Assembly: GCF_022374935.2 (NCBI RefSeq)
Contig: NZ_CP092430.2
Coordinates: forward strand, 3,286,001 to 3,350,000
Length of the DNA stretch: 64,000 nucleotides
Reading direction: 5' to 3'
Source of the DNA: Mycolicibacter virginiensis
GTDB taxonomy: Bacteria > Actinomycetota > Actinomycetes > Mycobacteriales > Mycobacteriaceae
Made by a program: the position numbers and the translations under genes. Below, piece by piece: positions 1-64,000 of the stretch; positions within the stretch are counted from its first letter, which is position 1; each line of letters opens with the position of its first letter. A model generated the notes under the pieces. It was not told where the DNA came from, searched no databases, and was given only the letters and a program-made list of their open reading frames with translations.

Positions 1-1
1 C

Positions 2-430
2 GCGGTACGCCGACTGTGCGGCCCGCAACTGCGCGACGTACTCCAGGTGCGACGTTGCCTGGAGGTGGAAGGGGCACGGCTGGCTGCCGCCGCCCGCACT
101 GCGGAGGATCTGGCCGAGCTGCGCGCCCTGTTGGATCGCCGCGACGGACACCAGCGGGAGGGCAGGCACGACGAGTTCGTCCGGGCCGACACCGATTTTC
201 ATCTCGCGGTGGTCCGCTGCTCGCACAATCCGGTATTGACCGAGCTGTACTGCGGGCTCACCGAAGCGCTCATGGCCAGTGTCGCCACGACAAGCGCAGA
301 ACCGGTGCAGGCAGACCAGATCCGGCACCGGGGCTTGGTGGAGGCCATCGCCGCGGCCGACGTCGAAGCGGCCGGGCGTGAGGCGGGCGGATTCCTCGAC
401 GAGCTGCTCGAGCAGCTACCGCCGCCCTGA
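2..430 (+). CDS. FadR-type GntR regulator, C-terminal part
   Basis: Only about 142 C-terminal residues are present: the frame is open from base 2 and the start and winged-helix domain lie outside the window. What is visible is an all-helical FCD ligand-binding domain. The stretch ADTDFHLAVVRCSHN holds the D-x3-H pair that binds metal or ligand in FCD domains, followed by a further histidine in IRHRGLVEAI. Such proteins are one-component repressors that release DNA on binding a small carboxylate. The neighbour on the right is transcribed towards it (6 bp gap), so its target genes are probably to the left, outside the window. Family call firm; ligand unknown. Confidence 0.8.
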   Translation, partial: AVRRLCGPQLRDVLQVRRCLEVEGARLAAAARTAEDLAELRALLDRRDGHQREGRHDEFVRADTDFHLAVVRCSHNPVLTELYCGLTEALMASVATTSAEPVQADQIRHRGLVEAIAAADVEAAGREAGGFLDELLEQLPPP

Positions 431-435
431 GGCGC

Positions 436-849
436 TCAGTCGCGCCGAAGCCCCAACACTCGCAGCAGCTCCGGTCGCCGCAAGATGAGGCCGATCCACA
501 CCAGCAAGCCGACATACACCCCGGATAACACGAAGCCCGCCAACGGTTTATCGGCATGCAGGTTCATCGTCACCGCGCCGCCCAGGTAGGCGGTCAGACC
601 CAGCGCACCCAGCACGGCGGTGCGCGGAATCAGGAAGACGACGAGGCATGCCAGGAGCACCCAGCCGATCACCGCAGTCTTGTCGGGCGAAAAGCCGAGC
701 CCTTCGGTGGCTTCGCGGGCAAACGGCAGGCCGAGGATCTTCGGGATGCTATCGAACGCGAAGAACAGCCCCAGCACAGCGGTGATCACGGCTCCGGTGA
801 TCCACGCCCGGGAACGTCGCGGAGCGGTGTGGTCGGCATTTGTCGTCAT
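436..849 (-). CDS. DoxX-like small integral membrane protein
   Basis: 137 residues with about four hydrophobic segments: after a charged N-terminus (residues 1-14) a helix near 15-35, then helices near 58-76, 78-95 and 103-122. The overall pattern, with FDSIPKILGLP after the first helix, resembles the DoxX/DoxX_2 family, whose members are found in many actinobacteria and have roles linked to redox balance in a few cases. The ATG is preceded by GGGAG at 6 nt spacing, so this start is well placed. It is 26 bp downstream of the NarK-like transporter gene on the same strand and could be cotranscribed. Function in this organism is not inferable. Confidence 0.7.
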   Translation of the reverse strand: MTTNADHTAPRRSRAWITGAVITAVLGLFFAFDSIPKILGLPFAREATEGLGFSPDKTAVIGWVLLACLVVFLIPRTAVLGALGLTAYLGGAVTMNLHADKPLAGFVLSGVYVGLLVWIGLILRRPELLRVLGLRRD

Positions 850-875
850 GATCTACTCCCTGAACTCGACTGTGA

Positions 876-2084
876 TTACGAAGCGATCGGTTCTTGCGCG
901 CGCAGGAATATCGCGGTGTAGCCGAACAGGATCACCGCGGTGGCCACCAGCAGCAGCAATCCCACCGCATAGCTGTTGCGCACCGGATCGTAGGTAGCGC
1001 CCATCACCAGCGGCGGGAAGTAGCCACCCAGCCCGCCGACGGCGGCGACGATCCCGGTGACCGAGCCGACCGAACCGGCCGGGGCGCGGTGGGAGACCCA
1101 GGCGAACACCCCGCCGGTGCCGATGCCGAGCGCGACGGCAAGGGGCAGAAACGTCAGTCCCGACCAGATATCGGCGGGCGGTTTGAACACCGAGATCAGC
1201 GTCTGCACCGCGATACCGGCCAGCGAGGCCAACACGACGTACTTGGGCGCGATGTGGTCGGCCAGCGTCCCGCCGAGCAACCGGGCCAGCACCGCCGCCA
1301 GGGCGAACGCCGCGGTGCGCTCCCCCGCGCCTACCGCGGAGAAGTCGTAGACCGTCTTGATGTAGATGGGCAGGTAGCTACAGAAGGCCACGAAGCCGCC
1401 GAACACCAGTCCGTACAGCAGCGACATCTCCCACGTCACCCGCAATCGCGCGGCAGCCTTCAGCTTCGGCAGCACCGATGCCGTGTTGGGCACGAAGCGC
1501 GGCCCGTTGCGCATCAGCGCCACACACAACAGCGCTGAAATCGCCAGGGCCACCGCAACTATGAGATGGGTGGTGAACAGCCCAAACCACTTCACGAACC
1601 GCGGCGTGAAGAACGCCGAGACCGCGGTACCGACCATGCCCATGCCAAAGACTCCGGTGGCGAAGCCGCGGCGCCGCGGCGCGAACCAGTTGTTGGCGAA
1701 CGGGATTCCGATCGCAAAGACGGTGCCGGCCACGCCGAGGAAGAACCCCGCCACCAGCATCAGCGGATAGGAACCGATCTTTGCCGCATACCCGACCGCC
1801 AGCACCGGGAGAATCGAGGCCAGCGAGACTCCGATGAACATGGTGCGGCCGCCGAAGCGGTCGGTCATCAATCCGGTGGCGATCCGGCCCAGCGCTCCGA
1901 CCAGGATCGGAGTGGCCACCAGCAGCGCCTCACGGTTGGAGCTGAGCGACAACTGGCTGGCGTACCGCGTCGACAGCGGACCGATCAAGGTCCACGCCCA
2001 AAAGCAGATAACCGAGACCCAGGTGGCCAGGAACAGGTTGACGCCCGGGCCGGCGCCGCAACTGGGTCGATCAGCGCTCCTCAC
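876..2084 (-). CDS. MFS transporter of the nitrate/nitrite porter (NarK-like) type
   Basis: About 402 residues with roughly 12 membrane segments. The motif NNWFAPRRRGFATGVFGMG after the fourth segment and the glycine-rich GIGTGGVFAWVSH in the second half resemble the two signature regions of the NNP subfamily (NarK/NasA) of the major facilitator superfamily. The frame can be extended to a TTG at 2105, but the GTG at 2084 gives the more usual short N-terminus before the first helix (VNLFLATWVSVICFWAW). Substrate is not certain: NNP arginines that bind nitrate cannot be confirmed by eye. It is divergent from the HD-domain operon at 2265 and followed by the DoxX-like gene. Confidence 0.7.
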   Translation of the reverse strand: MRSADRPSCGAGPGVNLFLATWVSVICFWAWTLIGPLSTRYASQLSLSSNREALLVATPILVGALGRIATGLMTDRFGGRTMFIGVSLASILPVLAVGYAAKIGSYPLMLVAGFFLGVAGTVFAIGIPFANNWFAPRRRGFATGVFGMGMVGTAVSAFFTPRFVKWFGLFTTHLIVAVALAISALLCVALMRNGPRFVPNTASVLPKLKAAARLRVTWEMSLLYGLVFGGFVAFCSYLPIYIKTVYDFSAVGAGERTAAFALAAVLARLLGGTLADHIAPKYVVLASLAGIAVQTLISVFKPPADIWSGLTFLPLAVALGIGTGGVFAWVSHRAPAGSVGSVTGIVAAVGGLGGYFPPLVMGATYDPVRNSYAVGLLLLVATAVILFGYTAIFLRAQEPIAS

Positions 2085-2264
2085 GCAATCATGCAAACAC
2101 CCCAACGTGGTATCGGCTCGTCATTCGTTCAAAATGCCAGCCCACTTTCCCGCCAGTACCTGCGATCCTGTCGCAATCTGTGGCTTTAACGGCCCATTCT
2201 CCGCGGGTCAACGAAACGCAGCGGGCGCAAGCTGGTCAGCAACCGACCAACAAGGAGACTGGCC
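2085..2264. promoter_or_regulatory. divergent intergenic region, NarK-like gene / HD operon
   Basis: 180 bp between the divergent transporter and HD-protein genes. It must hold both promoters. A short inverted repeat, TGCGA-n5-TCGCA, lies at 2161-2175 and could be an operator. The HD gene has a clear AAGGAG ribosome site at about 2250-2256. No coding signal seen. Confidence 0.4.
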
Positions 2265-2915
2265 ATGGCAACTCAGTGTACGGAGAGCATCGCTGACGTC
2301 GTCGTCCCTGACACGGCGCTCGCCCGCGAGGCAACCGAGTTCGTCCGCAGCGCCCAGGACGACGTGCTCTTCCACCACTCCCGACGAGTGTTCTTGTTCG
2401 GCGCCCTGCACGGCCGGCGGTCGGGGCTACAACCAGACTTGGAGCTGCTCTACGTGGCGGCGATGTTTCACGACTTCGGCCTTACCACGCGTTACCGCAC
2501 GTCGACCCAGCGTTTCGAGATCGACGGCGCCGACGCCGCACGCGAGTTCCTGACGGACCGCGGCGTGGCACAGTCCGACGTCGACAAGGTATGGCTCGGC
2601 ATCGCGCTGCACACGACGCCGGAGATCACCGGGCGACTCGACACCGAAACCGCTTTGCTCGCAGCAGGTGTCAAGACCGATGTGGTCGGCGTGGGCCGCG
2701 CGGATCTGGATGCGGCAGACATTGCCGCGGTGGTCACCGCCCATCCGCGGCCCGACTTCAAGAACCGCATTCTGGCGGCCTTCAACAACGGTATGAAGCA
2801 TCGCCCGGACACCACGTTCGGGACGATGAACGATGACGTGCTGGCCCACTTCGATCCCACGTTCCGGCGCGGCAACCTCGTCGACAGCATTCTCAACAGC
2901 CCATGGCCCGAGTAG
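2265..2915 (+). CDS. HD-domain metal-dependent phosphohydrolase-type protein
   Basis: 216 residues, ATG preceded by AAGGAG. The HD-domain metal ligands are visible: H38 in FHHSRR, the H69-D70 doublet in AAMFHDFGL, and H116 in GIALHTTPE. The arrangement resembles HD proteins annotated as cyanamide-hydratase-like or uncharacterised HD hydrolases, rather than the nucleotide-signalling RelA or HD-GYP families. First gene of a four-gene plus-strand operon with a nitroreductase (17 bp on), an MDR oxidoreductase and an F420-type oxidoreductase, suggesting a role in breakdown of an N-containing compound. Substrate is not inferable; the fold is firm. Confidence 0.75.
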   Translation: MATQCTESIADVVVPDTALAREATEFVRSAQDDVLFHHSRRVFLFGALHGRRSGLQPDLELLYVAAMFHDFGLTTRYRTSTQRFEIDGADAAREFLTDRGVAQSDVDKVWLGIALHTTPEITGRLDTETALLAAGVKTDVVGVGRADLDAADIAAVVTAHPRPDFKNRILAAFNNGMKHRPDTTFGTMNDDVLAHFDPTFRRGNLVDSILNSPWPE

Positions 2916-2932
2916 CGGAAAGGAGCAGGCAC

Positions 2933-3634
2933 ATGGAGATCCACGAAGCGCTGTACACCACCAGGATGATGCGGCGGCTGCGGCCCGACCCGATTCCGCT
3001 GGACACCCAGGCCCGCATCTTGGATGCGGCGGTGCGCGCCCCTAACGGGGGCAACACCCAACGCTGGCATTTTCTCGCCGTCGATGATCCAGAACTCAAA
3101 CACGAGCTGGCCCAGTTGTTCCGCCAAGGCCGCGCCGTCGAGTACGAGAAGTTCGCGACGGGCACGGGGCCGATGGCCGTCCCGGCTCCCGGCGCGGATC
3201 CGACCCAACATGTCGAGACGATGCGCCGCATGAAGGGCTCCGGAGATTACCTGGCCGACCATTTCGAGGACGTCCCGCTGCTGCTGTTCGTCTTCGCCAT
3301 CGACGACCTCGGCGGGGCCAACATCTATCCGGCGATCTGGAGCGCACTGCTTGCCGCCCGCGCTGAGGGTATTGGCGGCGTCATGACGATGGTGCTCCGC
3401 AATTTCGAGGACCGTGTCAACGAGTTGCTGGGCGTGCCCGTCGCGGAAGGCTGGACGATGTCGGCGATGCTCGCACTCGGGTATCCACGAGGAAAGTGGG
3501 GTATCGCCGCCAATCGGCGCCCCGTGCAGGAGGTTTCATCACGAAACCGCTGGGGTGCACCGTTCGGCGTCGAAGTCCCGCAACCGCTGTGGCCGCACGA
3601 CCACGTGACGCCCGACCTGGCCACGGCAGGCTGA
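2933..3634 (+). CDS. nitroreductase-family FMN oxidoreductase
   Basis: 233 residues. The ATG at 2933 is chosen because AAAGGAG lies about 8 nt upstream; an upstream in-frame start at 2903 would overlap the HD gene. The N-terminus MEIHEALYTTRMMRRLRPDPI is typical of the nitroreductase family (FMN-phosphate binding arginines right after the first helix), followed by ILDAAVRAPNGGNTQRWHF, the loop contacting the flavin. The C-terminal MLALGYPRGKWG is the usual family ending. These enzymes reduce nitro groups, quinones or halogenated rings with NAD(P)H. Second gene of the HD/nitroreductase/MDR/LLM operon. Confidence 0.85.
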   Translation: MEIHEALYTTRMMRRLRPDPIPLDTQARILDAAVRAPNGGNTQRWHFLAVDDPELKHELAQLFRQGRAVEYEKFATGTGPMAVPAPGADPTQHVETMRRMKGSGDYLADHFEDVPLLLFVFAIDDLGGANIYPAIWSALLAARAEGIGGVMTMVLRNFEDRVNELLGVPVAEGWTMSAMLALGYPRGKWGIAANRRPVQEVSSRNRWGAPFGVEVPQPLWPHDHVTPDLATAG

Positions 3635-3640
3635 GAAGCC

Positions 3641-4564
3641 GTGCAGGCGATTGTTGCAACTGAGCGTGCTGCCGGTGTCGGGGGGCTTTCGCTGGCCGAT
3701 GTTCCCTACCCGCACGCCGCCGAGAACGACGTCATCGTCCGGGTCCACGCCGCCGGGTTCACGCCGGGTGAGCTCGACTGGCCGGCCACCTGGACCGACC
3801 GCTCTGGACGCGACCGATCGCCCAGCGTCCCCGGGCATGAAGTCTCCGGGGTTGTCGCCGAGCTGGGCTACGGCACAACCGGATTGACGGTGGGTCAGCG
3901 CGTCTTTGGAATGACCGACTGGGCCCGCAATGGCTCGCTGGCCGAATACGTCGCCGTGGAGGCCCGCAACCTTGCGCCGTTGTCAGCCGATATAACCCAC
4001 ACGGTGGCCGCGGCGTTGCCCATATCTGGGCTGACCGCATGGCAAGGCTTGTTTGACCATGCACGCCTTGTCGCCGGTCAAACCATACTGATCCATGGCG
4101 CCGCCGGTGCCGTTGGCAGCATCGCCGTACAACTGGCCCGTGAGGCCGGGGCGCGGGTGATCGGAAGCGGCCGAACCGAGCACCGCGACACGGTTTTGGG
4201 TCTCGACGCCGATGAGTTTTTAGACCTGCAACAGGATCAGCTCCACGATGTCGGGCACGTGGACGTGGTGTTCGATGTGATCGGCGGTGAACTTCTCGAT
4301 GCTTCAGCGGCCTTGGTGCGTCCCGGCGGGACGCTGGTTTCCGTCGCCCAACCACCGCGCGTTCGCCCCGAAGACGCACGGACCATCTTTTTCGTCGTCG
4401 AACCCGATCGGTCGGGTCTGGCTGTCCTCGAACGCAGACTTCGCGAAGGCCGGCTGCGTCCCATCCTTGGAGCGACATGTTCACTGGCCGAAGTGCCGAC
4501 GGCATTCGACCCCGCACGGCGCGGCCGTGGCAAGACCATCGTCGCCATCGCCAACGCCGACTAG
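3641..4564 (+). CDS. zinc-less MDR family NADPH:quinone oxidoreductase-like protein
   Basis: 307 residues with a GTG start 6 bp after the nitroreductase stop. It has the GroES-like N-terminal part (PGHEVSGVVAELG near residue 65) and a Rossmann domain with ILIHGAAGAVGSIAVQLA near 148-165, the AxxGxxG NADPH signature of quinone oxidoreductase/zeta-crystallin proteins. The Cys/His zinc ligands of true alcohol dehydrogenases are missing, which places it in the zinc-free group. Predicted to reduce quinones or enones with NADPH as part of the surrounding operon. Exact substrate unknown. Confidence 0.82.
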   Translation: MQAIVATERAAGVGGLSLADVPYPHAAENDVIVRVHAAGFTPGELDWPATWTDRSGRDRSPSVPGHEVSGVVAELGYGTTGLTVGQRVFGMTDWARNGSLAEYVAVEARNLAPLSADITHTVAAALPISGLTAWQGLFDHARLVAGQTILIHGAAGAVGSIAVQLAREAGARVIGSGRTEHRDTVLGLDADEFLDLQQDQLHDVGHVDVVFDVIGGELLDASAALVRPGGTLVSVAQPPRVRPEDARTIFFVVEPDRSGLAVLERRLREGRLRPILGATCSLAEVPTAFDPARRGRGKTIVAIANAD

Positions 4565-4577
4565 TCGGAGGTTTCCG

Positions 4578-5534
4578 TTGAAACTTGGTCTTCGTCTGCC
4601 GCAGGGGTTGGGAACCGACCTCCGCCACGACGTGGTCGAAGCCGCCCGAACCGCCGAAGCGGCCGGATACGCCAGCTTGTGGACCTATGAACGACTGCTC
4701 TTCCCGGAGTCGCCAGTCGATCCGTACAGCCCGACGACCGTGGAATGGCCGGAGTCATCGCGGCAGGCCGCCGATCCGCTCGCTGTGCTCACCGCCGCGG
4801 CCGTGGTGACCGAACGTGTGCGACTGGGCACTGCGGTTCTGATCGCTGCGCTACACACACCCGTCCAGTTGGCGAAGGCGTTGGCGACGGTCGATCAGAT
4901 CAGCGGTGGCCGCGTGGTCGCGGGCCTGGGCACTGGATGGTCCAGCGACGAACTGCGGGCCACCGGTGCCACCCGAGCCGACCGCGGCCGTTTCCTCGAC
5001 GAAACACTGGACGTCTTCAATGCGGCCTGGGGGCCGGACCCAGTAACCGTTCGGGGACCACGGACTGTCATCGACCGCGCCTCGGTACTGCCCAAGCCGG
5101 TGTCGAGAATTCCGGTGCTGCTGGGCGGAGGAGGCAACAACCTAGGCCGTCGCACCAGCTCCAAGGCCTTGCAACGCATTGCAGAACATGCGGACGGATG
5201 GCTGCCGGTGCTGACCAACACGGGTCCGGCTGGTGCCGCCGAGCTGCGTACCGGCTGGGCATGCATCCGCGAAATGGCTTCTGTCGCAGGCCGGGACGCG
5301 AGCAGCATGCAGATGGTCGTGGTCGGCAACGTCACCTTCACAGGCCGTCCGGCGAATTCGGAGCGATCGGCGTTCGTCGGCACCCTTGACCAGATCATGG
5401 ATGACATCCGAACGGCCGAAGAAGCCGGGGCGGACGAACTCATCGTGGACCTGAATCTGCAGGACTGGTTCACCAACACCCAGCAGATGCTGGAGGCTGC
5501 CGTCGAGATCCGCGAACGAGTCGCGGCCTGGTGA
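4578..5534 (+). CDS. luciferase-like (probably F420-dependent) oxidoreductase
   Basis: About 318 residues from a TTG at 4578, chosen because GGAGG (4567-4571) sits 6 nt upstream and the protein then starts with LKLGLRLPQGLG, the usual first strand of the family. The luciferase-like TIM barrel is recognisable from AARTAEAAGYASLWTYERL, RVRLGTAVLIAALHTPVQLAK and GRVVAGLGTGWSSDE; the last is the F420/FMN phosphate-binding region. Mycobacterial members usually use coenzyme F420 rather than FMN. Fourth and last gene of the operon; an inverted repeat that should end transcription follows at 5546. Confidence 0.83.
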   Translation: MKLGLRLPQGLGTDLRHDVVEAARTAEAAGYASLWTYERLLFPESPVDPYSPTTVEWPESSRQAADPLAVLTAAAVVTERVRLGTAVLIAALHTPVQLAKALATVDQISGGRVVAGLGTGWSSDELRATGATRADRGRFLDETLDVFNAAWGPDPVTVRGPRTVIDRASVLPKPVSRIPVLLGGGGNNLGRRTSSKALQRIAEHADGWLPVLTNTGPAGAAELRTGWACIREMASVAGRDASSMQMVVVGNVTFTGRPANSERSAFVGTLDQIMDDIRTAEEAGADELIVDLNLQDWFTNTQQMLEAAVEIRERVAAW

Positions 5535-5545
5535 GGGACGGCCTC

Positions 5546-5574
5546 AGTGGCCGGACTTGATGTCCCCGGCCACT
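5546..5574. terminator. bidirectional hairpin terminator
   Basis: AGTGGCCGG at 5546-5554 and its exact reverse complement at 5566-5574 form a 9-bp stem with an 11-nt loop. It lies between the convergent oxidoreductase gene (stop 5534) and nrdF2 (stop 5588), the right place for a shared terminator. There is no long U-tract, as is common in mycobacteria. Confidence 0.65.
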
Positions 5575-5587
5575 CAGCGTGTAAACC

Positions 5588-6574
<987 letters not shown>

Positions 6575-6599
6575 TCACCCGCCGAAATCTAGGCCTCTG

Positions 6600-6647
6600 A
6601 CACTACCCCTGGGGGGCGACAACCCGCGCCAACACAAGAAGTTGTGG
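6600..6647 (-). promoter_or_regulatory. pair of NrdR-like boxes upstream of nrdF2
   Basis: ACACTACCCCTGGGGG at 6600-6615 and ACACAAGAAGTTGTGG at 6632-6647 fit the NrdR consensus (an ACAC-n8-GTGT-like palindrome), the second better than the first. Their starts are 32 bp apart, about three helical turns, as NrdR needs and exactly as in the pair in front of nrdH. Recognised by eye; no matrix score was computed. Confidence 0.6.
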
Positions 6648-6660
6648 TCTGCGTGTCGTG

Positions 6661-8172
6661 TCAGCGCACGCCGGAAAAACGGTACTCGCCCGCCCGCAAC
6701 GTGCGGGTGGCCTGCCAGTACTGCCAGGTCATGCCGCTCCACAAGGTCCGGTTGACGCCGTGCTCGTCCAGATACCAACTGTTGCAACCGCCGGTTATCC
6801 ACACCGAACCGGCAAGCTTGTCCTGCAGCTCGGCGTTGTAGCGGTCCTGGGCCGCCCGACTCGGCGCCAACGCCTGCGCACCGGCTTGGTCGGCCGCGGC
6901 GATCGCCTTGGCGACGTAGCGGATCTGCGACTCGATCATGAACACCACCGAGGTGTGGCCGAGCGCGGTGTTGGGGCCGAGCAGGAAGAACAGGTTGGGC
7001 ATGTCGGCCACGGCGATGCCGCGATGCGCCTGGACCCCTTCGCGGTTCCAGCGCTGCACCAGATCCTCTCCGTTCGGACCGGTGATGCCGACGTAGGTGT
7101 AGGAGTCGGTGACATGGAATCCGGTGGCGTAGATGATGACGTCGGCCACGTGTTCCACGTTGTCGGCGGTGACGATGCCGTCCCGGGTGATGCGGGTGAT
7201 CCGGTCGGTCACCAGCGTCGTCTTCGGGTCGGCCACCGCGCGGTAGTAGTTGTTGCCGGAGTAGAGAATTCGCTTGCAACCGGCCCGGTACTGCGGCGTC
7301 AGCTTGCGGCGCAGCTCCTTGTCACGGACCTGTCGACGGATATTGAGCTTGCCGACCGCCTCGATCAGACGCAGCAGTCCGGGCCGCTTGGTCATCGCGA
7401 ATCCGACGCCTTCCAGCGCCCAGTAGATGGCTGCCCGCACCGTGTAACGCAGTCCTGGCACCACCGCGAACGCCTGCCGCACCGCATCCGGCAGCTGATG
7501 ATGCGGCACCGGTACCACCCACGCGGGGGTGCGCTGATAGAGCTGCAGTTCAGCGACCCGGTCGACGATCGCCGGCACGATCTGGATCGCGCTGGCGCCG
7601 GTTCCGATCACCGCGACCCGCTTACCGGTCAGGTCCACGCTGTGGTCCCACTGCGCGGAATGGAATGCGGTACCGGCGAATTCGTCGATTCCCTCGATCT
7701 CAGGCAGGCGTGGGATGTGCAGGCCACCGACTCCGGAGACCACGAACTGGGCCACATATTCCTGGCCGTCTTCGGTGAACACATGCCAGCGGAACTCTGC
7801 GTCATCCCACGCCGCGCGGGTCACTTTCGACCCGAATCGGATATGGCGACGCAGACCGTACTTGTCGGTGACGCCCTTGAGGTAGTCCAGGATCTCCGGC
7901 TGCGGGGAGAACAGTCGGCTCCAGGTGGCCTTCGGCTCGAACGAGAACGAGTAAAGGTGTGACGGCACGTCGCAGGCGCAACCCGGGTAGGTGTTGTCCC
8001 GCCACGTCCCGCCGATCTCGTCGGCCTTTTCCAGAATGAGGAACTCCACGCCCTGCTTCTGCAGCGCAATGGCCATGCCCAGGCCGGAGAATCCGGTCCC
8101 GATGATGAGCGCCCGGGTGTGTGTCGGCGCCCGGCGGCCGGCGTCCTCAGTGGTGTGATCGGTCAGCGTCAT
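6661..8172 (-). CDS. flavin-containing Baeyer-Villiger-type monooxygenase
   Basis: 503 residues. N-terminal FAD Rossmann motif IIGTGFSGLGMAIAL near 23-37, followed by EIGGTWRDNTYPGCACDVPSH-like signature typical of Baeyer-Villiger monooxygenases; the fingerprint F-x-G-x3-H-x3-W is seen as FAGTAFHSAQW. A second nucleotide fold (VAVIGTGASAIQ) binds NADPH. Such enzymes insert oxygen next to ketones or oxygenate heteroatoms. The location beside nrdF2 matches M. tuberculosis Rv3049c, from memory. It is 98 bp upstream of nrdF2 on the same strand, yet the NrdR boxes between them suggest separate transcription. Substrate unknown. Confidence 0.85.
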   Translation of the reverse strand: MTLTDHTTEDAGRRAPTHTRALIIGTGFSGLGMAIALQKQGVEFLILEKADEIGGTWRDNTYPGCACDVPSHLYSFSFEPKATWSRLFSPQPEILDYLKGVTDKYGLRRHIRFGSKVTRAAWDDAEFRWHVFTEDGQEYVAQFVVSGVGGLHIPRLPEIEGIDEFAGTAFHSAQWDHSVDLTGKRVAVIGTGASAIQIVPAIVDRVAELQLYQRTPAWVVPVPHHQLPDAVRQAFAVVPGLRYTVRAAIYWALEGVGFAMTKRPGLLRLIEAVGKLNIRRQVRDKELRRKLTPQYRAGCKRILYSGNNYYRAVADPKTTLVTDRITRITRDGIVTADNVEHVADVIIYATGFHVTDSYTYVGITGPNGEDLVQRWNREGVQAHRGIAVADMPNLFFLLGPNTALGHTSVVFMIESQIRYVAKAIAAADQAGAQALAPSRAAQDRYNAELQDKLAGSVWITGGCNSWYLDEHGVNRTLWSGMTWQYWQATRTLRAGEYRFSGVR

Positions 8173-8237
8173 CGCGCGTCCCTCCCTTGTGGGGTATCGA
8201 TGTTCAGTGTGTTTGCCGGATTCGCGTCCGTCAACGC

Positions 8238-8280
8238 CCGTGCCGTCTTCCCGCGGGACTCCCGCGGGAAGACGGCACGG
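8238..8280. terminator. perfect 21-bp inverted repeat, terminator
   Basis: Bases 8238-8258 are the exact reverse complement of 8260-8280, with a single base between them. The hairpin would start 18 bp after the stop of the secreted-protein gene (8299) and precedes the monooxygenase start (8172), so it probably terminates the former. The U-tract is missing. The perfect match over 21 bp is longer than an average terminator stem. Confidence 0.65.
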
Positions 8281-8298
8281 CGCGTGGCTAGTTTCTGA

Positions 8299-10254
8299 TC
8301 AACCCATCAGAGCCGCCATGACCTGGTTGTTCAGATCGACCAGTGACTCCATCAGCGGCGAGTACGGACTCAGGTCGAAGCTGTTGCCGGCGTTCAGGAT
8401 TCCGGTCGACATGTCGTCGCGTGCATTGAGCAGGCCCGCGATAATGCCGGTGGTCGGGTCGTCCCAGGCCATGTCGAAGACCGTCCCCAGCCTTTCCAGA
8501 CCACCGGTCAGCGTGCTCCAGGCCTGCGTCCAGTCACCGGAATTGACGTCGCCCTGCAATCCCTCCCAGGTCTGGTCCGCGACCGCCTTCGAGCTCATCA
8601 TGGCCAGCAGCAGCGGCATCTCAATGTCTTTGAACGCCAACGGTAGATTGCCGACGAACGCCGCCATGGCACCAGCCGGGTTGGTCAGGAACTCCGAGGC
8701 GACGGCGTCCAGGTGTGGCATCAGCGCGGGGTCGCTCATCCGGTCCCAGACCGTCGGCGCGTCAGCCTGGCTGCCGAAGATCTTCTCGAAGTTCTCCTCG
8801 CCCATCGCGGCGACAACCTGGTAGCGCAGGAGGTTGGCCCCCAGCCAGGAGATGTCGTGGTCCTGGTTCTGGTTGTAGTTCCAATTGAACAGGCGCTCGT
8901 GCAGCAGCGCCGCCTGCTCTTCGGGGCTGACCAGGGGGTGATCGGCCGGCAGGTAATCCTTGACGTCGGCAACGTTGACCACCTGGGAGAACGTCTGGGA
9001 GCCCGTCGGGTTGCCCTCCACACCCTGCCAGCGGATCCCGAGCATTCCGTTGGCGAGGCCGCCGGTGTCGATCCAGTTGGCGACACCGGGGTCTTTGCCG
9101 CTGATGACGTAGTAGGTGTAGCCGTCGGGATCCTCGAACGTCTGGGTGCTGTTCAGGCTGCCCTGCGCGGTCACGATCGGGACGTTCTGCCCCCACGCAT
9201 TGGCCAGCTCAAGGCCCGAGTACCGGGCGTCGAGGTTGGGCACCTTGACGATCAATGCCTCGTCGTCATCGAGGCGGAAGTGTCCCATCGTGCTGTATTG
9301 ACCGGGCATGAGTCCGTTGATCGCGGTGGTGGACGATGCGACCGGCGTCATCCAGTTGACCGGGAGCTTGTTCGGGATTGCGGTCTGGTCGTAATAGACG
9401 GCGTCGGCGTTGGTGGTGGGAATGTCCCTGGCGACGTTGCTCAACAGCGTCGTCAGCTGGTCATCCGAGAGGAAGGGCAGGTGGTAGGTGGGCGCGACGC
9501 CCTCCTGTTGGAGCGAGAAGAAGTCGTGCGGCAGTCCGGCGTCACCGATGGAGTTGCGAATAAGCATGGTTTCGGCACCGGTGGTGTCGATCCAGTTCCC
9601 GTCGTGCGGCGTCGGGCTGAAGGTGATCGTGTAGCTGCCGTCAGCGTTCGGCGTGGCCCCGGACAGGCTGAGCACATGGCCGGTCGGCAGGTAGCCCTGC
9701 TCAGAGCCGATCGTGCCGGACAGCGTAGTAAACGACACGTCGAGGCTGCCAGGGCCGGGGTGGACCGTCATGGTGTACGTGCCATCCGCGCTGATCGGGA
9801 TGACGCCGTACTGGTTGTCCGGGTTCACCAGGATGTAGAACTGTCCCGGGTCGGCCGAGTTGGCGTCCCACGGAAACCCGAGCAACCACTGGATTCCGGT
9901 GTTGGGGTTGAACATCTCGCCGTATTGCAACACCAGCTCGGTGGCCGCCAGCCCCTGGATGTACTGCGGCAACGAGTCAAGGTCCGACGGGATGATGAAC
10001 GGGTACTGGCTGTTCGTGTCGTACACCTGCTGCTGCGCGTCGAGCAGTTGGTCGATGATCGATTGCATGGCCGCCGTCGGCCCCGTCGCGGCGACCGCGT
10101 GCGGAGTCGCCAACGTCATGGCCAGCGCCCCGGCCACGACTCCCGGCGCGGTGGCGGCGAGGACGCGCAGCCGCTGCCGCACCCGACGCCGGTGAACGGC
10201 CTTTTCGTTGGCGCGCTCGACGGCTGCGCGTTGTAGGAATCCGGTGCGCGACAT
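8299..10254 (-). CDS. secreted DUF1254/DUF1214-like protein
   Basis: About 651 residues. The ATG at 10254 is preferred over a TTG at 10275 because GGAGG lies 6 nt before it. A twin-basic N-terminus (RRRVRQRLR) followed by a hydrophobic stretch (residues 38-55) and an Ala-rich cleavage region indicate export. The middle and C-terminal parts hold two beta-rich modules: WIDTTGAETMLIRNSIGDAG and, later, DDDEALIVKVPNLDARYSGLE with YTYYVISGKDPGVANWIDTGG, which resemble the DUF1214 family of actinobacterial surface proteins. The last 150 residues are helical. No catalytic motif was recognised. Divergent from a PucR-type regulator 152 bp away, which may control it. Confidence 0.7.
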   Translation of the reverse strand: MSRTGFLQRAAVERANEKAVHRRRVRQRLRVLAATAPGVVAGALAMTLATPHAVAATGPTAAMQSIIDQLLDAQQQVYDTNSQYPFIIPSDLDSLPQYIQGLAATELVLQYGEMFNPNTGIQWLLGFPWDANSADPGQFYILVNPDNQYGVIPISADGTYTMTVHPGPGSLDVSFTTLSGTIGSEQGYLPTGHVLSLSGATPNADGSYTITFSPTPHDGNWIDTTGAETMLIRNSIGDAGLPHDFFSLQQEGVAPTYHLPFLSDDQLTTLLSNVARDIPTTNADAVYYDQTAIPNKLPVNWMTPVASSTTAINGLMPGQYSTMGHFRLDDDEALIVKVPNLDARYSGLELANAWGQNVPIVTAQGSLNSTQTFEDPDGYTYYVISGKDPGVANWIDTGGLANGMLGIRWQGVEGNPTGSQTFSQVVNVADVKDYLPADHPLVSPEEQAALLHERLFNWNYNQNQDHDISWLGANLLRYQVVAAMGEENFEKIFGSQADAPTVWDRMSDPALMPHLDAVASEFLTNPAGAMAAFVGNLPLAFKDIEMPLLLAMMSSKAVADQTWEGLQGDVNSGDWTQAWSTLTGGLERLGTVFDMAWDDPTTGIIAGLLNARDDMSTGILNAGNSFDLSPYSPLMESLVDLNNQVMAALMG

Positions 10255-10283
10255 GTGGTCCTCCAGTGTGGTCAAGGTGCGCT

Positions 10284-10297
10284 GTGACGGCTGTCAC
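10284..10297. promoter_or_regulatory. palindrome in the divergent promoter region
   Basis: GTGACGGCTGTCAC is a perfect inverted repeat (5-bp arms, 4-bp spacer) between the secreted-protein gene and the PucR-type regulator. It is a plausible operator for that regulator; inference from position and symmetry only. Confidence 0.4.
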
Positions 10298-10394
10298 CTG
10301 ATAGCGACCTGATTGTTCGGGGAACCGAGGCGGACACGAAAGAGCATTTATCACCTAATCAGCGCATCTACCGGTGCATAATGCACCACCGACA

Positions 10395-10400
10395 TATGCT
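10395..10400 (+). promoter_or_regulatory. -10 hexamer for leaderless PucR-type gene
   Basis: TATGCT fits the mycobacterial TANNNT -10 element and ends 6 nt before the ATG at 10407, so transcription should begin at the start codon. No Shine-Dalgarno is present, which agrees with a leaderless mRNA. Confidence 0.55.
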
Positions 10401-10406
10401 GTGCCC

Positions 10407-11636
10407 ATGGACTGGGCACGGCCATCCGAGCCGGTACGCGAGCTGATCCGGCACGGCGCCCAGCTGATGCTCAGCGCTCCCCCAGAGTCACTCGACGAAC
10501 TCCACGAGGCCACCCTGTCGGCCGTATACACGCAGGCCATAGCTTCTGATCCGGTTCTCGCCGAAGGCATCCGCCGCAGCAACCGCGCCAACCTGCTGCA
10601 CTGGGCGGCCGCCAATGTCAGCCACCCCGGCGAACCGGTACCGGCCAACGTCGCGACGGAGTCACTGCTCATCGTCCGCGACGGATTTCGCCGGGGCCTG
10701 GATGAATCGGCCGTCCTCGATGCCTACCGAGTGGGGACGAATGTGGCGTGGCGGTCGTGGATGCAGACCGCGTTCACGCTCACGAACGACCCCGACGAAC
10801 TGCGCGAACTACTCGACGTCACGGCCCGGTCGTTGACCTCGTTCATCGATGCCACCATCGCCGGAATCGGCGAGCAGATGCAGCGGGAACGTGAAGCCCT
10901 CACCAGGGGCACCCACGCCGAGCGCCGGGAGACCGTCGCACTGATCCTCGACGGGGCGGCGATCACCAAGCAGCGCGCCGAGAGCCGGCTCGGCTACCGC
11001 CTCGACCAAAGCCATACCGCGGCAGTGATCTGGGGAGACGAGTCGACCACCAACCTGTCCGATCTCGATGCCGCCGCGGAGGCCTTGATACGTACCGACG
11101 ACGGCCAGCGCGCCCTGTCAGTGCTCGCCAGCGCAGCGACCCGCTGGGTGTGGGTGCCCGGCCCGGCAGGCCCGGGCCTGGCCGCCGTCTCTACCGCGGT
11201 GAGCAACCTGCCGGGGGTGCAGATCGCTATCGGGACGACTGCCCACGGTCTCGACGGCTTTCGACGCAGCCACCTGGACGCCATCACGGCACAGCGCATG
11301 ATGGTGCGACTGAAGTCCACCCAGCGGGTGGCCAGGTTCGCCGATATCGAGCTCGTCGCCTTGATCAGTGCCGAGCCGGAATGGGCGGACCGGTACATCA
11401 CCCGAACGCTCGGCGACTTCGCGTCGGCCGACGCCGAACTGCAGCAGACCGTCCTGACCTTCGTCCATCAGCAGTGCAACGCCTCGCGCGCGGCCGCCCA
11501 CCTGTTTATTCATCGAAATACGTTGCTGCGTCGGATTGCTCGGGCCGAGGAGCTGTTACCGAAGCCGTTGGAAGACAGCAGCCTGTATGTCGCGGTCGCG
11601 TTGGAGGCGCTGCACTGGCGCGGCGGCGGGGGTTAG
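10407..11636 (+). CDS. PucR/CdaR-type transcriptional regulator
   Basis: About 409 residues. A GTG at 10374 also opens this frame, but the ATG at 10407 follows a -10 box at leaderless spacing. The N-terminal half (to about 200) is helical; a GGDEF-like CdaR middle region follows (PGPAGPGLAAVSTAVSN, IAIGTTAHGLDGFRRSHLDA), and the C-terminus LQQTVLTFVHQQCNASRAAAHLFIHRNTLLRRI is the PucR helix-turn-helix (HTH_30), in which FIHRNTLLRRI is the recognition helix. Most likely controls the divergent secreted protein. Effector unknown. Confidence 0.82.
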   Translation: MDWARPSEPVRELIRHGAQLMLSAPPESLDELHEATLSAVYTQAIASDPVLAEGIRRSNRANLLHWAAANVSHPGEPVPANVATESLLIVRDGFRRGLDESAVLDAYRVGTNVAWRSWMQTAFTLTNDPDELRELLDVTARSLTSFIDATIAGIGEQMQREREALTRGTHAERRETVALILDGAAITKQRAESRLGYRLDQSHTAAVIWGDESTTNLSDLDAAAEALIRTDDGQRALSVLASAATRWVWVPGPAGPGLAAVSTAVSNLPGVQIAIGTTAHGLDGFRRSHLDAITAQRMMVRLKSTQRVARFADIELVALISAEPEWADRYITRTLGDFASADAELQQTVLTFVHQQCNASRAAAHLFIHRNTLLRRIARAEELLPKPLEDSSLYVAVALEALHWRGGGG

Positions 11637-11744
11637 CGCACAGGCGCCTTCGCGCCTCACCTGAGAGTGTCTTGGGTGGGACCTGAAATTTCTCCCGCAT
11701 CGGCGATACGCTCAACCCTCACCATCACTGTCGAGGCGGTCCCG

Positions 11745-13136
11745 TTGATCACTGTGCGTCGCATCCACAAGGCACTTGCCGCCGCGATCCTGACCGTCTC
11801 AACCCTGACCGGCGCCGCCAGCGTGCCGACGGCCCACCCCGTCGCCGCCGCGCCGATCGCAGCGCCGCAGGTGATCCATCTCGAGACGATCACCCTCGTC
11901 AACGCCGAGACCAACGATGTCACCGCCCACGTATTCGGGGTGGCCGACTCCGATCTGTACAACCTGAACCAGACCGACCTCGTCGCCCAGCTCAGCGAGA
12001 TCCGCGACCTCGGGGTCACCGATCTGCGCCTCGCCGTACCGTGGCTCTACATTCAGCCCACGGCCACCAGCTATGACTGGTCCCAGATGGACAACGTCAT
12101 CAGCACGGCGCATTCGATGGGCTTCACGATCACCGGCGCCATCAGCGGGAATCCCGCCTGGGACGGTCCCCTCATCTCCGGCGCGCCCGACCCGACCGCT
12201 TATGCGAATTTCGCCGCGGAGGTGGCCCAACGGTACGGCAGCGAGATCTCGTCCTACGAGATCTGGAATGAACCCAATGGGGTGATCTTCTACTCCCCAG
12301 TCAGCGCGGAGACCTACACCACCGTGCTGCAGGCGGCCTACACCGCGATCAAAGCGGTCGCCCCCGACGCCATTGTGCTGGCGGGAGCGTTGGGCGCGAC
12401 CACCACCATCGCCGGGCTCAGCGTCAGCCCCCAGGAGTTCCTGGAGCAGATGTACGCCAGCGGGGCCCACGGTTATTTCGACGCGGTGAGCTACCACCCG
12501 TACCACTACACGCTGCCGTTCTCTGCCGGCTTGGGCGTGACCAACTCACCACTGGAGCAGGTCCAGGCATTGAATGCGATCATGGCCGCCAATGGGGACG
12601 GCGATCTGAGGATCTGGGCCACCGAGTATGGCAACGCCACCACCCCGGTGTTCGGTGTGAGCGAGACCGTGCAGGCCAATTTCCTCCAGGACTTCCTGAT
12701 CGCCTGGTCCAAGCTCCCGTTCGCCGGGCCGGCGTTTGTCTACAGCGCGCAGGACCTGGTGACCGGGGCGCTCAACCACGAGGCCAACTTCGGCCTGTTC
12801 ACCGACGATGGCACGCCCAAACTGGCTGCCGAGGTGCTGGCCAACCTGATCGCCGCCAACGCCCACGGCACCCTGCCGGACTACACCGCCCCCCTGCTAC
12901 CCGACGCCGAGGTGGTCTACCTCCAACTGGCCACGATGGTCGCGGGCGTGATCAATCAGGGGCTGATCATCCCCAATGCCATCATTGCGGCGATCTACCA
13001 AGAGTTGCCCGAGCCCCTACAGCAGGCGTTCACCGCAGTGACCGACTTCATCACCGCGATGACGACCGAATTCCTGGAGGCCACCAAACCACTGGTCGTG
13101 GACACCATCAGCGTATTGCTCGACCTCGGGTTCTAA
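11745..13136 (+). CDS. secreted glycoside hydrolase (clan GH-A, GH39/GH5-like)
   Basis: About 463 residues. A TTG at 11745 with GAGG at 8 nt is preferred; a GTG at 11754 is also possible. A signal peptide (RRIHKALAAAILTVSTLTG, then AAA) leads into a TIM-barrel domain. The acid/base glutamate is seen in YEIWNEPN (about E176) and the nucleophile in IWATEYGN (about E294), the clan GH-A arrangement. The C-terminal 100 residues are helical and hydrophobic and have no clear counterpart. Predicted to cleave beta-linked glycans outside the cell. It lies in a run of exported proteins, convergent with the PE-PPE esterase. Confidence 0.8.
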   Translation: MITVRRIHKALAAAILTVSTLTGAASVPTAHPVAAAPIAAPQVIHLETITLVNAETNDVTAHVFGVADSDLYNLNQTDLVAQLSEIRDLGVTDLRLAVPWLYIQPTATSYDWSQMDNVISTAHSMGFTITGAISGNPAWDGPLISGAPDPTAYANFAAEVAQRYGSEISSYEIWNEPNGVIFYSPVSAETYTTVLQAAYTAIKAVAPDAIVLAGALGATTTIAGLSVSPQEFLEQMYASGAHGYFDAVSYHPYHYTLPFSAGLGVTNSPLEQVQALNAIMAANGDGDLRIWATEYGNATTPVFGVSETVQANFLQDFLIAWSKLPFAGPAFVYSAQDLVTGALNHEANFGLFTDDGTPKLAAEVLANLIAANAHGTLPDYTAPLLPDAEVVYLQLATMVAGVINQGLIIPNAIIAAIYQELPEPLQQAFTAVTDFITAMTTEFLEATKPLVVDTISVLLDLGF

Positions 13137-13161
13137 AGGTCTGATACCGCCCCGCTCGGGG

Positions 13162-14688
13162 TCAGCCGAACAGGCCCGCGAATTCCGCCTGAATCTGGGA
13201 GGTCGCGTGCATGATGCCGATCAACTCGAAGCCCGCCGCCAGCGACCCCAGCCCGGTGGCCGCGGCCAGGGGAAGACCGATCGCGTCGATCAGGTTCCCT
13301 TGGGAGAGTTCGGAGAAGAAGACCTGGGCCATGGCCGCCGGCAGCGTGGTCGTCAGCGCATTGAGGATGTCCCCGGTCACCATCAACGCCCCGTTGATCG
13401 CGGAGATCGAGCCGCTGAATGCGTTGGCGATGTCGACCAGGCTGGGCATCGTGAACGCAGCCAGATCCACAGCAGTGTCGGGCCCGTCCGCAACGGCTGA
13501 CGACAGCGAACCCAAGTCTTGGACGAAATCCTGCCAGCCCTGTTGCGCGCCGTTGACCAAGGCCGTCAAGACATCCATGGGGTTGACGTCGGGGAACAAT
13601 CCCAACGTGGTGGGCACGTTCGCCGGCCCCGCGTCCCAGCCGTGTTCGATCTGCCCGTAGCCCAGGTTGACCAGCACCCGCAGCGACGGCTGCACCAGGT
13701 CAGCGATCGCGTTCCCGAATGGACTGCCACGGAACGGCTCCAGCAACGGAAGGTCTTCGGTCGGGATCATCCAGTAGTTGGTCGCAGTACTGGCCGTCAC
13801 GCCGTCGGGCAGCTCACCGACGTAGTCCACCGAACCCGGCAGCAGTATCGCGTTGGCGAGCTGGCCATCGGGCGTCATCGGCAGCATCGGGTACTGGTTG
13901 TGCGTGTACAGGATCCCCGCCACCGCATTGAGATTGGCGAGCAGATTCAGCGGGTAGCGCGGAAAGTCGGCAAACCCGTCGTACTCCAGCGTGTAATTGT
14001 TGGTCTCCCAGGGACCGTCCGGGGTTGCGCCATTGAGTGTTAGGCCCAGTGAGGCGATGGGCACCGATCCCCCGAACTCCGGCAGATTGAAGATCTGCAT
14101 CAGCCCACCGTTGGGGGTATTGGGGTTGCCCAGGAACGTGAACGACAGCTGGTCCGCATCGGGCCGTTGATCCGGGGGCAACGCGAGGTACTGCCTCATC
14201 AGCAGCGTGTCGATCGAGGCGCTTTGCGAGTAACCGTAGAGGTTGACGGCATGTCCCAAGTCGAACTGCTTGTCGACGGCGAGCTGCAGCATCGTCAATC
14301 CCTGCGCCATCGAAACGTCCAGCGGCAACGTTTTGACACCGGTGAACGGCTGCAGCCCTTCCGGGGTGAACAGCGCCTGCGGGGTGAACCCGGGATTCAA
14401 CGGCTGGATGAAGCGCTCATTGACCGCGTCGATGTAGTCCTGGTGCGGTATCGGAATTCCACTGCCGCCGAACACGATCGAGCACCCGAACACTTCCACG
14501 TCCAGGCATGCGTACGGGTCACCGGGCGGACCCCCGAACGGAAAGGTGGGCAACGCCGTCGGCGAGACCGCCCACGCCGCGGTCATATCGGACGCCGATG
14601 CCGCCTGCGTCATGGGCACGACCAGTGCTGCTGCGGTGGCCGTCGAGAGGAGTCCCGCACTCATCCGCCAGGCGTTATTGCGCTTCAT
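13162..14688 (-). CDS. secreted PE-PPE-domain serine esterase/lipase
   Basis: 508 residues with a typical signal peptide (KRNNAWRM, hydrophobic core 11-28, ASA). The PE-PPE domain, an alpha/beta-hydrolase fold peculiar to mycobacteria, starts near residue 60; the nucleophile elbow GYSQS at 152-156 gives S154. C61 and C69 may form a disulfide. Unlike classical family members there is no PE or PPE secretion domain; export is by signal peptide. The C-terminal 130 residues are Ala/Leu-rich and helical. Such enzymes hydrolyse short- to medium-chain esters. Convergent with the glycoside hydrolase, 25 bp apart. Confidence 0.85.
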   Translation of the reverse strand: MKRNNAWRMSAGLLSTATAAALVVPMTQAASASDMTAAWAVSPTALPTFPFGGPPGDPYACLDVEVFGCSIVFGGSGIPIPHQDYIDAVNERFIQPLNPGFTPQALFTPEGLQPFTGVKTLPLDVSMAQGLTMLQLAVDKQFDLGHAVNLYGYSQSASIDTLLMRQYLALPPDQRPDADQLSFTFLGNPNTPNGGLMQIFNLPEFGGSVPIASLGLTLNGATPDGPWETNNYTLEYDGFADFPRYPLNLLANLNAVAGILYTHNQYPMLPMTPDGQLANAILLPGSVDYVGELPDGVTASTATNYWMIPTEDLPLLEPFRGSPFGNAIADLVQPSLRVLVNLGYGQIEHGWDAGPANVPTTLGLFPDVNPMDVLTALVNGAQQGWQDFVQDLGSLSSAVADGPDTAVDLAAFTMPSLVDIANAFSGSISAINGALMVTGDILNALTTTLPAAMAQVFFSELSQGNLIDAIGLPLAAATGLGSLAAGFELIGIMHATSQIQAEFAGLFG

Positions 14689-14745
14689 TCAGCCGTTTAT
14701 ACGGCATTTATCAGGTTACGGGGCAGGATTCACGCGGTTCGCTGA

Positions 14746-15483
14746 TCAGGCGACCGGTTGGTTCCGGACTGCCGACTGAATCGGCTGATCGGGGTCCATC
14801 ACGATGCCCAGGTTCTGAGCGGTGCCGCTGACGACGCTGATCATGATGGTCGTCAGGTAGTCCACGAAGGTGTCGCGAGGCATCCGTCGCGGGCTGTCCA
14901 GTTCCGGCCCCAGCCACCAGTCGGTGGCCGAGGTCGCGCTCCCGAAAGCCGCGAAGGCGGCCAGATCCAGTGCCCCGCGGTTGAGATCCAGGTCCTGCAG
15001 TTCGTTGTTGATCATCTCGGCCATCGCCAGGGTGATGGTGCGGCCTTCGTTGAGCGCCCGCATCCTCGACTCGGCCTGCGCGCGCGCCCGCCCCTGGATG
15101 AAGAACCGCAGCACATTGGGGTGCTCGTCGACCAGGGCGACGTACTCCTCCACACTGCGCTGGACGATGTCGCGCAGCGAGTTGGTGGCGACATCGATGG
15201 ACGCGAAGATCGCCGTCCACAGGTCGTCGCGTAGCCGGGCCCCGACCGCCTCGAACAGGTCGTCCTTGTCGGCAAAATGCCGGTAGATCTTGGGCTTGGC
15301 GGTGCCGGCTTCCTCAGCGATCTCGCGCACGCTCACTTCAGGGCCGAGCCGGTCGATGGACCGGAACGCGGCGTCCACGATCTCGCGGCGGACCTTCTTG
15401 CGGTGCTCGCGCCAACGCTCGCTGCGCGCGTCGACCTTCTGCCCACCGTTTTCGGTCGGCTTGGGTCTCGTCGTTCCGCGCAC
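14746..15483 (-). CDS. TetR-family regulator (Rv3050c-like)
   Basis: 245 residues from a GTG at 15483. The helix-turn-helix is EVSVREIAEEAGTAKPKIYRHF (about residues 50-71), the classic TetR recognition region; the remaining helical domain binds an unknown ligand. Length and surroundings fit M. tuberculosis Rv3050c, which lies between the monooxygenase and nrdE. It is divergent from the geranylgeranyl-reductase-like gene with only 66 bp between start codons, so it may regulate that gene and itself. The long frame continuing upstream to 16728 is antisense to the flavoprotein and not real. Confidence 0.85.
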   Translation of the reverse strand: MRGTTRPKPTENGGQKVDARSERWREHRKKVRREIVDAAFRSIDRLGPEVSVREIAEEAGTAKPKIYRHFADKDDLFEAVGARLRDDLWTAIFASIDVATNSLRDIVQRSVEEYVALVDEHPNVLRFFIQGRARAQAESRMRALNEGRTITLAMAEMINNELQDLDLNRGALDLAAFAAFGSATSATDWWLGPELDSPRRMPRDTFVDYLTTIMISVVSGTAQNLGIVMDPDQPIQSAVRNQPVA

Positions 15484-15536
15484 GTCAAGCACCTTACAGC
15501 GTTGCCGTCGCTGACCTGGGCAGACCGGCCGTCGGC

Positions 15537-15542
15537 TAACAT
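15537..15542 (+). promoter_or_regulatory. -10 hexamer for leaderless flavoprotein gene
   Basis: TAACAT (TANNNT) is followed by 7 nt and the GTG at 15550. There is no Shine-Dalgarno. The site lies within the 66-bp gap to the divergent TetR gene, where TetR binding would block it. Confidence 0.5.
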
Positions 15543-15549
15543 CGCCGCT

Positions 15550-16731
15550 GTGGTGCAGCGATTCGACCTTGCAGTTGTCGGCGGAGGTCCAGCAGGGTCG
15601 GCGGCCGCCTGGCAAGCCAGGCAGGCCGGCGCGAGCGTCGTCGTCTTGGACAAGGCGGAGTTCCCGCGGGACAAGCCGTGCGGTGACGGCCTGACCGCGC
15701 GCGCGGTCAGCTACCTGCAGAAAATGGGCCTGGCCGAGCAGGTGGACAAGTTCCACCGGGTCAACCGGGTGAAGGTGTTCAGCCCCAGCGAGTGGGAGCT
15801 GTCGTTCCCACGCCGACCCGGCATGCCCGACCACGGTTACGTCGCACGCCGCCCCGACCTGGACACGCTGCTGCTCAAGCACGCCGAATCGGCCGGTGCC
15901 GAAGTCCGGCAGTCCGCCGAGGCCGCCGGCCCCGTCCTCGACGACACCGGCCGCGTGACCGGGGTGCTGCTCAAGAGCGGCGAGAAGGTGCTGGCCGATG
16001 CGGTGATCGCCGCCGACGGCGCCTACTCGCCGATCAAACGGGCCCTGAAGCTCGACTCGGACTACAACGGCTACTCCGCCATCGCGATCCGCGCCGAGAT
16101 GCCCGCCGTCCGGCCCGACGTCGACTCCCTCGACATCTATATGAAGCTGATCTTTCAGGGCGACCAGCTGCCCGGCTACGGGTGGGTGTTCCCGCTGGGT
16201 GATGGCCGGGTCAACATCGGCTTGGGCTACGTCAACAGCTACAAGAACTGGCAGGCGATCAACGCCACGCACTTCCTCGGCGACTTTCTCCAGACGCTGC
16301 CCCGGGAGTGGGAACTGCCCTCGATCACCGAACTCAAGCAGTCCAAGACCGTGCGCGCCTGGCGCCTGCCGATGGGCTTCACCGCGTGGCCGCCGTGGCG
16401 ACCCGGGGTGCTGTTCACCGGGGACTCCTTGGGCGCGGGCAGGCCGACCTCGGGCGCCGGCATCTCCAAGGCACTGGAGTCGGGACTGGCCGCCGGCGAG
16501 TGCGCCGTGGCGGCGCTGACCAACGGCGGGCCCGACGATTTCACCAACTACGCGCAGCGGATGGAAGCGGCCTGGGGCCGGGAGTACAAGCGGGGCCGGT
16601 TCTTTCACAAGCTGGCCGGTAGGCCGGCGCTGGCCAACGCCGGACTCAAGCTGCTCGACAACGCGCGATTCCGCGATCTGATGCTCGCCCGGCTCTACAA
16701 GGGCCAGGAAGGGCCGGCGCACACGCACTGA
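15550..16731 (+). CDS. geranylgeranyl-reductase-family FAD flavoprotein (MenJ-like)
   Basis: About 393 residues. GTG at 15550 or 15553; the former is at leaderless distance from TAACAT. FAD motif DLAVVGGGPAGSAAAWQA at residues 6-23, the family-specific FPRDKPCGDGLT near 40, and the second FAD contact GVLFTGDSLGAGRPTSGAGISKAL near 285. These enzymes saturate isoprenoid double bonds; in mycobacteria MenJ (Rv0561c) reduces one isoprene of menaquinone. This may be MenJ or a paralogue: the men genes are not adjacent here. Divergent from TetR. Confidence 0.82.
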   Translation: MVQRFDLAVVGGGPAGSAAAWQARQAGASVVVLDKAEFPRDKPCGDGLTARAVSYLQKMGLAEQVDKFHRVNRVKVFSPSEWELSFPRRPGMPDHGYVARRPDLDTLLLKHAESAGAEVRQSAEAAGPVLDDTGRVTGVLLKSGEKVLADAVIAADGAYSPIKRALKLDSDYNGYSAIAIRAEMPAVRPDVDSLDIYMKLIFQGDQLPGYGWVFPLGDGRVNIGLGYVNSYKNWQAINATHFLGDFLQTLPREWELPSITELKQSKTVRAWRLPMGFTAWPPWRPGVLFTGDSLGAGRPTSGAGISKALESGLAAGECAVAALTNGGPDDFTNYAQRMEAAWGREYKRGRFFHKLAGRPALANAGLKLLDNARFRDLMLARLYKGQEGPAHTH

Positions 16732-16785
16732 CGTTGGGCCTTTGACCGAGTGTGCGTCTCACGACGCGCCACGCCGACGAGTCGG

Positions 16786-17622
16786 CTACAGCCCGCGTTC
16801 GCCGAGCCAGCCGTGGATGCGTTGCGCTACCGCGTCCCAGCCAGGCTCGAGCATCATATTGTGGCCCATGCCGGCGAAGATCTCGGCGTCAGTCCCACAG
16901 GCACGCGCCAGCGCTCGCGTTGCCTTGAAAGTGATGCAACCGTCGTGTTCGGCGCCAAGCACCAGCAGCGGTGTAGTGATCCGCTTGGGACGGGCGGTCT
17001 TGAGCAGCATTCCGTCCAGGAGAGCTCGTTGACACTCTTCCTGCAGGCGCGCCGCATGCCGTACCACATCGGATTCAGGCGTTGTCGCTGAGTAGAAGGC
17101 CTCACGTGCTCGTTCAGGCGAGTGAACCAGCTTCAACGACTTTCCGGTGTACATGAATTGGGTCATCAGCCAGGGGTGTCTCCTGGTCTGCCGCAATGAC
17201 ATAGCAAGCCCAGCCCGAGAAGTCAGGGACGCCAGCAGGACTCCGGCCGGCGCGGCCGAGAACTCCAAATACTTCTGCACCACATAGCCGCCCATCGAGT
17301 GGCCGATCAACACCGGTGTGGTCGGCAGGTCATCGACCACCGAGCGGACATCGTCGACGTAGTCACCGGCCGAGCACCCGCGCAACCGCTGGTGCAGCGA
17401 GCTCCCGCCGTGGCCGCGCAGGTTGACCGCCACTGCGCGATATCCCTTGTCGGCGAAGAAGTCCAGGAAGTGTTCGGCCCAACACCACGCCCCGTGCCAG
17501 GCACCGTGCACGAACAGCAGTGGAGCCGGGTGGGCGCTGGTGGTGACACCGACGTCGAGGATCTCGAGCCGGGGCGCCGCTGTTGATTCTGGAATGCCCG
17601 GAGGTACCGGTTGCGCGGTCAC
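16786..17622 (-). CDS. alpha/beta hydrolase
   Basis: 278 residues. The GTG at 17622 overlaps the TGA of the upstream P450 gene (GTGA), indicating translational coupling. Family features: HGAWHGAWCW oxyanion-hole region near residue 38, nucleophile elbow GHSMGGYV (Ser in GHSMG), aspartate in LVLGAEHDGCI and histidine in GMGHNMMLE. It resembles esterases/lactonases of the MhpC/EstE type. A small palindrome, GCCGAC-GA-GTCGGC, spans its stop codon (16773-16786) and may terminate the convergent gene. The P450 product is probably its substrate. Confidence 0.82.
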   Translation of the reverse strand: MTAQPVPPGIPESTAAPRLEILDVGVTTSAHPAPLLFVHGAWHGAWCWAEHFLDFFADKGYRAVAVNLRGHGGSSLHQRLRGCSAGDYVDDVRSVVDDLPTTPVLIGHSMGGYVVQKYLEFSAAPAGVLLASLTSRAGLAMSLRQTRRHPWLMTQFMYTGKSLKLVHSPERAREAFYSATTPESDVVRHAARLQEECQRALLDGMLLKTARPKRITTPLLVLGAEHDGCITFKATRALARACGTDAEIFAGMGHNMMLEPGWDAVAQRIHGWLGERGL

Positions 17623-18989
17623 GGCAGCGCGCCCGCTCGCCGCGTGACGCGGGCATAGATCGGCCCCGCGGCGACCGTCGTGAACGGCACCGCTACCGGG
17701 AATTCGTTGCTCAGCGAACTGATCTCGCGGTGCCGCAAGCAGGTGGCCAGTGCCAGGGTGGCTTCCAACATCGCGAAGTGATCGCCGACGCACTTGCGTG
17801 GTCCGCCACCGAATGGCAGATACTGCCATCGATTACGACCAGCAGAGTTCTCCGGACTGAACCGGTCCGGGTCGAACTCCAGTGGGTGTTCCCACAGTGT
17901 CGGATCGCGGTGCAACGCGTAGATGCCGATCCCGACCATGGAGCCGGCCTGCACACGGAAGCCGTCGACCGCGATATCGCGCACTGCGGTCCGGCCGTTG
18001 AGCGCACCGGGCGGGCATAACCGCAGTGCTTCATGCAAGACCTGGATGGTGTACGGCAGTCTGGCCACATCGTCAGGGCTGAGGTTCGCATCGAGTTCGG
18101 CGACCTCGGCGGCGACTCGGCGCTGCATGTCGGGATGATTTCCCAACGCCCACAACGCGTATGCCAATGTTGTCGCAGTGGTGTCGTGACCGGCCAGCAT
18201 GAACACGATCAGCTCGTCGCAGATCTCCTGATCGGTCAGTCCGCGGCCCGTGTCCGGGTCGGTGGCAGCGATCAGTCCGCGCACCAGCGGTGCGTCACGG
18301 TCAGGGTCGGCACGGCAGGCCTGCAGGATGTCGTTAGCGAGCCGATGCAACGTGGCGCTCGCCGCCCGGGCACGGTGTCGCGCCGGGGTCGGCAGCCAGT
18401 GCGGCGCGCGTGCCGGAGCAAACGTCCGCTGCGTGACGTACTCCTGCGCGACGCGCATCGGCGCACCCAGCGCGGCGGCCTGCTCGTCCAGGTCGGCGCC
18501 GAGCACCGAGCGCCCCAACGCTCGCAGCGTCAATCGGCGGCACTCGGCGTCCAAATCCACCGTCGTGCCGTCTTTCCAGCCGGCAGCGGTGGTCTCGGCG
18601 GCCTGTCCCATATGCCCGGCGAATCCACGGACATGCTGCTTGGTGAACAGCGGCTGCAACGTCCGCCGCCGCGGCAACCACGCATCGTTGGGCAGATCGA
18701 AGAGGTTGGGGCCCATCAGGTGGCGTATCTCGTCGTGGGCCAGGGTGCGATCGACGTCGCCGCTGCTGAGCACGTCGTGCGCACCTTGCGGCGAGGTCAC
18801 CACCACGATCGGGGGCGCGAGCCAACGTGGCGCCAGTTCCAGCCGGGTCACCGGGCCGCCGGCATCGCGCAGTACTTCGATTCCGGTACGCAGCTCCCGG
18901 AACTGCCGCACCTGCTGCCAATAGGGCAACGGGTTCTTCGGCGCTAAGGGCAGCGCGTGCACATCGGTGCCGACATCCTGCACGGTCAT
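17619..18989 (-). CDS. cytochrome P450
   Basis: 456 residues from the ATG at 18989. All P450 landmarks are present: I-helix oxygen-binding LAGHDTTATTLAYALWALG, K-helix ExxR in HEALRLCPP, and the heme loop FGGGPRKCVGDHFA with the thiolate ligand C400. The sequence is closer to membrane-type or CYP132/CYP4-like bacterial enzymes (GGGPRKC, long N-terminus) than to CYP125-type steroid oxygenases; the CYP family cannot be fixed by eye. It is coupled to the alpha/beta hydrolase and divergent from a LuxR regulator 138 bp away, which is its likely controller. Confidence 0.88.
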   Translation of the reverse strand: MTVQDVGTDVHALPLAPKNPLPYWQQVRQFRELRTGIEVLRDAGGPVTRLELAPRWLAPPIVVVTSPQGAHDVLSSGDVDRTLAHDEIRHLMGPNLFDLPNDAWLPRRRTLQPLFTKQHVRGFAGHMGQAAETTAAGWKDGTTVDLDAECRRLTLRALGRSVLGADLDEQAAALGAPMRVAQEYVTQRTFAPARAPHWLPTPARHRARAASATLHRLANDILQACRADPDRDAPLVRGLIAATDPDTGRGLTDQEICDELIVFMLAGHDTTATTLAYALWALGNHPDMQRRVAAEVAELDANLSPDDVARLPYTIQVLHEALRLCPPGALNGRTAVRDIAVDGFRVQAGSMVGIGIYALHRDPTLWEHPLEFDPDRFSPENSAGRNRWQYLPFGGGPRKCVGDHFAMLEATLALATCLRHREISSLSNEFPVAVPFTTVAAGPIYARVTRRAGALP

Positions 18990-19127
18990 GGCGGTAGCCA
19001 ACCAGGCTCGATCCACCCTCGCCTCATCCAAACGGTTGAAATTTTCACCCGAAATCGTTTCACCATTCCGCGAGTCGGGTGCAGAATTTCCACAGGTGGG
19101 AGACGATCCCCAGACCGGAGACCTGCG

Positions 19128-20222
19128 ATGTCGGCGATGGCGACCCTTGATGACTTTTCGCGACTGGTCGCGGCCGTCTACAGCTCGGTGCTGGCTCCCG
19201 AGAACTGGAACGAGACGCTAAGCGACCTTCAGCGCACACTCGATACTCACTGCGCGCTGATACGGGTGGACGAAACGGGGCGGTCGATTCAGGCCGCGAG
19301 TCTGGCCCCGGATGCGTGCGCCGATTACCAGCGGCATTACCGCCGGCTCGACTACGTGCTCGAGGCCGTCGAACACAGCCCCGTAGGTTCATTCCAAAGC
19401 GGGCGGGCGTTGGTGGCGTTGCAGGCCCAGTCGGAGTTCCACATCGACTGGCTGCGGCCCCTGGATATGACCGACGGCTTATTCGTGCGACTCACCGACG
19501 GCCCGGCCCCCATGGCGTTCCTCACCGCTGGGCCACGTCCTCCGGAGCCGTTCGTCCCCTTGGTCAGCGCCCTGGTGCCCCATCTGCAGCAGGCTCTGCG
19601 CAGCCAGGCACACCTGGAACACCTGCGCCGACGAGCCGACGAGCTCGGCGCGGTCACCCAGGCGCTGGGTCACGCCGTCATCGTGGTCACCGCTGCGTCC
19701 CGCATCGTCTACACCAACTCCGCCGCCGAGGACTTGTTGCGGTCGGCCGACGGACTCATGGTCCACGCCGGGCGACTCGAAGCGGCAGCCGCCGGCACCG
19801 ACACCGCACTGCAGGGCAGCATTCACGCCGCCGTGGCACCTGTGGGCAGCCACCCGTCGGGGAACTCTCTGCTGTGCGCCCGTCCCTCGGGTCGACGCCC
19901 GTACGTCATAGAGGTTCTGCCCACCGATCCATCCGGCGCCACCGGCTCCGGCCGGCATGCCGTCGTCGTCGTCGCCGATCCAGAGCACGAATCCGACACC
20001 GCACCAACATTTTTGCGCCGCCACTATGGCCTGACCCCTGGCGAAACCGAGATTGCCGTCATGGTCATGAACGGCGGTGGTGTCAAAGAGATCGCCGAAC
20101 GCATGTCCCTTTCACAGTCCACCGTCAAAACACACCTGCAGCACGTCTTCGACAAGACCGGAACTCATCGGCAAGCCGACCTCATCCGACTGCTGCTCGC
20201 CCTCCGCTCGCCGTGCCGCTGA
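19128..20222 (+). CDS. LuxR-type transcriptional regulator
   Basis: 364 residues; ATG at 19128 with GGAG 7 nt upstream. The C-terminal LuxR/FixJ helix-turn-helix is clear: YGLTPGETEIAVMVMNGG, KEIAERMSLSQSTVKTHLQH (about 300-345). Before it, residues 165-215 (LGHAVIVVTAASRIVYTNSAAEDLL) look like a PAS-type sensor with the typical asparagine/AAE motif. The N-terminal 150 residues resemble those of other mycobacterial single-component LuxR proteins. Divergent from the P450/hydrolase pair, for which it is the probable regulator. Ligand unknown. Confidence 0.85.
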   Translation: MSAMATLDDFSRLVAAVYSSVLAPENWNETLSDLQRTLDTHCALIRVDETGRSIQAASLAPDACADYQRHYRRLDYVLEAVEHSPVGSFQSGRALVALQAQSEFHIDWLRPLDMTDGLFVRLTDGPAPMAFLTAGPRPPEPFVPLVSALVPHLQQALRSQAHLEHLRRRADELGAVTQALGHAVIVVTAASRIVYTNSAAEDLLRSADGLMVHAGRLEAAAAGTDTALQGSIHAAVAPVGSHPSGNSLLCARPSGRRPYVIEVLPTDPSGATGSGRHAVVVVADPEHESDTAPTFLRRHYGLTPGETEIAVMVMNGGGVKEIAERMSLSQSTVKTHLQHVFDKTGTHRQADLIRLLLALRSPCR

Positions 20223-20354
20223 GCTCAGCGTCGACGCACATCGTCGCCGACGCGCCATAAGAATGCGGCAGTCCGAACTTATTTGTTTGGGTGGCCGAAT
20301 TCACGTTACGGTGTGGGAGCGCAACCGCCCTACCTGTCCGAGGAGAACCACGCG

Positions 20355-20990
20355 ATGCCGGTGTACCAACTGCCTGATCTGACCTACGACTACGGCGATC
20401 TGGAGCCCGCGATCAGCGGCGAAATCATGGCGCTGCACCACGGCGCGCATCACGCCGCCTACGTCAAGGGCGCGAACGCAACGCTAGAACGACTCGGCGA
20501 GATGCGCCAGGCCCGTGACTTCTCCCAATTGCCCGGACTCGAACGCACTCTGGCCTTCCACGTGGCCGGCCACAGCCTGCATTCGCTGTTCTGGAACAAC
20601 CTGTCCCCCAACGGCGGCGACCGGCCCGGCGGAGAGCTCGCCGCGGCGATCGATGAGTCCTTCGGGGACTTCGATGCCTTCCAGGCGGAGTTGACCGCGG
20701 CCACCGCCAGCGTGCAGGGATCGGGTTGGGGGGCGCTGGCCTGGGATCCGCTCGGGGCACGGCTGGTGGTCAACCAGATCCACGACCACCACATCACCGT
20801 GGTCCCGACCAGCACCCCGCTGCTGGTGTTCGACGCCTGGGAGCACGCGTTCTATCTCCAGTACCGCAACGTCAAGACCGACTACATCGACCGCCTGTGG
20901 TCGCTGATCGATTGGGCCGATGTCACCGAGCGGTTCGACGCCGCCCGCGCCGGAGGCGCCGCGACACCGTTCACCGTCGACGTAGGCTAG
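20355..20990 (+). CDS. Fe/Mn-type superoxide dismutase
   Basis: 211 residues; AGGAGA about 8 nt before the ATG. Metal ligands are visible at H28 (LHHGAHH), H76 (AGHSLHSLFW), D160 and H164 (FDAWEHAFYLQY). Residue 145 is histidine (QIHDHH); in mycobacteria His here goes with iron and Gln with manganese, so an iron or cambialistic enzyme is expected. The sequence differs from the usual mycobacterial SodA, so this is probably a second SOD. Its stop is 3 nt before the GTG of nrdF1, making a two-gene operon in which SOD and the radical-carrying NrdF are made together. Confidence 0.85.
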   Translation: MPVYQLPDLTYDYGDLEPAISGEIMALHHGAHHAAYVKGANATLERLGEMRQARDFSQLPGLERTLAFHVAGHSLHSLFWNNLSPNGGDRPGGELAAAIDESFGDFDAFQAELTAATASVQGSGWGALAWDPLGARLVVNQIHDHHITVVPTSTPLLVFDAWEHAFYLQYRNVKTDYIDRLWSLIDWADVTERFDAARAGGAATPFTVDVG

Positions 20991-21953
<963 letters not shown>

Positions 21954-21968
21954 ACTCTACTGGCTACC

Positions 21969-22682
21969 TCAGCGTCGACCGCGCTGGGCCCGGCTCGGCT
22001 TGCGTGCGGTCTTGCCCGCAGCCGCGCGGGCGGCCTGCTTGGCAAGGGTCTTCTCCCGCGCGCTGCGTTTCGGTGCGGGCTTGGACTGTCCCCGCGACGA
22101 ACCGGGTTTGCGGCCGCGCACAATGCCGACGAACTCTTCAACCAGCGCCGCCTGCTGCCCTTCGCCGAAGGCGAGTGACACCGGGCAGGTGGGCGCATCG
22201 CTGATCGGACGGTAGGCCAGGTCCTTGCGGTGATACAGCCGCGCCAACGACTGCGGAACGATCAGCGCACCGAGCCCAGCCGCGACGAGTTCTATTGCGT
22301 CCTGGGTGGTTTCAGGGCGATGGTCAATCGGCTTGCCGGGCACGTCCGCCCAGGCGACGACATCGTCGAGTGGAAGCAGCAGCGGTTCGTCGGCGAGATC
22401 CGCCGAGGTGATCTCATCGACGGCATTGAACACGTGGTCCTTCGGCACCACGGCCACCGTCGTCTCCTCGTAGAGCGGAATGACAGCCAGCCCTGCGGTG
22501 TCAGACAGCGGCCGCAATAGCGCCACATCGACAGTGCCTGCCCGCACCGCGGCCACCGCGTCGGCGGCTTCAAGGGTGTGCAGCAGCAGCGGAACGTCTG
22601 GATGCCGCTGTCCCCAGACTCGTGCCCACTTCGCGGGCGTCCCGCCGGGGACGTACCCGAGGGTGAGGGAAGGCGGGTTCAC
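21969..22682 (-). CDS. LysR-like effector domain without HTH, with basic C-terminal tail
   Basis: 237 residues. Residues 1-185 form a LysR substrate-binding domain (LTLGYVPGGTPAKW at the start, AVRAGTVDVALLRPL, then VAAGLGALIVPQSLAR). The N-terminal winged helix is absent: the GTG start is at leaderless distance from TAGCCT, so nothing upstream is lost. The last 50 residues are Lys/Arg/Ala-rich (KPAPKRSAREKTLAKQAARA) and resemble the tails of mycobacterial HupB or Lsr2-like DNA-binding proteins, which may replace the HTH. Divergent from DUF5997 by 28 bp. Probably a small-molecule-responsive DNA-binding protein; inference. Confidence 0.7.
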   Translation of the reverse strand: MNPPSLTLGYVPGGTPAKWARVWGQRHPDVPLLLHTLEAADAVAAVRAGTVDVALLRPLSDTAGLAVIPLYEETTVAVVPKDHVFNAVDEITSADLADEPLLLPLDDVVAWADVPGKPIDHRPETTQDAIELVAAGLGALIVPQSLARLYHRKDLAYRPISDAPTCPVSLAFGEGQQAALVEEFVGIVRGRKPGSSRGQSKPAPKRSAREKTLAKQAARAAAGKTARKPSRAQRGRR

Positions 22683-22688
22683 CGCATC

Positions 22689-22704
22689 AGGCTACCGATA
22701 GGCT
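22689..22704. promoter_or_regulatory. back-to-back leaderless -10 boxes
   Basis: Plus strand TAGGCT at 22699-22704 is 6 nt before the ATG at 22711. Minus strand TAGCCT (22694 to 22689) is 6 nt before the GTG at 22682. The two hexamers are separated by 4 bp. Neither gene has a Shine-Dalgarno. RNA polymerase can occupy only one side at a time. Confidence 0.6.
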
Positions 22705-22710
22705 GGCGCC

Positions 22711-23097
22711 ATGAGCAGGCCGAACGCGCAGTCCATGAAACCCGCCACGGCGGCCAAGAAGCTGGACGTGTACCTGCCCGCCACACCCGCGGAGTTCCAG
22801 GAGAACTCGATCACCCGCACCGAGCTCGCCGCCCTCCAGGCCGAACCGCCGCAGTGGCTCAAGGACCTGCGCAAGAACGGGCCGCACCCGAAGAACCTGG
22901 TGGCAGCCAAGCTGGGCATTTCCATCTCCGGTCTGACCCGTAGCGGCATGGAGAACGCGTTGACCACCGAGCAGATCGTCGCGCTGCTCGAGGAGAAGCC
23001 GGAGTGGCTGGCCGCCGAACGCGAGAGCTACCAGGAAGTCCTGCGCGAGCAGCGGCGCATCAAGGCGTTGCGCGCCGACCAAGCGCGCGAGGGCTGA
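22711..23097 (+). CDS. DUF5997 family protein
   Basis: 128 residues, soluble, no signal or membrane segment. The core LKDLRKNGPHPKNLVAAKLGISISGLTRSGM reads like a helix-turn-helix-like module and is typical of the DUF5997 family, which is nearly restricted to actinobacteria. The N-terminal 20 residues contain MKPATAAKKLDVYLPATP. Divergently paired with the LysR-like domain gene through overlapping leaderless promoters, and 7 bp upstream of the BTAD/AAA regulator on the same strand. Function is not known; the context suggests a regulatory module. Confidence 0.72.
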   Translation: MSRPNAQSMKPATAAKKLDVYLPATPAEFQENSITRTELAALQAEPPQWLKDLRKNGPHPKNLVAAKLGISISGLTRSGMENALTTEQIVALLEEKPEWLAAERESYQEVLREQRRIKALRADQAREG

Positions 23098-23104
23098 TTC
23101 AAGC

Positions 23105-26100
23105 GTGAATTTGGCTGTCCTCGGGCCGATCCGCATCCTGCGGGACGGCGCGGCGATTGACCTGGGGACGCCCCGGCAGCGCGCCGTGATCGCAGCGCTC
23201 GCCTTGGCGCAGGGCGAGCGAGTCTCGGTCGAGACACTCGCTCAACGGGTATGGGGCGAGATACCGCCCGACTCAGCGACGGCCACCCTGCACAGCTACA
23301 TCGGCAAGTTGCGCCGCACCCTGGAACCTGGGCGCGGTCCTCGCCAGCCGGCGACGGTATTGGTTCGGGAGCATGCCGGCTACGCGCTGCGCATCCCGGC
23401 CATCGAACGTGACGACGTCGCCCTGCAACAGGTGGTGACCGCGGCACGCGCCACATTGACCGAACTCGTCGACTTCGATCGTCCGTCCGCGGTGGGAGCC
23501 GCCGCGGGCCCGATCGCGCGCGTTGCGACGGCCCTCGACGAACGGCTGTCTTCCTGGCACGGCGAGCCCTATCTGGAACTCGGCGACGACCCGAACGCGG
23601 TCGCAGAGCGAGTGCGGCTCGCCGACCTACGGGCCGCTGCCCGGGAAATGCGGATCGTCGCCAGCCTCGCGGTCGGCGAACACGACGAGGTAGTGGGTGA
23701 GCTCGCCACCCTGTGCGTCGAGAATCCGCTGCACGAACGTTGGTGGTCGCTGTGGGCTGTCGCCCTTTTCCGCTGCGGGCGGCTGCCCGAATCGCTTGCC
23801 GCGCTACAGACCCTGCGGGCCGAACTGGCCGATGAGCTGGGGCTCGATCCCAGCGAAACGGTCCGCACCCTACAGAGCGCGATCCTGCGCCGCGATCCGT
23901 CGCTCGGCTGGCCGGCGCCGTCGTCCGCCTCGACGATTCGCCGGCCGGCGTCCAGCACCGCACCGCCGAGCACGGAGCAGACGCCACGCCCGGCCCCCTT
24001 CGCGCGACCGCGCTGGCCGCTGGTGGGACGCGCCCCGGAACGGCGCCGGCTCCGAGCCGAGGCGGAGGCGGCCGCGGCGGGCGCGTCCGGCGTCACTGTC
24101 GTGGTGGGCGAACCCGGCGCCGGGAAGACCCGGCTGCTGGTCGCGTTCGCGGAGGACGCGGCCGCGCTGGGCTTCCGAATCGGGGTGGGGCGCTGCCGGG
24201 ACAGCGACCAACCGGAACTGTGGCCGCTGGCGGAGGCGCTGGCCGAGATTTCGGGCCGCCCAACGACGATCCTCTACGAGGAGCTGACCGCCGGTTCCGA
24301 GTTCGCGCTGCGGGATCTGACCGTGCGACTGGCCGCGGAATCCGCGTCGACGGTGCCGACGGCGCTGGTCATCGAGGATTTGCACTGGGCCGGGCCGGTG
24401 GTGGTCCGGACGCTGACGGCGCTGGTCGAGCGGCTCACCGATCAACGATTCCTGCTGGTCACGACCGCCAGGCCGGACCCTGCAGAAGGCTCCGAATTGC
24501 AGCGGTTCCTGCGCGCCACCGCCCGCGAGCCGGGTAGCCGGATCGAGTTGGGCCCGCTTCCGATCGACGCGGTGGAGCCGCTCGCCGAAGCGGTGGCCGG
24601 ATCCGCCATCGGTGATGACCGTGCGTGCGCGCTGTGGAACCGGACCGGTGGGAACACGCTGTACCTGGTGGAACTGCTGCAGAGCGCGGGCGCGCCCAGC
24701 GGCACCCTCGCGGACGTGGTGCTGGAGCGAGTAGGGGCCCTCCCCGCCGCGACCGTCAAGGCGTTACACGCGGCCAGTGTGCTCGGAACGACGTTTCGGA
24801 CCGAGGATCTCGCCGGAATCACGAACACGGACCCCGGGGGCACGATGGAGCTCGTGGAACCCGCGCGTCGGGCCGGGATCGTGGCCGACACAGGTGCCGG
24901 GTTCCGGTTCGGCCACGTGATCGTGCATGAAGTGATCTACCGAGCGTTGGCCAAGGATGTGCGCACCGACCTGCACCGACGCGCCGCGGGAGTCGCCGCG
25001 CAGGGCGATCTGAGCCGAGCCGACGTGCGCGCGTCGGTGCAGCACCATCTGCGCAGCGCCGCCCCCGCGGACCCTGGTACCGGCTGGCGGGCGCTGGTCG
25101 AGGTCGCGCAGTACGCGCGGGCCGGCTCCCACTACGACGAAGAGGCGGCGCATCTGGTCCTAGCGCTGGACCTGCAACGGACCGACCGCACGGCGTCCGC
25201 CCGGGAGCGCTACGAACTGCTCATGCTGGCCACCGACGCGCACCGCTGGTCCGGTGACTGGCAGGGTGTCTCGGACTGCGTGGACGCCGCGACGCTGCTG
25301 GTCGGCCGGCTCAGCGATCCGGCCGACCGGAGCGCCACCGCGGAGCTGGCGGCGCGCACCCTGTCCGCCAACCTCGACGGCGCCTTGTGGCAGGTCAGAC
25401 CGTACGGCGAGGTGCACGCGCCGGTGGTCGACGCGCTCACCGAGGTGCTGCCGCAGCTGCCGCCGCACCGGGCGTCCGTGCGTAGCCGGGCGTTGCTGAC
25501 GCTGGCCATGGAACTGTTCTACTCCGGGGACACCGGCCGGATCGACGCCCTGGTCACCGAGGCGCTCGCCGTGGCGCGCCCGATTGACGATCCGCGGGTC
25601 CGGGTGTCGGTACAGCTGGGCGCATACGTGGCCCGCTTCCGGCCGGACACGGCGGAAGACCGTGCCGAATACCTGCGCCTCGCCCGCGCGGATTCCGACC
25701 TGTTGGGTGATCCGCGGCTGGAGATGATGGTCGCGACGCTGGCCACCGGCTTGGCCAACGAGTTCGGCGATGCGGATGCGGTGTGGTCCGGGATTCGGGC
25801 ACTCACCAGCCGGCTGCGTTCGGCCGGGCTCGGTACCGCCGAGGTGGTACTGCACACCGTTTCCGGACCCTGGCACGCGATGGCCGGCGACGACGCGGCC
25901 GCGTTCGCGTCGGTGCAGCGGCTGCACGAGCTGGCGGTGGAAGTGCGGACCCCCAACGTTGTCGAGGCCGCCCAGGTCGTGGCCGCGCTGGCGTGCCTAC
26001 ACGCGGACCGCTCAGCGGAGTTGTTGCCGACATTGGACGGGTTCCTCCGGGATAGCCGCATCCCGGCCGCGTCGACGGTGGCGCTGATGCTGCTGCGCGC

Positions 26101-26461
26101 CGGTGAACGGGAGCGCGCGGCGACCTTTGTTGAGACGCATCCGCTGCCCGTCGAACGCCACACCTACCTCGGATCCGTGCTTGCCGCAATGAGTTGCGAG
26201 ATCGCGCTGGAACTCGATCGCCGCGATCTGGCCGGGGACGCCTTCCGCTACCTGCGGGACTATTCGGGGCGGATGGCAAGCGCGGGCACCGCCGCGGCGA
26301 TCGGCCCGGTGGACATGTTCTTGGCCTACGGTGCAGCGGTCACCGGGGATGCCCCGGCGGCCGCCGCGTATGCCGACGCAGCGGCCGACCAGGCTGGCCG
26401 CTGGGGGTTGCCGCGCATCGAGGCGCGGATCGCCGAAATACGGGATCGGCACGGCTTTTGA
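23105..26461 (+). CDS. BTAD/SARP-type regulator with AAA ATPase domain
   Basis: 1118 residues, GTG start. Domains in order: OmpR-type winged helix (1-95; GTPRQRAVIAALALAQGERVS), BTAD domain (about 102-262), a Pro/Ser-rich linker (265-300), an AAA/STAND ATPase with Walker A GEPGAGKT at 335-342 and Walker B ALVIEDLHW at 420-428, and a long helical TPR-like region (about 640-1115). This is the AfsR/LAL-type layout of large activators that switch on secondary metabolism or lipid genes in response to nucleotide and ligand. It follows DUF5997 by 7 bp and ends 9 bp before the convergent hemerythrin gene. Target genes unknown. Confidence 0.85.
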   Translation: MNLAVLGPIRILRDGAAIDLGTPRQRAVIAALALAQGERVSVETLAQRVWGEIPPDSATATLHSYIGKLRRTLEPGRGPRQPATVLVREHAGYALRIPAIERDDVALQQVVTAARATLTELVDFDRPSAVGAAAGPIARVATALDERLSSWHGEPYLELGDDPNAVAERVRLADLRAAAREMRIVASLAVGEHDEVVGELATLCVENPLHERWWSLWAVALFRCGRLPESLAALQTLRAELADELGLDPSETVRTLQSAILRRDPSLGWPAPSSASTIRRPASSTAPPSTEQTPRPAPFARPRWPLVGRAPERRRLRAEAEAAAAGASGVTVVVGEPGAGKTRLLVAFAEDAAALGFRIGVGRCRDSDQPELWPLAEALAEISGRPTTILYEELTAGSEFALRDLTVRLAAESASTVPTALVIEDLHWAGPVVVRTLTALVERLTDQRFLLVTTARPDPAEGSELQRFLRATAREPGSRIELGPLPIDAVEPLAEAVAGSAIGDDRACALWNRTGGNTLYLVELLQSAGAPSGTLADVVLERVGALPAATVKALHAASVLGTTFRTEDLAGITNTDPGGTMELVEPARRAGIVADTGAGFRFGHVIVHEVIYRALAKDVRTDLHRRAAGVAAQGDLSRADVRASVQHHLRSAAPADPGTGWRALVEVAQYARAGSHYDEEAAHLVLALDLQRTDRTASARERYELLMLATDAHRWSGDWQGVSDCVDAATLLVGRLSDPADRSATAELAARTLSANLDGALWQVRPYGEVHAPVVDALTEVLPQLPPHRASVRSRALLTLAMELFYSGDTGRIDALVTEALAVARPIDDPRVRVSVQLGAYVARFRPDTAEDRAEYLRLARADSDLLGDPRLEMMVATLATGLANEFGDADAVWSGIRALTSRLRSAGLGTAEVVLHTVSGPWHAMAGDDAAAFASVQRLHELAVEVRTPNVVEAAQVVAALACLHADRSAELLPTLDGFLRDSRIPAASTVALMLLRAGERERAATFVETHPLPVERHTYLGSVLAAMSCEIALELDRRDLAGDAFRYLRDYSGRMASAGTAAAIGPVDMFLAYGAAVTGDAPAAAAYADAAADQAGRWGLPRIEARIAEIRDRHGF

Positions 26462-26470
26462 CGGGTTGGC

Positions 26471-27205
26471 TCAGCGCACCAAGCTCGTGCCCACTGTCGT
26501 GCCCGCCGGCACCGCCACGAACGCGGCGACGTCCAGACGCTGGAAACGACGCCGCCCCATCCGCAGCATCGCACGGAGCGGAAACGGAGCCTCGGCGAGC
26601 AGTTCGGAGGCCATCGGATCCGGGAGGTCTTTGAAGGCCCAGGGCAGCATCTGCGTGAGTTCGCGGGGGCTCATTCCGCCCCGTAATTTCGTCCGCTCGA
26701 GGTGATCCCATTCCTCGCCCCCAATCCGCGCCTGCAGCACCACATTCGCATCGCGCTCCTCGTGCGACAGGTGGCCGGTGAGGCAGGCGTAGGCGTCGTC
26801 GACGCCGGCGGTCAGTGTCTCCCGATCGGGCGTGCCGGCGCCGATCGTCATCGCCTCGAGGCCGGCTCGGACCCGGAGCAGCAGCGGGTCAATCTGGTCG
26901 TGCTCGGCATCCATGGCGTCCAGGACGGCGAGTGCGTGGGTGTCGCCGTCGGCCTCGGCGCGTTCACGCAACAGCGGCCAGAGCACCGTGTCCTCCTTGC
27001 GGTGGTGATCATGCAACACGGTGGACAGCAGATCCCACCGCGCCAACAGGGCTCGCCAGGTGCGCCCGTCAGAAACCGGGGTGCGGCGCACGGCGATGCA
27101 GAAGTGCGTGAGGTCGCGCCGGAATCCGTGGTGCATCACGTACATCATCCGCAAGTCGGCCGGCCCTTCCGGGGCAGCGGCCTGGCCGGGCAACAACACA
27201 GTCAC
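26471..27205 (-). CDS. hemerythrin HHE domain protein
   Basis: About 244 residues from the GTG at 27205 (AGAGGAG 5 nt upstream); a TTG at 27223 also opens the frame. The four-helix HHE core is recognisable: MYVMHHGFRRDL, LHDHHRKEDTVLWPLL, MDAEHDQIDPLL and TGHLSHEERDANVV supply the His/Glu ligands of a non-heme di-iron centre that binds O2 or NO. The C-terminal quarter (PWAFKDLPDPMASELL onward) is an extension seen in mycobacterial members. It may sense or scavenge oxygen or NO. No operon partner is obvious. Confidence 0.8.
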   Translation of the reverse strand: MTVLLPGQAAAPEGPADLRMMYVMHHGFRRDLTHFCIAVRRTPVSDGRTWRALLARWDLLSTVLHDHHRKEDTVLWPLLRERAEADGDTHALAVLDAMDAEHDQIDPLLLRVRAGLEAMTIGAGTPDRETLTAGVDDAYACLTGHLSHEERDANVVLQARIGGEEWDHLERTKLRGGMSPRELTQMLPWAFKDLPDPMASELLAEAPFPLRAMLRMGRRRFQRLDVAAFVAVPAGTTVGTSLVR

Positions 27206-27335
27206 AAAGACTCCTCTGCGCAAGGGATGCCCGCTCGGGCGTCCTCGTCCCGAACGATGGCAGAGCCCACTGGTAGTCCACTGGTGGCTGACTTGCGCGA
27301 GAACGCGCTGGCCACCGAGCGGATCGTCCAGTCGC

Positions 27336-28145
27336 TCAGCCCTTACGCGCGGTCAGCAGCAGGTACTCCCACTCCATCGAGCCGCCCCGCAGAGCGCGAT
27401 CGGCCAACGCCGCGATGTCGGCGTCCAGTGCGGCCACGCGATCGGGGGCCTCGGCGATCCCCCGGTAGGCCGCGATGGTCGGCCCGTAGTTCGCCTTGAA
27501 GTATTCGCGAAACGCGGCGCCGTCGGCGAAGGCGGAGACCGTCAACCCGCGGCGCTCGGTCGTAACGTCGGTGACCTGCTCGCCCAGCAGGGCATGCACA
27601 TAGGGCTCGCTGCCCCATAACGGCGGCGCAGACACCCCTGCCGGCGGCGCAGGCACGTACGGCTTCATAGTGGCGAACAGCTGGCCGATGAAACCCTCTG
27701 GCGTCCAACTGATCACACCGATGCGGCCACCGGGGCGGCAGACGCGGATCAGTTCGTCTGCAGCCGACTGATGGTGCGGTGCGAACATCATGCCGATACA
27801 GGACATCACCACGTCGAATTCATCGTCGTCGAACGGCAACGCCTCGGCATTGGCCTCGCGCCAGTCCAACACAAGACCCCGCTGTGCGCTCTGCGCGCGG
27901 CCGCGATGCAGCAATTGCGGGCACAGGTCGCTGGCCACGACGTGGGCCCCGGTGGCCGCGGCAGGGATGGCCGCATTGCCGGTTCCCGCAGCCACATCCA
28001 GCACCCGGTCCTGCGGCCCGATCCCGCAGGCCGTCACGAGTACCGGCCCCAACGGTGTCACCACATCGGTGGCGATCGCCGCGTAGTCGCCTAGCGCCCA
28101 CAGCGCACGGTGCTTGGCCTCAATGTCGTTCACTACAGCGTTCAT
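27336..28145 (-). CDS. class I SAM-dependent methyltransferase
   Basis: 269 residues; GGGAG lies 8 nt before the ATG. The UbiE/Methyltransf_11 signature is clear: RVLDVAAGTGNAAIPAA (motif I, about 47-63), EALPFDDDEFDVVMSCIG (motif post-II) and RVCRPGGRIGVISW (motif III). Substrate is probably a small molecule but not inferable. Divergent from an HxlR regulator 130 bp away. The upstream open frame to 28730 is antisense to that regulator and was excluded. Confidence 0.85.
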   Translation of the reverse strand: MNAVVNDIEAKHRALWALGDYAAIATDVVTPLGPVLVTACGIGPQDRVLDVAAGTGNAAIPAAATGAHVVASDLCPQLLHRGRAQSAQRGLVLDWREANAEALPFDDDEFDVVMSCIGMMFAPHHQSAADELIRVCRPGGRIGVISWTPEGFIGQLFATMKPYVPAPPAGVSAPPLWGSEPYVHALLGEQVTDVTTERRGLTVSAFADGAAFREYFKANYGPTIAAYRGIAEAPDRVAALDADIAALADRALRGGSMEWEYLLLTARKG

Positions 28146-28275
28146 CGGTTCTGCTCCCTCTCGCACCCCGGTGAGCCCATCGTCGGTGCGGCCGGCGCAG
28201 GCATCCAGTTCCAGATCTGTACTGGCCAGGCCGGCTGCGAGACCATAATTCGGGCGATCCACGAAAGGCACGCAG

Positions 28276-28950
28276 ATGGCGGGATACGACCAGTTCTGTC
28301 CCATGGCCAAGGCCATGGAGTTGCTCGACGAACGTTGGACATTGCTGGTGGTTCGGGAACTGCTGCTCGGCAGCACCCACTTCAACGATCTGCGCCGCGG
28401 TGTGCCCAAGATGTCGCCGGCGCTGCTGTCCAAGCGACTCAAGTCACTTGCCCGCGCCGGCGTCATTGAACGCACCGAAATCGACGGTCGTGCAACGTAT
28501 TCCCTTACCCGATGTGGGCAGGATCTGGCCGGTGCGGTGGATGCGCTCACCGCGTGGGGGGTGCGCTGGATCAGCGATCTCGGCGACGCCGACCTCGACC
28601 CCCACCTGTTGTTCTGGGATATCCGCCGCACCATTCCGGTCGGTGACTGGCCGCGGTCGCGCACCACGTTGGAGTTCATTCTCGACGGAGTGGCGGCTAA
28701 GGCCTCTCGGTGGTGGCTGGTGGTCGCCAACGGTGAAGCCGAGGTGTGCGACTTCGACCCCGGTTACGAGGTGACCGGGACTGTTGAGACCAGCCTGCGG
28801 GTTCTGACCCGGATCTGGCGTGGCGACGTCGGCTGGTCACACGCCATGCACGACGGCAGTGTCACCTTGTCGGGGCCCGCCGATGTGCGTCGAGCCATCC
28901 CGGCATGGCTCGGGCAGGGCAGAGCGGCTTCGGTCCCGCGGCCGGCCTGA
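28276..28950 (+). CDS. HxlR-family transcriptional regulator
   Basis: 224 residues. The HxlR winged helix occupies residues 1-100: FCPMAKAMELLDERWTLLVV, with the family Cys at position 8, then PALLSKRLKSLARAGVIERT. The C-terminal half (about 105-215; LLFWDIRRTIPVGDWPRS, WWLVVANGEAEVCDFDPG) is an extra domain resembling SCP2-like sterol-binding folds found in some mycobacterial HxlR proteins. Cys8 often acts as a redox or aldehyde sensor in this family. Likely regulates the divergent methyltransferase. A decayed copy of its codons for SLRVLTRIWRGDVGWSH is found at 29936-29990. Confidence 0.82.
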   Translation: MAGYDQFCPMAKAMELLDERWTLLVVRELLLGSTHFNDLRRGVPKMSPALLSKRLKSLARAGVIERTEIDGRATYSLTRCGQDLAGAVDALTAWGVRWISDLGDADLDPHLLFWDIRRTIPVGDWPRSRTTLEFILDGVAAKASRWWLVVANGEAEVCDFDPGYEVTGTVETSLRVLTRIWRGDVGWSHAMHDGSVTLSGPADVRRAIPAWLGQGRAASVPRPA

Positions 28951-28957
28951 CCATCGC

Positions 28958-29341
28958 TCAGGGCAGGTTGAGCTGCCAGGACACCCCGAATCGGTCGTTG
29001 ACCCAGGCGAACGCGGTGGAGAAGCCGTAGTCACCGAGCGGCATCAAGGTGGCGCCGCCCTCCCCCAGCTCGGCGACCAGCCGTTCGAGCTCCGCGCGAT
29101 CGGCGACGTCGACGAACAGCGAGCTCGACGGGGTGAAGTCGAAGCCGTGCTTAACCGCACTGTCGCTGACCAGCACTCGCAGCCCGGCCAGGTCGAGCTC
29201 GGCCAACATGATGCCGGTAGCCGGCTCGGGGTGCGGGGTCGACGACACCACCGAAGCACCCGGGAACGCAGCCAGGTACATCTCGATCGCAGCGGCGGCA
29301 GTCCCGCCCTGGAACATCAGAAACGGCCTGATCCGGGTCAC
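28958..29341 (-). CDS. VOC-family (glyoxalase/PhnB-like) protein
   Basis: 127 residues. The GTG at 29341 is chosen because TAGGCT (fwd 29349-29354) lies 7 nt upstream on the minus strand, a leaderless arrangement; the frame continues further up without a ribosome site. The sequence RIRPFLMFQGGTAAAAIEMYL, then FPGASVV and the ending FGVSWQLNLP are typical of the PhnB/3-demethylubiquinone-methyltransferase-like VOC group. Binding of an unknown small molecule is likely. Partial second copy at 29988-30272. Confidence 0.8.
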   Translation of the reverse strand: MTRIRPFLMFQGGTAAAAIEMYLAAFPGASVVSSTPHPEPATGIMLAELDLAGLRVLVSDSAVKHGFDFTPSSSLFVDVADRAELERLVAELGEGGATLMPLGDYGFSTAFAWVNDRFGVSWQLNLP

Positions 29342-29372
29342 GGCGCCCAGCCTAGATACTTCGGATGGCCGA

Positions 29373-29723
29373 TCAACACAGGTAGTGTTCGGCGGCATCA
29401 ACCAGACGGCTGACGCTTCCGCGATCCAAGCCGTCGTGGCGGTTCACGCCCAACTTGCGTGCTGCCCTGCTGACGACTTGAGCAGCCTCACCGCGTGACT
29501 GCGGGGTCGTCTTTCCGTCCGTCCCCTTGCGCAGGACGTGGCACGCTTCATAACCCAATTGCAGCGCCTGGTTATCCCTTAACCGGACCCGCACCGTGTT
29601 GTGCACCTCACGGAGGTAGCTGTTGGCGTCGGCGTGTGCGGTACCAACGGCCAGCGACGGGAGGGCCAAGAGAAGGATTGCTGCGAGCATGAACCGCGAG
29701 TACCTGGCTTTAATTGGGGTCAT
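29373..29723 (-). CDS. small secreted DUF732-type protein
   Basis: 116 residues; GGAAAGG is upstream of the ATG at 29723. Signal peptide: KARYSRFMLAAILLLALPSLAVGTAHA, with cleavage after AHA near residue 32. The mature part has two cysteines, in GYEACHVL and in the final HYLC, as in the DUF732 family of small exported mycobacterial proteins, where they form a disulfide. Function unknown. Confidence 0.75.
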   Translation of the reverse strand: MTPIKARYSRFMLAAILLLALPSLAVGTAHADANSYLREVHNTVRVRLRDNQALQLGYEACHVLRKGTDGKTTPQSRGEAAQVVSRAARKLGVNRHDGLDRGSVSRLVDAAEHYLC

Positions 29724-29987
29724 GTGACGCCTTTCCTCGGCCCACCCCACAGAAGTGAATGCCGAAACTGGTTCGTTCAGGACTTTCACATTCAGCATAA
29801 ACGGGTGGCGATGAGCGTGGCCGCCAGACCCGACGTTTTTCGGCTGAGTGTTCCGGCTCGTGAAAGCGATCGTCTCCTTCGGCCTCGTCTCCTGAGCTGA
29901 CATGGTTTGGGGAATTGGTGAATCAGCCCGGTCAGCGACCGGCCTGCGCGCCCTGACCCGGATATGGCGTGGCGCGCCGTCGGCTGA
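29724..29987. other. intergenic region with decayed duplicate
   Basis: 264 bp with no supported gene. The right part (29936-29990) is a remnant of the HxlR coding sequence. The left part carries the promoter of the DUF732 gene. The open frame running through it to 29903 lacks a start signal and family resemblance. Confidence 0.5.
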
Positions 29988-29990
29988 TCA
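29936..29990 (+). repeat. remnant of the HxlR gene (copy of 28790-28843)
   Basis: About 55 bp resemble the HxlR gene near 28790-28843, including an identical CTGACCCGGAT and TGGCGTGGCG. A one-base indel and several changes show it is not coding. It directly abuts the truncated VOC copy, in the same relative order as the parental genes but with about 220 bp missing between. Confidence 0.65.
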
Positions 29991-30272
29991 CTTGCCCAGT
30001 TCGGCCACCAGCCGTTCCAGCTCCGCGCGATCGGCGACGTCGACGAACAGCGAGCTCGACGGGGTGAAGCCGAAGCCGTGCTTAACCGCACTGTCGCCGA
30101 CCAGCACTCGCAGCCCGGCCAGGTCGAGCTCGGCCAACACGATGCCGGTAGCCGGTTCCGGGCGCGGGGTCGACGACACCACCGAAGCACCCGGGAACGC
30201 AGCCAGGTACATCTCGATCGCGGCGGCGGCAGTCCCGCCCTGGAACATCAGAAACGGCCTGATCCGGGTCAC
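29988..30272 (-). pseudogene. truncated duplicate of the VOC gene
   Basis: The frame encodes 94 residues almost identical to residues 1-93 of the VOC protein at 28958-29341 (offset 931 bp), with a few replacements such as VLVGDSAVKHGFGF. It then stops at VAELGK, losing the last 34 residues including the terminal strand FGVSWQLNLP. Unlike the parent, which looks leaderless, this copy has AGGAG 6 nt before its GTG, so it might still be translated. The most economical reading is a recent duplication with an internal deletion. Confidence 0.75.
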
Positions 30273-30535
30273 TGTTTCTCCTGCGCCAAGCCCCTGCTGG
30301 TTGGCTAGGCGTTTGTCGAGTTTGGCGATCAGTGTGCAGGCGGTTGATGACAACGCGGCGCAGATGTCGTTGAGGAACACGGGGCCGACGTGGTAATTCA
30401 TGTACCCGCCACAACAGCCGGCTAGTCACCGCCGTCCACTGCGCCACAATAACTTTGCGGCGATCCACTAAAAGCTTCAACTCCTGCGCGCCCGTCGTGG
30501 GGATACGAGCCAGTCACTTGCCCCTTCGAATGTAA
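30273..30535. other. intergenic region without recognised gene
   Basis: 263 bp between the VOC copy and the endonuclease stop codon. It holds the AGGAG site of the VOC copy at its left edge. Frames on both strands were read; none resembles a known protein. It may contain the 3' trailer of the endonuclease transcript. Confidence 0.4.
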
Positions 30536-31312
30536 CTAATCAGATGGCGGTGGCAGCTGCGCCTGCTCATCAAGGCAGTACGGGCACGTGTCCCTAATGA
30601 CGCCCTTGTTCGTGTGATAGCGCGTATGAGCGCTGCGTCGACTCGACGGCATTGGGCGACCCTTCCTCGCCGCTGACATCTTGGCGCGGGTCTCTTTGCT
30701 CGCGGTTCTCCCAAAATTTGGGTTTCCGGCGCCTTTCCTCATCTCGGAGAGCTTGGCCTTCGCCTCCGCCGACATTACGTGGCCGAAGCTGGGGTGGTCA
30801 GCACCAAACTTCCGGTAGTTCGGATTGTCAGGGCCGATGTTTGTGCCCTTGCGTGCGGCTGACCATTTCGCCCGTTGCTCCGCGGAGTGCTCCCGTTGAT
30901 AGAACGGATTCTCCTCGCCGAAGCGGCTAGGAACCTTACGACCGGTCGATCGGAGCCTCGCTGCCTCCCGCATCGCCGCGGTCCATTGCACTCCCGTCGG
31001 CCCAAGTCCACCAGCCGCAATATTCAGCAAAGGATGCCCCTCCTGCCGAAGGAGGGCTATCCACGCGATCTCGGCCTCACCGAGCTCGCCGAGGTCATCC
31101 GCCCAATCCAGCTGATCCACGATCACACTGTCGCGATCCTGCTCACGCAACCAGTCGTAGAACGGGGTCTTCCTCCCGGCAACGGCTTGCTTCACATGCT
31201 GACAAAGCCGTACTTGCGCACTTTTGGTCGTGAGGCCGACATAGCGGTACCGCGAATCCGATCGCAGCCTGACCCCGTAGATCAGGCCTCCGCCCGGCGA
31301 TCCGACGGGCAC
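30536..31312 (-). CDS. free-standing GIY-YIG homing-type endonuclease with NUMOD3 repeats
   Basis: 258 residues from a GTG at 31312. N-terminal GIY-YIG nuclease (10-100): IYG at 11-13, YVG at 24-26, catalytic R35 with H39, the metal-binding glutamate around E80 in LGEAEIAWI, and N97 in LLNIAAGG. Then at least three NUMOD3-type DNA-binding repeats (about 134-156, 163-193, 197-218), each of the form NPNF/Y...S-E..AKLS..RKG. The C-terminus has H229, H233, C243 and C246, a possible zinc-binding HxxxH/CxxC site. The layout matches phage I-TevI-like and Mob endonucleases. It sits 26 bp after the nrdE stop on the same strand; nrd genes are favoured homes of such elements. Confidence 0.82.
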   Translation of the reverse strand: MPVGSPGGGLIYGVRLRSDSRYRYVGLTTKSAQVRLCQHVKQAVAGRKTPFYDWLREQDRDSVIVDQLDWADDLGELGEAEIAWIALLRQEGHPLLNIAAGGLGPTGVQWTAAMREAARLRSTGRKVPSRFGEENPFYQREHSAEQRAKWSAARKGTNIGPDNPNYRKFGADHPSFGHVMSAEAKAKLSEMRKGAGNPNFGRTASKETRAKMSAARKGRPMPSSRRSAHTRYHTNKGVIRDTCPYCLDEQAQLPPPSD

Positions 31313-31338
31313 CGGACCCGGCCTTCAGCGACCAGCCG

Positions 31339-33510
31339 TCACAGCATGCAGCTGACGCAATTTTCCACCTGCGTGCCATCCAGCGCCATCTGCCGCAGGC
31401 GGATGTAGTACAGCGTCTTGATTCCCTTGCGCCAGGCGTAGATCTGAGCCCGGTTGACGTCGCGCGTGGTCGCGGTGTCCTTGAAGAACAACGTCAGGCT
31501 CAACCCCTGGTCCACGTGCTGGGTGGCCGCAGCGTAGGTGTCGATGATCTTCTCGTAACCGATCTCGTACGCGTCCTGGTAGTACTCCAGGTTGTCGTTG
31601 GTCATGTAGGGAGCCGGGTAGTAGACCCGACCGATCTTGCCTTCCTTGCGGATCTCGACCCGCGCCACGATCGGGTGGATCGACGACGTCGAGTGATTGA
31701 TGTAGGAGATCGATCCGGTCGGCGGAACGGCCTGCAGGTTCTGGTTGTAGATCCCGTGGGTCTGCACTGATTCCTTGAGCCGGCGCCAGTCGTCCTGACC
31801 CGGAATCCGGATGCCCGCATCGGCGAACAGCTGCCGGACCCGCTCCGTCTTGGGCTCCCACACCTGCTCGGTGTACTTGTCGAAGAACTCTCCGGAGGCG
31901 TACTTGGAATCCTCAAAGCCGACGAATGACGTACCCCGTTCCAGGGCAAGGCGATTCGACGCACGCAGCGCGTGATACAGCACCGTGTAGAAGTAGATGT
32001 TGGTGAAGTCGATGCCCTCTTCGGAACCGTAGAAGATCCGCTCCCGGGCCAGATAGCCGTGCAGGTTCATCTGGCCCAGCCCGATGGCATGCGATTGGTT
32101 GTTGCCCTGCTCGATCGACGGCACCGACCAGATGTGGGTCTGATCCGACACCGCGGTCAACGCCCGGATCGCGACCTCGATGGTCTGGCCGAAGTCGGGC
32201 GAATCCATCGCCTTGGCGATGTTGAGCGAGCCGAGGTTGCAGGAGATGTCCTTGCCCACCTTGGAGTAGGACAGGTCGTCGTTGAACTCCGAGGGGGTGG
32301 AGACCTGCAGGATCTCCGAGCACAGGTTCGAGTGGGTGATCTTGCCGGCGATCGGGTTGGCCCGGTTCACCGTGTCCTCGAACATGACGTAGGGGTAGCC
32401 GGATTCGAACTGCAGCTCGGCCAATGTCTGGAAGAACTCGCGCGCCTTGATCTTGGTCTTGCGGATGGCCGCGTTGTCCACCATCTCGTAGTACTTCTCG
32501 CTGACGGAGATGTCGGCGAATGGCACCCCGTAGAACTTCTCGACGTCGTAGGGCGAGAACAGGTACATGTCCTCGTTCTTCTTCGCCAGCTCGAAGGTGA
32601 TGTCGGGGATCACCACGCCCAAGCTCAGCGTCTTGATCCGGATCTTCTCGTCGGCGTTCTCCCGCTTGGTGTCCAGGAAACGGTAGATGTCGGGGTGGTG
32701 GGCGTGCAGGTACACCGCACCGGCACCCTGACGGGCGCCGAGCTGGTTGGCGTAGGAGAACGAGTCCTCCAGCAGCTTCATGATCGGAATGACACCGGAA
32801 GACTGGTTCTCGATGTTCTTGATCGGGGCGCCATGTTCGCGAATGTTGCTGAGCAGCAACGCCACTCCCCCGCCACGCTTGGACAGCTGCAGGGCGGAGT
32901 TGATCGATCGGCCGATCGACTCCATGTTGTCTTCGATGCGCAGCAAAAAGCAGCTGACCGCTTCGCCGCGCTGCTTCTTGCCGGAGTTCAAAAACGTCGG
33001 GGTGGCGGGCTGGAAGCGGCCGTCGATGATCTCCTCGACGAGTTGCTCGGCCAGCTTGGTGTCACCGGCGGCCAGGGTCAGCGCCACCATGCACACCCGG
33101 TCCTCGAACCGCTCCAGGTAGCGCTTGCCGTCGAAGGTTTTCAGGGTGTAGGAGGTGTAGTACTTGAACGCCCCCAGGAAGGTCGGGAACCGAAACTTCT
33201 TGGCGTAGGCCCGATCCAGCAGCGACTTGACGAAGTTGCGCGAGTACTGGTCGAGCACCTCGCGCTCGTAGTACTCCTTCTGGATCAGGTAGTCGAGCTT
33301 CTCGTCCTGATTATGGAAGAACACCGTGTTCTGGTTGACGTGCTCCAAGAAGTACTGACGGGCCGCCAGCACATCCATGTCGAACTGGATCTTGCCGTCG
33401 GCGTCGTACAGATTGAGCATCGCGTTGAGCGCGTGGAAGTCCAGCTCGCCCACCGGAGCGCTGCGGGTGGTTGCGGTTACCTGCTCTGCAGTTGCAGCGG
33501 TTGGTGGCAT
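31339..33510 (-). CDS. nrdE: class Ib ribonucleotide reductase alpha subunit
   Basis: 723 residues, the catalytic subunit that converts NDPs to dNDPs. Conserved regions include the active-site stretch [20 protein letters not shown], then [16 protein letters not shown] with the partner cysteine, the finger-loop-like [15 protein letters not shown] and [17 protein letters not shown], which belong to the ten-stranded barrel. The C-terminal CVSCML carries the CxxC pair reduced by NrdH. The start lies inside nrdI (34-bp overlap), implying coupled translation. No intein or intron interrupts it. The homing-type endonuclease follows immediately downstream. Confidence 0.96.
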
Positions 33511-33935
33511 GCCTCGTCCTTCCAGAAATCAGCCAAGCCCGCGCGGACGGCTTGTACGTCCTCGTCGGTTCCCATCAATTCGAATCGATACAGGTACGGC
33601 ACTCCGCACTTGCGGGACACCACGTTGCCCGCGTAGCAGAACTCCGCACCGAAGTTGGTGTTGCCGGCCGCGATCACGCCGCGCAGCAGTCCCCGGTTGT
33701 GTTCGTTGTTCAAAAAAGCGATGACCTGCTTCGGCACGTAGCCGCCGTCGTCCACATCGGGCTGCTGGCGGCCGCCGCCGTAGGTCGGCAGGACCAATAC
33801 ATAGGGGTGATCGACCTCGATGCGTCCGTGCAGCGGGATCCGGATGGCCGGCACGCCCAGCTTCTGGACGAAGCGGTGGGTGTTCTCCGACACCGAAGAG
33901 AAATACACCAGGCTGCATTCCGAATCCGCAGACAT
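33477..33935 (-). CDS. nrdI: flavodoxin-like NrdI
   Basis: 152 residues. The flavodoxin fold with the NrdI signature [17 protein letters not shown] (FMN phosphate loop) and LPTYGGG (isoalloxazine loop) is clear; [19 protein letters not shown] is also typical. NrdI supplies the oxidant that builds the Mn(III)2-tyrosyl cofactor of NrdF. It is the middle gene of nrdHIE, 58 bp after nrdH, with its last 34 bases overlapping nrdE. Confidence 0.95.
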
Positions 33936-33993
33936 GGCGACCCCCTTCAGCTCTCAGTCAGACTCCACCCGTACCCGACCCGACGACCGGCCT

Positions 33994-34233
33994 CTACGCG
34001 CTCAGCGCGGTCTGCGACAGCGCCTTGATGCGGTCCGGCCGGAACCCCGACCAGTGCTCGTCGCCGGCGACCACGACCGGGGCCTGCAGGTAGCCCAGCG
34101 CCATGACGTAGTCACGAGCCTCGGGGTCCAGCGAGATGTCGACCTTCTCGTAAGCGATGCCTTCCTTGTCCAACGCCTTGTAGGTGGCGTTGCACTGCAC
34201 GCACGCGGGCTTGGTGTAGACAGTGATGCTCAT
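33994..34233 (-). CDS. nrdH: glutaredoxin-like NrdH-redoxin
   Basis: 79 residues from the ATG at 34233 (AGGAG about 10 nt upstream); the frame extends to 34287 without a better start. Redox motif C11-V-Q-C14 and the NrdH ending WSGFRPDRI. It carries electrons from thioredoxin reductase to NrdE. First gene of nrdHIE; the upstream region has NrdR-like boxes. Confidence 0.95.
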   Translation of the reverse strand: MSITVYTKPACVQCNATYKALDKEGIAYEKVDISLDPEARDYVMALGYLQAPVVVAGDEHWSGFRPDRIKALSQTALSA

Positions 34234-34633
34234 GGCGGCAGGCTCCTCAGCGAATCGTCGACAACGAACGGATGACGGATCGGGCACTACGTTTCAGCGG
34301 GCCGCCAGGACTTTCCGTTCTCCAGCTCCGCAGCCGTGGCAGAGCACCTGATAGGTGCCGGTTGCCGCGGCCCGGATAACTGGAAGATCCCGGGCCTGTC
34401 GGTCCCCCGAACACTACACCTAGTGGTCATCCCTCGGGGTTAATACTAGATGTTCTGAACGACATTGTTGAAATTCGCTGGTCGTAAGCTTGCGACACCA
34501 TCCGCGTCGGCGTGTCGCAGCTCACATTTATACGTCTGGTTGTTCATAACCGCAGGTCTACCACTCGACACCGACAAGTGAGTGGGGCCAGCGGCCGCCG
34601 ACCGCCGGCCAGCAAAGCTTTCCGGCCCGCGGC
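34234..34633. promoter_or_regulatory. 400-bp nrdH upstream region
   Basis: The gap between nrdH and the DedA gene. It holds the NrdR-like boxes (34411-34458), a minus-strand TAGTAT (34448-34443) that could be the -10 of nrdH and lies inside the second box, and a small hairpin CACCT-GAT-AGGTG near 34346. About 180 nt would be untranslated leader. No gene seen. Confidence 0.5.
34411..34458 (-). promoter_or_regulatory. pair of NrdR-like boxes upstream of nrdHIE
   Basis: ACACTACACCTAGTGG at 34411-34426 is a good NrdR box; ATACTAGATGTTCTGA at 34443-34458 is weaker. Their starts are 32 bp apart, as in the nrdF2 promoter. The second overlaps a possible -10 (TAGTAT on the minus strand), so binding would repress. 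Identified by eye against the known ACAC-n8-GTGT pattern. Confidence 0.65.
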
Positions 34634-35305
34634 TCAGCGCATCCCGGCAGGTACCGACTCCGGCGGATTCGCGGCGTTGAGCGGAGCCGGACGCGTGTTG
34701 TGCCGCCGCAGACGGCCGCCCACGACACCCAGCAGCACCGGGACCAGCGAGACTGCGATGACCGCCAACAGAACCAGGTCAAGGTGAGCGCGGACGAACC
34801 CGATGCCGCCCAGCAGATACCCCAGCAAAGGAACGCCCGCACCCCAGGCCACGGAGCCGGCGATGCTGTAGGCGGTGAAGGTGCGGTGGCGCATTCCCGA
34901 CGCCCCGGCCAGCACCGGCGTCAGAGTCCGCGCCACTGCCACAAAGCGCGCCAGGAAGACGGTGGCCTTGCCGTGGTTGGCGAAGTAGCGTTGGGCGCGT
35001 TCCACCTGGTGGCGGCCGAGCCGTCGCGCGCCCCGCGTCTCCAGTACGGCCGGCCCTGCCTTGGCCCCGAGGAGATAGCCGCACTGGTCGCCGGCGATCG
35101 CGGCGGCCGGCACCGTCAAGACCAGCAGCCACATCGGAACCGCCGGGTGAACTTGAGCGGCCAGCACACCCGCGGTGAACAACAGCGAGTCGCCGGGCAG
35201 GAAGAAGCCCACTAAGAGACCTGTCTCGACGAACACCACCGCCAGCACGCCCAACAGACCGAACGTGGCGATCAAGGTGTCTGGGTTGGTAGTAATTCCG
35301 GTCAT
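34634..35305 (-). CDS. DedA-family membrane protein
   Basis: 223 residues from the ATG at 35305. The DedA/VTT features are visible: VFVETGLLVGFFLPGDSLLF near 24-43 (E and GD in the first re-entrant loop), GDQCGYLLGAKAG near 73, and FLARFVAVARTLTPVLAGASGM near 117-138 with the family arginines. About five membrane segments. Members act in undecaprenyl-phosphate or phospholipid transport across the membrane. It is divergent from the response regulator gene 81 bp away. Confidence 0.85.
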   Translation of the reverse strand: MTGITTNPDTLIATFGLLGVLAVVFVETGLLVGFFLPGDSLLFTAGVLAAQVHPAVPMWLLVLTVPAAAIAGDQCGYLLGAKAGPAVLETRGARRLGRHQVERAQRYFANHGKATVFLARFVAVARTLTPVLAGASGMRHRTFTAYSIAGSVAWGAGVPLLGYLLGGIGFVRAHLDLVLLAVIAVSLVPVLLGVVGGRLRRHNTRPAPLNAANPPESVPAGMR

Positions 35306-35386
35306 GGCGCCAGCTTGTCCGCCAGGCGCTGTGGGACCGCTGAGAACGCGGCGGGCGAGCTGGCCGAGCTCTGCTGTACTGGTGTC

Positions 35387-36067
35387 GTGCGGATATTGCT
35401 GGTCGAAGACGAAGCCCGGCTGGCTGAGACCGTGCGTCGTGGACTGGCGGCCGAGGGCTTCGTCGTCGACATCGAACACGACGGTGCAGACGGCCTGGCC
35501 GCCGCGACCACCGGCGACTACGACGTGATCGTGCTGGACATCATGTTGCCCGGCCTCAGCGGCTACCAGGTGGTCCGCGAGCTGCGGGCGCAGCAGGTGT
35601 GGACGCCGGTACTCATGTTGTCGGCCAAGGACGGCGAGTACGACATGGCCGATGCCTTCGATATCGGTGCCGACGACTACCTGACCAAACCGTTCTCGTT
35701 CGTCGTGCTGGTGGCGCGGCTGCGCGCGCTGCTGCGCCGAGGCGCCCCGGCACGTCCGACGGTGCTCACTGCGGGCACCCTGTCACTGGATCCGGCTCGT
35801 CGCCGGGTGACCCGCGGCGACACGGTGATCACGTTGACGCCGCGAGAATTCGGGCTGCTGCAGTTCTTGATGCGACACCAGGATGACGTCGTCACCAAGG
35901 CCGACATCTTGCGCTCGGTGTGGGACACGAACTACACCGGCGACGAGAACGTCGTCGAGGTCTACGTCGGGTATCTGCGCCGCAAGATCGACGCGCCATT
36001 CGGGCTCGCCACCATCGAGACGGTGCGCGGCGCCGGCTACCGCCTGCGCTCGGACATCGACTCTTGA
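35387..36067 (+). CDS. OmpR-family response regulator
   Basis: 226 residues, GTG start at 35387. Receiver domain: acidic E7-D8, phospho-acceptor D51 in VIVLDIMLPG and lysine in LTKPFSF. Winged-helix domain from about 128 (LTPREFGLLQFLMRH, VEVYVGYLRRKID). It should be phosphorylated by the neighbouring histidine kinase, whose gene is unusually on the other strand; the two 3' ends overlap by 31 bp. Regulon unknown; the divergent DedA gene is a possible target. Confidence 0.9.
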   Translation: MRILLVEDEARLAETVRRGLAAEGFVVDIEHDGADGLAAATTGDYDVIVLDIMLPGLSGYQVVRELRAQQVWTPVLMLSAKDGEYDMADAFDIGADDYLTKPFSFVVLVARLRALLRRGAPARPTVLTAGTLSLDPARRRVTRGDTVITLTPREFGLLQFLMRHQDDVVTKADILRSVWDTNYTGDENVVEVYVGYLRRKIDAPFGLATIETVRGAGYRLRSDIDS

Positions 36068-37467
36068 TCGGGTGGACCCTGCTGCGGCAGTGCGACGGTG
36101 AATACCGCACCACCGCCGGCAGCATCGTCCACGGCCACGGTTCCGCGGTGGGCACGCACCACCTCCGCGACGATCGCCAGGCCGAGTCCGGTGCCGCCCG
36201 ATGCCCGGGCGCGGGCCGCGTCGAGCCGGACGAACCGTTCGAAGATCCGACCCCGGTCGGCCGCCGGGATCCCCGGACCGTCGTCGGCGATCGTGATGAC
36301 CACGCCGTCCGGGGCCGGACGGCAGCTCAGCGTCACCGTGCTGCGCGCATACCGTGCCGCGTTGTCGACCAGGTTGCGAATCACCCGGGCCAGGGCGGCA
36401 CGGTCGCCGGTGACCCGGCAGGCCCGGATGTCGGTCGCGACGTTGACCGAGCCGCCGCCGAGTCGGTTCGCCTCGGCCGCCAACAGATCGTCGACGTCGA
36501 CGTCCTCGCCCCGCAATCCCAGTGCCCCTTCATCGGAGCGGGCCAGCAGCAACAGGTCCTCGAGAAGGCGGCTCATCCGGTGTGATTCCGGAAGAAGCGA
36601 TTCGTCGATCAGTGCCCGGTCCATCAACTCGGGCCGGGCACTGGCCAACTCCAGCGCGGTGGTGATCGTGGCCAGCGGGCTGCGCAGTTCGTGCGAGACG
36701 TCGCTGACCAGACGCAGCTGGGCGGCTCTGCCGTGCTCCAGGCGAGCCAGCATGGCGTTCATTGTCGTTGCCAGTTCGGCGATCTCGTCGTGGGTTCGGG
36801 GCACCGGCACCCGCTCGGTCAGATCAGCGCTCGAGATCGACGCCACCCGGGTGCGGATCGCTTCCACCGGCCGCAGTGCGGCGCCCACCAGCCGGAACGT
36901 TCCCGCCGCCACCAGCACGATCAGAATCGGCGCGCCCACCGCCAACAGCACACCCACCACGGTCACGATCTCCTCGACCGGTTCGCGGTCCACCCCCACC
37001 AGCACGGTGACCGGGCTTTCGTCGGCGGCAGCACCACGCGCCGATACCCAATATTCCTCACCGGTGGCGGATTCGACGCGGCCCACATAGCGCGCTTGAC
37101 CGTCGGCGAGGGTAACCGCGGCCAGCGGCGATCGGGGGGCGCCGTTGGAGGCGGCCCGGATCACGCCCGACGCCCCGACGACCTGCACGACGGCGATGTG
37201 CCCATCAGTGGCCAGCAACGCCGACTCCAGGTCGTCGAAGTCACCGGACCGCAGCTGGGCGGCGATGTGTTCGGCACGAAGACCGGCCGCGGTCTCGGCG
37301 GTCGATTCCAGCGACCGATACAGCACCAACAGGAGCAGCCCGCCCGCGATCGCGAGGCAGACCGTCATCACCGCCGCGGCGGCCAGCGCCGTCCGGGTCC
37401 GAACTCCGCTGTACAGCGATCGAACCCGCTTGATGACGGCCCGCATCCGGTGCGTATCGCCTCTCAC
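36037..37467 (-). CDS. membrane sensor histidine kinase
   Basis: About 476 residues from the GTG at 37467 (GGGAGG 4 nt upstream); an ATG at 37446 is the alternative. Two membrane helices (about 27-52 and 168-190 from the GTG) flank a 115-residue extracytoplasmic sensor. Then HAMP, the phospho-acceptor H259 in SDVSHELRSPLATI, and ATPase boxes N (VIRNLVDNAARYA), G1 (ADDGPGIP) and G2 (GGTGLGLAIV). Partner of the convergent response regulator at 35387-36067. Signal unknown. Confidence 0.88.
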   Translation of the reverse strand: MRGDTHRMRAVIKRVRSLYSGVRTRTALAAAAVMTVCLAIAGGLLLLVLYRSLESTAETAAGLRAEHIAAQLRSGDFDDLESALLATDGHIAVVQVVGASGVIRAASNGAPRSPLAAVTLADGQARYVGRVESATGEEYWVSARGAAADESPVTVLVGVDREPVEEIVTVVGVLLAVGAPILIVLVAAGTFRLVGAALRPVEAIRTRVASISSADLTERVPVPRTHDEIAELATTMNAMLARLEHGRAAQLRLVSDVSHELRSPLATITTALELASARPELMDRALIDESLLPESHRMSRLLEDLLLLARSDEGALGLRGEDVDVDDLLAAEANRLGGGSVNVATDIRACRVTGDRAALARVIRNLVDNAARYARSTVTLSCRPAPDGVVITIADDGPGIPAADRGRIFERFVRLDAARARASGGTGLGLAIVAEVVRAHRGTVAVDDAAGGGAVFTVALPQQGPPDQESMSERRR

Positions 37468-37600
37468 CCCGCCTCCCGGTTCATCGCATATCGACACAGC
37501 ATGCCCGTCATCGTCGCCCGCCGCCGCTGTGATGGCACTGAGCACCGCGAGTTTTCTCACCACGCCCACCACGTCGGAGGCACCCGCTAACCTGCCGGGC

Positions 37601-38779
37601 ATGCTTTCGACGCTGGCTGTGCGTGGCTACCGCTCGCTGCGCGAGCTGGTGCTGCCGTTGAGTCCCCTGACGGTCGTGACCGGGGCCAACGGCACCGGCA
37701 AGTCGTCGCTGTACCGGGCGCTACGACTGTTGGCCGACTGCGGGCGTGGCGAGGTGATCGGCTCGCTGGCTCGCGAAGGCGGCCTGGAATCGGTGCTGTG
37801 GGCCGGCCCCGAACAACTCGGCGAAGCGCGCCGCAGCGGCGCCGCCGAGGGCAGCGTGCGCACCCGGCCGGTCTCGCTGGAGATGGGTTTCGCCTCTGAC
37901 GATTTCGGCTACCTGGTGGACCTGGGATTGCCGCAGGACCCGGCGCAGGCGTCGGCGTTCGCCCACGATCCAGAGATCAAACGGGAGATCGTGTTCGCCG
38001 GGGCGGTGCCGCGGCGCGGTGCCACCCTGGTGAGCCGCACCCGGGCTTTCGCGCAGTTCAGCACGGACTCCGGCGTCGAGGAACTGTCGCGGGCCCTGCC
38101 CACTTATCGCAGTGTGCTCGCCGAATTCGCCCACCCCGCCGCACATCCGGAACTGGCCGCGGTACGCGACCGACTGCGGGACTGGCGCTTCTACGACGGT
38201 TTCCGGGTCGATGCCGGCGCACCGGTGCGACGGCCGCAGGTCGGTACGCGTACACCGGTACTCGCCGGCGACGGTGTCGATCTGGCCGCGGCGGTGCAGA
38301 CCATCATCGAGTCCGGTGACGACGAGCTGGACCGTGCGGTCGCGGCCGCGTTCGACGGGGCGTCGCTGGCGGTCAGCTCGCGGGACGGCATGTTCGACCT
38401 TCAATTGCGCCAACGGGGCATGCTGCGGCCGTTGCGCGCCGCCGAACTGTCCGACGGCACCCTGCGGTTCCTGCTGTGGGCCGCCGCCCTGCTGAGCCCA
38501 CAGCCGCCGTCGCTGATGGTGCTCAACGAGCCCGAGACGTCACTGCATCCCGACCTGGTCGCGCCGCTGGCCGAACTCATCCGGGCCGCCGCCACCCGAA
38601 CCCAAGTCATAGTGGTCACCCACGCGCGCACCATGCCGGAGCTGCTCGCCGCGGTGCCCATCGCCGAAGCCGACCGTCACGACACCGCAGAGATCGAGGT
38701 CTACAAAGACTTCGGCGAGACGCGGGTCGCCGGCCTGGGGCTGCTCAACACCCCGGCATGGGATTGGGGCAGCCGCTGA
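37601..38779 (+). CDS. AAA-family ATPase (RecF/OLD-like)
   Basis: 392 residues. TAACCT at 37588-37593 lies 7 nt before the ATG, so the mRNA is probably leaderless. ABC-type ATPase layout: LAVRGYRSLREL at the start, Walker A GANGTGKSS at 28-36, signature-like ELSDGTLRFLLWAA, Walker B LMVLNEPETSLHP and the switch histidine in VIVVTHARTMPEL. It resembles the stand-alone AAA_21/AAA_23 proteins; the TOPRIM nuclease of OLD proteins is absent. No partner nuclease gene is adjacent, so a defence role is not supported. Divergent from the histidine kinase. Confidence 0.78.
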   Translation: MLSTLAVRGYRSLRELVLPLSPLTVVTGANGTGKSSLYRALRLLADCGRGEVIGSLAREGGLESVLWAGPEQLGEARRSGAAEGSVRTRPVSLEMGFASDDFGYLVDLGLPQDPAQASAFAHDPEIKREIVFAGAVPRRGATLVSRTRAFAQFSTDSGVEELSRALPTYRSVLAEFAHPAAHPELAAVRDRLRDWRFYDGFRVDAGAPVRRPQVGTRTPVLAGDGVDLAAAVQTIIESGDDELDRAVAAAFDGASLAVSSRDGMFDLQLRQRGMLRPLRAAELSDGTLRFLLWAAALLSPQPPSLMVLNEPETSLHPDLVAPLAELIRAAATRTQVIVVTHARTMPELLAAVPIAEADRHDTAEIEVYKDFGETRVAGLGLLNTPAWDWGSR

Positions 38780-38792
38780 GCCCTGTGGCGGC

Positions 38793-39668
38793 TCAGGAAC
38801 TGCGCAGCGATTCCCGCGACGGCCGCAGTGCCCGGCTGAAGAGCACGTTGGCCTGCCGCATGGCCACGCTGTAGGGCAGCCAGGCCAGCCGCTTGAACGC
38901 GTACAGCGCCCGGATGTCTCCGGAGGTGTAGACCAGGTAGCGGTTGCGCGCCACCCCGGCCAGGATCTTCTCGGCCGCCTTCTCCGGCGACACGGCATGG
39001 CCGGCAAAACGGCCCACCCATTTCTCCACGTGCGGGTCCTCGCGGTCCACGCCGGCGATCTCGACGGTGTTGACCAGCCCGGTCTTGACCGCGCCGGGAA
39101 CCACCACCGACACCCCGATTTTGTGCCGAGCCAGATCGAAGCGCAGCACCTCCGACACTCCACGCAGGCCGTACTTGCTGGCGGAATAGGCCGCGTGCCA
39201 GGGCAAGGCGACGATTCCGGCTGCCGAGGACACATTGACCAGGCGCCCGCCGCGGCCGGCGGCGACCATCTGCGGCAGGAACGATTCGATGACGTGGATC
39301 GGGCCCATCAGGTTGATGTCGACCATCTTTCGCCACTGCTGGTGGGTCAACCGGTCGACGGTCCCCCACGCCGACACCCCGGCGATGTTCATCACGACGT
39401 CCATCGCCCCATGCCGCTCATGAATGTCGGCGGCGAAAGCGGCGACGTCGTCGTAGTCGGCGATGTCGACCACCCGGTGCTCGGGTACCAGAGCACCCAG
39501 AGCGCGTGCGTCCGCGACGGTTTCGGCCAGGCCCTCGGCGTTGCGGTCGGTCAGGTAGAGCTCGGCACCATGCTCAGCCAGCCGCAATGCGGTGGCCCGT
39601 CCGATCCCGCTTGCCGCTCCGGTGATGAAGCACCGCTTGCCCCGGTAGTACTGCGCTACGCGTGTCAT
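38793..39668 (-). CDS. short-chain dehydrogenase/reductase (Rv3057c-like)
   Basis: 291 residues from the ATG at 39668. Rossmann motif CFITGAASGIGRATALRLA at 13-31, catalytic S in VNVSSAAG and the Y-x3-K pair in YSASKYG. The C-terminal 40 residues (YAFKRLAWLPYSVAMRQ) form an amphipathic extension common in mycobacterial lipid-acting SDRs. Position next to a TetR gene and cyp136 corresponds to M. tuberculosis Rv3057c. Converges with the AAA gene, 13 bp apart. Substrate probably a hydroxylated lipid or steroid; inference from the P450 neighbours. Confidence 0.85.
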   Translation of the reverse strand: MTRVAQYYRGKRCFITGAASGIGRATALRLAEHGAELYLTDRNAEGLAETVADARALGALVPEHRVVDIADYDDVAAFAADIHERHGAMDVVMNIAGVSAWGTVDRLTHQQWRKMVDINLMGPIHVIESFLPQMVAAGRGGRLVNVSSAAGIVALPWHAAYSASKYGLRGVSEVLRFDLARHKIGVSVVVPGAVKTGLVNTVEIAGVDREDPHVEKWVGRFAGHAVSPEKAAEKILAGVARNRYLVYTSGDIRALYAFKRLAWLPYSVAMRQANVLFSRALRPSRESLRSS

Positions 39669-39706
39669 GGGTGCAGACGATACCGGCGGTACCGTTGCGA
39701 TCCCCG

Positions 39707-40357
39707 CTAGGTCTTGCCGCCGCCCCACAGCGCGTTGCGCCACAACGCCTCGAGCACCTGCACACCACGACTCACATCACCGCTGGGGCCCACGAAGGCA
39801 CTGTCTCCGGAAAGCATGTAGGCCGTGGTGGCGCCCAGGGTCCGCACCAGCGCGGGGATGTCGTCGCTGATCGGGTTCGCGGTCCCGGCGGCGAGCTCGT
39901 CGTTGACCACGCCGACGATCTGGTCGATCACCGCATCGATCTGAGCGTCGAGCAGCTCCCGAATCTCAGCGTCGCTGTTGCGCGCCATGTTGCACGCCGA
40001 CATCACCGGATCGTTGTGGGCGTAGACCGCGGCTGCGCTGCCCACCATGCGCCGGGCGAATGCCTCCGTCGATTCGTCGGCACCCCGCGGCGCGAAGTAG
40101 TGCGTCAGTTCTTCGAGCTCGTGCGTGGCCTCCGCCAGGATGTGGGCGAGCACGGCGTATTTCGAGTCGAAGTAGAAATAGAACCCCGAGCGCGCCACTC
40201 CGGCCCGGTCGCTGATGGTGCTGACCGAAAGTTCCGCGAAGGGTTTCTCCTCCAGCAGTTCCCGAACCGCCTGAACAATCGCCTGACGTTGCTTGTCGCC
40301 CCGCCGCAACGGCAGATCGTCGGCAGACTGCCCACCCGCGTCAACCTCGCTATTCAC
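39707..40357 (-). CDS. TetR-family regulator (Rv3058c-like)
   Basis: About 216 residues from the GTG at 40357; further GTG codons at 40372 and 40375 are possible starts. The TetR helix-turn-helix is seen in LSVSTISDRAGVARSGFYFYF (HTH residues ISDRAGVARSGFYFYF). The ligand domain is all-helical. It is divergent from the first cyp136 copy, and the perfect palindrome TTGACAGGCGTCAA sits 37 bp from its start, repeated in front of the second copy, so it is the likely repressor of both P450 genes and itself. Confidence 0.85.
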   Translation of the reverse strand: MNSEVDAGGQSADDLPLRRGDKQRQAIVQAVRELLEEKPFAELSVSTISDRAGVARSGFYFYFDSKYAVLAHILAEATHELEELTHYFAPRGADESTEAFARRMVGSAAAVYAHNDPVMSACNMARNSDAEIRELLDAQIDAVIDQIVGVVNDELAAGTANPISDDIPALVRTLGATTAYMLSGDSAFVGPSGDVSRGVQVLEALWRNALWGGGKT

Positions 40358-40393
40358 CTTTGCACCTTGCACCACGCCGCGCCGGAATCAAAC

Positions 40394-40407
40394 TTGACAG
40401 GCGTCAA
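40394..40407. promoter_or_regulatory. TetR operator candidate, copy 1
   Basis: TTGACAGGCGTCAA is an inverted repeat (5-bp arms TTGAC/GTCAA, 4-bp spacer) between the divergent TetR and cyp136 genes. The same 14 bases recur at 42037. The recurrence in front of two paralogues is good evidence of a protein-binding site. Confidence 0.65.
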
Positions 40408-40474
40408 ACTTACTTCAAGGATTAGGGCCAAGTGACGGTTACCACAACCTGTCCGGGCATTTAGAGGAGCGTCT

Positions 40475-41950
40475 GTGACCACCATCAGCACCCCGCGTTA
40501 CCTGCTCGACCAGGCAAAACGCCGGTTCATCCCGACCATGAACACCATCCCCGGGATGGGATTGCTGGAAAAGCGGCTGATGACGGTTGACTGGCCACAG
40601 CGGACGCTGGCCACGCCGCCGCCGGGCAGCGACCTGAAGCCCATTGTCGGCGACTCGGGACTGCCGCTGCTGGGTCACATCGTCGAGATGTTCCGCCAGG
40701 GACCTGACTTCCCGCTGCACCTGTACAACACCCGGGGGCCCATCACGTTCGCCGATTCGCCCATCCTGCCGTCGATCGTCGCGCTGGGCCCCGACGCCAC
40801 CCAGACGATCTTCACCAACAAGAACAAGGACTACTCACAGAAGGGCTGGCTCCCGGTCATCGGGCCGTTCTTCAACCGCGGCCTGATGATGCTGGACTTC
40901 GACGAGCACATGGGCCATCGGCGGATCATGCAGTCCGCCTTCACCCGGCCCCGGCTGGCCAGCTACGTCGAGGACATCGACCGGGTGGCCTCGGCGATCG
41001 TCGCCGACTGGCCCACCGACGACGGCCGTTTCCTGGTGTATCCGGCGATGAAGGAATTGACCCTCGACGTCGCCTCGGTGGTGTTCATGGGCCACGAGCC
41101 GGGCAGCGACCACCAGCTGGTCACCAAGGTCAACCGCGCATTCGAGCAGACCACTCGGGCCGGCGGCGCGATCATCCGGACCGGCTTGCCGCCGTTCAAG
41201 TGGTGGCAGGGTCTGCAGGGCCGCAAACTGCTGGAGGACTACTTCGCCGAGCGGGTCAAAGAGCGTCGTAAGGCCGAGGGCACCGACATGCTGACCGTGC
41301 TGTGTCATACCTCCGACGAGGACGGCAACAGCTTCTCCGACGCCGACATCGTCAACCACATGATCTTCTTGATGATGGCCGCCCACGACACCACCACTTC
41401 GACGGTGACCACGATGATCTACCACCTGGCCGCGCACCCGGAGTGGCAGGAGCGGGCGCGCGACGAGTCGACGCGGCTCGGCGACAGCCCGCTGGACATC
41501 GAGTCGCTGGAGAAGCTGGAGACCCTCGACCTGGTGATGGACGAGTCCCTGCGGCTGGTGACGCCGCTGCCGTTCAACATGCGCCAGACCGTGCGCGACA
41601 CCGATCTGCTGGGTCATTACGTACCGGCCGGCACCAACGTGGTCACCTGGCCCGGCATGAACCACTGGCTGCCCGAGCTGTACACCAACCCACGCCAGTT
41701 CGACCCGGAGCGCTTCCTGGAGCCGCGGTCCGAGCACAAAAAGCACCGCTACGCCTGGGCGCCGTTCGGTGGCGGGGCGCACAAGTGCATCGGGATGGTG
41801 TTCGGCCGCCTGGAGGTCAAGACGGTGCTGCACCGGCTGCTGCGCCAGTACCGGATTGAGCTATCCCACCCGAACTACACGCCACGCTGGGACTACGGCG
41901 GAATGCCGATCCCGATGGACGGTATGCCGATCGTCCTGCGCCGGCTCTAA
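40475..41950 (+). CDS. cyp136: cytochrome P450, CYP136-like, copy 1
   Basis: 491 residues; GTG with GAGGAG 5 nt upstream. I-helix MMAAHDTTTSTVTTMIYHL, ExxR in MDESLRLVTP and heme loop FGGGAHKCIGMVFGRLE with ligand C438. Placement next to SDR and TetR genes is that of M. tuberculosis cyp136 (Rv3059). The protein and its upstream region are closely similar to the next gene, showing tandem duplication. The electron donor is not encoded nearby. Substrate unknown; a lipid or sterol is plausible. Confidence 0.88.
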   Translation: MTTISTPRYLLDQAKRRFIPTMNTIPGMGLLEKRLMTVDWPQRTLATPPPGSDLKPIVGDSGLPLLGHIVEMFRQGPDFPLHLYNTRGPITFADSPILPSIVALGPDATQTIFTNKNKDYSQKGWLPVIGPFFNRGLMMLDFDEHMGHRRIMQSAFTRPRLASYVEDIDRVASAIVADWPTDDGRFLVYPAMKELTLDVASVVFMGHEPGSDHQLVTKVNRAFEQTTRAGGAIIRTGLPPFKWWQGLQGRKLLEDYFAERVKERRKAEGTDMLTVLCHTSDEDGNSFSDADIVNHMIFLMMAAHDTTTSTVTTMIYHLAAHPEWQERARDESTRLGDSPLDIESLEKLETLDLVMDESLRLVTPLPFNMRQTVRDTDLLGHYVPAGTNVVTWPGMNHWLPELYTNPRQFDPERFLEPRSEHKKHRYAWAPFGGGAHKCIGMVFGRLEVKTVLHRLLRQYRIELSHPNYTPRWDYGGMPIPMDGMPIVLRRL

Positions 41951-42036
41951 GCCGCGGGCCGCTGCGCGAGACGTGCGCGGCCCGGCCCGATGGCACCCAG
42001 CACTCCCCCGGAACCGCAGCACGCCGCGCCGGAAAC

Positions 42037-42050
42037 TTGACAGGCGTCAA
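42037..42050. promoter_or_regulatory. TetR operator candidate, copy 2
   Basis: TTGACAGGCGTCAA, identical to 40394-40407, in the 170-bp gap between the two cyp136 genes. A second shared element, GTGACGGGTACCACAAC (GTGACGGTTACCACAAC in copy 1), follows downstream, so the duplicated unit includes the promoter. Confidence 0.65.
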
Positions 42051-42120
42051 ATTTGACCCGACGATGATGAGAGGACATGTGACGGGTACCACAACCCGAC
42101 TGCGCCGTTAAGGAGTGTCT

Positions 42121-43599
42121 GTGGCAACCATCAGCACCCCGTGTTACCTGATCGACCAGGCCAAACGTCGGCTCACTCCGTCCTTCAACAACTTCCCGGG
42201 CATGGGGGTGCTGGAAAAGCGCCTGCTCAACATGGAGTTCCCCGAGAAGAGACTCGCCGAGCCACCCGCGGGCAGCGGACTTGAGCCGGTCCTCGGCGAT
42301 GCCGGGCTACCGATCCTCGGGCACATGATCGAGATGCTGCGCGGCGGACCGGACTACCTGATGCGCATGTACCACACCCACGGCCCGGTGCTGTTCGGTG
42401 ATTCGCCCATCTTGCCGGCCGTCGCGGCGCTGGGTCCCGATGCGACGCAGGTCATCTACGCCAACCGCAACAAGGACTACTCGCAACAGGGCTGGGTCCC
42501 GGTGATCGGGCCGTTCTTCAATCGGGGTCTGATGCTGCTGGACTTCGAGGAACACATGTTCCATCGCAGGATCATGCAGGAGGCGTTCGTACGGCCGCGC
42601 CTGGTCGGCTACGTCGAGCAGATCGACCGGGTCGCTTCCCAGGTGATCGCCAACGATTGGGTCACCGACGACCCGCGCTTCCTGCTCCACCCCGCGATGA
42701 AGGAGCTAACCCTTGACATCGCCGCGCTGGTGTTCATGGGGCACGAACCCGGTACCGACCATGAGCTGGTCACGAAGGTCAATAAGGCGTTCACGACGAC
42801 GACCCGGGCCGGCAACGCGGTGATCCGCACCAGTGTGCCGCCGTTCACCTGGTGGCGTGGCCTCAAGGCGCGTGAGCTGCTGGAGACCTACTTCACCGCA
42901 CGGGTCCAGGAGCACCGCGGCAAGGAAGGTAACGACCTCCTCACCGCACTGTGCTACGCCGAGGACGAGGACGGCAACCGGTTCTCCGACACCGACATCG
43001 TCAACCACATGATCTTTTTGATGATGGCCGCCCACGACACGTCGACGTCCACCGCCACATCGATGGTCTACAACCTGGCGGGCAGTCCGGAATGGCAGCA
43101 ACGCTGCCGCGACGAATCGGATCGCCTGGGTGACGGGCCGCTCGACATCGAATCTTTGGAGAAGCTGGAATCGCTCGATTTGGTGATGGACGAATCGATC
43201 CGGCTGGTGACACCGGTGCAGTGGGCGATGCGCCAGACGGTCCGCGACACTGATCTACTGGGCTACTACATCCCCGAAGGCACCAATGTCATCGCCTACC
43301 CCGGCGTAAATCACCGTCTTCCCGAATTGTGGACGAATCCAATGAAATTCGACCCAGAACGGTTCACCGAGCCGCGTAGCGAGCACAAGCAGCACCGCTA
43401 CGCGTTCAATCCGTTCGGCGGCGGCGCGCACAAGTGCATTGGTATGACGTTCGGCCGCCTCGAAGTCAAGGCGATCGTGCATCGGCTGCTGCGCCGGTAC
43501 CGGTTGGAGTTGCCGTACCCCGGCTATCAGACACGCTGGGACTATGGCGGCATGCCCATTCCGATGGACGGGATGCCGATCGTGTTACGCCGGCTCTAG
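42121..43599 (+). CDS. cyp136: cytochrome P450, CYP136-like, copy 2
   Basis: 492 residues; the GTG at 42121 is preferred over 42115 because AAGGAG lies 6 nt before it, as in copy 1. Motifs: MMAAHDTSTSTATSMVYNL, ExxR in MDESIRLVTP and FGGGAHKCIGMTFGRLE with ligand C439. The C-terminal 20 residues match copy 1 exactly (DYGGMPIPMDGMPIVLRRL). Differences are concentrated in the first 60 residues, residues 225-300 and the region after ExxR, so substrate preference may have shifted. M. tuberculosis has only one cyp136. Confidence 0.87.
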   Translation: MATISTPCYLIDQAKRRLTPSFNNFPGMGVLEKRLLNMEFPEKRLAEPPAGSGLEPVLGDAGLPILGHMIEMLRGGPDYLMRMYHTHGPVLFGDSPILPAVAALGPDATQVIYANRNKDYSQQGWVPVIGPFFNRGLMLLDFEEHMFHRRIMQEAFVRPRLVGYVEQIDRVASQVIANDWVTDDPRFLLHPAMKELTLDIAALVFMGHEPGTDHELVTKVNKAFTTTTRAGNAVIRTSVPPFTWWRGLKARELLETYFTARVQEHRGKEGNDLLTALCYAEDEDGNRFSDTDIVNHMIFLMMAAHDTSTSTATSMVYNLAGSPEWQQRCRDESDRLGDGPLDIESLEKLESLDLVMDESIRLVTPVQWAMRQTVRDTDLLGYYIPEGTNVIAYPGVNHRLPELWTNPMKFDPERFTEPRSEHKQHRYAFNPFGGGAHKCIGMTFGRLEVKAIVHRLLRRYRLELPYPGYQTRWDYGGMPIPMDGMPIVLRRL

Positions 43600-43634
43600 T
43601 GCCAGCAGCCTTTCATTCGCCGAGCAGACGCAGA

Positions 43635-44102
43635 TTACCCGGTGGTCAGCAGCCGGTTGACGCACGTGACGACGGCATCGACGGCCGAGGCCGCGGCGTC
43701 GGGCGCGAAGCCCACCGCCCACGCCGCTGCCCGGCCGTTAGAACCGTGGATGAACGTCGCCGTCTCGGCGCCGCAGCCGAGCTGATGAAATCCTAGAATT
43801 TCCAGCGTGATTCCACGTTCGTACAGCATCTCGGTCAATGCGGCCAGCGGGCCGTGCGCCGCTGCGGTGCAGGTGCCGGTCCGGTCTCCGATGGCAATCG
43901 TCGCCTGATAGGTCCGGCCCTGGAGCCCCAGCCGTGCCGCAGAACGATCGGCGTCCAGGCAGCGCCAGCGGCCCAGTCTCAGCGGCCCGGCACAGCGCCC
44001 GTAGCTTGCCACGAAGCCATCCCAGGTGAGCTGGGCGCCCGGGTCGCGCAGTTCACGCGGTAGTCGGGTGTCGAATCGGTCTGCGAAGGATGTGTTGGCC
44101 AT
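43635..44102 (-). CDS. stand-alone LeuA regulatory (allosteric) domain protein
   Basis: 155 residues. The C-terminal 95 residues resemble the leucine-binding regulatory domain of 2-isopropylmalate synthase: TCTAAAHGPLAALTEMLYERG, LEILGFHQL and AAASAVDAVVTCVNRLL correspond to the GPIDA, DYHEH and ASLKAVVSAVNRA segments of actinobacterial LeuA. The catalytic barrel is absent. It may bind leucine or interact with LeuA. The start has no clear ribosome site. Upstream, an attenuator-like leader (44149-44221) with a Leu/Val-containing peptide suggests that branched-chain amino acids control it, which agrees with the domain assignment. Confidence 0.75.
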   Translation of the reverse strand: MANTSFADRFDTRLPRELRDPGAQLTWDGFVASYGRCAGPLRLGRWRCLDADRSAARLGLQGRTYQATIAIGDRTGTCTAAAHGPLAALTEMLYERGITLEILGFHQLGCGAETATFIHGSNGRAAAWAVGFAPDAAASAVDAVVTCVNRLLTTG

Positions 44103-44148
44103 TGTGCGGTCTTTTCTGCTCGAAGAGAGCGACCGACGGGAGTAGCTT

Positions 44149-44188
44149 CCGACCCACAGCGGGGGGTCGGTCTGGATCAGACCCCGCT
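44149..44188 (-). promoter_or_regulatory. mutually exclusive hairpins (attenuator-like)
   Basis: On the minus strand two hairpins can form. A: arms within 44188-44158, with GGTCTG-ATC-CAGACC at its tip and AGCGG/CCGCT at its base. B: CCGACCC-n8-GGGTCGG at 44170-44149. They share 44158-44170 and exclude each other. The first arm of A lies in the last codons of the leader peptide. No U-tract follows B. Folding was done by eye. Confidence 0.55.
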
Positions 44189-44221
44189 GCGGGTTTCGGC
44201 TACTACAACTAGATAACGCAT
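44177..44221 (-). CDS. leader peptide with Leu/Val control codons
   Basis: A 14-codon frame, MRYLVVVAETRSGV, ATG at 44221 and TGA at 44179-44177. Codons 4-7 are CTA-GTT-GTA-GTA, that is Leu-Val-Val-Val, and three of the four are A-ending codons rare in such a GC-rich genome. The ATG is only about 4 nt from the predicted transcription start. The stop codon lies in the hairpin region. This is the layout of ribosome-mediated attenuation: stalling at Leu/Val codons would favour hairpin A and block hairpin B. The controlled gene is the LeuA regulatory domain protein 75 bp downstream. Confidence 0.6.
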   Translation of the reverse strand: MRYLVVVAETRSGV

Positions 44222-44231
44222 AGTGTCACCA

Positions 44232-44261
44232 AGGCTAATAGCGCGCCCGCTGGACGCGCAA
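44232..44261 (-). promoter_or_regulatory. promoter of the leader/LeuA-domain gene
   Basis: Minus strand TTGCGC (44261-44256), 18-bp spacer, TAGCCT (44237-44232). The start of transcription should fall near 44225, just before the leader-peptide ATG at 44221. It lies 30-60 bp after the stop of the PoxB-like gene. Confidence 0.5.
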
Positions 44262-44291
44262 CGCATTTATGGACTGGCGTCGAGATCGATA

Positions 44292-46028
44292 TCAATTCAA
44301 GATGCGGCGGGCCACGTTGGTGGTCACCAGGTCCAGCAGTTCGTCGCTGCGACCGGCCAGGATGGTCCGGATCGCGTAGAGCGAGAAGCCTTTGGCCTGT
44401 TCCGCGGTGATCGCTGGTGGGATCGACAACTCCTGGCGGGCCGTGACGACGTCGACGACGGCTGGCCCGTCGTGGGCAAACGCCTCGGTCAGCGCCGCCT
44501 CCAGATCAGCCGGATGCTCCACCCGACGGCCGAACATACCCAGCGCGGTGGCGACGGCGCCGAAGTCCGGATTGTCCAACTCGGTACCGAAGTTGACGAT
44601 CCCGGCGGCCTTCATCTCCAGTTCGACAAAATTCAGTGACGAATTGTTGAACACGATCACCTTGACCGGCAAACGATTCTGCGTCAGGGTGAGCAACTCT
44701 CCGAACAGCATCGCCAGCCCACCGTCACCGGCCAATGCGACCACCTGCCGCTTCCGGTCCACCGACTGGGCGCCGATCGCGTGTGGCAGCGCACATGCCA
44801 TGGTGCCGTGGTTGAACGACCCGATCAATCGCCGTCGTCCGTTCATGGTCACGTAGCGTGCCGCCCATACCACCGGGGACCCGACGTCGACGGTGAACAC
44901 CGCGTCATCCGAGGCCAGCCGATTAGCAACCGCAGCAACATATTCGGGACGTATCGGCGTGCGGTCGCGATCGTTGGACGCCAGCGAGTCGAGTCGCTGG
45001 CGGGTCTTGCGGTAGTGCTTCAGCGACCTTTCCAGGTGGCTGCGGTCGTTCTTGTTGGCCAGCAATGGCTGCAAGGCGGTGACGGTGTCGGCGACCGTGC
45101 CGAGCAGTCCGAGATCGATCGGAGTACGTCGGCCCAGGTTTCGACCGCGAATATCGACTTGAATGATCTGCGCACGATCGGGATAGAACTGCTGGTAGGG
45201 AAAGTCGGTGCCGAGCATCAGCAACACGTCGGCTTCCCGGATCGCCTTATATCCGGACGCAAAACCGAGCAGTCCCGTCATACCGACGTCGTAGGGATTG
45301 TCGTACTCGATGTACTCCTTGCCGCGTAACGCATGCACGATCGGCGCCGCCAGGATATGCGCCAGTTCCATCACCTGGTCATGGGCGCCGGCGACCCCCG
45401 CACCGGCCAAAATGGTGACGTTGGCGGCGGCGTTGAGCATGGCCGCGGCCGCTCGCAGTCCCTGCTCGTCGGGGCAGCAGACCGATCCGGTGGGTCGCAC
45501 CGGACGCGCCCCCCAGGCGGTCTCGTCGAGACGGTGGCCGAAGATCTCGCCCGGCACCACCACGACGGCGACGCCGTTCTCCTCCACCGCCGCACGCATG
45601 GCCAACTCCAGGATCCGCGGCGCCTGCTCGGGAGTGCTGACCAACTCGCAGTAGACGCTGCACTCACGAAACAGGTTCTGCGGATGGGTTTCTTGGAAGT
45701 AGTCGGAGCCGACCTCGGCCAGCGGGATATGGGCGGCGATCGCCAGCACCGGCACCCGGCTGCGCTGCGCGTCGAACAGGCCGTTGATCAGGTGCAGGTT
45801 GCCCGGTCCGCAACTGCCGGCACACACCGCCAAACCACCGCGCAGCGCCGCCTCCGCGGCGGCCGCGAACGCGGCGGTCTCCTCGTGGCGCACCTGTTCC
45901 CAGCCGAAGTCACCGGCCCGGCGGATCGCATCGGTAAGCCCGTTGAGGCTGTCGCCCGGTATCCCGAAGATGCGCTGCACCCCGCTGCGCTTGAGGACGG
46001 CAATGACATGGTCTGCGACGGTTGCCAT
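44292..46028 (-). CDS. poxB: thiamine-diphosphate enzyme, pyruvate oxidase/dehydrogenase (quinone)-like
   Basis: 578 residues. N-terminal TPP-binding part with FGIPGDSLNGLTDAI and the cofactor-activating glutamate in RHEETAAFAAAAEA; the central domain (IVHALRGKEYIEYDNPYDVG) and the C-terminal GDGGLAMLFGELLTL...FNN stretch, the GDG-NN signature that binds Mg-TPP. The order and the absence of acetolactate-synthase features favour the PoxB group (pyruvate to acetate with quinone or O2). The C-terminal membrane-binding segment of E. coli PoxB is not obvious. Gene symbol is by family. It precedes the LeuA-domain gene and follows fadE22 by 60 bp. Confidence 0.8.
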   Translation of the reverse strand: MATVADHVIAVLKRSGVQRIFGIPGDSLNGLTDAIRRAGDFGWEQVRHEETAAFAAAAEAALRGGLAVCAGSCGPGNLHLINGLFDAQRSRVPVLAIAAHIPLAEVGSDYFQETHPQNLFRECSVYCELVSTPEQAPRILELAMRAAVEENGVAVVVVPGEIFGHRLDETAWGARPVRPTGSVCCPDEQGLRAAAAMLNAAANVTILAGAGVAGAHDQVMELAHILAAPIVHALRGKEYIEYDNPYDVGMTGLLGFASGYKAIREADVLLMLGTDFPYQQFYPDRAQIIQVDIRGRNLGRRTPIDLGLLGTVADTVTALQPLLANKNDRSHLERSLKHYRKTRQRLDSLASNDRDRTPIRPEYVAAVANRLASDDAVFTVDVGSPVVWAARYVTMNGRRRLIGSFNHGTMACALPHAIGAQSVDRKRQVVALAGDGGLAMLFGELLTLTQNRLPVKVIVFNNSSLNFVELEMKAAGIVNFGTELDNPDFGAVATALGMFGRRVEHPADLEAALTEAFAHDGPAVVDVVTARQELSIPPAITAEQAKGFSLYAIRTILAGRSDELLDLVTTNVARRILN

Positions 46029-46088
46029 TTCGCGCCCTCCTCACCACGAGCAAGCCGGAGGTGCCCCCAGCTCGCGTCATGGGGAACG

Positions 46089-48263
46089 CTACTTGATCAG
46101 CGGGTCGCGGGGCATCCCCAGAATTCGCTCGGCGATCTGGTTACGCGTTACCTCCGAGGTGCCGCCGGCGATCGCGATACCGCGCGCGCCCATCACCATC
46201 CGGGCGGCCATCGCGCCCGGCCCGTCGTCGAGGGCAACATCCGGACCCAGCAACGCCGCACCGATAGCCGCGCCGTCGCCCATGTGCTCGGCGAGCTTGA
46301 GCTTGGTGACGTTGCCCTCGGGACCGGGGCCGGCGCCGGCGATGCTGCGCGCCGCGCGCCGCAGGTTCAGCAGTCGCAACGCGTGCTCGTCGGCGACGAA
46401 GCGGCCGACCCGCACCTCGGCGTCGGGCACCGACTGCCGGTGCTGCTGGGCAAGTGCGATCAGCCGCTGGTCGATCCCGGCGGTGTAGGAGCCGCCACCA
46501 CCTATGCTGACCCGCTCATTGCCCAGGGTGGCGCGAGCTACCTTCCAGCCGCCGTTGACGTCGCCGACGACGTCCTCGTCGGGAACGAAGACGTCGTTGA
46601 AGAACACCTCGTTGAACTCCGAACCACCGGTGATCTGCCGCAGTGGCCGCACCTCGACGCCCGGCGCCTCCATGTCGACGATCACCATCGTGATGCCGGC
46701 ATGTTTGGCGACCTCGAAGTCGGTACGCACCGTGGCCAGGCCACGCCGGCACAGGTGCGCACCGGACGTCCACACCTTCTGGCCGGTGATCTTCCAGCCG
46801 CCCTCGACCCGAACGGCCTTGGTCTTGACCGCCGCCGCGTCCGAGCCGGCACCCGGCTCGGAGAACAGCTGGCACCAGATCTCCTCTTGGCGCAGCGCCT
46901 TCTCCACGAACCGCTCGATCTGCCAGTCGGTGCCTTGCTGGATCAGCGTCAGGATGACCCAGCCGGTGATCGAGTAGTCGGGTCGCTGCACGCCGGCGGC
47001 ACCGAACTCCTGCTCGATCACCACCTGCTCGACCGCGTCGGCGCCCCGGCCCCACGGCTTGGGCCAGTGCGGCATCACGTACCCGGTCGCGATCAGCTTG
47101 TCCAGCTGCTCCTCGGTGCCCAACGCCGCGATCTCGGCGGCGTCGGCGTGGATGCGGGTGCGCAGCTCCTCGGCCTCGGGCGGCAGGTCCAGGCTGTTGG
47201 CCCGGGTGATGCCGGCCGCGGCGCTCTCGAAGACGGCCTGGGCCGGTGCGTCGCCGCCGAACAGCGCCTGCACCGCCAGGGCGCGACGTAGCTGCAGGTG
47301 CGCGTCGTGCTCCCAGGTGTAGCCGATACCGCCGTGCACCTGGATGTTCAGCTCGGCGTTGCGCACGTAGGCGGGGAACGCCAGCGTGGCGGCTACCGCG
47401 GCGGCCAGCCGGAAGGCGTACTCGTCCTCGCCGTCGGCCCGAGCGGCATCCCACACCGCGGCGGTTGCCGACTCGGCGGCCACCAGCATGTTGGCGCAAT
47501 GGTGTTTGACGGCCTGGAAGGTGGCAATGGTCCGGCCGAACTGTTCGCGCACCTTGGCGTACTCCACCGCCGCGTCGGTGCAGTCGGCCGCGCCGCCGAC
47601 CGCTTCGGCCGCCAGCAGCACCCGCGCCCGCGCCAGCGCCGACTCGCGCGCACCGGACAGCACATCGTCGGCGCTCACCCCGACGCCGGTCAGCGTTACC
47701 CGCCCCGAGCGCCGGGTCAGATCGACGTTGCCCGGCACATCCACGCTGACACCGGCCCGGTCCCGCTCGAGCACCAGCACGTCCTCACCCGCGGCCACCA
47801 ACAGCACGTCGGCCAGGCCCGCACCCAGCACCACGCCGGCGTCACCGGAGGCCACGCCGCCCTCCAGGACCAGGCCTCCCGGGTCACCGGCCAGCCCCAC
47901 CCCGGCGGTGACCGAACCGTCGATCAGCCCAGGCAGCAGACGGGCCTGCTGCTGCGGGGTGCCGGCGGCGGCGATGACCGCCGAGGCGATGACCGTCGGA
48001 ACGAACGGCCCCGGAGCCACAGCCCGGCCCAGTTCCTCGATCACCACCACCAACTCGGGCAGCCCGAATCCGGAGCCGCCGTGCTCCTCGTCGATATGCA
48101 GGCCCAGCCAGCCCAGCGCGGCCAGTTCACCCCAGAACGGGGGCCGAGTCTCCTCGGCGGCGTCCAGCAGTGCACGAGCCGCCGAGCGGGCCTTCTGTGC
48201 GGTCAGAAATCCGCGGGCCACCTCGGCCAGTTCGCGGTGGTCGTCGGTAATTCCAATGCCCAT
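46089..48263 (-). CDS. fadE22: double-domain acyl-CoA dehydrogenase (FadE22)
   Basis: 724 residues, twice the size of a single acyl-CoA dehydrogenase. First ACAD module 1-350 (FGRTIATFQAVKHHCANMLV, VHGGIGYTWEHDAHL), second module 365-724 (QLFSEPGAGSDAAAVKTKAVR, TGQKVWTSGA, AGGTSEVTRNQIAERILGMPRD). Length and position next to the cyp136 region and cstA match M. tuberculosis fadE22 (Rv3061c). Double-ACAD proteins may act as pre-fused heteromers, possibly in steroid or lipid oxidation. The SDR gene at 48285 lies 21 bp upstream on the same strand, forming an operon. Confidence 0.88.
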   Translation of the reverse strand: MGIGITDDHRELAEVARGFLTAQKARSAARALLDAAEETRPPFWGELAALGWLGLHIDEEHGGSGFGLPELVVVIEELGRAVAPGPFVPTVIASAVIAAAGTPQQQARLLPGLIDGSVTAGVGLAGDPGGLVLEGGVASGDAGVVLGAGLADVLLVAAGEDVLVLERDRAGVSVDVPGNVDLTRRSGRVTLTGVGVSADDVLSGARESALARARVLLAAEAVGGAADCTDAAVEYAKVREQFGRTIATFQAVKHHCANMLVAAESATAAVWDAARADGEDEYAFRLAAAVAATLAFPAYVRNAELNIQVHGGIGYTWEHDAHLQLRRALAVQALFGGDAPAQAVFESAAAGITRANSLDLPPEAEELRTRIHADAAEIAALGTEEQLDKLIATGYVMPHWPKPWGRGADAVEQVVIEQEFGAAGVQRPDYSITGWVILTLIQQGTDWQIERFVEKALRQEEIWCQLFSEPGAGSDAAAVKTKAVRVEGGWKITGQKVWTSGAHLCRRGLATVRTDFEVAKHAGITMVIVDMEAPGVEVRPLRQITGGSEFNEVFFNDVFVPDEDVVGDVNGGWKVARATLGNERVSIGGGGSYTAGIDQRLIALAQQHRQSVPDAEVRVGRFVADEHALRLLNLRRAARSIAGAGPGPEGNVTKLKLAEHMGDGAAIGAALLGPDVALDDGPGAMAARMVMGARGIAIAGGTSEVTRNQIAERILGMPRDPLIK

Positions 48264-48284
48264 GGGATATCTCCTGGCTTTCGT

Positions 48285-49043
48285 TTACTTGGGGGCGAAC
48301 CGCTGCCCAGCGTCGAGCCGCAGACATTGTCCGTTAAGCATCGGGTTGTCGACGACAGCGGCAACCAGTTTGGCGAACTCCTCGGGCCGGCCGAGGCGCT
48401 TGGGGAACGCAGCGTCGCGGGTCAGGGCGCTGGCGAACTCCTCGGGAATGCCCTTGGTCAGGCCGGTGGCGAACAGGCTCGGCGCGATCGCCAGCGCCCG
48501 GATGCCCACCGAACCGAGGTCGCGAGCCATGGTCAGGGCCATACCTGCGACGCCCGCCTTGGCGGCGGTGTAGGCGACCTGGCCGATCTGACCCTCGAAG
48601 GCCGCGATCGACGCCGTGTTGATGATGACGCCGCGCTCTTCATCTTCGGGCTCGTTGGTGCTCATGTGCGCGGCGGCCAGCCGGCTGATGTTGAACGTGG
48701 CGATCAGGTTCAGGTCGATCACCGCACGGAAGGACTCCAAATCGTGCGGGCCGGACTTGGACAGCGTGCGCTTGGCGATACCCCCGCCGGCCGTGGTGAC
48801 GATGACGTGCAGGCCGCCCAGAGCCTCGACGGCCGCAGCCAGGGTCTTCTCGGTGGCGTCGAAGTCAGTGATGTCCACCGGGTAGAAGGCACCACCGAAA
48901 CCGTCTGCGACCTGCCGACCCTCCGAGCCTTCGCGGTCGAGTACCGCAACGTCCGCCCCGCCGGCAGCCAGCAGCTCTGCGGTGGCGCGGCCCATTCCGG
49001 AAGCGCCGCCGACGATGACGACCTTCTTACCGTTGATGTCCAT
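48285..49043 (-). CDS. short-chain dehydrogenase (3-hydroxyacyl-CoA type)
   Basis: 252 residues. Rossmann motif VVIVGGASGMGRATAELL at 8-25, DREG after strand 2, catalytic S in INTASIAAFEGQ and Y-x3-K in YTAAKAGV. The insertion FEGQIGQVAYTAAKAGVAGM and the ending LNGQCLRLDAGQRFAPK are as in the HSD10/3-hydroxy-2-methylbutyryl-CoA dehydrogenase group. AAGGAG lies before the ATG. It would carry out the step after an acyl-CoA dehydrogenase, agreeing with the downstream fadE22. Confidence 0.85.
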   Translation of the reverse strand: MDINGKKVVIVGGASGMGRATAELLAAGGADVAVLDREGSEGRQVADGFGGAFYPVDITDFDATEKTLAAAVEALGGLHVIVTTAGGGIAKRTLSKSGPHDLESFRAVIDLNLIATFNISRLAAAHMSTNEPEDEERGVIINTASIAAFEGQIGQVAYTAAKAGVAGMALTMARDLGSVGIRALAIAPSLFATGLTKGIPEEFASALTRDAAFPKRLGRPEEFAKLVAAVVDNPMLNGQCLRLDAGQRFAPK

Positions 49044-49160
49044 GCAGACTCCTTCGCCGCCGTTACTGGAAATCTAGTAGTTGAGAATCTAGGACAAGTT
49101 ATCGTTCCGCTCGGAAACCGCTGCCCCTCGGGCATCACAGAAGGCCCCCAGGAGGTACCC

Positions 49161-51428
49161 GTGGCCGCACCGACGGCGCCAGAGGTAGTCGAGCGACACG
49201 ACGGGCCGGTGACTTATGTGCACACCGACCCCGAGCTGCCCGCGGTGGCGGTGATCGACCGCTCCCCCATCTCCGCACGGCACAAGATGGTGTTCGGTGC
49301 GCTCGCGGTCGCGGGGGCGGTGGCGTGGGCATCGATCGCGTTCGCCCGCGGCGAGGCGGTGAACGCGGTGTGGTTCGTCATCGCCGCGGTGTGCACCTAC
49401 ATCATCGGATTCCGTTTCTACGCACGGTTTATCGAGCGCAAGATCGTGCAACCGCGTGACGACCACGCCACACCGGCGGAGATCTTCGAGGACGGCACCG
49501 ACTATCTGCCGACCGATCGCAGGGTGCTCTTCGGCCACCATTTCGCGGCAATCGCCGGCGCGGGTCCGCTGGTCGGCCCGGTGCTGGCCACTCAGATGGG
49601 CTACCTGCCGGGGACCATCTGGATCATCATCGGCGCGGTGGTGGCCGGCTGTGTGCAGGACTACCTGGTGCTGTGGTGCTCGGTGCGCCGGCGGGGTCGC
49701 TCCTTGGGACAGATGGCCCGCGAGGAGCTGGGCGTCGTCGGCGGTGCCGCCGCGATCATCGGCGTGCTGGTCATCATGGTGATTCTGATAGCGGTACTGG
49801 CACTGATCGTGGTGCGGGCTTTGGCGGTCAGTCCCTGGGGCGTGTTCTCCATCGCGATGACGATTCCGATCGCCCTGTTCATGGGGTTCTATCTGCGGTT
49901 CCTGCGACCAGGCCGGGTATCCGAGGTGTCCCTGATCGGAATCGTCGCGTTACTGGGTGCCGTCGCAGCAGGCAAGTGGGTCGCCGAAACCTCTTGGGGT
50001 GTCGCATGGTTCACGTTATCCCCGGTGACGTTGTCCTGGTGCATCATCGGTTACGGTTTCGCCGCCTCGGTGCTGCCGGTGTGGTTGCTGCTGGCACCGC
50101 GCGACTATCTGTCGACGTTCATGAAGGTCGGCACCATCATCCTGCTGGCGGTCGGCATCCTGGTTGCCCGGCCACTGATGGCCGCGCCGGCCGTCTCGGA
50201 GTTCGCCCGCACCGGCGAAGGACCGGTGTTCGCCGGGTCACTGTTCCCGTTCCTGTTCATCACGATCGCGTGCGGCGCGCTGTCGGGATTCCACTCGCTG
50301 ATCGCCTCGGGTACCACCCCGAAACTGCTCGAAAAAGAGAGCCAGATGCGGCTGATCGGCTATGGCGGCATGCTCACCGAGTCCTTCGTGGCGGTCATGG
50401 CGTTGATCACCGCCTCGATCCTGGACCAGCACCTGTTCTTCACGCTCAATGCGCCGGTCGCCGCAACCGGCGGTACCGCTTCGAGTGCCGCCGCTTACGT
50501 CAACGGGCTCGGGCTCGGCGGATCCCCGGTGACCGCCGAGCAGATCACCGAGGCCGCCACCGCGGTCGGGGAACAGTCGATCGTGTCGCGCACCGGCGGG
50601 GCCCCCACCCTGGCGCTGGGAATGGCCGACGTGCTGGGGCGGGTGTTCGGCGGACCAGGTCTCAAGGCCTTCTGGTACCACTTCGCGATCATGTTCGAGG
50701 CGCTGTTCATCCTGACCACCGTCGACGCCGGTACCCGGGTGGCCCGATTCATGCTCTCCGACGCCCTGAGCAACCTAGGGGGGCCGCTACGCCGGCTCTC
50801 CAACCCAAGTTGGCGGATCGGGGCGTGGGTCTGCAGTCTGGCCGTGGTCGCCGGGTGGGGGTCGATCCTGTTGATGGGGGTCACCGATCCGCTCGGCGGG
50901 ATCAACACCCTTTTCCCGTTGTTCGGTATCGCCAACCAGTTGCTGGCCGCGATCGCGCTGACGGTGGTGACGGTGATCGTGATCAAGAAGGGCCGGGGCA
51001 ACTACGGCCTGAAATGGGCGCTGATCCCGGGCATTCCGCTGCTGTGGGATCTGACTGTCACCATGACGGCCTCGTGGCAGAAGATCTTCTCCGGCGATCC
51101 GCGGGTGGGCTACTGGACGCAGCATTTCGCCTATCGGGCCGCTGAACGGGCCGGCGAGACGTCATTCGGATCGGCGGCCAACGCATCGCAGTTGCACGAT
51201 GTCGTCCGCAACACCTTCATCCAGGGCACCTTGTCGATTGTGTTCGCCTCGCTGGTGGCGGTGGTGGTCGTTGCCGGAATTGTGGTGTCGCTACGCGCGA
51301 TTCGTGGAACAGTCTCGACAATCGAGCCGCCGCCGGTGCCATCGAAGCGTTTCGCGCCTGCTGGGCTGATTCCGAGCGCGGCCGAACGAAAGGTGCAGGA
51401 GCAATGGGACGCCCGCTGCTCGGTTTAG
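49161..51428 (+). CDS. cstA: CstA peptide/pyruvate transporter
   Basis: 755 residues; GTG with GGAGG 5 nt upstream, the open frame before it being antisense to other genes. About 16-18 membrane helices. CstA signatures: FGHHFAAIAGAGPLVGPVLATQMGYLPG, DYLVLWCSVRRRGRSLGQ, GFHSLIASGTTPK and MFEALFILTTVDAGTRVARFM. In E. coli CstA and BtsT take up peptides or pyruvate on carbon starvation. The small YbdD/YjiX protein overlaps its end. Position fits Rv3063. Divergent from the fadE22 operon by 117 bp. Confidence 0.93.
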   Translation: MAAPTAPEVVERHDGPVTYVHTDPELPAVAVIDRSPISARHKMVFGALAVAGAVAWASIAFARGEAVNAVWFVIAAVCTYIIGFRFYARFIERKIVQPRDDHATPAEIFEDGTDYLPTDRRVLFGHHFAAIAGAGPLVGPVLATQMGYLPGTIWIIIGAVVAGCVQDYLVLWCSVRRRGRSLGQMAREELGVVGGAAAIIGVLVIMVILIAVLALIVVRALAVSPWGVFSIAMTIPIALFMGFYLRFLRPGRVSEVSLIGIVALLGAVAAGKWVAETSWGVAWFTLSPVTLSWCIIGYGFAASVLPVWLLLAPRDYLSTFMKVGTIILLAVGILVARPLMAAPAVSEFARTGEGPVFAGSLFPFLFITIACGALSGFHSLIASGTTPKLLEKESQMRLIGYGGMLTESFVAVMALITASILDQHLFFTLNAPVAATGGTASSAAAYVNGLGLGGSPVTAEQITEAATAVGEQSIVSRTGGAPTLALGMADVLGRVFGGPGLKAFWYHFAIMFEALFILTTVDAGTRVARFMLSDALSNLGGPLRRLSNPSWRIGAWVCSLAVVAGWGSILLMGVTDPLGGINTLFPLFGIANQLLAAIALTVVTVIVIKKGRGNYGLKWALIPGIPLLWDLTVTMTASWQKIFSGDPRVGYWTQHFAYRAAERAGETSFGSAANASQLHDVVRNTFIQGTLSIVFASLVAVVVVAGIVVSLRAIRGTVSTIEPPPVPSKRFAPAGLIPSAAERKVQEQWDARCSV

Positions 51429-51598
51429 CACGAGCCGCTCGCCACATCGGCTGGTACTGGGCATCGCTGTTGGGCGACAACCACTACCGCCGCTACCTGG
51501 AGTACCGCCGCCGCGCTCATCCTGGCGAACCGGTGCTCTCCGAGCGCGACTACTGGCGACTCCGTCACGACGGCGACCCCGGAGCGCGGTGCTGCTGA
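51404..51598 (+). CDS. YbdD/YjiX-like CstA partner
   Basis: 64 residues overlapping the last 25 bases of cstA in another frame, with AGGAG just before the ATG. The family pattern GDNHYRRYLEYRRRAHPGEP followed by LSERDYWRLRHDGD is complete, ending in two cysteines. YbdD-type proteins are almost always next to cstA/btsT and modulate the transporter. The overlap implies translational coupling. Confidence 0.88.
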   Translation: MGRPLLGLARAARHIGWYWASLLGDNHYRRYLEYRRRAHPGEPVLSERDYWRLRHDGDPGARCC

Positions 51599-51730
51599 CA
51601 CCGCTGCCCGCGGGCCGTGTCCAAACCTTAATGAAGCCTTGACCGACTCGTGGGCATGTGCGCGGGGCCTATCGACGCGAATCTCCCTACCATCAACGGC
51701 GAGAACCCAAGGTAGGAAGATCGGGAAGGT

Positions 51731-52543
51731 ATGCCGACGATGTGGACATCGGTGCGCTCAGCAATGGTGGTGATCGGGGTCGCGGTCACAACGCTCGTGA
51801 CGCCGCCCGGAACGAGTTCGGCCGCGGCCAGCCAGCCGCCCGGCGCGGGGATCGCATCGATCCAGCCGACGTCGGGGGCGGTCGTCGGCGTGGCGCACCC
51901 GGTCGTGGTGACCTTCTCCGCGCCGGTGATCGACCGCCGGGCCGCCGAGCGCACCATAGCGGTGCGGTCCAACCCACCGATGACCGGAAAATTTGACTGG
52001 GTCGACGACAGCGAGGTGCAGTGGGTTCCCGACCACTACTGGCCCGCGCACAGCGCCGTGGCCCTATCGGTGGGCAAGCTCTCTGTCGACTTCAGCACGG
52101 GCGCAAAGGTTGTCGGCGTCGCCAGCATCTCGGCGCACACCTTCACCGTGACCGTCGACGGCGACAGCGACGAGGCCGGCCCGCTGCCCACGCCGCACCA
52201 CCGGCCGCACTGGGGCGAAGACGGCGTCATGCCCGCCACCATGGGCAAGACCGAATACGAGACGCCGACGGGCAACTACACCGTGCTGGGCAAGGACCGC
52301 AAGGTCGTGATGGACTCCAGCAGCGTGGGCATCCCGATCGACTCCGCCGAGGGCTACCGCTTCGAGGTCGAGCAGGCGGTACGCATCACCCGCCGCGGGC
52401 TCTACGTCCACTCCGCACCCTGGGCGCTGCACTCCCTGGGGCTGGAGAACGTCAGCCACGGCTGTGTCGGCCTGAGCCCCACCGATGCTGAGTGGTACTT
52501 CGACCGGGTCAACATCGGCGACCCGGTGATCATCAAGGAATGA
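51731..52543 (+). CDS. L,D-transpeptidase (YkuD)
   Basis: 270 residues. Signal sequence at 8-32 (AMVVIGVAVTTLVT). An immunoglobulin-like domain (40-145, IASIQPTSGAVVGVAHPVVV) precedes the YkuD catalytic domain. Catalytic H227 in YVHSAPW and C245 in SHGCVGLSP. It forms 3-3 cross-links between peptidoglycan stems. The short form, with one Ig domain, is like LdtA-type enzymes (Rv0116c) in M. tuberculosis. The gene stands alone; it ends 21 bp before the convergent P450. Confidence 0.9.
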   Translation: MPTMWTSVRSAMVVIGVAVTTLVTPPGTSSAAASQPPGAGIASIQPTSGAVVGVAHPVVVTFSAPVIDRRAAERTIAVRSNPPMTGKFDWVDDSEVQWVPDHYWPAHSAVALSVGKLSVDFSTGAKVVGVASISAHTFTVTVDGDSDEAGPLPTPHHRPHWGEDGVMPATMGKTEYETPTGNYTVLGKDRKVVMDSSSVGIPIDSAEGYRFEVEQAVRITRRGLYVHSAPWALHSLGLENVSHGCVGLSPTDAEWYFDRVNIGDPVIIKE

Positions 52544-52564
52544 CGCGGTCCGCTGGGACGCCCG

Positions 52565-53821
52565 CTAGGACGTCCCAGCGCTGCCGAATTCCACCGGCAT
52601 AGCGTCGATCCCGTTGATCCAGGGCAGCACCGACCGTGACGGGCGATCCAGCTGGTGGATGTCGGGAATGATGTCTGCCAGCGCACCGAAGATCAAGTTG
52701 ATCTGCATGCGGGCCAGGTTGGCCCCGATGCAGTAGTGCGCTCCGGGAGCACCGAAACCCAAGTGCGGGTTGGGGCTTCGCAGGATGTCGAACCTGAACG
52801 GGTTGTCGAACACCTCTTCGTCATAGTTGGCCGAGCCGTAGAACATGCCGACCCGCTGGCCCTTACGGATCTGCACTCCGCCGAGCTCGACATCGCGTAA
52901 CGCCGTGCGCTGGAAGGAGATGACCGGCGTCGCCCAGCGGACCACTTCTTCGGCCATGGTGCTGGGACGTTCGTCGACGAACAACCGCCATTGGTCGGGG
53001 TGATCGAAGAACGCCAGCATCCCTTGCGAGGTGGCGTTGCGGGTGGTCTCGTTGCCGGCCACCATCAGCATCATCACGTAGTAACCGAATTCCAGCGCGC
53101 TCAGCTCTTCGCCGTCGATGGTCGCGGTCACCAGAGCCGTCGCGATGTCATCGCGCGGGTTCGCCTTGCGGTCTTCGGCCATTTGATAGGCGTAGCCCAA
53201 CAGTTCGGCGGAGGCCTGGAGCCCGTCGGCTCCGGCTTCCGGTTCACCGTTGCCGCCGCCCACCAACCGGTTGCTCCAGTCGAAGACCTGCTGGCGCTCG
53301 TCTGCTGGGACGCCGATCAACTCGCAGATGGTCGCCAACGGCAGCTGCGAGGCCACCTCGGTGACGAAGTCGCCGGTGTTGTGCTCGGCGGCGGCGGTGA
53401 CGATCTCTCGGGCTTGGCGGTCGAGCGAATCGCGCATGCCCGCAACCACGCGAGGCGTGAAACCCCGTGACACGATCCGGCGCAGCTTGGCGTGCTTGGG
53501 TCCGTCGAGAAACAGCATGATGTTGTCGCGGCTGGCGTCGTGGAGCTCTTGATTGTCCGTGGTGTTCGTCCGGATCAGCGAGGTGTTCTCGTGCGAGGAG
53601 AACACCTCGTCCTGCAGAGACACCGCCCGGACATCGGCGTGCTTGGTGACGACCCAGTAGCCCTCGTCCGGGTAGCCAGACGCTCCGAAGGGCTGAGCGT
53701 TCCACCAGATCGGTTCGGTCTTGCGCAGGAGGGCGAACTCCTCGTGCGGGATCCGCTCGCCGATAAGTGCAGGGTCGGTGAAGTCGAACCCCTCCGGCAG
53801 CAGGTGCTGTGTCTCGGTCAT
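52565..53821 (-). CDS. cytochrome P450 (CYP124/125/142-like group)
   Basis: 418 residues. Its ATG overlaps the stop of the MBL-fold gene (ATGA). I-helix MVAGNETTRNATSQGM (NETTRN is typical of mycobacterial sterol/lipid-oxidising P450s), ExxR in EEVVRWATP and heme loop FGAPGAHYCIGANLA with C364. The remaining groups (WWNAQPFG, FSSHENTSLI) also resemble that group. The long frame upstream is antisense to the neighbour. It may hydroxylate the substrate of the surrounding catabolic cluster. CYP number cannot be given. Confidence 0.88.
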   Translation of the reverse strand: MTETQHLLPEGFDFTDPALIGERIPHEEFALLRKTEPIWWNAQPFGASGYPDEGYWVVTKHADVRAVSLQDEVFSSHENTSLIRTNTTDNQELHDASRDNIMLFLDGPKHAKLRRIVSRGFTPRVVAGMRDSLDRQAREIVTAAAEHNTGDFVTEVASQLPLATICELIGVPADERQQVFDWSNRLVGGGNGEPEAGADGLQASAELLGYAYQMAEDRKANPRDDIATALVTATIDGEELSALEFGYYVMMLMVAGNETTRNATSQGMLAFFDHPDQWRLFVDERPSTMAEEVVRWATPVISFQRTALRDVELGGVQIRKGQRVGMFYGSANYDEEVFDNPFRFDILRSPNPHLGFGAPGAHYCIGANLARMQINLIFGALADIIPDIHQLDRPSRSVLPWINGIDAMPVEFGSAGTS

Positions 53822-54663
53822 CGTGCTCCCTCTCGCTCTACCAGCGGTTGCCACGCCAAACCTGCACCGGCGCTGTTGATGTAGCCGCCCGAGGGGGCGG
53901 CGAAATGCGAGCCGAGCAACAGTGCCCGCTCGTCGGCGACGCGACGCAGCAGGTCCTGCCGGCTTACCCGAGCAGCGCTCGGGTCGGCGTCGGGCCGGGC
54001 ACTGATCTCGGGGTCGACGATCTGGACCGGATGGTGCACGACGTCGCCGCTGATGTAGGCGACCGCGCCGGCGGATTCGATGCGCACCGACACATGGCCC
54101 GGGGTGTGACCGGCCGTGGGGACGAGCCGGACCGTCTCGGTCAGCCGATGATCCGGCCCGACCAGCCGGAGCTTGCCGTGCTGCGCCAGCGGGGCGACGC
54201 ATTCGGGGGCCACCCGGTCCTCACCGGTGAATTCGCTCCAGTGCGCGTGCTCGGCCACGGTCACCAGGTAGTCGGCGCCGGCGAACCTCGGCACCCACTG
54301 CCCGTCCCGCTCGACGGTGTTGCCACCGGCGTGATCGCGGTGCAGATGCGTGCACACCACCGCCGTGATGTCGCCGGGACTAAACCCGGTAGCCGCCAAC
54401 GACTCCTCGAAGCGGTCGGGGATGTTGCGCGTCCGCAGGAAGCTTTCGGCGAAGCAGGTGTCGACCAGCACGCACGACGCCTCGGACGCGATCAGATAAG
54501 ACTGGATCGCCATCAAGATGTTGCCCGACGCGTCGCAGTAGTCCGCCAGCGAGTCGTCCGCGAAACGCTCGGATGCCGCTGCGAAAAGCAGGGCGGGTGG
54601 GATCGGTATGACCGCCTGCAGGACCGCGTGGATGTCAACGTCGCCGACAGTCCAGTGCTGCAC
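53818..54663 (-). CDS. metallo-beta-lactamase-fold hydrolase
   Basis: 281 residues from a GTG at 54663 with AGAAGGGG upstream. Metal-binding motif HLHRDHAGG (HxHxDH), later H in TAGHTPGHVSV, D in ISGDVVHHP and the final H in LGSHFAAPSGG. The long N-terminal segment is as in quorum-quenching lactonase/AttM-like and other Zn hydrolases of secondary pathways. It is the first gene of a two-gene operon with the P450 (ATGA overlap) and divergent from the FadR-type regulator. A lactone or ester is a plausible substrate. Confidence 0.83.
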   Translation of the reverse strand: MQHWTVGDVDIHAVLQAVIPIPPALLFAAASERFADDSLADYCDASGNILMAIQSYLIASEASCVLVDTCFAESFLRTRNIPDRFEESLAATGFSPGDITAVVCTHLHRDHAGGNTVERDGQWVPRFAGADYLVTVAEHAHWSEFTGEDRVAPECVAPLAQHGKLRLVGPDHRLTETVRLVPTAGHTPGHVSVRIESAGAVAYISGDVVHHPVQIVDPEISARPDADPSAARVSRQDLLRRVADERALLLGSHFAAPSGGYINSAGAGLAWQPLVEREGAR

Positions 54664-54766
54664 GCCATGGTCCCCTTCTCGCAGCGCGATCGTATGCCAC
54701 GAATCATTTGGAAGTGAGCGATTCGAGGAACCGAAGGAAAGGGTCTTGGTCTGGCACACTCGACGC

Positions 54767-55555
54767 GTGGCAGCTCCCACCGTTCGCTTTCGGCGGCTTG
54801 CCGAACAGGTCGCCGACGAACTTCGTCGGCGCATTCTGACCGGCGAGCTGACCGACGATCACGTGCTCCCCAAAGAGGACGAACTCCTGGTCGAATTCGC
54901 CATCAGCAAGCCGTCCCTGCGTGAGGCCATGCGCATCCTCGAGGCCGAGGGACTGCTCACCGTGCGCCGCGGCAAACGGGGCGGCGCGGTGATCCATCGA
55001 CCCACTCCAGCAAACGTTGCCTACACCATGGGCCTGGTTTTGGGATCGCAACAGGTCAGCCTCGCCGACGTCGGGACCGCACTGCTGCAGGTCGAACCAG
55101 CCTGCGCGGCACTGTGCGCGGGGCGGCCGGACCGCAAGAGCACGGTGGTGCCCATTCTGCGGCGGCTACACGAGGAATCGGTGGCCGCGGTCGACGACCT
55201 GCAGAAGGCCACCTCCGCCAGCCGCCGCTACCACGAAGCGCTCGTCACCCATTGCGGCAACACCACCATGCTCGTCATGGCGGGCGCGCTCGAAACCCTG
55301 TGGTCCGCACACGAGCAAAGCTGGTCCAGCCAGGTCACCGACCATTCGACGGTGCCCGTGCCCGAGCGACGCGCCGTCTTGGAGGACCACCGTCAGGTAA
55401 TCGACGCCATCGATGTCGGCGACGCCCAGCGGGCCCGAGACCTCGCCGCGGCGCACCTTCTGCACGTCCAGCACTACCCCGGCCGTTCGGGGATCGTCGA
55501 CCCCGCCATGGTCCGTCCCCGGGGGATCTCCAGCGCCGGGGACGCCGAGCTCTGA
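54767..55555 (+). CDS. FadR-type GntR transcriptional regulator
   Basis: 262 residues from the GTG at 54767; a TTG at 54746 with GGAAAGGG is the alternative. N-terminal winged helix (RRLAEQVADELRRRILTGEL, LVEFAISKPSLREAMRILEAEGL) and a C-terminal FCD domain (SRRYHEALVTHCGN, with DHRQVIDAI). It is divergent from the MBL/P450 pair and upstream of the aldolase/amidohydrolase/dehydrogenase genes, placing it as the cluster regulator. An interrupted repeat CGAATC-n14-GATTCG at 54700-54725 is in the divergent promoter. Confidence 0.85.
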   Translation: MAAPTVRFRRLAEQVADELRRRILTGELTDDHVLPKEDELLVEFAISKPSLREAMRILEAEGLLTVRRGKRGGAVIHRPTPANVAYTMGLVLGSQQVSLADVGTALLQVEPACAALCAGRPDRKSTVVPILRRLHEESVAAVDDLQKATSASRRYHEALVTHCGNTTMLVMAGALETLWSAHEQSWSSQVTDHSTVPVPERRAVLEDHRQVIDAIDVGDAQRARDLAAAHLLHVQHYPGRSGIVDPAMVRPRGISSAGDAEL

Positions 55556-55567
55556 GGAACTCGCCGA

Positions 55568-55606
55568 CTCCGTTGACGGAGCCCCTTATTTCCATATGAT
55601 TTGTTC
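55568..55606 (+). promoter_or_regulatory. promoter of aldolase gene embedded in a palindrome
   Basis: TTGACG (55573-55578), 16-bp spacer, TATGAT (55595-55600), then 6 nt to the ATG at 55607: a near-consensus leaderless promoter. The -35 is inside CTCCG-TTGA-CGGAG (55568-55581), which can serve as an operator or as the terminator of the regulator gene. A related GACGGAGTCCGTC follows at the start codon. Confidence 0.6.
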
Positions 55607-56392
55607 ATGACGGAGTCCGTCGACGTCCAGTGCGCCCGTCCCGGCGGCTCAGCGGTCTGGTCGCCGTCCGTGGTTCCGCCGATCGGCGTCGAGCTGAGCA
55701 ACGCCCAGGCACTGGCCATCGCGTTTCGCCATCTCGCCGACATCGGCTTCGCCGAGAACATGGCCGGCCACATCACCTGGCAGCCCACCGGCCAGACCGA
55801 CATGCTGGTCAATCCGTGGGGCCTGTGGTGGGCCGAACTCACCGCCTCCGACATCTGCATCGTCGACGCGGACGCCCGCGTCATCGCCGGCCGCTGGGAT
55901 GTCACCCCCGCCATCCATATCCATACCGAACTGCACCGCGCCCGCCCCGACGCGCGCGTGGTGATCCACAACCACCCCTACTACGTGAGCCTGTTGGCGT
56001 CGCTTCAGACGCTGCCCGAGTTGGTCCACCAGACCGGCTCGCTGTTCCTCGATGATCTGTGCTTCGTCGAGGATTACGACGGCGAGGTGGACACCGCTGC
56101 GCGGGCCCGGGATCTGGCCGAGCGCATCGGTAGCGCGAACCTGACGATCCTGGCTTCGCACGGGGTGATCGCCACCGGACGCACCCTGGCCGAGGCGGTC
56201 TATCGGTCGGCCACCATCGAGCGGGTGTGCAAGCTGGCCTACCACGTCATGTTGACCGGCCGGACGCCCACACCGATGAAGCGCTCCGACATGGCCGGGA
56301 TGCAGGCATCGTTGATCGAACGCGCCGCCGACGTGTATTGGGCCGGCGCGGCCCGCATGACCATCAAGGCCGACCGGCATGTGCTCGACTGA
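55607..56392 (+). CDS. class II aldolase/adducin-family protein
   Basis: 261 residues; leaderless start. The metal-binding HxH of class II aldolases is seen in VVIHNHPYYV; the catalytic acid region lies near LDDLCFVEDYDGE, and the third ligand histidine in LASHGVIATG. N-terminal DIGFAENMAGHITWQ is the usual substrate loop, with N replacing the typical phosphate-binding S/T. Reaction could be retro-aldol or decarboxylation of a hydroxy acid. Followed by an amidohydrolase (36 bp) and a dehydrogenase, indicating a catabolic pathway. Confidence 0.82.
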   Translation: MTESVDVQCARPGGSAVWSPSVVPPIGVELSNAQALAIAFRHLADIGFAENMAGHITWQPTGQTDMLVNPWGLWWAELTASDICIVDADARVIAGRWDVTPAIHIHTELHRARPDARVVIHNHPYYVSLLASLQTLPELVHQTGSLFLDDLCFVEDYDGEVDTAARARDLAERIGSANLTILASHGVIATGRTLAEAVYRSATIERVCKLAYHVMLTGRTPTPMKRSDMAGMQASLIERAADVYWAGAARMTIKADRHVLD

Positions 56393-56428
56393 TCAAGACT
56401 CTCGACTGACCAAGACTGAGGTTCACCG

Positions 56429-57697
56429 GTGAAATCGATCGACGAGCTCAGCTCCGACCTGAGCTTTACCACCGCCAAGGCCGGAGCGGAACGCACCGTG
56501 ACCTTCCTACCCGAACCGCCCCGCGCGAAACGGCGCTACACGGTGATCTCGGTCGACGACCACATCGTCGAACCTCCGGACACCTTCCTCGGCCGAGTGC
56601 CGCGCAAACTGGCCGACCGGGCGCCGCGGGTGGTCGAGACCGATACCGGTGGCCAGACCTGGATGTATGACGGCCAATCGCTGCCCAACGTCGGGTTCAA
56701 CGCCGTGGTGGGCCGTCCGGTTTCGGAGTACGGCTTCGAGCCGGCCAGATTCGACGAGATGCGCCGCGGCGCCTGGGATATCCACGCACGCATCAAAGAC
56801 ATGGACCTGAACGGCGTCTACGCCTCGCTGAACTTTCCCTCCTTCCTGCCTGGGTTCGCCGGCCAGCGCCTGCAGCTCACAACCGGCGACCGTGAGCTGG
56901 CACTGGCATCGGTGCGGGCATGGAACGACTGGCACCACGAGGTATGGGCCGGTTCCTATCCCGACCGCATCATCGGCTGTCAACTGCCCTGGCTGCTGAA
57001 TCCCGAGGTAGGCGCGGCGATGATCTACGAGAACGCCGAAAGAGGCTTTCGCGCCATCACTTTCAGTGAGAATCCGGCCATGCTGGGGCTGCCGACCATT
57101 CACTCCGGGCATTGGGACCCGATGATCGCCGCCTGCGCCGAAACGGGCACCGTGGTCAACCTGCACATCGGGTCGTCGGGCACCTCGCCGTCGACCACCG
57201 ATGATGCTCCGCCCGACGTCGCCGGCGTCCTGTTCTTCGCCTACGCCATCTCCGCCGCGGTCGACTGGCTGTACTCCGGGTTGCCCAGCCGCTTCCCCGA
57301 GTTGAAGATCTGCCTGTCCGAGGGCGGGATCGGCTGGGTCGCAGGGCTGCTGGACCGCCTCGACCACATGTTGAGCTATCACGAGATGTACGGAACCTGG
57401 AAAGCGCTCGGCGAGACGCTCTCCCCGGCTGAGGTGCTGCAACGCAACTTCTGGTTCTGCGCGGTCGAGGATCAGTCGTCGTTCTGCCAGCACGAACGCA
57501 TCGGCACCGACCACATCATGCTGGAAGCCGACTACCCGCACTGCGATTCGACCTGGCCGAACACCCAGCAGGTGATACATGAGGAGATCGGCAACCTACC
57601 TGCCGAGGTGATCCGGAAGTTCACCTGGGAGAACGCCTCTCGCCTCTATCAGCATCCGGTTCCCGAGGCGGTCCAGCTCGACCCGGATGCGTTCTGA
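56429..57697 (+). CDS. amidohydrolase-2 family metal-dependent hydrolase/decarboxylase
   Basis: 422 residues; GTG with GAGG 8 nt upstream. The TIM-barrel amidohydrolase (Amidohydro_2) starts with ISVDDHIVEPPDTF (D43/H45 region), includes VNLHIGSSGTS and LKICLSEGGIGW, and ends with DHIMLEADYPHCDSTWP, which has the conserved Asp of the active site. This family includes decarboxylases of resorcylate, 2,3-dihydroxybenzoate and ACMS type as well as hydrolases. Clusters like this are common in actinobacterial aromatic or steroid side-pathway degradation. Substrate unknown. Confidence 0.82.
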   Translation: MKSIDELSSDLSFTTAKAGAERTVTFLPEPPRAKRRYTVISVDDHIVEPPDTFLGRVPRKLADRAPRVVETDTGGQTWMYDGQSLPNVGFNAVVGRPVSEYGFEPARFDEMRRGAWDIHARIKDMDLNGVYASLNFPSFLPGFAGQRLQLTTGDRELALASVRAWNDWHHEVWAGSYPDRIIGCQLPWLLNPEVGAAMIYENAERGFRAITFSENPAMLGLPTIHSGHWDPMIAACAETGTVVNLHIGSSGTSPSTTDDAPPDVAGVLFFAYAISAAVDWLYSGLPSRFPELKICLSEGGIGWVAGLLDRLDHMLSYHEMYGTWKALGETLSPAEVLQRNFWFCAVEDQSSFCQHERIGTDHIMLEADYPHCDSTWPNTQQVIHEEIGNLPAEVIRKFTWENASRLYQHPVPEAVQLDPDAF

Positions 57698-57699
57698 AC

Positions 57700-58668
57700 G
57701 TGGCCGTCTCCCCGCCACCGCTACGTGTCGCGGTGCTCGACGACTACCAGGGCATCGCCGCCACGGTGGACTGGTCGCCCATCCCGCGGCCCGTGGATCT
57801 GTTGGCGATCCGCGAACACCTCGCTCCCGGTGACGAACTGGTCGCCCGGCTGGCCGACCGCGAGGTGGTGGTGGCGATGCGCGAACGCACGCCGATCGGC
57901 GCCGATCTGCTGTCTCGGCTGCCGGCGCTGAAGTTGCTGGTCACCACCGGGCCGTTCAACGCCGCCATCGACGTGGCCGCGGCCCACCGGCTCGGGATCA
58001 CGGTGTGTGGGACCGGTGGCGCTATTACGCCCACGGTCGAACTCACCTGGGCGTTGATCCACGCCCTGCAACGTCATGTGATCGCCGAAGATGCGGCGCT
58101 GCGGGCCGGTCGGTGGCAGCAGACCGTCGGCGCCGATCTGGCCGGCGCGACGCTCGGACTGGTGGGGCTGGGCCGCATCGGCCGGCTGGTCGCCGCGGTG
58201 GGCCACGCCTACGGCATGCGAGTAACGGCGTGGAGCCCACACCTAACGCCGGAGCGGGCCGCCGAGGCGCAGGCGCAGCTACTGGACCGGCGCAGTCTGT
58301 TCGAGAGCGCCGACGTCGTATCGATCCACATGGTGCTCTCCGAGGCGACCCGCGGCCTCGTCGGTACCGACGAGCTGGCCGCGATGAAATCCAGCGCGAT
58401 CCTGGTCAACACGTCCCGGGGCGGGTTGATCGACGAGGCGGCACTGATCGACGCACTGCGCACCAACCGGATCCGCGGCGCGGGGCTCGACGTCTACGAC
58501 CAGGAGCCGCTGCCGGCCGGGCACCCGCTCACCACGCTGGGCAACACCGTGCTGACCCCGCACCTGGGCTACGTGACCGAGAACTGCATGAACGTCTTTT
58601 ATCGCGATATCGTCGACGACATCGTCGGCTACTGCGCCGGTACTCCGTGCCGGTTGGTGAAACCATAA
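57700..58668 (+). CDS. D-2-hydroxyacid dehydrogenase
   Basis: 322 residues; GTG 3 bp after the amidohydrolase stop, so coupled. NAD Rossmann motif LGLVGLGRIGRLVAAVG near 150, then MKSSAILVNTSRGGLIDEAAL with catalytic Arg region and LTPHLGYVTE with the active-site His (PHLGY). Family: D-isomer specific dehydrogenases such as phosphoglycerate or glyoxylate reductase-like. Last gene of the plus-strand catabolic operon; a strong terminator follows at 58781. Confidence 0.87.
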   Translation: MAVSPPPLRVAVLDDYQGIAATVDWSPIPRPVDLLAIREHLAPGDELVARLADREVVVAMRERTPIGADLLSRLPALKLLVTTGPFNAAIDVAAAHRLGITVCGTGGAITPTVELTWALIHALQRHVIAEDAALRAGRWQQTVGADLAGATLGLVGLGRIGRLVAAVGHAYGMRVTAWSPHLTPERAAEAQAQLLDRRSLFESADVVSIHMVLSEATRGLVGTDELAAMKSSAILVNTSRGGLIDEAALIDALRTNRIRGAGLDVYDQEPLPAGHPLTTLGNTVLTPHLGYVTENCMNVFYRDIVDDIVGYCAGTPCRLVKP

Positions 58669-58828
58669 TCGCGCCGTTCACACCTTTTCCGATAACAGCT
58701 TTTTGTAACGGTGTAGTCGCTCTGGAATAACGGTTCTACAAATAAATTGTCGCCGGGTGATTCACAATGATTCCACAACAGAAAAGGGTCCGCGAACGCA
58801 ATGTTCGCGGACCCTTTTCCGAAACGTG
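58669..58828. other. convergent intergenic region with terminator
   Basis: 160 bp, AT-richer than its surroundings, separating the hydroxyacid dehydrogenase from the secreted Gly/Pro-rich protein. It contains the strong terminator at 58781-58819; nothing else was recognised. Confidence 0.5.
58781..58819. terminator. bidirectional intrinsic terminator
   Basis: A perfect 17-bp stem (58781-58797 and 58803-58819) with a 5-nt loop GCAAT. The stem has A-runs on the left and T-runs on the right, so a U-tract is produced in both directions. It serves the convergent genes ending at 58668 and 58829. Confidence 0.85.
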
Positions 58829-59266
58829 CTATTTAGTGCCGCCAGCCAAACCGATAGGGGCACTGATGGCGTCTGTCATCAATCCCGCGATCGGGCTGGC
58901 CGCAGCGGCTCCGGCCGGGCCCGGCGCCACCAGAGGCACGGGAGGCGGCAGTCCGGGAACCACCGGAATCGGGGCAATCGGGATCGGGGGCACCGGCCCC
59001 GGCAGTCCCATCGGTACAGGACCAGCAAGAGTGGTCAGGTCAGCCGCAGCTGGCCCACAGGGCACCGCGCCGGCCGCCCCGACCACGCCGGCCGGTGCCC
59101 CACCGTCACCGGATGTTTGAGCGATCACACCACCCGCACACACCGGCCCACCAAGGGGCAGGTTCACGACGGGAACGGCACCCGCCGGACCGCTGAGAAT
59201 CAACCCGCTTGCATAAAAGCCGATACCGGCGAATATCGCTTTACCGAGTCTCCCGAGGCTCTTCAC
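58829..59266 (-). CDS. secreted Gly/Pro/Ala-rich protein
   Basis: About 145 residues from a GTG at 59266 (CGGAG 6 nt upstream; TACTAAT further up may be the -10). Signal peptide KSLGRLGKAIFAGIGFYASG, cleaved after AGA near 30. The mature part is low in charge and rich in Pro, Gly, Ala, Val (GLPGPVPPIPIAPIPVVPG), with two cysteines. This kind of small exported protein is common in mycobacteria; no family function known. The frame extension over the tRNA to 59515 was rejected. Confidence 0.62.
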   Translation of the reverse strand: MKSLGRLGKAIFAGIGFYASGLILSGPAGAVPVVNLPLGGPVCAGGVIAQTSGDGGAPAGVVGAAGAVPCGPAAADLTTLAGPVPMGLPGPVPPIPIAPIPVVPGLPPPVPLVAPGPAGAAAASPIAGLMTDAISAPIGLAGGTK

Positions 59267-59479
59267 GTAAACTCCGATGATTAGTATCCAGCCCCCCCGG
59301 ACACGCAATCTTCTGACTGCAAAAAGAACCGTATCACAGGCGTGTAAGTTACTGGGCCGGCCAATTGACTCGTTACCGTAACGATGCGGTTCAGGCTTTG
59401 TGACTCTATGTTCACCAGGCAGCCTGTTCGCATTCTGCGCAATCAGCGCAGACCGAACACCGATACCCATCGAAATGAG

Positions 59480-59552
59480 TGGAGCTAAGGGGACTCGAAC
59501 CCCTGACCCCCACACTGCCAGTGTGGTGCGCTACCAGCTGCGCCATAGCCCC
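59480..59552 (-). tRNA. tRNA-Ala (anticodon GGC)
   Basis: 73 nt on the minus strand. The acceptor stem GGGGCTA/TAGCTCC contains the G3-U70 pair that identifies alanine tRNA. The D arm is GCGCAGCTGGTAGCGC, the anticodon arm is CCACA-CTGGCAG-TGTGG with anticodon GGC, and the T arm is GGGTTCGAGTCCC-like. CCA is not encoded. It reads GCC codons, the most used alanine codon in this GC-rich genome. Confidence 0.95.
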
Positions 59553-59624
59553 GCGTTGTCGTGCTCATCGAAGCTACACCACAGGCGCACCAAGGTTCAA
59601 AACAGCTACTCAGTTGGCCTGTTT

Positions 59625-60074
59625 TCAGGCCGGATGCTGGGTCTGATGCAACCCGTAGGGCACCGCGTCGAGCAGCGTTACCGTCACGTTGGCCCCGCTG
59701 GGCACCTGGTAAGTGCGCTCCTCCCCGGGCCGGGCTCCGGTGATCGCCATCCCCAGCGGCGACTGCGGCGAATAGACCTCCAACCCGCTCTGGTCGTCAT
59801 CGCGGACGCCGAGCAGGAAGGTCTCGGTGTCCCCGTCGCTGTAGCGGACAGTCAGTACCATGCCGGGCTCGGCGACCCCGTCGTCCGGCGGGTCCTGGCC
59901 GACCACCGCGACCGCCAGCAGGTCGTGGATCTGGTGGATCCGAGCCTGGCGGGCCTGTTGGTCGCTGATGTCTTCGCCTCCCGAAACATCTTGCGGTGCA
60001 GACAGTTCCGCCAGCTCCGCCAACAGCCGGTCCTTGGTCTGCTGGGTCATCCAGACACCGTGCGTATCAGTCAT
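59625..60074 (-). CDS. GreA/GreB-family protein (small, Rnk-like)
   Basis: 149 residues; GGAG 8 nt before the ATG. The N-terminal helical hairpin is short (residues 8-55), then the C-terminal GreA domain: VLTVRYSDGDTETFLLGVRD, YSPQSPLGMAITGARPGEERTYQVPSG. Full GreA has a longer coiled coil with two acidic residues at its tip; here the tip region carries GGEDISDQQ, so cleavage-stimulating activity is uncertain. It may bind RNA polymerase's secondary channel. It is 55 bp after the D-amino-acid dehydrogenase gene. Confidence 0.75.
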   Translation of the reverse strand: MTDTHGVWMTQQTKDRLLAELAELSAPQDVSGGEDISDQQARQARIHQIHDLLAVAVVGQDPPDDGVAEPGMVLTVRYSDGDTETFLLGVRDDDQSGLEVYSPQSPLGMAITGARPGEERTYQVPSGANVTVTLLDAVPYGLHQTQHPA

Positions 60075-60129
60075 CGACAGTTCTCCTTTACAACAGCATT
60101 TGATTCGAAAATTCACCGACCCGAGTGGG

Positions 60130-61386
60130 TCAGCGCAAGGGATCGAGGTCACGCAGCACGGCGGACTGTTTGCCGGTGGTGATCTGCTCGGCCAACAATC
60201 GGCCCGTTATCGGACCGTGCGTCATGCCCCACATGCCGTGCCCACCGGCGACGTAGACGGTGCGCGGACACACCTCCCCCACCAAGGGCCGCCCGTCGGG
60301 GCTGACCGGGCGTGGACCCACCCACACGTCGGTGCGCTCATCCCAGCGGACACCGTCGAGCAGGGGGCGGGTGGCGTCGACGATGGCTTCGACGCGGGCC
60401 GGGACGATCGGGGCGTCGGGATCACCGAACTCCATGGTGCCGGCGACCCGTAGCCGGGCATTCAACGGCGTGCAGGCCACCCGGGCATCGGGCAGGTAGA
60501 TCGGCCCGGTGACCGGCCCGTCGACCGGCACCGAGAAGGAGTAGCCGCGCCCGGCCCGCACCGGCACCCGGATCCAGCGCGCTGCCAGTCGGGACAGCCA
60601 GGCACCGCTGGCGATCACCGCTGCATCGGCCGTCAAAGTGCTGCCGTCACTGCTGGTCACGGCCACGCCGTCACCGTGGGGCGACACGTCGGCGACATCG
60701 AGAACGTGCAGGACAGCGCCGCGCTGCACCACCGTGCGGCCCAGTGCGGTCACGAACCGGCCCGGGTCGAGGAAGCGCTGGCCGTCGATCTGCACCCCCG
60801 CAGCGACCGCCGAGGAAGCCAGCGGCACCCGCTCGGCCAGTGCGGCACCGGTCAGTTCGGTGCCGAACACCGGCTGGCCGGCCTCGGAGAACCGGCGCAG
60901 CTCGTCGAGCAGTCGCTCCGCGTCAGCCGAGGTACGGAAGATCGCGGTGATGGGGGCATCGGTGACCGGGGCGTCCACCCCGTTGGCGAGCAGAACGTCA
61001 TAGGCCTCAATGCATTCCGCACTCAGAGGTGCGTTGGCCCGTACCGCGCGGCGCCAGGCCGCGGGCCTACTGTTCGCCGCGAAGCGCGCCAAGAACGCCC
61101 ACAGTGCCGGGCCGGCATTGAGTGGCACCTGCAGCGGTGCGGTCCGGCTCAGCAGGGACCGCAGCCCGAAGCGCAGATTGGCCGGCTCGTTGAGCGGAAT
61201 CGCCAGCGCCGGGGAGATCCAACCGGCGTTGCCCCACGAGGACCCAGCCGCCATTCCGACGCGGTCGACCACGGTGACTTCGACACCGCGCTCCTGCAGA
61301 AACCAGGCGGTGGACAAGCCAACGACGCCGGCACCCACCACGATCACCGATCGTGGTGCGCCGTCGATTCGGTTGGCTGCACCCAT
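60130..61386 (-). CDS. D-amino-acid dehydrogenase-like FAD oxidoreductase
   Basis: 418 residues from the ATG at 61386 (another start, GTG 61389, is adjacent). FAD motif SVIVVGAGVVGLSTAWFLQ near 13-31, GSSWGNAGWISP typical of the DadA group, and the C-terminal GGHGMWGMTHGPITG FAD contact. It deaminates D-amino acids and passes electrons to the quinone pool. The PucR regulator gene directly upstream is likely to control it, as in many catabolic dehydrogenase/PucR pairs. Confidence 0.85.
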   Translation of the reverse strand: MGAANRIDGAPRSVIVVGAGVVGLSTAWFLQERGVEVTVVDRVGMAAGSSWGNAGWISPALAIPLNEPANLRFGLRSLLSRTAPLQVPLNAGPALWAFLARFAANSRPAAWRRAVRANAPLSAECIEAYDVLLANGVDAPVTDAPITAIFRTSADAERLLDELRRFSEAGQPVFGTELTGAALAERVPLASSAVAAGVQIDGQRFLDPGRFVTALGRTVVQRGAVLHVLDVADVSPHGDGVAVTSSDGSTLTADAAVIASGAWLSRLAARWIRVPVRAGRGYSFSVPVDGPVTGPIYLPDARVACTPLNARLRVAGTMEFGDPDAPIVPARVEAIVDATRPLLDGVRWDERTDVWVGPRPVSPDGRPLVGEVCPRTVYVAGGHGMWGMTHGPITGRLLAEQITTGKQSAVLRDLDPLR

Positions 61387-61445
61387 CACTCCATGATGCG
61401 ACTGCCCACAGACACCTGGTTTAACCGAATCGCACAACAGCGACG

Positions 61446-62996
61446 TCAGTGTTTGTCGAGTTCCGACATGTCACCCGCCGCGAGCTCGATCATCGCCGCG
61501 AATCGGGTCCGCGGATCCTCCAGCCCCAGTGGCGTCACCTCGGCCATCTTGCGCAGCCGGTAGCGGACGGTGTTCTCGTGTACGCCCAGCTGCTCGGCGG
61601 CCCGGGCCAGGTCGCCTTGCGCGTCGAGCCACGCCCGCAGCGTCGACACATAGGGCGTGTTGTGCGCCTCATCGTGGTGACGTAGCTCCGCGACCGGTCC
61701 GCGGGTAGGCACCCGCCCGGCTCGCGCCGCGGTGTGCAGCCGGCGCAGCACGATCTCGTCCCAGGATTCGTCGTAGGCCGGCGGAACGCTCTCGGGTGGG
61801 CCGGCTTCGTGCAGCGCGAGGCATTCCTCGGCCTCGCGGCCTGCGGCGGCCAGCTCGGTGACCGTGGCAACCGCACTGATCCCGGCCCACACGCTCGCGT
61901 GCGGCGGCAGGGCACCGGCCAGGCCGCGCACCCACTGCCGGGCCGCAGCGGCGTCCTCAGCGGGCAGCAGGGTGTAGACGGTGTTGGCGGCCAGTGCGCT
62001 GCGGCCGGGACGCGACCAGCCGAAGCCCGTGGTGACGGCCTCGAAAGCCAACAGCAGCCCGGCATGAGGTTGCGTGGCGATCCGGGTGTGCACGGCAATC
62101 ACCCGCAACGGAGCCTGCGGCAACCCCAGTCTGGCCACCAGGGCCAGCGCATCGTCCGGCTCGGTCTGCTCATCCAAAAGCCTGGTTACCCAGTCGGATT
62201 CGACTTGTCGCTCCAAGTCGGCACTAGCCCGCGACCGCAGCACATGCAATGCCACCGTGCGGGCACCGTCGGCCAGTGCGGTCAGCCGCTCACCGCTCAA
62301 CGGGTTCGGGCAGGCCACCCACACCGCACCCAGCGTCTCGCGGCCGGCACGCACCGCCACCACCATCCGGCCGGTCAAGCCGTACTCGGGATCGGCGGCA
62401 ACGAACAGCGGCTCGTCGTGGATATCCAAATGCGCTAAAACGCCGCGCTTTTCGAATAACTTCCGAAGCGGCTCGGACTCCTGGCGGTTCAGGATCGTCG
62501 CCGAGCGCGCCGGGTCGGCATGCCGCTGGCCACGCGAGTAGGCCAGCACCCTGCCCAGCTGGTCCTCGATGGTGACCGCACCGCCCACCGCTTCGGCGAG
62601 ACTGTCGGCCACAGCGAAAAGATCCGTTGGCCCCCGGCCCGATTCGGTCTCCCGGCCTTCGAGCACCAGCCCGTAGACCACCGCGGCCAGCTCACTCCAG
62701 GACACCGCTGCGTCCACCACGAGCACGGCGAGCGACTCACCCTCGCCGGCGAAGGAGGTCTTGTCTTCGACGTCGCGCACCAACACAGCGACGGCCTTGG
62801 CGGCCACCGCCCAGCGCACCGCCTCCTTTACCGAGCGGGCACCGACCGCCAACAGGACGTCGCCGACGACGACGCGCTCACCGGTCACCTCGTGCATCAC
62901 GACACTGCTCAGCCGCGTCGTCCTCGGAATGGAGCAGAACCTCAGCCGAACCCCGTAGCTGCCCACCACGTTGACCAGCCGGTCCAGTGTCACCAT
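61446..62996 (-). CDS. PucR-family transcriptional regulator
   Basis: 516 residues. The ATG at 62996 is 6 nt from TAGGCT (fwd 63003-63008), fitting a leaderless mRNA; a TTG at 62999 is less likely. N-terminal PucR purine-catabolism-like domain (VGDVLLAVGARSV, AVAVLVRDVEDK), a middle GAF-like part with a CdaR-type GGDEF region (VWAGISAVATVTELAAAGREA) and the C-terminal HTH_30 (LRAWLDAQGDLARAAEQLGVHENTVRYRLRKM). It is upstream of the D-amino-acid dehydrogenase, its probable target. The MFS transporter frame overlaps its first 119 bases. Confidence 0.85.
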   Translation of the reverse strand: MVTLDRLVNVVGSYGVRLRFCSIPRTTRLSSVVMHEVTGERVVVGDVLLAVGARSVKEAVRWAVAAKAVAVLVRDVEDKTSFAGEGESLAVLVVDAAVSWSELAAVVYGLVLEGRETESGRGPTDLFAVADSLAEAVGGAVTIEDQLGRVLAYSRGQRHADPARSATILNRQESEPLRKLFEKRGVLAHLDIHDEPLFVAADPEYGLTGRMVVAVRAGRETLGAVWVACPNPLSGERLTALADGARTVALHVLRSRASADLERQVESDWVTRLLDEQTEPDDALALVARLGLPQAPLRVIAVHTRIATQPHAGLLLAFEAVTTGFGWSRPGRSALAANTVYTLLPAEDAAAARQWVRGLAGALPPHASVWAGISAVATVTELAAAGREAEECLALHEAGPPESVPPAYDESWDEIVLRRLHTAARAGRVPTRGPVAELRHHDEAHNTPYVSTLRAWLDAQGDLARAAEQLGVHENTVRYRLRKMAEVTPLGLEDPRTRFAAMIELAAGDMSELDKH

Positions 62997-64000
62997 CAAC
63001 CGAGCCTAGCCACGTCGCGTCGGCGATCCCGCCGATCGGGTCGCTGTCCCTGGTCTCCGGTGCCCATAGCCAGGTGAGCGCCGCCACCAGCAGCACCCCA
63101 CCGCTGATCGCAAAACCCCACTCGAAAGACATCCGCTCGGCGATCTGGCCGACCGCAAGCGAACCCACGATCGACCCGAAGTCGGCCATCATCTGATAGG
63201 TCGCCACCGCGGTGCCCGCCCGGGCTTGGTTTCCGACCAGGTCGGAGATGACTGCCTGCTGCGGCGACCCGTAGATCCCCGAGGCCACCCCGGTCAGGTA
63301 CGCCACCACCAAGAACACCACCAGCGATGCGCTCGCGCCCAGCAACACCGTTGTGACGCCGGATGCCGCCAGGCCGGCGATCAGTAGCCCCTTGCGGCCG
63401 ATCCGGTCGGAGAGCTGGCCGCTGGGCAGCACCGCGCAGACATTGCCGATCCCGACCATGGCCAGTGTCAGGCCGGCGAAGGAGGGTCCGCGATCCAGGA
63501 CTTCGGTGACGAACAACGGCACCAACGCAACCCGCAGACCGAAGACCGACCAGCCCGTAGCGAAGTTCGACAACAGCGCCGAGCGGTACGCGCGATTCCC
63601 CAGCGCTGTCCGCACCGACACCGTGGGTCCGGTCGATTCGGCCGCTTCGGCCAAATGCGAGTGGCGCAGGCTGACGAAGACGCCGGTGGCCGTCACGATC
63701 AGCACCGAACCGTAGAACAAGAACGGCGCGCTGAGGCCGAAACCCGCTGTCAGACTGCCCAATACCGGCCCGCCCACCGTGCCCAGCAGGAAGGCCGTGG
63801 CGAACAGCCCGGCGACTCGACCGCGGGCGTCCTCCGGGCTGATCCGGATCATCAGGCCCACCGCGGCGATGAAGAACATCGTCGATCCAACGCCCCCGAG
63901 GGCACGGAAGAACAGCAACTGCCCGTAGGACTGCACGAAGGCGCAGGCCGTGGTGGACACCGAGACGATCAAGAGGCCGGCGACGTAGACCCAGCGCTCC
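62878..64000 (-). CDS. MFS transporter, N-terminus outside window
   Basis: About 374 residues are present; the frame is open to the window edge at 64000, so the start is missing. About ten membrane helices remain. The MFS loop motif is visible in GQLSDRIGRKGLLI, and an internal PEDARGRVAG in the 4-5 region. It resembles DHA1-type drug or metabolite exporters. Its last 119 bases lie inside pucR on the same strand in another frame: the final 40 residues (after WAPETRDSD) are hydrophilic and atypical. Possibly cotranscribed with pucR, although pucR has its own -10. Confidence 0.8.
   Translation of the reverse strand, partial: ERWVYVAGLLIVSVSTTACAFVQSYGQLLFFRALGGVGSTMFFIAAVGLMIRISPEDARGRVAGLFATAFLLGTVGGPVLGSLTAGFGLSAPFLFYGSVLIVTATGVFVSLRHSHLAEAAESTGPTVSVRTALGNRAYRSALLSNFATGWSVFGLRVALVPLFVTEVLDRGPSFAGLTLAMVGIGNVCAVLPSGQLSDRIGRKGLLIAGLAASGVTTVLLGASASLVVFLVVAYLTGVASGIYGSPQQAVISDLVGNQARAGTAVATYQMMADFGSIVGSLAVGQIAERMSFEWGFAISGGVLLVAALTWLWAPETRDSDPIGGIADATWLGSVDGDTGPAGQRGGQLRGSAEVLLHSEDDAAEQCRDARGDR

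Follow-up and report, generated by a model that had tools for sequence, protein, structure and literature searches.

Our analysis suggests that a short leader on the minus strand of the Mycolicibacter virginiensis genome is paralogous to the LEU element of actinobacterial leuA and retuned from leucine to valine codons, and that it controls the translation of a gene for a stand-alone LeuA regulatory domain, a reading that we consider fairly probable. Comparison of sequences establishes the leader, its structures, their conservation, the homology to leuA leaders and the change of codons. Translational attenuation by the charging of valine (branched-chain amino acid) tRNA would be the best model of how the leader works. 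An earlier note had read the same DNA, from its letters alone, as a Leu/Val attenuator forming a circuit without precedent; its observation is confirmed and its interpretation is partly supported. The window, i.e. the whole stretch of 64,000 nucleotides that was analysed (contig NZ_CP092430.2, positions 3,286,001 to 3,350,000), carries the following features, in window coordinates.

44107 to 44261, minus strand: leader and overlapping helices (44261-44107), preceding the 155-aa gene
44256 to 44261, minus strand: -35-like box TTGCGC, read directly from the sequence
44232 to 44237, minus strand: -10-like box TAGCCT (TANNNT)
44177 to 44221, minus strand: leader uORF of 14 codons, MRYLVVVAETRSGV and a stop, starting near the expected transcription start
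44201 to 44212, minus strand: control codons CTA GTT GTA GTA (Leu Val Val Val), codons 4-7 of the uORF
44139 to 44206, minus strand: base stem P1, GTAGTAGC (44206-44199) with GCTACTCC (44146-44139), 7 of 8 pairs in the window
44152 to 44194, minus strand: hairpin P2, ACCCGCAGCGGGG with CCCCGCTGTGGGT
44131 to 44172, minus strand: pseudoknot, GACCGAC (44172-44166) with GTCGGTC (44137-44131)
44149 to 44170, minus strand: alternative hairpin, CCGACCC with GGGTCGG, exclusive with both P2 and the pseudoknot
44107 to 44135, minus strand: sequestor, CGGTC (44135-44131) with GACCG (44111-44107)
44110 to 44117, minus strand: Shine-Dalgarno-like AGAAAAGA, with the sequestor beside or over it
43635 to 44102, minus strand: stand-alone LeuA regulatory-domain protein of 155 aa, assigned by fold, with no catalytic barrel

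The leader region lies in the gap from 44292, where a gene for a ubiquinone-dependent pyruvate dehydrogenase ends, to the 155-aa gene. No sigma-70 consensus is found at the locus. Boxes similar to the TTGC one were seen by eye, uncounted, in many relatives, and a TANNNT box lies 6-10 nt 5' of an in-frame ATG or GTG in all 68 unique leaders, a count for which the chance level was not computed; hence the uORF probably starts at or next to the 5' end of the transcript. Leaderless ORFs are described as common in mycobacteria (PMC4633059). The gene neighbourhood was dropped as a clue to function, since the upstream flanks of the other loci, judged by eye and not annotated, look different from the pyruvate dehydrogenase gene of the window. 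Two tandem similar frames (40475-41950 and 42115-43599) adjoin the stand-alone gene on the opposite strand; the one at 42115-43599 is a cytochrome P450 (PF00067), and the other resembles it by eye. Rfam at its gathering cut-off reported one tRNA and no leader family in the whole window, the tRNA gene lying at 59480-59552 on the minus strand, and at E up to 10 over 43900-44500 it returned two miRNA models, far under their own cut-offs. Neither the leader nor the gene is named in any title or abstract start that we found in the open-licence PMC literature.

The product of the downstream gene has the fold of the LeuA regulatory domain (PF08502; PDB 1sr9/3fig) and no catalytic barrel, which LeuA (2-isopropylmalate synthase) possesses, and the gene is indeed, as had been noted, a LeuA regulatory domain alone. 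Its PF08502 score is 18.3 bits, under the Pfam gathering value of 24.9. The fold matches ranked below LeuA and LiCMS (RAD52, ribosomal proteins and dsRBD) were taken as common arrangements. Compared with LeuA, one loop is four residues shorter, a loop taken to be the ligand lid of LeuA, and the LeuA motif GNGPL is partly kept, its Asn being lost. Existing records, where they name the gene at all, call it homocitrate synthase, 2-isopropylmalate synthase or hypothetical protein. The protein may be a free allosteric subunit. Leucine binding by it, assumed in the earlier note, is putative, as is a feedback on leucine synthesis through it, which is plausible.

Orthologues were gathered by protein similarity, giving 18 loci in genome contigs, and the 60 genus genomes, among them that of the window, yielded a match in 54 cases and none in six (G003, G015, G025, G029, G032 and G044). 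The closest named relative is M. heraklionensis 1211594.5 (L006), with 98% protein identity. Among the 72 loci aligned, two (L049 and L078) were dropped at contig ends, and the 70 with sufficient upstream DNA reduce to 68 unique leaders, the window included, once duplicates are removed. The leader is present at all 70; orthologous leaders lacking the peptide or the hairpins, which would have spoken against the earlier note, were looked for and not found. In other genera 28 of the 30 loci examined carry the leader, e.g. with the peptide MKRLLVVHRRSGV followed by a stop; the remaining two (L187 and L188), whose leaders have diverged and offer no anchor, were dropped from the counts. These two come from small genomes of Corynebacterium-like size, and their leaders, MQTNILKRVAKATNPGGG.. 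and MQKNIRLRRVAEATNPGGG.. respectively, have no Val run, each uORF retaining one GTA codon by eye.

Relatives of the gene were found by protein search in 180 of 251 family genomes, covering 26 of 31 genera, and the frames among the matches listed in this search are shorter than 300 aa except for one of 531 aa (G079). Among 197 class genomes 14 matched, 13 of them inside the family; the single match outside is a 662-aa frame that we read as LeuA and not as the stand-alone gene. Absences are not firm calls because the search scored only the best candidates of each genome, e.g. G064 was missed at 1e-20 in the family search and recovered in the class-genome search. An exact motif for the commoner form of the leader, from which the leader in the window departs, occurs in 92 of the 251 family genomes; when reversed, it occurs in none. 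All 75 motif matches with a gene among the matches listed lie 76-362 nt (median 126) upstream of that gene and share its strand; the other 17 of the 92 have no corresponding gene among the matches listed. A coincidence, with a chance ORF and chance hairpins in unconstrained intergenic DNA, is scarcely credible against these motif counts, the leader at 70 of 70 loci, and the covariation and covariance-model (CM) homology to leuA leaders described below.

A uORF rich in branched-chain codons, of 14 codons in the window, is conserved at all 70 loci, and its codons point to valine. GTAGTA occurs in all 68 Mycobacterium leaders, including the 22 in which P1 is imperfect. The uORF is 13-18 codons long in these leaders and differs by whole codons with the frame kept; the distance from GTAGTA to the stop is 24 nt in 36 leaders and 27 nt in 32, always in frame. 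In the 96 leaders counted, at least one GTA is found in every leader and Leu is absent from nine. The Val codons 5' of P2 in these 96 comprise 180 GTA and 18 GTT among 217, compared with nine of each among the 208 Val codons of six window genes. Of the Leu and Val codons that the earlier note pointed to, Val GUA is thus the one that no counted leader lacks, and Leu is not. In four deep leaders (L164, L166, L179 and L184) the uORF stops early at CCG-TAG. The peptide thereby loses RSGV, whereas the RNA is retained, and the conserved 3' part is therefore RNA in these leaders. From such sequence patterns we take the 5' part of the uORF to be conserved as codons and its 3' part as RNA. In one further leader (L178) extra P2-strand bases abolish the stop codon of the uORF, which then shares the reading frame of the main gene; this is either a true fusion or a sequencing error.

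The mutually exclusive hairpins proposed in the earlier note hold up, as both rival folds covary. P2 is matched by a covariance model at 44152-44192 with E=4.9e-8 across the window, the next match having 0.044. The pseudoknot has 7 of 7 pairs in all 68 leaders, and its downstream strand GUCGGUC sits 39-44 nt past the uORF stop in all 68. P1 was counted by script because alignments A1 and A2 misregistered its 5' strand; in the best register, with G-U allowed, all 8 of its pairs can form in 46 of the 68 leaders, 7 in 20 and 6 in two, and pairing of 8 of 8 arises in 1.3% of shuffles.

Covariation was counted in two alignments with members chosen by the authors: A5, of 25 stand-alone and 20 leuA leaders, and A4, of 14 of the 68 Mycobacterium leaders and 25 of the 28 others (L169, L170 and L176 being omitted for no substantive reason). 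Over the 45 leaders of A5, pairing in P2 plus the pseudoknot amounts to 99.8%. Doubly changed cells number 55, compared with 21.3 after shuffling (reached in 0 of 500 shuffles), and these 55 represent few events in many rows because most of them mark the split between the paralogue groups. The 39 stand-alone leaders give 7 such cells against 2.0. For the alternative hairpin, 94.8% paired in the 39 leaders, there are 6 against 1.1 (0 of 500). Both the score for covariation and the number of doubly changed cells exceed all 500 shuffles in each of the three counts, and two of the five measures, doubly changed pairs and pair types, fail to clear the shuffles in each count, their values being reached in 58 and 500 of 500 shuffles (45 leaders, P2 and pseudoknot), 79 and 79 (39 stand-alone leaders) and 43 and 316 (alternative hairpin).

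The sequestor is 89.2% paired in the 39 leaders with GGUC/GACC largely kept, and shows no covariation beyond shuffles in these 39 diverse leaders; it has only 5 contiguous pairs in the window. The best 7-mer partner of GUCGGUC at the main start is perfect in 43 of 68 leaders compared with 4.1% of shuffles, and pairs at 5 of 7 positions in the window. The predicted energies of the pseudoknot duplex and the sequestor hairpin are comparable, at -10.8 and -12.0 kcal/mol in the window, and their medians over the 68 leaders are -10.8 and -12.4 kcal/mol. RNAfold, which allows no pseudoknots, predicts nearly equal access to the Shine-Dalgarno-like site whether or not a ribosome sits on the leader, and a switch would therefore have to depend on the pseudoknot. 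When 12 leaders were folded with a ribosome placed on the first Val codon, the authors read P2 in the lowest-energy fold of 7; with the ribosome on the second, they read it in 5 of the 12, one in shortened form.

The kinship with leuA is seen when the search is run from the other side. The genome has three LeuA genes (L053, L054 and L055, at 2842000-2850500, 4511500-4519000 and 484000-491500 of the genome), all full-length and each preceded by a leader of the form (M/V)QRVLLLxRRDGV and a stop. The other two LeuA proteins are 94% and 91% identical to that of L054; by eye, one leuA locus lies near a recombinase-like frame and another near a methyltransferase-like frame. Four other genomes of the 60-genome genus sample have two matches each, and two genomes carry a second type of LeuA (L138 and L139, 52-53% identical) with a LEU-type leader, whose pseudoknot strand CGGTCG also matches, by eye, a CGACCG that lies next to an AAGG motif ahead of the start. 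A covariance model trained on 20 leuA leaders and on no stand-alone leader finds four loci under E=0.1 in the whole genome, namely the three leuA leaders and the stand-alone leader, the latter with E=3.9e-6 and the next match at 0.12 (150 of 9958 first-look candidates scored). As a model built from leuA leaders alone finds it, we regard the stand-alone leader as a paralogue of the actinobacterial LEU element, and the circuit loses the novelty first claimed for it. Stand-alone and leuA leaders can be aligned end to end, and the pseudoknot known from the LEU element is found here too, between the P2 loop and a downstream strand, covarying with the leuA leaders. The pattern used to collect leuA leaders demanded two CTN codons side by side. 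Of 64 loci, several of them overlapping, 46 fitted it and 18 were missed; the leaders found have three consecutive Leu codons. The published element has a uORF, a pseudoknot and an alternative hairpin (Seliverstov et al. 2005, PMC1262725), and our equating of the genome's leuA leaders with it rests on the text of that paper, not on its figures.

A rather unlikely alternative is that this LEU-type RNA is read by a binding protein, or autoregulated by the regulatory-domain protein, with the uORF codons kept mainly as RNA. The helix segments are indeed nearly invariant, as the complete pseudoknot of all 68 leaders illustrates, and the conservation of GTA has two possible causes because the GTA bases also build P1, so that codon and pairing are partly confounded. 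The codons, however, changed between the paralogues while P2 and the pseudoknot did not, GTA and GTT together make up 198 of the 217 Val codons, the 24- and 27-nt spacings differ by one whole codon, and GTAGTA persists where P1 is imperfect. To our knowledge LeuA control domains have no RNA-binding role. In favour of a protein reader, Seliverstov et al. (PMC1262725) argue against classical attenuation and propose a helicase-like partner for the LEU element of leuA. They considered leader-peptide attenuation unlikely, left the LEU mechanism open in 2005, and reported that codon changes in S. coelicolor leuA misfit classical attenuation.

For the favoured reading, valine sensing by translational attenuation, we infer ribosome stalling, the direction of the switch, the translational level, where transcription starts and what the protein does. 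Transcription would start at or just ahead of the uORF, which a ribosome would translate. When charged Val-tRNA is short the ribosome would stall at the rare GUA codons and would leave most of P2 and its loop free, so that P2 could form; the loop sequence GACCGAC could then bind GUCGGUC as the pseudoknot, and the hairpin at the Shine-Dalgarno-like site could not close. When valine is plentiful the ribosome at the UGA, with a footprint of 26 nt assumed as in PMC13236596, would cover the 5' strand of P2 and reach GACCGAC, and GUCGGUC would instead pair with GACCG near the main ribosome site, turning the gene off. A shortage of charged valine tRNA thus probably switches the gene on.

The same exclusive hairpins, classical in form, might instead act on transcription, the state of the ribosome choosing between P2 with the pseudoknot and an RNA that undergoes termination, whether through Rho or at the alternative hairpin, and M. 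tuberculosis ilvB1 is described as a transcription attenuator (PMC13236596). We consider this distinctly unlikely, as no intrinsic-terminator-like site was found at 43600-44350, no U-run follows the alternative hairpin in the window sequence, and the strand complementary to the pseudoknot strand adjoins the start codon in most leaders. Translational control therefore fits better than termination, no U-tract terminator being seen at 43600-44350.

The stand-alone leader can be regarded as a natural codon swap, in which the LEU RNA architecture carries rare valine codons and precedes another gene. If the leuA and stand-alone leaders answer leucine and valine respectively, codon sensing would be strongly supported; if they respond alike, a protein reader would be favoured. 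The analysis also draws attention to a widespread gene with variable record names. We tentatively speculate, as a possibility that we hold with some doubt, that a duplicated LEU element became a valine-charging sensor for a free LeuA-type allosteric subunit, through which the supply of valine (or ketoisovalerate) sets the restraint on leucine synthesis, and that this was kept across most genera of the family. HisZ, the regulatory protein of ATP phosphoribosyltransferase, is an earlier case of an enzyme in an amino-acid pathway that is served by a separate allosteric protein; HisZ has its partner enzyme, whereas a partner of the stand-alone protein is hypothetical. The fold of HisZ is unrelated to the LeuA regulatory domain.

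Compared with known leaders, the LEU element and the stand-alone leader both have a uORF whose end overlies the 5' strand of the main stem, together with P2 and a pseudoknot from loop to downstream strand. The LEU element has a Leu run and precedes the leuA operon, whereas the leader here has (Leu)-Val-Val with GUA and precedes a 155-aa free regulatory domain. The base stem of the LEU element pairs control codons with the Shine-Dalgarno box; in P1 here, by contrast, the partner of the Val codons is 44146-44139, a segment that precedes the pseudoknot strand, and no match of the control codons with the Shine-Dalgarno-like site was seen by eye in the window. The M. tuberculosis ilvB1 attenuator (PMC13236596) resembles the stand-alone leader in its uORF (Leu-Val-Val-Ile in ilvB1), its regulatory GUA codon and its exclusive structures, and differs in having a U-tract terminator and acting on transcription, no terminator being seen here. 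Replacing the four LVVI codons of ilvB1 with Ala abolished induction according to the same text, and such codon sensing therefore exists in mycobacteria. For M. abscessus, PMC4974804 describes ribosome footprints on a leuA uORF. The cysteine-responsive attenuation of M. smegmatis, as mentioned in PMC13236596, concerns a different amino acid and different genes, but its uORF reportedly acts on the downstream gene through translation, as we propose for the leader of the stand-alone LeuA regulatory domain.
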